DNA of 28,749 nucleotides from positions 1-28,749 of the forward strand of contig JAKLKB010000144.1 in the NCBI GenBank assembly GCA_023150835.1. The letters run 5' to 3'. Shown here one piece after another: positions 1-28,749 of this stretch; within the stretch, counting starts at the first letter, position 1, and every line of letters begins with the position of its first letter. The stretch comes from Myxococcota bacterium. GTDB lineage: Bacteria; Myxococcota_C; UBA6777. The notes beneath the pieces are model-generated. The model ran no database searches. It worked only from the letters and a program-made list of their open reading frames with translations, and had not been told where the DNA came from. The position numbers and the translations under genes were made by a program.

Positions 1-32
1 CAACAGATATCGCTGCTTTAGACACCCTCTTA

Positions 33-97
33 TACGAGATCCGCTCGTTGTGTGATCGTAAAAATGTAGGGGCAGCCCCCTGTGGCTGCCCAAGAAG
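33..97 (+). repeat. Dispersed palindromic repeat family 1, copy A
   Basis: The core at 66-91 contains the perfect 8-base inverted pair GGGCAGCC / GGCTGCCC around a six-base CCCTGT loop. It is preceded by a conserved flank starting TACGAGATCCGC and continuing through GTGATCGTAAA. The same flank plus core recurs at 14346-14421 (reverse), 14681-14753 and 17635-17710, and the core alone at 14786-14825. This copy lacks the ACAACAGGGCGTCTAC tail found in the others. Intergenic position and hairpin potential resemble REP-type elements. Confidence 0.8.
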
Positions 98-225
98 TGA
101 GGGGTCAGAACATCGCGGATCCAACCACCTTCTCTCCAGAGCAAACCTTTTTCGCAAACACCCTCTGATATCTCAGGGTTCCCCTTTTCAACTGCGTAAG
201 TCGTATATGCAGTGGCCAAAAAAAG

Positions 226-346
226 CCGTGTTCGCGAGACTTCAAGCGAGAGGGTCGCCGATTTGAAAAACAGTGATCGTTTCGCCTATATGGGGTCAAG
301 GGGCCTTCGGTCCCTTGTGGGGCGTGGGGTGAAACCCCACCAAACA
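226..346 (+). repeat. Dispersed repeat family 2, copy 1 (REP-like hairpin)
   Basis: The segment begins CCGTGTTCGCGAG, passes through TTTGAAAAAC and GGGGTCAAGG, and ends in a hairpin in which GTGGGG (324-329) pairs with CCCCAC (335-340) around TGAAA. It matches 17779-17899 over its length and matches the reverse-oriented shorter copies at 2284-2360 and 24886-24957. No U-tract follows the hairpin, so a classical intrinsic terminator is not supported. Confidence 0.7.
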
Positions 347-464
347 CAAGCCAACAGGATTTGTGGTTCGGTGGTCTGTGGGAGTGTGGGGATGGTTGTA
401 GCGTGCGGAGGTGGTTTTGTGATAGAGCGGTAGCGTACTATCGCGACGGAAGTGGAGGGCCTCG

Positions 465-2267
465 ATGCGAACGATGTGTTTTCGTGGATGGTTGTGGTGT
501 TTTGGGATCGTGGGTGGGTGTTGGAGTGTGGAGGTTGCTGCGAGGCCAGCGGCATCGCAAAAGGGAAAAGAGGAGGCTCGCTCGACGGTGGGAGAAGTGT
601 GGTTGAAGAGCGAGCGAAAAGTGCGTTGGATACGGCCTCCCGGTTTGTTTTGGCCGTATCAAGATCTGTTGAGGCGTGCGGTGTATCAGGGTTGGATCGC
701 GCAGACCACGCGGCCAAGCGATGAAGACGAAAAAGGATCGCAAGAGATCGCCAAAAAAGCCGAACAGATGGGGATTGCGCAGAATGGGATCTCCTTGCGT
801 GATGCGCTAAAAAGGCTGATCAGCGACAACCCAGCGTTGAAGCGCGAACGCTTGCTTTTGCGGATCGCGGCAGCGGATCTGATGCGTGCGCGGGGGGCGT
901 TTGGTTTTGATCTGAACTTGGATCTGACGGCTTCGCACATTACGGAGCCACAGGGGATTCAAAACTTTTTGACGGGCGGGGCGTCGATCAACGTCGATGC
1001 GGTGCGCGAAGGTTGGAGTGTCGATGGAAATATCCGCCTCGACAAGCGCTTTGAATCAGGGACGACGTTATCGGCGATCTTTGCGAACCGTTGGGGGAAT
1101 GTGAATCGCTTGTTTTACGATCTTGAAGGGAAGCTGTTGGCAGATCGAAGTGTGCAGATCGAGACGGTGAACACTTCGTTTACGCTGCAAGCAACACAAG
1201 CGTTTTTGCGGGGGGCTTTTTTGGAGCCGAACCTTGTGCCGATCTGGCAATCGGAAGAGGGCTTACGCAAAGTCCACGATCAGCTTGCGGGGGTCGTCAC
1301 GCAGTATGCGGCGCAGACGATTCGGGCGTATTGGGATCTGGTGTTTGCGCGGGCCAACCGTCAGATCCAACAAGGTGCGTTGGATCTGGCGGAAGAGCAG
1401 TTGCGTACGACGCTTGCGCTGATCCAAGGGGGCAAAAAGTCGCCGTTGGAGCGTTATGAGGCCGAACAAGCGGTGGCGCAGCGCAGAGGGAGTCTTTTGC
1501 AAGCGGAAAACACGGTGGACGATGCGATGACATCGGTGCGTACGTTGCTTGGGATGGAGAATGGAGCGGCTCCTGAACCTTCTGAACCCCCTGCGCAAGC
1601 GGCGGATGTACCGGATCTTCCGACATTGCTTAAACAAGTGGAGCGTTCGAGTATTGAGCTAATGGTGGCGCATCGCGATGCTCGGATCGCAAAGTTAGCG
1701 CTGATCGCCTCGAAGAATGCGACACTTCCGCAGTTGGACGGCAATATCGGTTTTACTTTTCGCGGTTTGGGCAACACGGTACAAGGGGCTGCAACGAACC
1801 TGCAACCGTTCCCTCGGGCCTACAGTACGTTGTTTGATCCATACACACACAACTTCCAAGTGGGTGTGGTGCTGCGGATCCCGCTCGATAACCGCCAAGC
1901 AGCGGGCCTATACGAGCGCCAACAAGTCGAGTCGCAACGTGCCGAGATGCAGCTCACGGTGATCCGCCAGCAGCTTCGTTTGGATCTGCAAAGGCTCCAT
2001 TCGATCGCGTTGCGGACGCGCCAACGCATCCCGATCGCCCGTGTTTCGTTGATCTTGGCGCAAAAGAAGCTTGAGGCCGAGCAGCTACGCTACAAATTAG
2101 GCCAAAGCACGCTGTTTACGCTGCTTCAATACCAACAAGATCTTGCGACGGCGCAGCTCGAAGAAGTGCGCGCACGGGTGGACTTGCAAAAAGCCGCCAT
2201 CGCGATCTACGAGCGCGCAGGTCTGTTGCTTGAGCGCTACGGTATCGCGCAAAAGAAAGCCGACTGA
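465..2267 (+). CDS. TolC-family outer membrane efflux protein (OEP)
   Basis: The 600-residue product fits an outer-membrane factor of the TolC/OEP family, which forms the trimeric exit channel of tripartite efflux pumps or type I secretion systems. The N-terminus (about residues 1-30) has a short basic start, a Trp/Gly-rich hydrophobic stretch and an A-rich exit consistent with a signal peptide. Two long helical repeat units follow (about residues 260-390 and 470-595), rich in Gln, Leu, Glu and Arg, with beta-strand-like segments such as those near 145-245 and 410-470. The start at 465 is supported by GGAGGG at 454-459. No membrane-fusion or RND pump gene is adjacent in the window, so the partner pump is unknown. 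It ends 327 bases before the toxin-like cassette. The family call is firm; the substrate is not predictable. Confidence 0.88.
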   Translation: MRTMCFRGWLWCFGIVGGCWSVEVAARPAASQKGKEEARSTVGEVWLKSERKVRWIRPPGLFWPYQDLLRRAVYQGWIAQTTRPSDEDEKGSQEIAKKAEQMGIAQNGISLRDALKRLISDNPALKRERLLLRIAAADLMRARGAFGFDLNLDLTASHITEPQGIQNFLTGGASINVDAVREGWSVDGNIRLDKRFESGTTLSAIFANRWGNVNRLFYDLEGKLLADRSVQIETVNTSFTLQATQAFLRGAFLEPNLVPIWQSEEGLRKVHDQLAGVVTQYAAQTIRAYWDLVFARANRQIQQGALDLAEEQLRTTLALIQGGKKSPLERYEAEQAVAQRRGSLLQAENTVDDAMTSVRTLLGMENGAAPEPSEPPAQAADVPDLPTLLKQVERSSIELMVAHRDARIAKLALIASKNATLPQLDGNIGFTFRGLGNTVQGAATNLQPFPRAYSTLFDPYTHNFQVGVVLRIPLDNRQAAGLYERQQVESQRAEMQLTVIRQQLRLDLQRLHSIALRTRQRIPIARVSLILAQKKLEAEQLRYKLGQSTLFTLLQYQQDLATAQLEEVRARVDLQKAAIAIYERAGLLLERYGIAQKKAD

Positions 2268-2283
2268 GGAAGGTGTGGCTGTT

Positions 2284-2360
2284 GTTTGGTGCGGGGTGTC
2301 ACCCCACGCCAAACAAGGGAACTGCGTCGCCTTGACCCCGTTTTGGCGGGGCGAACAGAG
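2284..2360 (-). repeat. Dispersed repeat family 2, copy 3 (reverse)
   Basis: Read on the minus strand it gives CGAACAGA-type ends reversed, an ACGGGGTCAAGG block and a GGGGTGTCACCCC hairpin followed by CAAAC, matching the family-2 copies elsewhere. It lies directly after the TolC-like stop codon and could act as a transcript-end structure, which is inference. Confidence 0.6.
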
Positions 2361-2440
2361 GTTTCCACACAGATCATGCGATATGTCGGGTGGTTCGGAG
2401 AGCTATGTCGGGAGGTCGGAGAGATAGGCGTTTGTGTATC

Positions 2441-2482
2441 TTCTTACGAAATTTTGTGCGGAAAGTCTTTGTGTCGTAAGAA
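2441..2482. promoter_or_regulatory. Perfect 9-bp inverted repeat, candidate operator
   Basis: TTCTTACGA at 2441-2449 is mirrored exactly by TCGTAAGAA at 2474-2482, with a 24-base spacer. It lies 112 bases upstream of the first gene of the toxin-like cassette and in AT-richer DNA than its surroundings. Toxin-antitoxin operons are often autoregulated through such dyads, so an operator is plausible. A long-loop RNA hairpin is the alternative. No DNA-binding protein is recognisable in the cassette. Confidence 0.4.
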
Positions 2483-2594
2483 ATAGTGTGGACACAAGAG
2501 TCTCGAGATGTTAAAACAAAATCGTTCGATCCGTTTGGCAATGCCTCCAACCCGATAAGTCGGGGACTACATCGTAAACAAAGGAGATCTGGTC

Positions 2595-3086
2595 ATGCCT
2601 TTGCCGTTAATTCCTCTCATCATTGGCGGCGTTTCTTTGATCGCTGGGGCGATCGGAGCCAAAAAGGGCTACGACGGTGTCGTAGACATGAACGAAGCGA
2701 ACAAGATCGCAGAAGAAGCGAAAACTAGGTTGGAGCGCCATCAGGTCGGGTTGGAAGTGGAAAGAACCCGAACACAAAAAGCAGCGGAAGAATACGGAAA
2801 ACAGTTGCTTTTGATGAAAAAAGAGACCCTTCAATCTTTTTTAGATTTTCTCCAATCCATCGAGCGAAACGGTGAGCAAGAAGCCATGCTGCGCCACTTG
2901 TCGGATATCGGTATCCAAAAGACGGAGATCCAAGAGTACAAAATCGGCGTCAAAGATGCCGTTCACCTCTTGGGCGGTGCGGCAGCTGCCGTGGCTGGCG
3001 GTGCGGCGGCAGACGTTTGGAGATACCGCCCACAAGAAACGACCACAAGAAATGGCGAGGGACCTGATGAGTGTTGCAGTTCTTGA
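2595..3086 (+). CDS. Glycine-zipper small membrane-associated protein
   Basis: The 163-residue product starts with a hydrophobic Gly-rich segment (residues 5-25, containing LIIGG and LIAGAIGAKKGYDG), continues as a charged helix likely to form a coiled coil (about 30-115), and has a second Gly/Ala-rich segment (about 123-142). It recalls a widespread family of roughly 300-residue proteins with the same N-terminal zipper followed by a larger glycine-rich membrane region; that comparison is from memory. This version would be a short form. The start has AAGGAG eight bases upstream. The end overlaps the next gene by 20 bases, so translation is probably coupled. The Cys-Cys-Ser-Ser tail is odd. 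Function is unknown; membrane action is inferred only from the hydrophobic segments. Confidence 0.65.
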   Translation: MPLPLIPLIIGGVSLIAGAIGAKKGYDGVVDMNEANKIAEEAKTRLERHQVGLEVERTRTQKAAEEYGKQLLLMKKETLQSFLDFLQSIERNGEQEAMLRHLSDIGIQKTEIQEYKIGVKDAVHLLGGAAAAVAGGAAADVWRYRPQETTTRNGEGPDECCSS

Positions 3087-3543
3087 CATCCACACATTGC
3101 GCGAACTCGCGCATCCTCCGCTCTTATCCAACGTCGATCCACTTGGCTTCGAGCAGCGTCGAAATAGGATTGAAGCTGCGACGGAAGTGATCCGCGAATA
3201 CTGGAACGAGCTTCCTCTGCCGATTAAGGACGAAGTGGTTCGGTACGTGCGTTTGCTTGTGGATTCGCCAAGCCTTTCTTTTTGGGAAAGCCTCATGCAT
3301 CGGGTCTCTGTGGTCGGCGGTTTCCTCGCGGTGGCTTACCATTTTTTCGTGGACAAGAAATCGATGCACTCGTACGTTGGATATGTTCAATCCGTCGATC
3401 GACTGATTCAGACGGTGCTTGATGCGGTGGAGAGAGAAAACGCTTTCTATCAGCAAGCCATCCAGATTTCAAAAGAAGAAGAAGGCAAGGAATTGAAAGG
3501 AACAACGGCGGGGGATTTTCGTGACTTCCTTGGAAGGTTATAG
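3067..3543 (+). CDS. Hypothetical helical protein, middle gene of toxin-like cassette
   Basis: I do not recognise a family for this 158-residue protein. The frame is open further upstream, but the ATG at 3067 is preferred because GAGGG lies six bases before it (3056-3060) and it overlaps the upstream gene by only 20 bases. The sequence looks largely helical, with a moderately hydrophobic segment around residues 80-95 (VVGGFLAVAYHFFV) that could be one membrane helix or a buried core helix. The C-terminal third is charged. It overlaps the downstream RelE-like gene by 23 bases. By position it could be an antitoxin or immunity partner of that gene, but no antitoxin fold or DNA-binding motif is visible. 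Confidence 0.6.
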   Translation: MSVAVLDIHTLRELAHPPLLSNVDPLGFEQRRNRIEAATEVIREYWNELPLPIKDEVVRYVRLLVDSPSLSFWESLMHRVSVVGGFLAVAYHFFVDKKSMHSYVGYVQSVDRLIQTVLDAVERENAFYQQAIQISKEEEGKELKGTTAGDFRDFLGRL

Positions 3544-3964
3544 GTTTCTGATCACGTCTTGCTTTGAGCGGAGTTATCGGGACGTGTGCAAAAAGCACTA
3601 CAAGAAAGACACCAGAGGGCGAGGTGAACTAGACGAGCTTGTGGGCGTTTTTCTTTCGTCGATAAAACAAGACTATAAACATCCTCAATCTTCTCTTGAG
3701 CCTTGGCCGAATAAGACGCACCAAGAGCCTTGGGAACTTTGGAAGCTACGCTTCACGATGCCTCGACAGTCGGGTAGTTCTAGTTATGGTCGGCTGATCT
3801 ATTGCGTCGATCCTGTCGATCGGTGGGTAAAGCTGATGTTGCTGTACACCCACGCTGAGTATGAGGGGCGACCAAGCGATCAACAAATTCGAGAGGCTTT
3901 TCACGAAGAAGTTGAGCCGCCACATCACGCGGAGCCGCCACCCAGCACAGAACCATCTTCCTAG
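3521..3964 (+). CDS. RelE/HigB-like toxin-family protein
   Basis: The 147-residue protein starts with GTG at 3521, with GGGGGA at 3510-3515. Residues about 68-115 carry the pattern typical of RelE/ParE-superfamily toxins: an ELWKLRF strand, a basic/Ser segment (PRQSGSSSYGRLIYCV), then a hydrophobic strand and YTHAEYEG. RelE-type toxins are ribosome-dependent mRNA endonucleases, and HigB and ParE are relatives with other targets. The protein is longer than typical toxins (about 90-110 residues), with an extended N-terminus and a Pro/Glu/His-rich tail. No canonical small antitoxin gene adjoins it; the two overlapping upstream genes are the only candidates. Fold assignment is moderate, and toxicity is inference. 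Confidence 0.6.
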   Translation: MTSLEGYRFLITSCFERSYRDVCKKHYKKDTRGRGELDELVGVFLSSIKQDYKHPQSSLEPWPNKTHQEPWELWKLRFTMPRQSGSSSYGRLIYCVDPVDRWVKLMLLYTHAEYEGRPSDQQIREAFHEEVEPPHHAEPPPSTEPSS

Positions 3965-4034
3965 AAAGATTTGCCTTGATTAGCGCGATTAGACATGGAT
4001 GGTTTGATCGGGGTGTCGGCGGGAAGTACAGGGT

Positions 4035-6200
4035 TTATTCGGGGAGGATGTTGGGGTAGAGGGCAAATTTTTCGCGAGCGGCCCCGGAGGGTCGGGCTTC
4101 GGGATGTTTTTGGAGGAAGGCTTGGTAGGGCTGGTTGAGGGCGTGGGGGAGATCGCCGTAGACCATCTTGACGAAGCCAACGATGCCTTGGACGTGGTTG
4201 CGGGTGTCGGCGTCGAGTTGGCCTGTGGGGATCTTGGCGGCAGCGCGTCGGAGGACGCTGCGGAAGGTTTTGATCTTTTCACGGGGGATGCGGATCTGTT
4301 GGTCGTCGATGCGAAGTCCGCATATCTCGAGGTCTTGGCCTTTGGCGACGGAAGCGGAGTGGACTTTGTGGGGATGCCAGCGGAATCCAGCGTTTTCGAT
4401 GATGGATTGGACTTGGAGGAGGAGGAGTTCGGGGAGGTCGTCTTGGGTGGAGAGGGTGAGATCGTCGGCGTATCGGGTGTATACGATGGGTGTGTGGTAT
4501 TCTTGGAGGGAGGCGAACAGGCGTTTGTCGAGGGTGAGGCAAGAGAGATTGAGGAGATAGCCCGAAGTGGGGGCACCTTGGGGGAGTTCGTTTTTGTGGG
4601 TGGTGAGATCGGCGATCAGGGCGACGACATCATCGCGCAGTTCACGAGGACAACGCAGTCCGAATTTTTTGAGAAGAGCGCCAAGACCGACCTGCATGAC
4701 GTGTTTGACGCGGGCGGTGCTGACGGACGGGAAAGCATCTTTGAGGTCGAGATTGAGCAAGTGTTTTGCGCCGAGGTGGGCTTGTGCGTTGGTGACGATG
4801 GATCGGCCCGGGACGAAGCCATGCGAGGCGACAGAGACAGGCATGTGATAGAGGAGTCGGTCAAGGATGCGCTCTTGGACGGCTTTGAGTTCGCTTTTGG
4901 GCGAAGATATCTGGCGGGTTTTGCCGTTGCCTTTGGGGATCTCCCATTCGTCGTAGCCAAGTCCGCTTTGGGCGAGTTGTTGGGCCAGTCCGACGTAGGA
5001 GGGGGAAAGGTCGAGCCATTGGGCAAGAAGGGAGACGGCGTCTTGGGCTTCGACAGGTCGGGGAGAGGTGGCGGCGATCGCAGGTGCGGTGATCTCGGTT
5101 TCATCGGGGAGATCGCGTGTTTTTCGATAGCGTTGGTAAGCGTCTTTGATCGAGGGGGGGAGTTGTTCGCCGTAGACCTGTTTGAAGAAGGAGATGATCC
5201 CGCGAATCTTGCTGCGTCGTTTGATCTCGGTGCGGGGGTCGGCGATATCGAGGGAGCGTTCGAGAGCTTCTTGGCAGCGTTCGATCAAGAGGGGGTCGGC
5301 TTCGAGTCGGCCAAAGCGGAGAGTGACGCCGCAGATGACGGCGTTTTCGTGTTGTGTGTCGACGAGTCGGGTTTTTCCGCGATGGAGGCGGAAGTCATTT
5401 TTGATCACCGCGAGTTCGAGTTCTTGTTGGACGTTTTGGGGGATCGAGGTGGGGGTTGAGATCGTGATATCGTCGATGTATCGGGAATAACGAAGGCCGA
5501 GTTCTTTGTGTTGATCGATGATCTTGAAGATCTTGCGATCCATCTCAAGGCAGGCGAGGTTGAGGAGGTAGCCTGAAGTGGGTGCGCCTTGGGGGAGAGC
5601 GTAGACGGTGTGTGCGCCTTGGGGGGTGGCTTCGGTTTGGCGCATGGTGGTGAGAGCGGCGAGGAAGTGGAGGGCTTCGTCGAGGGGAGAAGGGCCATCA
5701 TGGAGGGTTTTGGCGTGGGGGAGGGGGCCAAACTGTCGAAAAAGTGGTTTGACGTAGCGTCGAAAGATCGTGTGGACGCGAGGGAGCCGGACCGAAGGGA
5801 AGGCGTTGCGCAAGTCCATCAAAAGGAGTTGTTGTGCATCGGGGAGGTGGTGCATGGCGTTGGAAACAACGGAGCGACCCGGGACAGCGCCATGTGCGGC
5901 GTTGGAGACGGGGATCGGGTAAAGCAAGCGATCGAGGATGCGGCGTTGGATCTCTTTGAGAGCGCCGTAAGGCTCGTAGATATCGCGCCATTCGAGGCGA
6001 CCGGGTTTGGGGATGCGGTAGTGAAAATAAGCATCATCGGAGCGCATGGCTTGGTGGACTTCGGCAAGCAAGGCGGCATCGACATCGAGCCATTGAGCGA
6101 GCAGTTGATGTGCCGCTTCAGAATAGCTTGCGAGCGGCTGATACGCGCGGATGGTGAGGTGAGCAGTATTCCGTTTGCGTTTAGGCGTGTCTTGAACCAT
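4035..6200 (-). CDS. Tandem double reverse transcriptase (two fused retron-type RT domains)
   Basis: The 721-residue protein is an internal duplication of a retron-type reverse transcriptase. The N-lobe has an NAxxH-type region (N114 to H118), motif A Asp D129 in LLLMDLRNAF, LPQGAPTSG at 202-210, and YIDD at 241-244. The C-lobe has N471 to H475, D485 in LLNLDLKDAF, LPQGAPTSG at 539-547, and YADD at 577-580. Both lobes thus keep all three catalytic aspartates and a Phe at the expected steric-gate position. Each has a thumb-like end (IRGIISFFKQVYG; VQGIVGFVKMVYG) and an ICG tripeptide (289-291; 626-628) where retrons usually have VTG. A charged linker of about 30 residues joins them. The ATG at 6200 follows GGAGAGGG on the minus strand (6205-6212). 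No nuclease, maturase or effector domain is fused. Family is firm; function as defence, retron or other is open. Confidence 0.93.
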   Translation of the reverse strand: MVQDTPKRKRNTAHLTIRAYQPLASYSEAAHQLLAQWLDVDAALLAEVHQAMRSDDAYFHYRIPKPGRLEWRDIYEPYGALKEIQRRILDRLLYPIPVSNAAHGAVPGRSVVSNAMHHLPDAQQLLLMDLRNAFPSVRLPRVHTIFRRYVKPLFRQFGPLPHAKTLHDGPSPLDEALHFLAALTTMRQTEATPQGAHTVYALPQGAPTSGYLLNLACLEMDRKIFKIIDQHKELGLRYSRYIDDITISTPTSIPQNVQQELELAVIKNDFRLHRGKTRLVDTQHENAVICGVTLRFGRLEADPLLIERCQEALERSLDIADPRTEIKRRSKIRGIISFFKQVYGEQLPPSIKDAYQRYRKTRDLPDETEITAPAIAATSPRPVEAQDAVSLLAQWLDLSPSYVGLAQQLAQSGLGYDEWEIPKGNGKTRQISSPKSELKAVQERILDRLLYHMPVSVASHGFVPGRSIVTNAQAHLGAKHLLNLDLKDAFPSVSTARVKHVMQVGLGALLKKFGLRCPRELRDDVVALIADLTTHKNELPQGAPTSGYLLNLSCLTLDKRLFASLQEYHTPIVYTRYADDLTLSTQDDLPELLLLQVQSIIENAGFRWHPHKVHSASVAKGQDLEICGLRIDDQQIRIPREKIKTFRSVLRRAAAKIPTGQLDADTRNHVQGIVGFVKMVYGDLPHALNQPYQAFLQKHPEARPSGAAREKFALYPNILPE

Positions 6201-6235
6201 CTAACCCTCTCCTTACAAGGCTCACTAGGACGACG

Positions 6236-6256
6236 GAGGTTGCGGGGGCAAACCTC
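6236..6256 (-). other. Hairpin 24 bases upstream of the RT ribosome binding site
   Basis: GAGGTTGC (6236-6243) pairs with the right arm ending AACCTC (6251-6256), giving eight base pairs with one bulged A and a GGGG loop on the plus strand (CCCC on the RT sense strand). It would be in the 5' leader of an RT transcript. It could be part of a larger structured RNA or a translational control element; neither is shown. Confidence 0.4.
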
Positions 6257-6364
6257 GCGGTGTTTACGAGAAAAGACCGTGAATAGGAAACTGTTTGGAA
6301 CGAAGAGCAATATGCTCACAGGACGCAAAGAAAGGAAAGGAGGCGGCTTGGGCTTGGGGGGATA

Positions 6365-6395
6365 TCCTCTCTCGGGGCGCAGGGGGGAGAGAGGA
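6365..6395. other. Nine-base-pair inverted repeat in the RT-upstream spacer
   Basis: TCCTCTCTC at 6365-6373 is the exact reverse complement of GAGAGAGGA at 6387-6395, separated by a 13-base G/C-rich loop. It lies about 165 bases upstream of the RT start on its sense strand. The stem is of the kind seen in structured noncoding RNAs, but purine-rich repeats of this type are common in this spacer, so the support is limited. Confidence 0.35.
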
Positions 6396-6641
6396 AGCAG
6401 AGAGGAAGGGTGGCTTGCGGCCTCGTGTCTTTCCAGTTATCGTGCGTTGCGAAGTGGGGGGCTGTGGAGCAGAAGTGCGGTGGTGCGGGCATCTGCGAGG
6501 GAAGCCCCAAAAAACACCCAAGCCCGAGGGGATGGATGTTTTGGAGTTGGTATGGTGTTTGGTGGAACCCAAAAAGCGCTCCATGCGGTGCGTTTGTCGA
6601 ACAGAGCACACAAGGCAACAAGATCGCAAAGAGAGAGGTCC

Positions 6642-8807
6642 TTGTGGGGACGTGTGGAGTGGTGTCTTGTGCGGGTTGTGTTGTGTTGGGTAGCCCACGG
6701 GTGGTGGCTTCCTTTTTCGGTGAATGGAGAAACATCCGCGAGGGGTTCCAAGCAAAGAAACAAAGAGACCACAAAAGCGGATCGAGGTCAACAAGGCAAC
6801 ACGCAAAAGTCAAGTGCTGTGGGGATTGTGGAGGGTGAGGATCCAAGCGAATCGCTGTCTTTTGCGCAATTGGCCGCGTTATGGAGTCAGGGGCATCTTT
6901 ACGGGCAACGTATGACGCAACTTGTCGCACGTTCGTTTGAGGAGTGGCTAGGGGACTTGGGAGGCGTCTCGTGGGGCGGCAGCGATCCTGCGGGGGGTTC
7001 GTTGTGGTTGCGTGGAGGGGGAGGAGGGCGGGTGGCGATTCGATTGGATGGGTTGCCGTTGTTGCGGGGTGTGGAAGAGTTGGTGGGAGAGCGACCCTTG
7101 GCGGGTTTGGCGCTGTGGGATATCAAAGAAGTGACGTTGTTGCGAGGGCCGACTTCGGTGTATTTGGGAGATCATGGATTGTTGGGAGGGCTGTTGTTGC
7201 GAACGGAGGGGGATGGTTGGGAAGAAGGCGGTGGTTGGCGGGGTTGGCGAGGGGGAGGTGTGGCAGAAGGGCATTATACGAGTGGTGCGCAGGGAGGGAG
7301 CGGATTTGCGAAGGCATGGGTGGGGATGCCGATCTTTGGTGTGCGGCTCAGCGGAGGATACGAAGGGATGCAAGCGATGCGCACAGGGGGGGGTGAAGTG
7401 GTGCCTGAGAGCGGTTATCAACGAGGGCATGTGTCTGCAAAGCTGCGGTTTTCCTCTCCTGCACGCCTTTGGGAAAATCGTTTGTTTTACACGGTGGGTT
7501 GGTTGCGGGATGCTGTGCGTGTGGATCAGTTGCCGCCATACGGCGATCGGACGGTGTTGGGGCGGCAACAACATCTTGGGTATGTGGACAGTCGTCTGGT
7601 CTTGCCTTTTTTGAAAACGCGGCTGCGTGGGATGTTTGGTGTGCAATTTTTGGAAGAAGATCGTTTGGTGGAACGCTTCGCCTCGGTGGGCGGGGGAGTT
7701 GTGGGGTGGCGAGAAGAAAGAACGCCGCACTTGCGATGGGACGGATTGATCCACGCAGAGAGCCGCCCTTGGTCGGTGTTGCTGTTGCGTTATGGCGCAG
7801 AATTTTCGACGGAATCGCTAGAGCATCGGACGATTCGAGAAACAGGACAAAGTAGCGGAGGTCGTTCTTTTCTTGGGCAGGCGAGGCAAAATGATTTGTC
7901 GTTTTTTTTGTCAAGCCGTGTGTCGTTGCCTGCGGATAGATTGCGCATCGACATGGAGGGCGGGATAAGAGTTCACAATCATTGGCGCGATATCGATGCT
8001 CTTGTATCGGGAAATTCTACGCGCTGGGCCAAAACTTTGTACGCGGCTTATTTGGGGATCAAGCTGCATGATGCGCGGGTGTGGTCGGTGCGTTTGTTTT
8101 TCTCTGACGGGTTTCGGACGCCAAACATGGCGGAGATGGGGCGGTTGGGAGTGTTTGGACAAGCTTTTTTTATTCCCAATACAGAGTTAAACGAAGAACG
8201 AACGCGTGCCTTAGAAGGGACGTTTACACTTCGGATGACAGGGCGTGTACAGACTTCTGTTCGCTTCTTTTTGCAAGCACTTTCAGGATGGTTGGCTTTG
8301 CAGCCTGCGTCGTATGGCGGTCAAGGCGCTGTGGGCGGCTTGCCTGTCTATCAATACCAAGCCACCGAAGAAGTCGTGATGTTGGGGGCGGAAGCTACGC
8401 TGGCTTGGCAGATCATCGGTGGATGGAGTTTGCGTGCAGAGATCGGATGGTTGGATGAGATGGGCAACGGTAGCGCACGTCCCCCCACGCCGATCTGGCC
8501 GCCTGCATCGAACTGGACAGGTCGATTGCTCACGCGCTACAACTGGGAGGGCTGGGGTGGGATCGAGATCATGGCGCAAGGAGCGATGGGGCGAGAAGCG
8601 CGCTATCTTCCTCCGTGGCAGGTGGCGCGGATGCCTTCGGCCTCGTGGTGGACGATGCACATCCGCGCTGATCTGCGCTTGATGTCGTGGATGCAGTTGT
8701 TGTTTTCTGTGCGAAACCTTCTCGATCAAGCCTATATCCCGTTCCCTTCGCGCTATCCTGCAATGGGTCGCGATATCCATCTGGCTTTGCGTCTTTCTTT
8801 TTCCTGA
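6642..8807 (+). CDS. TonB-dependent outer membrane receptor
   Basis: The product (about 721 residues) fits a TonB-dependent receptor, an outer-membrane barrel that imports chelated metals, cobalamin or other ligands using energy from TonB. Residues about 90-190 form the plug: a FEEWLGDLGGVSW strand, Gly-rich RGGGGGRVAIRLDGLPLL, and IKEVTLLRGPTSVYLGDHGLLGG. The rest alternates hydrophobic and polar residues as expected of a 22-strand barrel, with SDGFRTPNMAEMG and LFSVRNLLDQAY near the C-terminus and a final LRLSFS. No in-frame ATG fits. I chose TTG 6642 (purine-rich GAGAGAGG just before it); GTG 6654 is an alternative. Either gives a hydrophobic Trp/Val-rich signal-like segment. No clear TonB box is visible. 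The ligand cannot be predicted, and no transporter genes are adjacent. Confidence 0.85.
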   Translation: MWGRVEWCLVRVVLCWVAHGWWLPFSVNGETSARGSKQRNKETTKADRGQQGNTQKSSAVGIVEGEDPSESLSFAQLAALWSQGHLYGQRMTQLVARSFEEWLGDLGGVSWGGSDPAGGSLWLRGGGGGRVAIRLDGLPLLRGVEELVGERPLAGLALWDIKEVTLLRGPTSVYLGDHGLLGGLLLRTEGDGWEEGGGWRGWRGGGVAEGHYTSGAQGGSGFAKAWVGMPIFGVRLSGGYEGMQAMRTGGGEVVPESGYQRGHVSAKLRFSSPARLWENRLFYTVGWLRDAVRVDQLPPYGDRTVLGRQQHLGYVDSRLVLPFLKTRLRGMFGVQFLEEDRLVERFASVGGGVVGWREERTPHLRWDGLIHAESRPWSVLLLRYGAEFSTESLEHRTIRETGQSSGGRSFLGQARQNDLSFFLSSRVSLPADRLRIDMEGGIRVHNHWRDIDALVSGNSTRWAKTLYAAYLGIKLHDARVWSVRLFFSDGFRTPNMAEMGRLGVFGQAFFIPNTELNEERTRALEGTFTLRMTGRVQTSVRFFLQALSGWLALQPASYGGQGAVGGLPVYQYQATEEVVMLGAEATLAWQIIGGWSLRAEIGWLDEMGNGSARPPTPIWPPASNWTGRLLTRYNWEGWGGIEIMAQGAMGREARYLPPWQVARMPSASWWTMHIRADLRLMSWMQLLFSVRNLLDQAYIPFPSRYPAMGRDIHLALRLSFS

Positions 8808-8930
8808 GGGGATCTGCGCGGTTCGATCCTCGGAGGGGGTGTGCTGTTTTGGGGCAGAGGCGGAATCGCTTGGAGGGCGAGACTGTTTCGTTGCGTTGAC
8901 ACCTACGTCTCAGAGTGGGAAATTTTGATC

Positions 8931-8960
8931 TTGAAATCGGAAGGCGACTTGCTTTATGAT
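8931..8960 (+). promoter_or_regulatory. Candidate sigma-70-type promoter upstream of the receiver/TPR gene
   Basis: TTGAAA (8931-8936) and TATGAT (8955-8960) are separated by 18 bases, 122 bases before the ATG at 9083. A second TTGACA lies at 8896-8901 without a good -10 box. The match is consistent with a housekeeping promoter, but two hexamers alone are weak evidence. Confidence 0.35.
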
Positions 8961-9082
8961 GCGAGGGCTTGTGTTTTCTTCCTTATGCAAAGTGGAACAC
9001 CACCCACGAGGCCGACCATGCAAACGAGGCGCTCTTTTGTTTTTTGTTTCTTCCGCCTCGCCTTCACCAACAGGAGGGGCGC

Positions 9083-10672
9083 ATGAGATCGCACACCCAC
9101 TCGACGCCGGCCTTGCTCTTGATCGTCCAACACTCGCTCTTGGCCCACGACCTCTCGGCCTTTGCACACACCCACCATCTCCCCCTGATCTACGCCGCCA
9201 ACTTTGAAGAAGGGCGAGCGGTTGCTTCCCAAACATCCCTGCGCTGCATCGTGCTGGATGTGATGCGCGAAGACGAGAGCGGCTTTTTGTTTGCCGAATG
9301 GGTACGACAACAGCCGATGTTGGATGCGGTAGATCTGATCTTTGTCAGCGACACCCATCCCGCAGCCCATTTTCGGGACTCTGCCTTGCCGCGTTATCGG
9401 GCGATGGCGTATTTCGATCTCCCCGTACCCCGCGAAGCGTTGTTCCAAGTTCTCTTGCTTCAGCTACAACGCAATACGCATTCTTTTGCGCATCCTTCGG
9501 CCTCCACAAGAGCTCCTTCTCGTTCGCAATGGATGACGCCAGCCCCTTCTGCTTCGCCCTCTTCATCCTCTCTTGTTGCGCGCCCACAGCCCGAACGCTC
9601 CGCATCAGCTTCATGGGGAGTCCCCTCCGCACCGTGGACTCCCCCTGTTTCTTCCGAACATTCCGACGCTTCCGCGTCTCTCCACGCGGCTCCTTCCGAT
9701 GCTGCGGCGTCATGGCCTCACGCATCCTCTTCTTGGTCTGGCGAAGGAGCCGCCGATCTCAACCCAACACAGTTTTTGACGGACCCCGAAGATTGGGCGC
9801 AATCGATCTTTTCTCGACCTTCTTTACCCCAACACGTCACACCAGCAGCTTTTCACAACGCAGATCCCGAACACGATCAACTTGCAGACACCGGCAATTA
9901 CGGACAAGCGCCCGACTTTGAAGAACTCTCCGCAGAGTCTACCGCTGAAGAGATCCCGCGCATCCCCCGCGATCTTCAAAACCCCTTCTCTTCTTCGCCC
10001 TCCCGAGACGAACAAGCCCATCAATTTGAAGATGAGCAGACGCACGCCCCGCAGGGAACGCACGCCCCGCAGGGAACGCACGCTCCGCACGAATCGCAGG
10101 AACCGCAAAGAGCGAACACTCCGCAAAGAGCGAACGCTCCGCACAAATCGCAGGAACCGCAAAGAGCGAACACTTCGCAAAGAGCGAACACTGCGCATGG
10201 ACCGCATGGACCGCAGAGATCGAATGCTCCGCAGGGATCACAGGATCTGTATGATCCTGAGGAAGACAGCCTCGAAGAGCTCAACGAGGAAGCAGAAGCA
10301 GCATTCGCGGAGGGGTTGAGAGGGTTGGCGCAGCGCGAGTATTCTCAGGCATTACCGTTGTTTGCGCGTGCTTTTCAGATGCAAAATTCGCCACGTTACG
10401 AATGTTATTTTGCGTGGACGCTTTTTTTGTCACAGCCGCAAAATCAACTGCAAGCCAAGATCGCTTTGATGCACTTAGAAAAGTCGCGAAAGGCCGAGCC
10501 TTATTACGAGAAAACGTATCTGTTTATGGGCCATATTTTTCAGCAGATGCGTCGCTTCGACGAGGCGTTGCAGATCTATCGCGAGGCGCTGGCTTTTTCG
10601 CCCGCATTTTTGGAGGTTTATCGGGAGTTACGGCTGTTGGAGCTTCAGATGACAAGAGCATTCAAGACTTGA
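9083..10672 (+). CDS. Degenerate receiver domain - repeat linker - TPR protein
   Basis: The 529-residue protein has three parts. Residues about 10-130 have the alternating strand/helix layout of a response-regulator receiver. D59 (in CIVLDVM) sits at the phosphoacceptor position, but the usual acidic pair after strand 1 is replaced (VQHS) and the conserved Lys before Pro near residue 113 is Leu, so normal phosphorylation is doubtful. Residues about 130-400 are disordered, rich in Ser/Pro/Ala/Gln, and include eleven six-residue repeats (320-385). Residues about 403-529 form three or so TPR-like helical pairs (ALPLFARAFQ; FDEALQIYREALAFSP). The frame is open to 8969, but ATG 9083 has AGGAGG at 9072-9077. 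Such architectures occur as scaffolds in Myxococcota signalling; the role here is unknown. Confidence 0.75.
   Translation: MRSHTHSTPALLLIVQHSLLAHDLSAFAHTHHLPLIYAANFEEGRAVASQTSLRCIVLDVMREDESGFLFAEWVRQQPMLDAVDLIFVSDTHPAAHFRDSALPRYRAMAYFDLPVPREALFQVLLLQLQRNTHSFAHPSASTRAPSRSQWMTPAPSASPSSSSLVARPQPERSASASWGVPSAPWTPPVSSEHSDASASLHAAPSDAAASWPHASSSWSGEGAADLNPTQFLTDPEDWAQSIFSRPSLPQHVTPAAFHNADPEHDQLADTGNYGQAPDFEELSAESTAEEIPRIPRDLQNPFSSSPSRDEQAHQFEDEQTHAPQGTHAPQGTHAPHESQEPQRANTPQRANAPHKSQEPQRANTSQRANTAHGPHGPQRSNAPQGSQDLYDPEEDSLEELNEEAEAAFAEGLRGLAQREYSQALPLFARAFQMQNSPRYECYFAWTLFLSQPQNQLQAKIALMHLEKSRKAEPYYEKTYLFMGHIFQQMRRFDEALQIYREALAFSPAFLEVYRELRLLELQMTRAFKT
10040..10237 (+). repeat. In-frame 18-bp tandem repeat, 11 units
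   Basis: Eleven consecutive 18-base units encode six-residue repeats such as THAPQG, SQEPQR and ANTPQR. The first two units are identical at DNA level, and a higher-order pattern of three units (SQEPQR, ANTPQR or ANTSQR, ANAPHK or ANTAHG) is itself repeated. The array lies inside the linker of the receiver/TPR protein, keeps frame, and is a likely site of copy-number variation. Confidence 0.85.
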
Positions 10673-10802
10673 GAGACGGGACTGAAGCAGCCAAGCCAAA
10701 AAAGACTGTGGCGGGGAAGTCGTTTTTGGGGCCGATTTTTGTGGATACAAACCATTGATTTTCATGGTCGCCTTGGAGGGCCATGTGAGAAAAGGAGCCG
10801 AG

Positions 10803-11735
10803 ATGAGCTTGCCTTATTTTCGAGTCGACACCCAAAACGAGCGCCTCGTGACGTTGGTGGAGAAGCATGGCTCTGTGTGGAGCGATTTTAATCAAAAGCT
10901 CGATCTCTCTTGGATCTACCATGATCACGGCATGGAGGGCGTGGTGTTGCAAGCCCAAGAGATCGGGATCGCTTTGAACCAAAAAGTGATCTCCACAGAC
11001 GCTTTTTTGCCGGCGTACCAAGAGATCAAAAACCTTCATGCTTGCATCGAGTGGCTGCGCGAATTGTCCGATGCACGGCGCTCAGAAAAAGTCACACGCG
11101 CTTTGATCCAGCGCTGCTATGAGACGATGGTGCAGCGTTTGCGTAGCAGCGCAAAAAGCGACGGATTGCGGCAAGATGACAATCGGTATGGCGCGTATTA
11201 TCACCGCCATTGCTCTCACAACGAAGTGGGGGCAGGTTTGGATGCGTTTGTGGATTTTTTCAATGGTTTGCATGCAGACAAGCAACATCCGATCGTCAGC
11301 GCAGCCCAACTGCATTATCGTTTTATGCAATTGATGCCTTACGGTCGGTTCTCTGGGCGTTTGGCGCGCTGGCTGACCAACCTGTTTTTGATGCGTCACG
11401 GTTATCCCGCCTTGGTGATCCACACGGCAGAGCGCGCTCGTTATTACGAAGCCCTTGCTTTTGAAAACGAATCAGAGTTGAGCCACCTCTTTACAGAGGC
11501 GATGAATGCTACGGTGGAGAGTGCTTGTCAGTACATCCAAAATAGCTTGGAAGAACGGCGAAAAAAGCGCGAAGCTTACAAGGTGGCCCGTCACAAGCGC
11601 GAAGAAGCCGCAAAACGCGCACGCGAAACCCCCAAAACCCAAAAAGCCGCCAGTTCTCCACGCAAACTCAAAGCGGTCTCCGACGCTCCCACAGGGAAAA
11701 AAGCGCGATCAGCCTCGAAACGCCGCCCTTCATAA
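10803..11735 (+). CDS. Fic-family protein with non-canonical active site
   Basis: The 310-residue product follows the Fic fold layout: an N-terminal helix with an EG-type motif (SWIYHDHGMEG, residues 36-46), a helical middle, and the core at 171-215. Canonical Fic enzymes, which transfer AMP to hydroxyl side chains, use HPFxDGNGRxxR. Here the aligned segment is MPYGRFSGRLAR (178-189), so the catalytic His is Met and the DGN residues are Arg-Phe-Ser. The flanking signature NLFLMRHGYPALVIH and RARYYEAL is preserved. I recall a Fic-like subfamily with PW-K-x-SGK in this position, so this is probably a divergent family rather than decay. Residues 250-310 form a Lys/Arg/Ala-rich tail that may bind nucleic acid or membrane. 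The ATG at 10803 has AAAGGAG five bases upstream; the upstream ATG at 10755 has poorer support. Confidence 0.75.
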   Translation: MSLPYFRVDTQNERLVTLVEKHGSVWSDFNQKLDLSWIYHDHGMEGVVLQAQEIGIALNQKVISTDAFLPAYQEIKNLHACIEWLRELSDARRSEKVTRALIQRCYETMVQRLRSSAKSDGLRQDDNRYGAYYHRHCSHNEVGAGLDAFVDFFNGLHADKQHPIVSAAQLHYRFMQLMPYGRFSGRLARWLTNLFLMRHGYPALVIHTAERARYYEALAFENESELSHLFTEAMNATVESACQYIQNSLEERRKKREAYKVARHKREEAAKRARETPKTQKAASSPRKLKAVSDAPTGKKARSASKRRPS

Positions 11736-11808
11736 ACTTTGTTTGTGGGGCGTTTTGACGCTTCCGATCACAATTCTTTCGGATAAAGTAGAAAAGACGT
11801 TGTTAGGC

Positions 11809-11837
11809 TTGACAGGGGGAGCGGGGCGAGGCATCAT
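11809..11837 (+). promoter_or_regulatory. Candidate promoter for era
   Basis: A perfect TTGACA (11809-11814) is followed after 17 bases by CATCAT (11832-11837), a four-of-six match to the -10 consensus, about 50 bases before the era start. Spacing is ideal. The -10 is weak, so this is a candidate only. Confidence 0.4.
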
Positions 11838-11886
11838 CCTGCGCTTTGTTCGGATGGCTTTGGTTTTGGATGGAGGAAATATCGAG

Positions 11887-12876
11887 ATGACGAGCCGCTT
11901 TGGGATGGTGGCGTTGGTGGGGCGACCCAACGTCGGCAAATCCACGTTAATGAATTATCTTGTGGGCGAGAAGATCTCGATCACAACGCCTGTTGCGCAA
12001 ACAACGCGCAATCAGATCCGTGGGATCCAAAATCATCCCGACGGGCAGATCGTATATCTTGATACCCCCGGAATTCACAAAGCGCGCAATCCGCTCAACC
12101 AAACCATGGTCAACGTCGCATGGCAAGCGATCGACGAAGTGGACCTCGTGTTGTACCTTGTGGATGCCACGCGCCCTGATCCACAGATCGCAGCGCATCT
12201 TCCTTCGGAGATCGGTACACCCCATCGCGACGACTCGCGCAAAGATCCGGGCTTTGGCGAAGACGCGATGATCTTGCAGCGCTTCAAAGAAACCCAAACA
12301 CCCGTCTATTTGGTGATCAATAAAGTTGATCAGATCGTCCCCAAGCCCCTGTTGCTTCCGTTGATTCAACGCTACACCGAAGGGAACAATTTTCGAGAAG
12401 TCATCCCGATCTCGGCGGCGACGGGCGAAAATACCGATCAGCTTGTGCGTTTGATCTTGCAGGTACTCCCCGAAGGAGTACCGCTGTTTCCGCCCGAATA
12501 TGCGACCGATCGGGCAGAACGTTTTTTGGTCTCCGAGTTGATCCGCGAACAACTGATCTTGTTGACACGTCAAGAACTTCCCCATAGCTGCGCGGTCTTG
12601 GTCGAAGCGTTTGATGAGGAGCGACGCGACGAACAAGATCGACCGCTCGTCCGCATCGAAGCCACGATCATTGTCGAGCGAGACTCGCAAAAAGGCATCG
12701 TGATCGGCAAGCGCGGTGAGATGTTAAAGCAAGTGGGGCAACGCGCACGCGAAGAGATCGAAAACCTCCTCGGCTGTCACGTCTTTTTAAAGCTCTGGGT
12801 CCGCGTCGACAAAAACTGGAGCCGCGATATGTCTTCTGTCCGTCGCCTCGGCTACGGCGACGAATTAGAGCAATAG
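11887..12876 (+). CDS. era: GTPase Era
   Basis: Era is an essential GTPase that binds 16S rRNA near its 3' end and acts in 30S ribosomal subunit maturation. The 329-residue protein shows G1 GRPNVGKS (12-19), the TPVAQTTR switch I region (34-41), G3 DTPG (59-62), G4 NKVD (145-148) and a C-terminal KH domain with GKRG (274-277), ending in RRLGYGDEL as in other Era proteins. It is about 28 residues longer than E. coli Era; most of the excess is an insertion between G3 and G4 (about 99-123). The frame is open from 11506, overlapping the Fic-like gene, but ATG 11887 aligns with family starts and has GGAGGA at 11872-11877. It lies 80 bases upstream of der, suggesting a shared transcript. Confidence 0.95.
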   Translation: MTSRFGMVALVGRPNVGKSTLMNYLVGEKISITTPVAQTTRNQIRGIQNHPDGQIVYLDTPGIHKARNPLNQTMVNVAWQAIDEVDLVLYLVDATRPDPQIAAHLPSEIGTPHRDDSRKDPGFGEDAMILQRFKETQTPVYLVINKVDQIVPKPLLLPLIQRYTEGNNFREVIPISAATGENTDQLVRLILQVLPEGVPLFPPEYATDRAERFLVSELIREQLILLTRQELPHSCAVLVEAFDEERRDEQDRPLVRIEATIIVERDSQKGIVIGKRGEMLKQVGQRAREEIENLLGCHVFLKLWVRVDKNWSRDMSSVRRLGYGDELEQ

Positions 12877-12956
12877 CCCCTTCCCTCCGAAAGAAAGCGA
12901 TCAAGGATCGAGAACCATCGTCCCTCCCTTCCGAAAGAAAGCTGTCGAGAATCCCA

Positions 12957-14300
12957 ATGGAAGAAAAACTTCCCCGCTGTGCCTTGGTGGGCCGCCCCAA
13001 TGTGGGCAAGTCCACCCTTTTTAACCGTCTGATCGGCAAACGCGATGCGTTGGTCGAAGACATGCCCGGTGTCACCCGCGACCGCAAGTACGGGAAGTGC
13101 GAGTGGAACGGCCAAACCATCGAAGTGATCGATACAGGTGGACTTGAACCCACCACCGACGACTACATCTTGTCTGCCATGCGCAAGCAAACACAGATGG
13201 CGATCGACGAAGCAGACTTTGTGTTGGTGATCGTCGATGCCCGTCACGGCTTGATCTCCGAAGACAAGGAGATCATCAACGAGCTGCGCCGACAAAACAA
13301 ACCCTTCTTTTTGCTTGTGAACAAGGTCGATAATCCCAAACAAGAAGACCTTGCCGCTGATTTTTATGCCCTTGGGATCGAGACGATCTACCCGATCAGC
13401 GCGACGCATGGTGTGGGGGTCGGCGATATGCTTGATGATCTTCTTGAGCAGATGAACCAAGCCCAGATCGAGATCCCTAGCGCCACCGAGATCATCCACG
13501 AACACGATGGACTCCCTCGGATCGCAGTCGTCGGAAAACCGAACGCAGGAAAGTCTACCCTGATCAACTACTTGCTCGGCGAGGAGCGCTTGCTCGCCAT
13601 GCCCGAAGCAGGAACCACCCGCGATGCCATCGATGTGGTCGTCAAACGTGGCGACAAAGAATATCTCTTCATCGACACCGCTGGGATCCGCCGCCAAAAG
13701 TACATCACAGAGCGCCTCGAACGCTTGACGATCAATCAAAGTCTCGATGCTTTGGATCGTTGTGATGTTGCGCTCTTTCTTGTCGATGCTGCCGAAGGGA
13801 TCACCGAACAAGATACCAAGGTCGCAGGATTTGCACACAACAAAAATCGTGGCGTGATCATCGTCGTCAACAAGTGGGATCTCAAGCCCAAAGGCCAAGA
13901 ACCCATGAAAGAATTCGAGGAAGAGATCCGCTACAAGATGAAATTCCTCGCCTACGCCCCGATCGTGTATTGCTCCGCCATCACGGGTTCTCGCGTCCAG
14001 CGCATCTTCCAACTGATCGATCAAACCTACGAGTCCTTCAAACTGCGTGTCCCCACAGGAGAACTCAACCGCTTCTTCAATGAGATGATGCGCTACCATC
14101 CACCACCCGTCCACAAAGGCAAGCCCGTTAAATTCTACTACATCTCCCAAGTCCAAGTCGCGCCCCCGACGTTTGTGATCAGCGCCAACCAGCCGGACGC
14201 TGCACACGTCACCTATCAACGCTTCATCATCAACAGTCTGCGCGCTGAGTTCGGATTTGAAGGCGTCCCCCTTCGTTTGTTGTTCCGCCATCACCACTGA
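12957..14300 (+). CDS. der: GTPase Der (EngA), tandem G domains
   Basis: Der is an essential double GTPase required for 50S ribosomal subunit assembly. The 447-residue protein shows both G domains. The first has GRPNVGKS (12-19), DTGG (59-62) and NKVD (122-125). The second has GKPNAGKS (193-200), DTAG (240-243) and NKWD (305-308). The C-terminal KH-like domain follows (about 360-447) and ends in three histidines. Length is normal for the family. The start codon has only a weak purine-rich upstream sequence (GAGA at 12947-12950), which fits translation from an era-der transcript. A short near-duplicate sequence occupies the era-der gap. Confidence 0.96.
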   Translation: MEEKLPRCALVGRPNVGKSTLFNRLIGKRDALVEDMPGVTRDRKYGKCEWNGQTIEVIDTGGLEPTTDDYILSAMRKQTQMAIDEADFVLVIVDARHGLISEDKEIINELRRQNKPFFLLVNKVDNPKQEDLAADFYALGIETIYPISATHGVGVGDMLDDLLEQMNQAQIEIPSATEIIHEHDGLPRIAVVGKPNAGKSTLINYLLGEERLLAMPEAGTTRDAIDVVVKRGDKEYLFIDTAGIRRQKYITERLERLTINQSLDALDRCDVALFLVDAAEGITEQDTKVAGFAHNKNRGVIIVVNKWDLKPKGQEPMKEFEEEIRYKMKFLAYAPIVYCSAITGSRVQRIFQLIDQTYESFKLRVPTGELNRFFNEMMRYHPPPVHKGKPVKFYYISQVQVAPPTFVISANQPDAAHVTYQRFIINSLRAEFGFEGVPLRLLFRHHH

Positions 14301-14345
14301 TGCGCGATTCGACCGATGCGTGATCGAGACGTCAACACGATTCGT

Positions 14346-14421
14346 TGTAGACGCCCTGTTGTTGGGCAGCCACAGGGGGCTGCCCCGACATGTTTCGATC
14401 ACGCAACGGGCGGATCTCGTA
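14346..14421 (-). repeat. Dispersed palindromic repeat family 1, copy B (reverse)
   Basis: Read on the minus strand it runs from TACGAGATCCGCCCG through the GGGCAGCC / GGCTGCCC hairpin to the ACAACAGGGCGTCTACA tail, a full-length copy. It begins 46 bases after the der stop and faces copies C and D. Confidence 0.85.
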
Positions 14422-14680
14422 CGATCTCTGACTGCACGGCGGTAGGATCGGCGAACACGATGTCTCCTTCGCTTGCTGTTCCACCGACACCACTCCTTTC
14501 GCCCCGCTTGCTCCTTTCCCGCCCGCTTGCTCTTCGTTTCGGTCTTGGCTATTTTTAGACGCGACTAAATCCTGTATCTGGGTTTGGCTCAACATCGAAG
14601 GTTCGCAGCCGTGAGATGGCTTTTGCGAAGAGATGCGGAGGCCGTTGTTTTGGGATGTTAGGCGATGGATGCGGCTTAGA

Positions 14681-14753
14681 CGAAATCCGCAGGGTGTGTG
14701 ACCGCAAAATGTAGGGGCAGCCCCCTGTGGCTGCCCAACAACAGGGCGTCTAC
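14681..14753 (+). repeat. Dispersed palindromic repeat family 1, copy C
   Basis: A full-length forward copy: CGAAATCCGC flank, GTAGGGGCAGCC hairpin arm, GGCTGCCC arm, and ACAACAGGGCGTCTAC tail. It is the reverse complement of copy B across most of its length, so the pair could fold back over the intervening sequence. Confidence 0.85.
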
Positions 14754-14785
14754 GCCGCAAAGATCGCTGTCCAGCCAAACGAGCG

Positions 14786-14825
14786 GCGGCAGCCCCCTGT
14801 GGCTGCCCAACAACAGGGCGTCTAC
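14786..14825 (+). repeat. Dispersed palindromic repeat family 1, copy D (core and tail only)
   Basis: This partial copy keeps the GGCAGCC / GGCTGCC hairpin and the ACAACAGGGCGTCTAC tail but lacks the conserved left flank. It is 32 bases downstream of copy C and looks like a local tandem duplication of the hairpin module. Confidence 0.8.
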
Positions 14826-14892
14826 AGCGGATCGCGCCTACCCTTCGATCACACTTCTCTCGGATGTCGTATTAGATGGAAAAGGCTGTGGG

Positions 14893-15579
14893 ATGACCAA
14901 CGAAGACAAAAAAGAACTGAGTCCGGCGATGGAGGATTATCTGCGTGTGATCTACAAGTTCGAAGAAAAAGGAGCGATGGTCACGACGTCGATGATCTCG
15001 GAGAGTTTGGGGGTTGCGCCTGCGTCCGTGACCAAGATGATGAAGCGTTTAGCGTCGATGGACTTGGTGGAACATGAGCCGTATCGGGGCGTGGGATTGA
15101 CGGCGAACGGGGAGAAGGCCGCTGCGGAGATGGCGCGGCATCATCGTTTGATCGAGTTGTTTTTAACGGAAGTGGTGGGTGTTCCTTGGGATCGAGTGCA
15201 TGATGAGGCGCATCGTTTGGAACACGCATTATCCGAGTATTTGGAAGATCGTTTGGCGGATATCTTGGGCGATCCAAAGGTCGATCCGCACGGCCAACTG
15301 ATCCCTTGTAAGGAGGGGCGTGTGGCGGTGCGAAGTTTACGGATGCTGTGGGATTTGGAGCAGGGGACGCGAGGCGTGGTCGCGGAGATCGAGGATCACG
15401 ATCCAGCTTTGTTGCGTTATGTGGCGGAACGGGCGTTGTTTCCGGGGACAAAGATCTGTGTGGCCGAGCGAGATCCGTACGGCGGGAGCGTGATCGTGGC
15501 GCTGGGTGCGGAGCGTTGCGCGGTGGGGCAGGATGCTGCGCGGCAGATCTGGATCGAAACAAACGAGACCGCCGCTTGA
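14893..15579 (+). CDS. DtxR/MntR-family metal-dependent transcriptional regulator
   Basis: The 228-residue protein fits the iron- or manganese-responsive DtxR/MntR repressor family. An N-terminal winged helix-turn-helix (about 10-72: TTSMISESLGVAPASVTKMMKRL) is followed by the metal-binding dimerisation helices (about 73-125), with family residues in EMARHHRLIELFL and HDEAHRLEHALSEYLEDRL, and a C-terminal FeoA/SH3-like domain (about 150-225). The longer DtxR-like architecture suggests iron or manganese sensing, but the metal cannot be decided from sequence alone. ATG 14893 is chosen over in-frame upstream starts because it aligns with family N-termini and has GGAAAAGG seven bases upstream. 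No metal-transport gene is adjacent except the unrelated TonB receptor about 6 kb away. It ends immediately against the convergent next gene. Confidence 0.9.
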   Translation: MTNEDKKELSPAMEDYLRVIYKFEEKGAMVTTSMISESLGVAPASVTKMMKRLASMDLVEHEPYRGVGLTANGEKAAAEMARHHRLIELFLTEVVGVPWDRVHDEAHRLEHALSEYLEDRLADILGDPKVDPHGQLIPCKEGRVAVRSLRMLWDLEQGTRGVVAEIEDHDPALLRYVAERALFPGTKICVAERDPYGGSVIVALGAERCAVGQDAARQIWIETNETAA

Positions 15580-16521
15580 TCAGAGGGGGGCCGGAGGCGA
15601 TTGTTGCGGTAGGATGTGTTGTTCGAGGCGGTCGAGTAGGGCTTCGGCCTGTTCGAGGATTTGTGAAAGGGGCGGTGTATCGGGGTCTGGTGCGATCTTG
15701 AGGGAGAGAGCTTGAAAGGTATCGGCGAGGTGTGTCAGGAGATCGTCGAAAGCGTCGAGATCGGAGAGCCAATCGGATTGTTGGTCGAGGTTTTGGAGCC
15801 AGTAGAGGCGGGATTGGGCGACAGCGCGTGTGTGGTCGGGGAGATCGGCTTGTTGGAGGAGTCGTTTGAGGCGGGGAAGGGGGCGTTGTTTGAGCAGTAG
15901 ACGGGCGTGTTGGAAAAGCTGCCAGAGCGGATAGAAGCGGTCTTTGAGGCAGCGGGTGAAGCGCAAAAAAGACGCATAGTCGGGATCTTTGGGGGAGATC
16001 TGATGGAGCCAAGAGGTGAGTTGTTCGGTGGTCCAAGGGGGGGGTTGAGCGGAGATCGGCTGTGCAAGGCGGATCAATACCTCGATGCCTCGGCGTTTTC
16101 GGAGGGTGGTACGCATACGAACAGCGAGTTGGAGGGCTGCAAGGATGCAAGAGACAATTCCAGCGATCCGCCATGCTGTGGGCCACGCCCGCCACCACAG
16201 GGCAAAGACAGCGACGCCAAGGAAGGCAAATCCTGCGTAAAGGGCTGTCAGGGGTTTTTGTTGGACGACAAACTCTTCGGGAGAGCGCCAGCGCAAGGAA
16301 CATCGTTGGCAGTGGACCTCGGGGACGAGCCCGAGTTCACCGCGCATGGCGAAGTGGACGTTGGGATCGCGCTGACAGCCTTTGAGGGGGATGGGTGGGC
16401 AAGAGGGTTTGGGCAGGGGGAGCTGTTGCCAGACATCCAGCCAGAGGTGGGCTTGTTCGGTCGGGGAGAGTTCCGAGGGGTCGGAGGGAGTAGGCTGTTG
16501 GGTCTTGGGTGATTTGTTCAC
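15580..16521 (-). CDS. Hypothetical two-TM protein with a possible four-cysteine metal site
   Basis: I do not recognise a family for this 313-residue protein. The N-terminal region (1-85) carries C41, C49, C71 and C74, with the last two as HCQRC, which could form a zinc-ribbon-like site. Two hydrophobic segments follow (about 91-110 and 115-135). The rest, after RMRTTLRKRRG, is a Leu/Gln-rich helical domain likely to be cytoplasmic by the positive-inside rule. It starts with GTG at 16521; GAGAGGA lies about 11 bases upstream, a rather long spacing. Its stop codon directly abuts the stop of the DtxR-type gene, so the two transcripts must overlap. It could be a membrane-anchored regulator or scaffold; this is a guess. 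Confidence 0.65.
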   Translation of the reverse strand: MNKSPKTQQPTPSDPSELSPTEQAHLWLDVWQQLPLPKPSCPPIPLKGCQRDPNVHFAMRGELGLVPEVHCQRCSLRWRSPEEFVVQQKPLTALYAGFAFLGVAVFALWWRAWPTAWRIAGIVSCILAALQLAVRMRTTLRKRRGIEVLIRLAQPISAQPPPWTTEQLTSWLHQISPKDPDYASFLRFTRCLKDRFYPLWQLFQHARLLLKQRPLPRLKRLLQQADLPDHTRAVAQSRLYWLQNLDQQSDWLSDLDAFDDLLTHLADTFQALSLKIAPDPDTPPLSQILEQAEALLDRLEQHILPQQSPPAPL

Positions 16522-16708
16522 GGTGGCTTGCGTCCTCTCGGGTCGTCGAAGGTAGACGGGGTTTGTGTTCTTTGGCGGAGATCGTTAAAACGTTTGGAAG
16601 GCCGAGGCAAGACGATCTTAGAAAAAAGAGCATGGAGATCGCGCATTATCGGGTATTTTGGAGGTATGTGATGGTGAGTCGTGACTGGAAGAGGTGGGGA
16701 GGCGAGTG

Positions 16709-17630
16709 ATGAAGATCGAGCGTAGGTTCGAGATGTTGGTGGTGGGGGGGGGCGTCGTCGGTGTGGGGGCATCGTTTGGGGTTGCGTGTGGGGCTGGTGG
16801 AGAAAGAGCGGTTGGGTGGTCAGTTGTGGATGATCCACAAAGAGATCCCGGACTATCCGGGGTTGGTGTGTGCCGATGGTGCGGAGATGGTTGAGCGGAT
16901 GGAAGCGCATCTGGCGATGCTATCGGGGATTGAGCGGATCGTGGGTGAGGTGACGGAGATCGATGGAGAAGAGGGGTGGGTGAAGATCCGAGGAGGGCAA
17001 GGAGAAGAAGTCTTGGGAGCGGAGGCGGTGGTGTTGGCGACAGGGATGGTGCGGCGTCGGTTGTGGGAGCCCGATCTGCGGGCATGGGAGGGGCGTGGGG
17101 TCGAGTATACAGCGAGCGGTGCGCGGGAGGCATTTGTGGGGCAGCGTGTGTGCATCGTTGGGGGAGGAGATGGTGCGTTTGAAAATGCGTTGTGGCTGGC
17201 GGATACATGCGACTGTCCCGAAGTGACGGTGTCTTCGCGTGGAGAAGCGTTTCGGGCGCGTCGGGACTTTGTAGAGCAGGCCAAGGCGCATCCGAAGATC
17301 CGTTTGTGGGCGGGGAGTGTGTTGGAAGGTGTGGAGGGGAGCGATCGGATCGAGGCGGTATTTCTTCGGATACACGGGGAGATCCAACGATTGGAAGTCG
17401 GGGCATTGTTGATCAAGATCGGTTTTGCGCCGCAGTCGCAACGGGTCGTGGGGCAGTGTCGCCTTGATCCGCAGGGATACGTGGTGGTGGACGCAACGCA
17501 ACGAACCAGCTCCCCGCGTCTTTGGGCGGTTGGAGATGTGTGTACGCCGATCGATCCGTCGCTTTCGGTGTGTGTGGGGCAAGGGTGCTTGGCGGCCCGA
17601 GAGATCCAGCGCTTTCTGCGCCCTGTGTGA
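16709..17630 (+). pseudogene. Thioredoxin reductase / FNR-like flavoprotein, broken near the N-terminus
   Basis: The family comprises FAD-containing NAD(P)H-dependent reductases. Translation from ATG 16709 (GGGAGG just upstream) gives the expected start MKIERRFEMLVVGGGVVG, the FAD-binding GxGxxG, and then leaves frame. The rest (RLGLRVGLVEKERLGGQLW, a second nucleotide-binding motif VCIVGGGDGAFENALWLAD, and the C-terminal RLWAVGDVCTPIDPSLSVCVGQG) continues in another frame from about 16761 to 17630. Between GGGVVG and RLGLRV only ten bases exist where relatives need about 24, so a single 14-base deletion would explain both the shift and the missing residues. The 289-residue intact frame alone lacks the FAD motif. 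The redox CxxC of thioredoxin reductases is also absent, so the ancestor was closer to ferredoxin-NADP reductase type 2. An assembly error is possible. Confidence 0.65.
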
Positions 17631-17634
17631 ATGA

Positions 17635-17710
17635 TACGAAATCCGCCCGTTGTATGATCGTAAAGATGTAGGGGCAGCCCCCCGTGGCTGCCCTATAATA
17701 GGTCGTCTAC
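17635..17710 (+). repeat. Dispersed palindromic repeat family 1, copy E
   Basis: The conserved TACGAAATCCGCCCG flank, the ATGATCGTAAA segment and the hairpin arms GGGCAGCC / GGCTGCCC are present. The loop is CCCCGT instead of CCCTGT, and the tail is diverged (TATAATAGGTCGTCTAC). Stem-preserving variation of this type is expected if structure is under selection. Confidence 0.8.
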
Positions 17711-17778
17711 GTACTATGCCTTTGTGTACACATCACTCGGATGTCGTATGAGTACAGACGCGTTGTCGCTGAAAAACC

Positions 17779-17899
17779 CCGTGTTCGCGAGGCTTCAAGC
17801 GACAGCGTGATGGGTTTGAAAAACGATGATCACTTCGCTGATACGGGGTCAAGGGAGCGGCGCTAAGGGCGCGGGGCGTGGGGCAAAGCCCCAACAAAC
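17779..17899 (+). repeat. Dispersed repeat family 2, copy 2
   Basis: It begins CCGTGTTCGCGAGGC, includes GGTTTGAAAAAC and ACGGGGTCAAGG, and ends with GTGGGGCAAAGCCCCA and CAAAC. It aligns with 226-346 along its whole length, with the terminal hairpin conserved in structure but with a different loop. Confidence 0.7.
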
Positions 17900-18090
17900 C
17901 GATCTGGTGAGTTCTGTGTGAACAGAAGGCATCGGATGCGGTCGGAGAGTTTTTGGGAGCGGGGCGTTGTGTTGTCGGGAAGAAGAAGCCGCGAGTGGTG
18001 GTTGCCAAGAGCGGAAAGAGGCGATAGGTTTGAGATATCGCGTCAGCGGGTGGTGTGTGGATGGATGTTTGTATGGACGGTTGAGGGCGC

Positions 18091-21000
18091 GTGAGGGTGT
18101 GTTGGTGTGTTGGATGGAGGCTTGCTTTGTATCGTGTTGGTGTTTGGGGATATACAAGCGTATGGAGCTTGTTGTGTTGGGGCTTTTGGGGCTTTTGTGT
18201 GCAGGCACAGGCCAGTCCGGCCTTTGTCAGTACGCCTGTCACAAAAGCGCCCGTAGGTGATCTCTATCGTTATCTTGTGCGGGTGTGGCGTCCAGATCGC
18301 CGAGAAGCCCGATTGTCGGTGCAATTGAAGGGAGTTCCTGCGTGGGGGAACTTTCGTTTGGTGATGCTTGGGCGGGTGGGGTGTTGTGTTTGGCAGGCCG
18401 TATTGACGGGCCGTTTGACGGTGGAAGATGCAGGGAAAAAGGCCGGGATCGTTCTTGAAGCGGTGGATGTCGCGGAGCCAACGTCGGTTGCGACGCAGCG
18501 TTTTCAGTTGGAAGTCGCTCCCAAAAACCGTCCTCCTGCGTTCACGCCGCCTACCGCCTTACAAAGAGAAGTGCGCCGTGGCGAAAAGTATGTGTACTCG
18601 CCGCAAGTGCAAGACGCCGATCATGCGGCCTCTCAGGTCAGCCTTTCGCTTGTCGAAGGCCCCTTGGGGATGACGTGGGACGCAGGGGCAGGGCAGTTGG
18701 TCTGGCAGACAGGTGCAGCGGATGTGGGATTGCATGGAGTGGTGATGCGTGCGATCGATCCGCTCGGAGGCGTGGGGGTATTGCGCTATCTTTTGGACGT
18801 CAAACCAGAGAACTCTCCACCTGTGTTTGTTTCGGTGCCTCTGGAAGGAGCGGCCCTTGGAGAGCCGTATGTGTACGCTTTGCGCGCTCGCGATCCAGAG
18901 GCCCAAGACACCTTGTTGTACACACTGAAACAAGGCCCTGCGGGGATGTCTGTTCATCCGACGGGATTGCTGGTTTGGCCGACGCCAAGCGGCGCAGGAA
19001 GTGCGCACGCTGTCTCGGTTGAAGTGCGCGACCGCAGCAGCGGCGGATTGAGCGCACAACAAAACTGGACGCTCAAGGTCTTTGCGAACAATCAACGACC
19101 ACAGATCGTCTCGCAATCTCCGATCGAGGCCACGCAAGGCGCGGTGTATCGGGCTTTGATCCAAGCAACTGACGCTGATCCATCCGACAGTCTGCGCTTT
19201 GTGCTAGAACAAGCGCCCGTTGGAGCGCAGATCCTTGCCAAAGACAGCCGCAGCGCAGAAGTGACGTGGACGCCTCGCCCCGAAGAGGTGGGATTACAGA
19301 CGTTGGTCGTGCGGGTGGATGATGGTCGTGGTGGGGTGGCTTGGTCGCGCACGCCGATCCATGTGCAAGATATCAACGATCCACCGACCTTTGTGGCTCC
19401 TTGGCCGTTGGCGGTGGCTGTGCAGGGAAAGGTCTACAGGACGCAGATCTTTGCGAAGGATCCTGATGTGGGGGCGCGCCTACGTTTTCTTCCGTTGCGC
19501 TTGCCTGCGGGGATGCGGCTTGATGGAGAAACGGGCTGGCTGTATTGGACGCCCGACGCGACGCACGTCGGCAAGCCCCAAGAAGTCGAACTGACGGTCG
19601 AAGATCAACAGGGTCTTCGTGCAAAAAGCCCGCTGCGTTGGACGATTCAGGTCATCGGAGAAGCTTCTCCCCCGGTGTTTGCTTCGGTCCCCGCTTCGTT
19701 TTCGTTGGTCCAAGGCCAAGCGTGGCGTTTTGTGATCTCGGCAAGCCACCCCGATCCCAACCAGCGCACCATCCGTTATCGCATCGAAGACGCGCCGTTG
19801 GGGATGCAGATCAACGAGTCTACAGGAGAGATCCTTTGGACACCGACGCGGGAAGATGTCGGAAAGCATCTTGTGTGGATCGAAGCATGGAACGATGCGG
19901 GCTTGCGCGCCCAGCAAGCCCTCTCCTTGGAGGTGCGAGGCATCAATCAAGCGCCTGTGTTGGACACGCGCCTTTCCAACCCGGGAGGGGCGGCGATGGT
20001 GGGCGTGATGTACACGTATCTGCCGGTGGTTCGGGACCCTGACGGAGATCGCTTGCGCTTTTCCTTGGAACGAGCGCCTGTGGGGATGAGCGTGGAGGAA
20101 ACAGGTTGGGTGGCGTGGACCCCCAAAGAAACGGATGCGGATCAGACGTTTCGTTTTGTGTGGGTGGCGCGTGATCCGTCAGGTCTTGAGGCCCGCCAAG
20201 AGATCACGCTGAAGGTCTACCCCAAAAATCAGCCCCCCTCGATCAAACAAGAAACCTTGAGCAAGCTGCGCTCGTTGTACAAACTCCCCGCAGATCGGGC
20301 GTGGGAGTTTTTGCTGCCTTCAGCAAGCGATGCGGATCGAGACGCGCTGACCTACGTCCTCGAAGATGCACCCGAAGGTGTGACCCTCACCACACTCAAA
20401 GAGACCACCGAAGACCTGTACGTTGGACGATTGTCGTGGACTCCAAACACCCAACAGATCGGCCTTCATGCTTTGCGCATCCGCATCGAAGATGGGCGCG
20501 GTGGGATCTTTCGGCTGCGTTTGATGGTGGAGGTCGGTGTTCCCGAGTTTTTGGGGGCAAACGAGCAGCCTGTGATCCAAAGCGAGCCACCAACACGAGC
20601 CGCTGTCGGCAGAGCGATGTTCTACCAACCCCGCATCCAAGAGATCATCCCAACGGTGGGGACGTGGTTGTTTGCTTTGGACAGCGGTGCGCCGAGTGGA
20701 ATGAGCATTGATGTTCAAAGTGGGCGGCTGGCATGGACGCCCAAAGCCTCGGATGCAGGGGCCGCTCACACGGTACGTTTACTTGCAAAGAAATTCGATG
20801 CTTCCCAAAAAGTGCTGTTTTCGTTGGAGCAATCGTTTGTGTTGTGGGTCGAGGTCGTGGCGTCAGGGCTTCCCTCGCAAGGCGGAGCAAGTGCAGCGGG
20901 AGATCAGGACCAGCCGTTTTCTTCGTCGTTTCAACTGCTCCAAGATCACAGCACCGCATGGTCTTTTGTGCGCTTGATCGAGGGGCCATCGGGCCTAGAG

Positions 21001-24000
21001 GTGGCCCCGTATAGCGGGGTGGGCCGCTGGCTTCCAAACGCCCGCGATGTCGGGACGCACAAGGTGGTTTTGCAGATCGAAGCCGAAGGTGAACAACGCA
21101 TGATCACAGGAAGCCTCGTGATCAAAGATCGCAATGATCCTCCCATGATATCCAGTCTGCCGTGGCTCGGTCTCGTCGCGGGGACGACCGCCAACATGAC
21201 GCTTTCTGCGAGCGATGGGTTGGACTTGCCTCCCGACACGCCCTTGCTGTGGTCTCTTTGGCAAGCCCCAAGCGGAGCATCGATCGTGGCCAGTTCTTTT
21301 CCATCGGGCCTTTCGTGGAATCCCTTGGCATCGGATATCGGGCGTCGTTTGTTGGTCTTGGAGGCCGAAGATCAGCGTGGGGCCAAAGCTGTTCAAGCTT
21401 CTGTCTTGAATGTCGTTGGGCAAAATCGGCCTCCAACGTGGACGAAGCAACCTGTCGGATTGCCCGCTGCGATCGCGCTCATCACGGGTCAGATGTGGAA
21501 AAGCACGGTGGCTGCGACCGATCCAGACGGTGATCGTGTGCGGTATCGTATCGCCGCAGCACCCGAAGGTTTGGTGATCGGGGAGGTTAGCGGTGAGTTG
21601 CTCTGGACGCCGCCTCCAAAAGCGGTGGGGAGCTTTTTGGCCGAAGTCCAAGCGGTCGATCCCAACGGCGGTGTGGCCTCATTGCAGATACCGTTTGAAG
21701 TTGCGCGGGGGACGGACACAGGACCACGATTCTTGTCGCAACCTCCGCTCTTTGCGCAGGCAGGCGAGAACTATCGCTACGAACTGCGTGTGGACGATCC
21801 AAACGATGCGCCGTCGGCTTTGCAGATCAGTCTTGCGCAAGCCCCACAAGGGATGGTCTTTGATCCCCAAAGTCGGACGCTTTCGTGGCCTGTTCCTGCC
21901 GCCACACAAGGGCTTTTTTCGGTGTCGTTGGTTGTGGCGGATGCTTCGGGCTTAACGGCCACACAGTCGTATCTGCTGTCGGTTCGCTCGCTTCCCGAAG
22001 CACCCAAGATCCTTTCTTCCCCACCCAGCCGCATCACGGAAGGCGAACGGCTGATCTATCCTGTGTTGGTCTCGAAGCACGCGGATGTATCGGTGTCTTT
22101 TTCGCTGTTGCAAGCCCCGAGCGGGATGGAGATCCACGCACAAAGCGGTGTGGTGTCTTGGACCCCCAACGCGCAAGATGCGCGTACTCGCGAACATACC
22201 GTCGAGATCGCGGTGGTCGATACGAGGGGCGAAAGCGCGACCCAACGTTTCGCGCTGTGGGTAGAAGGTCGAAACGCAACGCCGCGCTTTGTGTCGGCGA
22301 TCTGCCCCGAAGCGATCGCGGGTCAAAAATACAACTGTGTTGTAAAAGCTGAAGATCTCGATCGCCGCCCATCAGAGGGCGGTTCGTGGCTATTTTTTCG
22401 CTTGCGCAGCGCGCCAGAGGGGATGTCGATCCCTGCCAGCGCGCAAGGTGTCCGTTTGACCGACGGAAGCAGCGTTGCTACGGTACTTTTGGAATGGACG
22501 CCCCGCACCAACCAAGTGGGGAATTTTTTGGTGGTCTTCGAGGTGCGCGATAGCGACGGAGATATCGCGGTGAGTGAGTATTCGATCCGCGTTTCCTCCG
22601 AACAAAAGGGGCCGATCGCCAATGCAGGCGAAGATCGCAAAGGCATCTTTCCCCAAGAGATCGAACTCGATGGCTCCGAAAGCATCGCCCCCGAAGGAGC
22701 GACCGAATCGCTGCGTTATCAATGGCAAGTGCGCCAAAGTCCTGCCGATGAAAAGATTCGGATCCTTGATGCCGAAGCTCGGCGGGCGCGTGTGATCTTG
22801 CGGCGGGCGGGTGATTATCTGTTCCAATTGACGGTGCGGTCGGGAGCGCAAGAGAGTTTGCCTGATCTTGTCGAGGTCAGCGTGCGCAACGTCCCACCAA
22901 ATGCTGCGGTGGATGCGCCTTTGCGCGTGGAAACCTTGCCTGAAGGGACACCGCGCAAGATCTACACATTGATCGGCCAAGTCGGTCAGGAGATCGCGCT
23001 CGATGCAAGCCCAAGCGATGACGCCAACGGCGATCCCTTGCGCTTTTCGTGGTCTCAACTGCGCAAAGAGTCCCCCCTTGAAGTCCCCCAAGTCGATATC
23101 AAAGATCCCCAAGAAACCAAAGCCCGCTTTATACCCACCCAAGCGGGCGTCTACCGCTTCCAATTGCGTGTCGAAGATATCCCCTCACAAAGCGATATCT
23201 CTCCGCTCCAAAGCACCGCCACCCTCGAAGTGATCGTCCATGATCCTTCGGCTTCTCCTGTGTATGTTCCGATGGCTCTATTGCTTGCTCCCGAGCAAGG
23301 CGCGATCAACGAGGCCATCCGCCTTGATGCTTCTCGTTCGGTCGCTCCCTTCGGAAAGATCGTTTCCTACCAATGGCGGCTGTTGACACAAGGCGAACAG
23401 GTTCGGCTTGACAAAGATCCTCAATCCCCCACGATCGCCCGACTGACGGCTTCTTTGCCGGGGTATTACCTCGTCGCGCTGAGTGTGGAGGCCGATGTCC
23501 AAGGAAAACGCATCCTCTCGCAAGAACAGGTGGTCGGTGTGCGTGTTGAAGGCCAAAGCAATACCAACCGTTTGCCCATCGCCATCGCCGCATCCGCACA
23601 CGCAACCTACGAAACGTGGTTCCAATTGGATGCCTCGCAAAGCCTCGATCCTGCGGGTTCACAGCTAACCTTTCGTTGGGTGCAGATCGACGGACCTTCG
23701 GTTGCGCTGCGCGATGAAAAAACCGCTCGCCCGACCTTCTTTGTGCTGCGACAAGCGGACTATCGTTTCCGTTTGTGGGTGCGCGGTGGGCCTCTTACAC
23801 AACAAGCCTCCCTTGAAAGCGCACCGATCGATATCTTGATCCGCGCCAATCCCAAAGCAAACCAGCCCCCCATCGCCCAACACAACGGCGATCTCGCAGG
23901 CGAACGCAGTCTAAAAGCTGGAATCGCCCTCAACAAGGGCATCTTGGATGCTTCGCAAAGCAATGACCCCGAAGGCGAAGCCTTGCGCTTTCGTTGGCGT

Positions 24001-24864
24001 CTCGTCGGTGGCTTTCCAACTCCCCTCAAAGATGACCAAAGCAAAACTCCGTTCTTGGTCCCCGTTGTTTCGGGGATCTTGCAAATTTCTCTTGAAGTCT
24101 CCGATGGCAAGACATGGAGCTTGCCTGTCGATGCCTTTCTCGCCGTCAACGACGACAAAAACCAAGTCCCTGTCGCCCACGCAGGAGCCGATCAGACTGT
24201 TCGTCTTGGTCACACCGCCCGTCTTGATGGCTCACGCAGCTACGACAAAGACCCCACAGATACGCTCTCCTACCATTGGCGCTTGATCGAGCCCCAAGGG
24301 GCTGCTGTCTTGCTCAATACCGCCGAACCCATGAGTCCCTACTTTGCCGCACAAGACCCCAAGATCCCTCGCTATCTCTTTGGCTTGCGTGTCGACGATG
24401 GAAAGGTCCGTTCGATCGAGTCCCGCGTTCTACTCTCCGTCGAAGGAGCCAACCAACCTCCCGTCGCACAAATCGAAACCATCGGCGAAGTCTTCGTCGG
24501 CCAAGAGATCACTCTTGATGGCTCCCGTAGCTTCGACCCCAACAACGAATCCCTCTCTTATCGCTGGAAGCAGATCGAAGGAAAACCCGTCCCCGCTCAG
24601 TCATGGACTTCACCAACCCTCACCTTCCTCGTCGAATCCGAAGGCTCCTACACCTTCCAACTCCAAGTCTCCGATGCCAGCGGCGCTTCTTCCGCCCCTG
24701 ATACCCTGACCTTTCGCGCCAAAAACAAAGGCGTCTTTGTCGGCTGCTCTTGCCAATCCAACCCTCTTTCCCCACTCTTGCCCTTCTCTTGGTGGATCGT
24801 TGTCCTGTTCTTCTTCCGCCGCAACCGCCGTCGCCCCACCATCCGCCCTCACACTCCCCGATAA
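18091..24864 (+). CDS. Giant cadherin-like / PKD-like surface protein with C-terminal sorting tail
   Basis: The 2257-residue product is a modular exported protein. A signal-like segment ends near residue 40 (FCVQAQA, then SPAF). About 14 Ig/cadherin-like repeats of the He_PIG or dystroglycan-cadherin type follow, each with a PPxF start, a DPDxD-type loop, APxGM and a LxWTP strand (to about residue 1500). Seven PKD-like repeats come next (about 1505-2210), with features such as LDGSRS and LSYxW, for example VAHAGADQTVRLG. The end is GCSCQSNP, a hydrophobic segment (LPFSWWIVVLFFF) and RRNRRR, resembling a MYXO-CTERM sorting signal. Such repeats are often calcium-binding and adhesive. GTG 18091 is the frame start, with GAGGG only three bases before it, so the start is uncertain. 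Anchoring at the cell surface is inferred; the binding partner is unknown. Confidence 0.85.
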   Translation: MRVCWCVGWRLALYRVGVWGYTSVWSLLCWGFWGFCVQAQASPAFVSTPVTKAPVGDLYRYLVRVWRPDRREARLSVQLKGVPAWGNFRLVMLGRVGCCVWQAVLTGRLTVEDAGKKAGIVLEAVDVAEPTSVATQRFQLEVAPKNRPPAFTPPTALQREVRRGEKYVYSPQVQDADHAASQVSLSLVEGPLGMTWDAGAGQLVWQTGAADVGLHGVVMRAIDPLGGVGVLRYLLDVKPENSPPVFVSVPLEGAALGEPYVYALRARDPEAQDTLLYTLKQGPAGMSVHPTGLLVWPTPSGAGSAHAVSVEVRDRSSGGLSAQQNWTLKVFANNQRPQIVSQSPIEATQGAVYRALIQATDADPSDSLRFVLEQAPVGAQILAKDSRSAEVTWTPRPEEVGLQTLVVRVDDGRGGVAWSRTPIHVQDINDPPTFVAPWPLAVAVQGKVYRTQIFAKDPDVGARLRFLPLRLPAGMRLDGETGWLYWTPDATHVGKPQEVELTVEDQQGLRAKSPLRWTIQVIGEASPPVFASVPASFSLVQGQAWRFVISASHPDPNQRTIRYRIEDAPLGMQINESTGEILWTPTREDVGKHLVWIEAWNDAGLRAQQALSLEVRGINQAPVLDTRLSNPGGAAMVGVMYTYLPVVRDPDGDRLRFSLERAPVGMSVEETGWVAWTPKETDADQTFRFVWVARDPSGLEARQEITLKVYPKNQPPSIKQETLSKLRSLYKLPADRAWEFLLPSASDADRDALTYVLEDAPEGVTLTTLKETTEDLYVGRLSWTPNTQQIGLHALRIRIEDGRGGIFRLRLMVEVGVPEFLGANEQPVIQSEPPTRAAVGRAMFYQPRIQEIIPTVGTWLFALDSGAPSGMSIDVQSGRLAWTPKASDAGAAHTVRLLAKKFDASQKVLFSLEQSFVLWVEVVASGLPSQGGASAAGDQDQPFSSSFQLLQDHSTAWSFVRLIEGPSGLEVAPYSGVGRWLPNARDVGTHKVVLQIEAEGEQRMITGSLVIKDRNDPPMISSLPWLGLVAGTTANMTLSASDGLDLPPDTPLLWSLWQAPSGASIVASSFPSGLSWNPLASDIGRRLLVLEAEDQRGAKAVQASVLNVVGQNRPPTWTKQPVGLPAAIALITGQMWKSTVAATDPDGDRVRYRIAAAPEGLVIGEVSGELLWTPPPKAVGSFLAEVQAVDPNGGVASLQIPFEVARGTDTGPRFLSQPPLFAQAGENYRYELRVDDPNDAPSALQISLAQAPQGMVFDPQSRTLSWPVPAATQGLFSVSLVVADASGLTATQSYLLSVRSLPEAPKILSSPPSRITEGERLIYPVLVSKHADVSVSFSLLQAPSGMEIHAQSGVVSWTPNAQDARTREHTVEIAVVDTRGESATQRFALWVEGRNATPRFVSAICPEAIAGQKYNCVVKAEDLDRRPSEGGSWLFFRLRSAPEGMSIPASAQGVRLTDGSSVATVLLEWTPRTNQVGNFLVVFEVRDSDGDIAVSEYSIRVSSEQKGPIANAGEDRKGIFPQEIELDGSESIAPEGATESLRYQWQVRQSPADEKIRILDAEARRARVILRRAGDYLFQLTVRSGAQESLPDLVEVSVRNVPPNAAVDAPLRVETLPEGTPRKIYTLIGQVGQEIALDASPSDDANGDPLRFSWSQLRKESPLEVPQVDIKDPQETKARFIPTQAGVYRFQLRVEDIPSQSDISPLQSTATLEVIVHDPSASPVYVPMALLLAPEQGAINEAIRLDASRSVAPFGKIVSYQWRLLTQGEQVRLDKDPQSPTIARLTASLPGYYLVALSVEADVQGKRILSQEQVVGVRVEGQSNTNRLPIAIAASAHATYETWFQLDASQSLDPAGSQLTFRWVQIDGPSVALRDEKTARPTFFVLRQADYRFRLWVRGGPLTQQASLESAPIDILIRANPKANQPPIAQHNGDLAGERSLKAGIALNKGILDASQSNDPEGEALRFRWRLVGGFPTPLKDDQSKTPFLVPVVSGILQISLEVSDGKTWSLPVDAFLAVNDDKNQVPVAHAGADQTVRLGHTARLDGSRSYDKDPTDTLSYHWRLIEPQGAAVLLNTAEPMSPYFAAQDPKIPRYLFGLRVDDGKVRSIESRVLLSVEGANQPPVAQIETIGEVFVGQEITLDGSRSFDPNNESLSYRWKQIEGKPVPAQSWTSPTLTFLVESEGSYTFQLQVSDASGASSAPDTLTFRAKNKGVFVGCSCQSNPLSPLLPFSWWIVVLFFFRRNRRRPTIRPHTPR

Positions 24865-24885
24865 CATCCGAGCGATGGGCTTGGC

Positions 24886-24957
24886 GTTGTTTTGCGGGGC
24901 TTTGTCCCACGCCCCACCATCGATGATCGCTCCTTGACCCCGTGCCGGCGAACAGAG
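24886..24957 (-). repeat. Dispersed repeat family 2, copy 4 (reverse)
   Basis: On the minus strand it reads CTCTGTTCGCC, CACGGGGTCAAGGAGCG and a GGGGC...GCCCC hairpin around a CAAA-type loop, matching copies 1 to 3. It lies just after the stop codon of the giant surface-protein gene, mirroring the position of copy 3 after the TolC-like gene. Confidence 0.6.
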
Positions 24958-25117
24958 CAGCATTTTTCAACCAGACCACTCCGTCGCTTGATCGGGCCCG
25001 AACACGGGGGGGGTTGAAGCATGGCGCGGGCCTCTTCACGATCCACTCGTTTTTTCGATGTTGCTTTTTTCATCGTTGCTTGAGGTGTCCAAAGAATGGA
25101 CAGATGGGCAGATTTAT

Positions 25118-25133
25118 TGTGAGATGGATCACA
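25118..25133. promoter_or_regulatory. Perfect TGTGA-N6-TCACA dyad, CRP/FNR-family-like site
   Basis: TGTGA (25118-25122) and TCACA (25129-25133) flank GATGGA, exactly the consensus core bound by CRP of Enterobacteria and by several CRP/FNR-superfamily regulators. It lies 258 bases upstream of the next start codon in AT-richer DNA. Whether this organism has a regulator of that specificity is not known from the window. Confidence 0.4.
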
Positions 25134-25390
25134 GTTTTTAGAAAAAGAGCGGAAGGGCGAAACCGAGGGGGTGGTGGGGTACGGATCGCGTAAAAAGCCT
25201 TTTGTTTTTGGGGAGATCGTGGGGGGGGGTGGAAGCAAGGAATATTCTTTGACTTGATGCGGGGCGCAGACAACAGAAACCGAGACCTTCTTGGGTGGGG
25301 ATATCGCCGTGGAAGAGAAAATGATCGGGGTTTCCAAACGAAGAGACAACGAGTCTTTTCGAGAGCGCAAAGCGCAGAAGGAGAACGGCC

Positions 25391-26122
25391 ATGAAAAGCG
25401 CAGAGATGTTGATCGAGAAGCCGGATCTGGGTACGAAGATCGCGCCTGCTGCCCATGATCGGAGCCAGCGTAAGATTGTTGTTCGTTCTCATACGCCTGT
25501 GATCTACTACTATCCGTCGATCGTGATGGCGTTGTTTTGCGGTTTGATGGTCCCGACGGATGGCAGTGGCGTGTGGGCAGGGTTGTTTTTGACCACCTTC
25601 TTCGCCAATACGGTGGTGGTGCTGTTCGATTTTAACTCGCTGCGGACGTTGTTTTTGGGCTTGGTGGCAGCGGTGTTGGGCTTGTTGATCTGGCACTTTG
25701 GTTTGGGTTGGTTGATCTCGCAGTCGCTGTCTTTGCTGCACGTTCGGATGAACAGCCACGCTTTTTTCACGTTCGCGGGCTTCTTTGGTTTCTTGATTCT
25801 GTGCGACTTTGTGTGGGCGCACCTCAACCGTTGGGAGTTTTCCGCCAACGAAGTCAAGCACGTTCAAACGTTTGCGGGTCACTCCACCAACTATCCGGGG
25901 CGCGCACTCAACTTTCGTGTCCTGACCACCGATGTGTTCGAGCGGCTGATCTTGGGCGCTGGAACGATGGTGCTGTTGATCGGCAAAAAGCAGGTTCGTT
26001 TGCAGAACGTGATCTTGGCGCACCACAAAGTCAAAGAACTTGAAAAGTTTGTCCGTTCCACCGGGGTTTTCGCTGACGATGCGGATGTGTTCGGTGATGA
26101 TGGCGATGACGGCGACGAATAG
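25391..26122 (+). CDS. Conserved four-TM membrane protein with possible PH-like domain
   Basis: The 243-residue product has a short polar N-terminus and about four transmembrane segments (37-55, 60-82, 86-110, 124-145). The cytoplasmic part (about 148-225: NEVKHVQTFAGHSTNYPGR onward, with GTMVLLIGKKQVRLQNV) resembles bacterial PH-like domains in strand pattern. It ends in a strongly acidic tail with runs of Asp (228-243). AAGGAG lies seven bases before the ATG. The gene stands alone and converges on the metalloprotease gene with an 11-base gap. No catalytic motif is visible. The PH-like assignment is tentative; the membrane topology is clear. Confidence 0.65.
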   Translation: MKSAEMLIEKPDLGTKIAPAAHDRSQRKIVVRSHTPVIYYYPSIVMALFCGLMVPTDGSGVWAGLFLTTFFANTVVVLFDFNSLRTLFLGLVAAVLGLLIWHFGLGWLISQSLSLLHVRMNSHAFFTFAGFFGFLILCDFVWAHLNRWEFSANEVKHVQTFAGHSTNYPGRALNFRVLTTDVFERLILGAGTMVLLIGKKQVRLQNVILAHHKVKELEKFVRSTGVFADDADVFGDDGDDGDE

Positions 26123-26133
26123 CGGGGCTTGTA

Positions 26134-28749
26134 TCAGGCGAGGCGTCGTCGGAGGTAGAGTCCGAAGATCAGGACAAAGAGTAGGAAGAAGGGGAGTTGG
26201 AGGGGAGCTTGGGGGTTGGATTGGCAAGCGCAGCCTGTTTTGGGTTTGACGCAAACCGTTGTGCAATTTTTGCCTTCAACGTCGCACTCTTCGGCTTGTT
26301 CTTCGACAGGGCAGGGGAGTGTGGGCTTGGTGGCGGCGCAAGCGTTGTTTTGGCAGGATTGACCGCTCGGGCATTTGCAATCCGAAGGGCAAGAGCCGCA
26401 ATGTTCGCCTTTGTCTGCTTGGCAAGAGCCGTTTCCGCAATCTTGCGCAGCGACACAGATGTTGTTTTGGCAGGCTTGGCCGCTTGGGCATCCGCAATCA
26501 GCGGCGCACGTTGCGCAGTTTTCGCTTTTGTCTGCTTGACAAGTGCCGTTTCCGCAATCTTGTGAGGCAGCGCAGACGTTGTTTTGGCAGGACTGACCGT
26601 TCGGGCATTTGCAATCAGCGGGGCAAGAGCCGCAGTGTTCGCCATTGTCGCACGTACCGTTTCCGCAGCTTTGGGACGCAACGCAGGCATTGTTTTGACA
26701 GGCTTGGCCGCTCGGACATCCGCAATCAGCGGGGCACGTCGCGCAGTTTTCGCCTTTGTCCGCTTGGCAAGTGCCGTTTCCGCAGTCTTGAACGGGGGCT
26801 TTGCAGACGCCCGCATCGCAGTTTTGTCCTGCGGGGCATTTGCAATCATTCGGGCAGTTTTGGCAGTTTTCGCCGCTGTCGCATGTGTTGTTTCCGCAAT
26901 TCTTGGGAGGATCTTGGCAGAGGTTGTTGATGCACTGACGACCGCCTGAACAAGCACAGTCTTTGGGGCAGGTCGCGCAGTTTTCACCGAGGGAGCCGTC
27001 ACAAGTTCCGTTGCCACAGGCGTTGGGATCTTGGGCGACGCAATAGCCCGCTGTTCCGAAGGCAAAGTTGCAACGCTGTCCTGCGGGGCAGGGAGCGGCG
27101 TTCGAGCAGCCACAGAAGTAGGAGCCTCCTTGGGCGGGGATCACGCAGCTTCCGCCAAACTTGCACTGCCCGGGTTGTCCATTTTGGCAAGGCTCCATAC
27201 AGAGATAGCTGTTCGTTCCAACGCCGACGCATTGAAGGCCATCTTTGCAGAGCTCGTTTTGTGAACAAGCTTCACCCGGTCCTTTGGTTCCTGTGGGATA
27301 ACAGATGCAGTCTTGGCTTTGTGCAGAGCAAGCTGTTTGGGGCGCTTGGGCATCTTTGCAGGCCGAACCAGCGAAACAGGACACGGGTCCGCTCGCAGGG
27401 GCGCACGCACCGACGCTTTGTTGAAAGAGCTTTGTGAGGGTGGCTTTGTTGCAAGTAAAGCCGCTCTTGCATTGGCTGTCTTGGCTGCACAAACAAGCGT
27501 TGACGTTGTTTCCGACTTGGAAGCACTGTCCGCCATTTCCGCTTGTGCAGGACGTATTGGAGGTACATTGCACCATGCAGATGTTGCCGCTGCTTCCCGT
27601 TTGGAAACACGTGGCCCCGTTGGAGCATCCGCCCGAACCTGTACAGGTGGAACCCGGGGAGCCAGCAGGTGCGGAAGAGGCGGATTGACCGCAGAATTGG
27701 ATACAGAGGCTTCCGCCTTGGGTGGGGGTGCATTCAAAGCCCGTTGCGCAGGGCTGTTGGTCTCCACAGGGATCGCCAAACGTCCCACCCCCCGGCTTTT
27801 GACAGAACTTGTTTCGGCAGACTTGGCCGGTGGGACAATCGGCGTCGATGCCACAGGGGCAGATCAAGTTTTCGGGGACACAAACGCGGCCCGAAGACGT
27901 GGACTGACAATCAAATCCAGTCGGGCAAAATAGGTCTGCTGCACAAGGTTGGAGGCAGCGATCTTCGCCGCGCAGATCGAAGCACTTGTTGGAACCTGCG
28001 CATTGTCCGCTGCTACAGAACTTACAAGCGTTGGCGTCTTGGGTGACGGGCTGGGGTTTGCAGACCCCATTTTGGCAAGACTCGCCCGGACCGCAGTTTG
28101 TGTTGGCGGTGCAGGAGATCGGTGGGCAGGTTCCCGAGGTGTGAACGCATTGCTTTTGTCCGCCGCCGACATCCGAACAACGGTAGCCTGAGGGGCAACA
28201 CTCGTCTTTGTCGCAGGCTTGTCCACAGCGGTTGCCTTCGGGGGTGCGGATGCAGATATCCGCCGTACCACCGCAATCATCGGGTTTGGTGCAAGGCTTA
28301 CAAAGTCCCGTCACAGGGGCCACTTGGCGAGGTTCGCAGGTCTTGGAGGCTGTGTTGCAGGCAAAACAACCGCTGCAATCGGATTGTTGGGTGCAGTTGA
28401 GGCGCGGATACGTCGAGCAGATCGCCGTCACATCGTCGGCGGGGAGGTTGCGTTTGTAGGTGTTGGCCCAAAGTGGGCCGATGCCTGACGTGGCGTAATA
28501 CATCAGCGCGCTCGAAAACTGGCTGTGCCCAAGGCCGATGGCATGGCCGAATTCGTGTGAGGCTACGCTGGTGATATCGTACTCGTTGTTTTGGACGTTG
28601 TCGGCTCCCCAAGGGCTTTCTCTTGGACACTTTATGTGTAAGTGGTTAGAATGACAAGCAGCGCTTTTTAAGGTACAAGAAGGAGACGATGATGTACTAC
28701 ATAAAGTCTGAAAGAGAATGGGCAAAAAAAACTTTAAACACAGCCAAGT
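26134..28749 (-). CDS. Cysteine-rich matrixin-type metalloprotease with C-terminal sorting tail (5' partial)
   Basis: The frame is open to the right window edge, so the start (and probably a signal peptide) lies outside; TTG at 28725 is the first in-frame near-cognate codon and is not a convincing start. Near its N-terminus it has HEFGHAIGLGH (28525-28557), the zinc-binding motif of matrixin/metzincin proteases (M10-like), and ALMYYATSG as the Met-turn. A long Cys-rich region with EGF- or Dickkopf-like spacing follows. Then come six repeats of 36-41 residues of the form CGNGTC-xx-GENCATCPxDC-xCPSGQxC (26332-27022). The end is GCACQSNP, a hydrophobic stretch (LPFFLLFVLIFGLYL) and RRR, matching the tail of the giant surface protein. 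Presumably it is an extracellular or surface-anchored protease; the substrate is unknown. The 110 bases at the 5' edge are AT-rich compared with the rest. Confidence 0.85.
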   Translation of the reverse strand, partial: TWLCLKFFLPILFQTLCSTSSSPSCTLKSAACHSNHLHIKCPRESPWGADNVQNNEYDITSVASHEFGHAIGLGHSQFSSALMYYATSGIGPLWANTYKRNLPADDVTAICSTYPRLNCTQQSDCSGCFACNTASKTCEPRQVAPVTGLCKPCTKPDDCGGTADICIRTPEGNRCGQACDKDECCPSGYRCSDVGGGQKQCVHTSGTCPPISCTANTNCGPGESCQNGVCKPQPVTQDANACKFCSSGQCAGSNKCFDLRGEDRCLQPCAADLFCPTGFDCQSTSSGRVCVPENLICPCGIDADCPTGQVCRNKFCQKPGGGTFGDPCGDQQPCATGFECTPTQGGSLCIQFCGQSASSAPAGSPGSTCTGSGGCSNGATCFQTGSSGNICMVQCTSNTSCTSGNGGQCFQVGNNVNACLCSQDSQCKSGFTCNKATLTKLFQQSVGACAPASGPVSCFAGSACKDAQAPQTACSAQSQDCICYPTGTKGPGEACSQNELCKDGLQCVGVGTNSYLCMEPCQNGQPGQCKFGGSCVIPAQGGSYFCGCSNAAPCPAGQRCNFAFGTAGYCVAQDPNACGNGTCDGSLGENCATCPKDCACSGGRQCINNLCQDPPKNCGNNTCDSGENCQNCPNDCKCPAGQNCDAGVCKAPVQDCGNGTCQADKGENCATCPADCGCPSGQACQNNACVASQSCGNGTCDNGEHCGSCPADCKCPNGQSCQNNVCAASQDCGNGTCQADKSENCATCAADCGCPSGQACQNNICVAAQDCGNGSCQADKGEHCGSCPSDCKCPSGQSCQNNACAATKPTLPCPVEEQAEECDVEGKNCTTVCVKPKTGCACQSNPQAPLQLPFFLLFVLIFGLYLRRRLA
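26332..27022 (-). repeat. Six in-frame repeats encoding Cys-rich modules
   Basis: Six units of about 108-123 bases are nearly identical in parts at DNA level (for example recurring TTGTTTTGGCAGG and GTTTCCGCA on the plus strand). Each encodes a module with eight cysteines. Units 3 and 5 and units 4 and 6 are most alike, pointing to duplication of a two-unit block. Confidence 0.8.

Follow-up and report, generated by a model that had tools for sequence, protein, structure and literature searches.

Retron reverse transcriptases (RTs) are defined by the NAxxH motif of region X, and myxobacterial retrons have been described as vertically inherited (PMC6868368). The RTs of Mxa1 (Mx162) and PADLOC type XIII share the retron-type fold of the enzyme described here and supply the best family model for both of its lobes. 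They differ from it in having a single lobe, an N-terminal extension and the TSP, FF and VTG motifs. Retron-Eco2 (Ec67) also has the retron RT fold and is a top structural match. In its complex the msr RNA belonging to one protomer reaches across to the next RT (PMC12405507), which makes it a noncovalent counterpart of two joined RTs. However, Retron-Eco2 has one RT domain fused to a Toprim effector, forms a homotrimer, and has a known msr-msd and a known defence role.

Two reverse transcriptases in one system are also found in DRT3 (PMC13174585). In contrast to the enzyme described here, those of DRT3 are encoded by two genes and belong to different RT classes (UG classes 1 and 2), and the ncRNA and the products are known. 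The second domain of DRT7 (UG10) is a primase-polymerase and not an RT. DRT7 is nevertheless similar in that a second DNA-polymerising domain is joined to the RT in one polypeptide (PMC13174585). The G2L4 RT is chromosomally encoded and dimeric, and one subunit of its dimer has been modelled as leading and the other as trailing (PMC12337344). It is chromosomal, as the present enzyme is, and would resemble it also in being domesticated and in the asymmetric use of the sites of an RT dimer; the isoleucine of its xDD motif (PMC12337344) is also found in the N lobe here. In G2L4, this isoleucine of the YIDD motif promotes strand annealing at the expense of primer extension, and the residues around it are F149/F150 and P213 (PMC12337344). 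The G2L4 enzymes are of a group II intron-like lineage and are homodimers of one-lobe chains, whereas the pair described here is covalent and carries I or L in the xDD motif of the N lobe only.

The window, that is, the whole stretch of 28,749 nucleotides analysed here, encodes a tandem (two-lobe) RT of the retron lineage on its minus strand (4035..6200). The open reading frame begins with ATG at the 6200 end and runs down to 4035 over 721 codons without an internal stop, and orthologues were found in five of the five genomes examined of the lineage. The presence of two RT domains in one polypeptide, which had been claimed from the sequence alone, was confirmed. The 721-aa product has two Pfam RVT_1 matches, each half matching RVT_1 only, and a lobe HMM built in this analysis matched residues 28 to 387 with 506 bits and residues 386 to 720 with 552 bits. 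The N lobe (residues ~28 to 366; 5103..6119, minus strand) was delimited by the lobe HMM, the predicted fold and matches in the PDB and comprises fingers, palm and thumb. It is followed by a poorly conserved linker (residues ~367 to 385; 5046..5102, minus strand) in which pLDDT falls below 50, and by the C lobe (residues ~386 to 705; 4086..5045, minus strand), which was delimited by pLDDT and the RT_XIII match and is nearer to other retron RTs.

Both catalytic triads lie exactly where the sequence-only reading had placed them and are invariant in the five homologues. In the N lobe, they consist of the motif A aspartate D129 (5814..5816, minus strand) and the xDD pair D243/D244 (5469..5474, minus strand), and in the C lobe of D485 (4746..4748, minus strand) and D579/D580 (4461..4466, minus strand). 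The NAxxH and LPQGAPTSG motifs, claimed for both lobes, are likewise present and invariant in both lobes of all five homologues. The surroundings of the two active sites differ. The xDD motif of the C lobe is the canonical YADD, which occurs in every other retron RT sampled, unlike that of the N lobe, which reads RYIDD in the window copy and RYLDD in the other genera. The N lobe also has N or H at position +3 of motif A and carries an extra hairpin, predicted as a beta hairpin, before motif 4. A G2L4-like active-site plug is not claimed for the N lobe, because the insertion is a predicted hairpin and extra residues at this position occur in myxobacterial RTs too; the plug of G2L4 RT3a was not seen in the tandem RT.

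The tandem RT belongs to the retron RT lineage and forms a deep, separate branch among retron RTs. When each lobe was searched alone against models of the RT families, as the earlier reading had proposed, only retron RT models came out on top in PADLOC and NCBIfam, and RT_XIII scored 140 bits with the N lobe and 231 bits with the C lobe. The group_II_RT_mat model reached 75 bits versus 313 bits for the retron model, and the Drt3a model reached 40.7 bits with a cut-off of 200. The nearest solved sequences and folds were those of the retrons Ec86, Eco2, Eco7/Ec78 and Ec83. The N lobe folded alone gave a pLDDT of 84.7 and a pTM of 0.83, and the C lobe in the full-length model had a pLDDT mostly above 90; the best structure matches of both were retron RTs. 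The pTM of the full-length model was 0.50, with the confidence lying within the lobes and not in the docking of one lobe on the other.

Although RT_XIII was the top HMM, filing the enzyme as retron type XIII was rejected on account of the tree, the missing N-terminal extension and the loss of VTG. Just ~27 residues precede the N lobe, compared with an extension of about 100 to 180 aa in type XIII. The tandem RT differs further from type XIII in that no partner genes were detected, and in the trees it branches outside that group. The tandem lobes grouped by themselves and fell outside the clade that holds the closest type XIII hits (97/87), with weak support for the deep forks.

The sequence-only reading had attributed the built-in RT pair to an internal duplication, which is supported by the phylogeny of both lobes, by derived residues that they share, and by homologues of equal length. 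In two maximum-likelihood trees (40 and 46 rows, the deepest forks being weakly supported), the N lobes were monophyletic, the C lobes were monophyletic, and the two groups were sisters (100/99). The lobes share 35% identity (179 bits). Both carry TSG instead of TSP in motif 4, DxxxAF in motif A where relatives have DxxxFF or DxxxFY, a VTG changed to [IVL]CG (N lobe, [IV]CG; C lobe, [IL]CG; in five of five homologues), and a spacing between motifs 4 and 5 that is longer by 2 to 3 residues. These four features were not found together in any sampled relative. Since the lobes are sisters and share derived residues, an internal duplication of an already unusual RT is indicated. The simplest account is that a single-lobe RT which already bore the derived residues was duplicated in frame before the three genera split. 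A fusion of two unrelated RTs was rejected because the lobes are sisters in the trees. After the duplication, the N lobe diverged more than the C lobe, with a stem branch of 1.1 to 1.2 versus 0.21 to 0.26. Our confidence in the anatomy and history of the tandem RT is high.

The same protein, 717 to 721 aa long, was found in all five genomes examined of a phylum-level lineage (one class, one order, one family and three genera), so that homologues of the two-lobe length, which the earlier reading had proposed to look for, do exist. Their identity to the window copy ranges from 55 to 98%, and between genera it is 55 to 61%. A public metagenome-assembled genome, KLAP109 (labelled Myxococcota), has the same protein at 98% identity, apparently on the same contig as in the sister species G001, whose genome is one of the five. 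Because only five genomes carry the gene, its universality in the lineage rests on a small sample. An assembly artefact, in which two RT genes were joined or one was duplicated, had been named as a way in which the tandem could be spurious. It was rejected, and its probability is negligible, since five separate assemblies carry the two-lobe protein at 55 to 98% identity and since, for an artefact by duplication, the lobes are just 35% identical at the protein level. Between the two sister species, dN/dS was 0.055 to 0.086 for the N lobe and 0.053 to 0.073 for the C lobe, the ranges reflecting the method. These values, 0.05 to 0.09 overall, mean strong purifying selection on each lobe, and both are therefore kept by selection.

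A screen of roughly 970 genomes and of plasmids, phages and viral contigs found no two-lobe relatives outside the lineage. The genomes screened were 381 diverse ones, 195 of the phylum of G032, judged to be myxobacteria, and 8 and 386 of two further phyla, in sets that partly overlap. Few candidates were scored per genome and the thresholds were strict, so that rare or divergent cases may have escaped, and the viral scans depended on conserved peptide patterns. The long open reading frames among the inspected matches had one RT lobe each. The open-access papers searched contained no description of an RT-RT tandem and no named RT class of this architecture; its coverage of retron classification was incomplete, and an earlier mention is possible. 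The statement in the sequence-only reading that two-RT defence systems use separate genes fits the sources searched, in which prokaryotic RTs have one RT domain each and other arrangements consist of two genes or of unrelated polymerase domains.

The five longer RT open reading frames L191 to L195, from the phylum of G032, are 661 to 909 aa long and have one lobe preceded by 180 to 580 residues.

The neighbourhood of the RT was compared in three genera. In g2 and g3, as in the window genome, a TolC-like gene adjoins the RT in convergent orientation, and a TonB receptor lies on the opposite side of the RT in two genera. A gene nearby in all three genera presumably encodes a relative of HMG-CoA reductase, a name given from the sequence and not from a family search. 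In this comparison the RT is 56 to 60% identical between genera, versus 38% for the TolC-like protein and 29% for the TonB receptor, and thus evolves more slowly than the flanking genes. The spacer between RT and TolC measures 9 bp from stop to stop in G001 and 48 bp in G004; in G002 and in the window genome the gap is occupied by unrelated inserts. Because the spacer varies and the inserts are unrelated, there is no constant partner gene. No conserved effector-like gene was found beside the RT in the three genera, no PADLOC match among its neighbours, and no defence island or sign of mobility around it. By these comparisons, the RT is vertically inherited at one fixed chromosomal place among resident genes.

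The insert of the window genome (window 2290-3990) is ~1.7 kb long, has three plus-strand open reading frames (163, 158 and 147 aa) and is absent from G001. The 163-aa frame has hydrophobic or glycine-rich ends, and none of the three had a noteworthy match to a Pfam, PADLOC or NCBIfam family. The insert looks like a recently gained small cassette. As a partner of the RT, the three-gene cassette (window 2595-3964) was rejected, being absent from the sister species and without a family match. G002 has a different insert of two open reading frames (207 and 215 aa) between RT and TolC (L013:10346-11613). Different inserts at the same gap indicate that it is a recurrent insertion site.

The defence system implied by the sequence-only reading was not borne out: the locus is resident and fixed, inheritance is vertical, no partner is conserved, and no ncRNA was established. 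A fused defence system with two RTs was considered all the same, in which one lobe would copy an RNA and the other would make the complementary strand, the resulting double-stranded DNA giving immunity to phages. Two intact and diverged active sites in one polypeptide would suit such a system, and the synthesis of complementary strands by two RTs has been shown for DRT3 (PMC13174585). However, DRT3a and DRT3b are of different RT classes, whereas the lobes here are sister retron-type RTs, and the present gene occurs in five of five lineage genomes examined with neither a defence island nor a mobility sign. We judge this explanation improbable. The fixed place of the gene in every relative examined points to a resident role rather than to a transient defence gene or a misassembly.

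The 5' leader of the RT gene (6201..6392, minus strand) is conserved in the alignment of the window with G001 and is a candidate ncRNA or regulatory leader. Over its 192 bp there is one substitution, with ~17 predicted from the flank (binomial P 4.5e-7, a value somewhat flattering since the block was chosen after viewing the alignment). The conserved block, which comprises the leader and the 5' coding end, extends over 364 bp from 6031 to 6392 with one internal difference, at position 6250. Divergence between the two genomes is 13.6% at fourfold sites of the RT and 8.75% in the upstream flank. The conservation of the leader looks real for the one species pair on which it rests. In the g2 species pair, leader conservation was not seen beyond a short element.

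This element, TTGTTGTATGGT ... TTTGACA, lies about 75 to 115 nt upstream of the RT start and is conserved between the two g2 species (L013 and L006). It is a candidate promoter or RNA hairpin.

The leader bears on the main rival to a resident function, namely, a retron with a hidden ncRNA, which we regard as a real but less than even possibility. According to this explanation, the conserved leader encodes the msr-msd RNA and the two-lobe RT makes msDNA, with one lobe binding msr and the other copying msd, or with both handling one RNA. Any effector would be encoded at a distance from the RT or be missing, for which there is a parallel in myxobacterial retrons that are inherited vertically; the existence of such retrons is documented (PMC6868368). 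Both lobes fall within the retron RT family by models, tree and fold, both have NAxxH, and the near-identity of the leader is what an encoded RNA would lead one to expect. On the other hand, both lobes of every one of the five homologues have [IVL]CG where region Y of nearly all sampled retron RTs has VTG, and an effector is not linked to the gene. No recognisable msr-msd was found at the tandem RT locus. The leaders folded no better than their shuffles (z of -1.77 to +1.37), and a consensus fold over four leaders contained no pairs. The search for a1/a2 inverted repeats gave candidates in every leader, none of them shared, and their level was judged chance-like, without a shuffle control. An Rfam search of the leader gave no match and was uninformative, the leaders of genuine relatives being silent too. 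A search of the genomes with the leader sequence gave good matches at the RT loci of the two sister species and nowhere else.

The tandem RT is a retron-lineage RT that was doubled and apparently domesticated. From the two intact sites, their asymmetry and vertical inheritance, we infer a domesticated, covalent and asymmetric RT pair. That this is a stand-alone host enzyme whose two RTs act on one nucleic-acid substrate is the reading we prefer, at about even odds. A single retron-lineage RT with altered active-site surroundings underwent in-frame duplication in the common ancestor of the lineage, and the covalent pair was then inherited vertically at one chromosomal place with both triads kept. 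The C lobe, with its canonical YADD, may be the main DNA-synthesising site. The N lobe, with I/LDD, N or H in motif A and the hairpin before motif 4, may hold or anneal a second strand or an RNA and polymerise conditionally. Candidate substrates are a DNA end or the leader RNA of the RT itself. The covalent pair would thereby hard-wire an asymmetry that G2L4 obtains through homodimerisation and Retron-Eco2 through bridging by msr RNA. Counted from the AQG motif, P213 of G2L4 would correspond to the G of both lobes, and one of F149/F150 to the A of both lobes. The phenylalanine that follows this A in motif A, which we take to be the sugar-selecting residue, is kept in both lobes; DNA synthesis is therefore the expected chemistry.

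Several observations do not fit a resident asymmetric pair easily. NAxxH in both lobes suggests that retron-like handling of template and primer is still selected, and the conserved 364-bp block exceeds the needs of a simple promoter. The parallel with G2L4 is convergent, those enzymes being group II intron-like, and the N-lobe hairpin, for which the prediction shows no plug, is matched by an equivalent in myxobacterial RTs.

The asymmetry could also mean that the N lobe is catalytically silent and serves as a structural or RNA-binding platform for an active C lobe. This proposal concerns the N site only and can be combined with either the resident pair or the retron. The N lobe is the faster evolving of the two by its stem branch, it has N or H at motif A +3, and it has I or L in its xDD motif, a change that in other RTs is reported to work against primer extension (PMC12337344). 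Nevertheless, its three catalytic aspartates, its QG motif and its NAxxH are invariant in five genomes, and selection acts on it and on the C lobe with equal strength. To our knowledge, silent polymerase lobes normally lose the catalytic Asp, QG and NAxxH residues. We give a silent N lobe less than even odds. A division into one catalytic and one RNA-binding lobe, which the sequence-only reading had offered, may apply; because both triads are intact, the N lobe would be altered rather than dead.

If both sites of the resident pair work, the enzyme might be the first cellular one with two working RT sites in one chain, a two-site polymerase derived from a domesticated retron and with a core resident role throughout the lineage; we put this forward tentatively, as something short of probable. 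Examples of such a role would be the joining or repair of DNA ends and the synthesis of double-stranded or two-part cDNA. A covalent pair in which both sites have been kept across three genera raises the question of whether the sites work one after the other, on two different strands, or with one catalysing and the other holding. The enzyme, with its fixed locus, also offers an example of a retron-lineage RT that has seemingly moved out of the pool of defence genes and taken on a resident role.

The window's own genome contains two more RT-like open reading frames, of 904 aa (L024; G000:C183:40847) and 399 aa (L038; G000:C63:18039); at the level tested, neither is related to the tandem RT.
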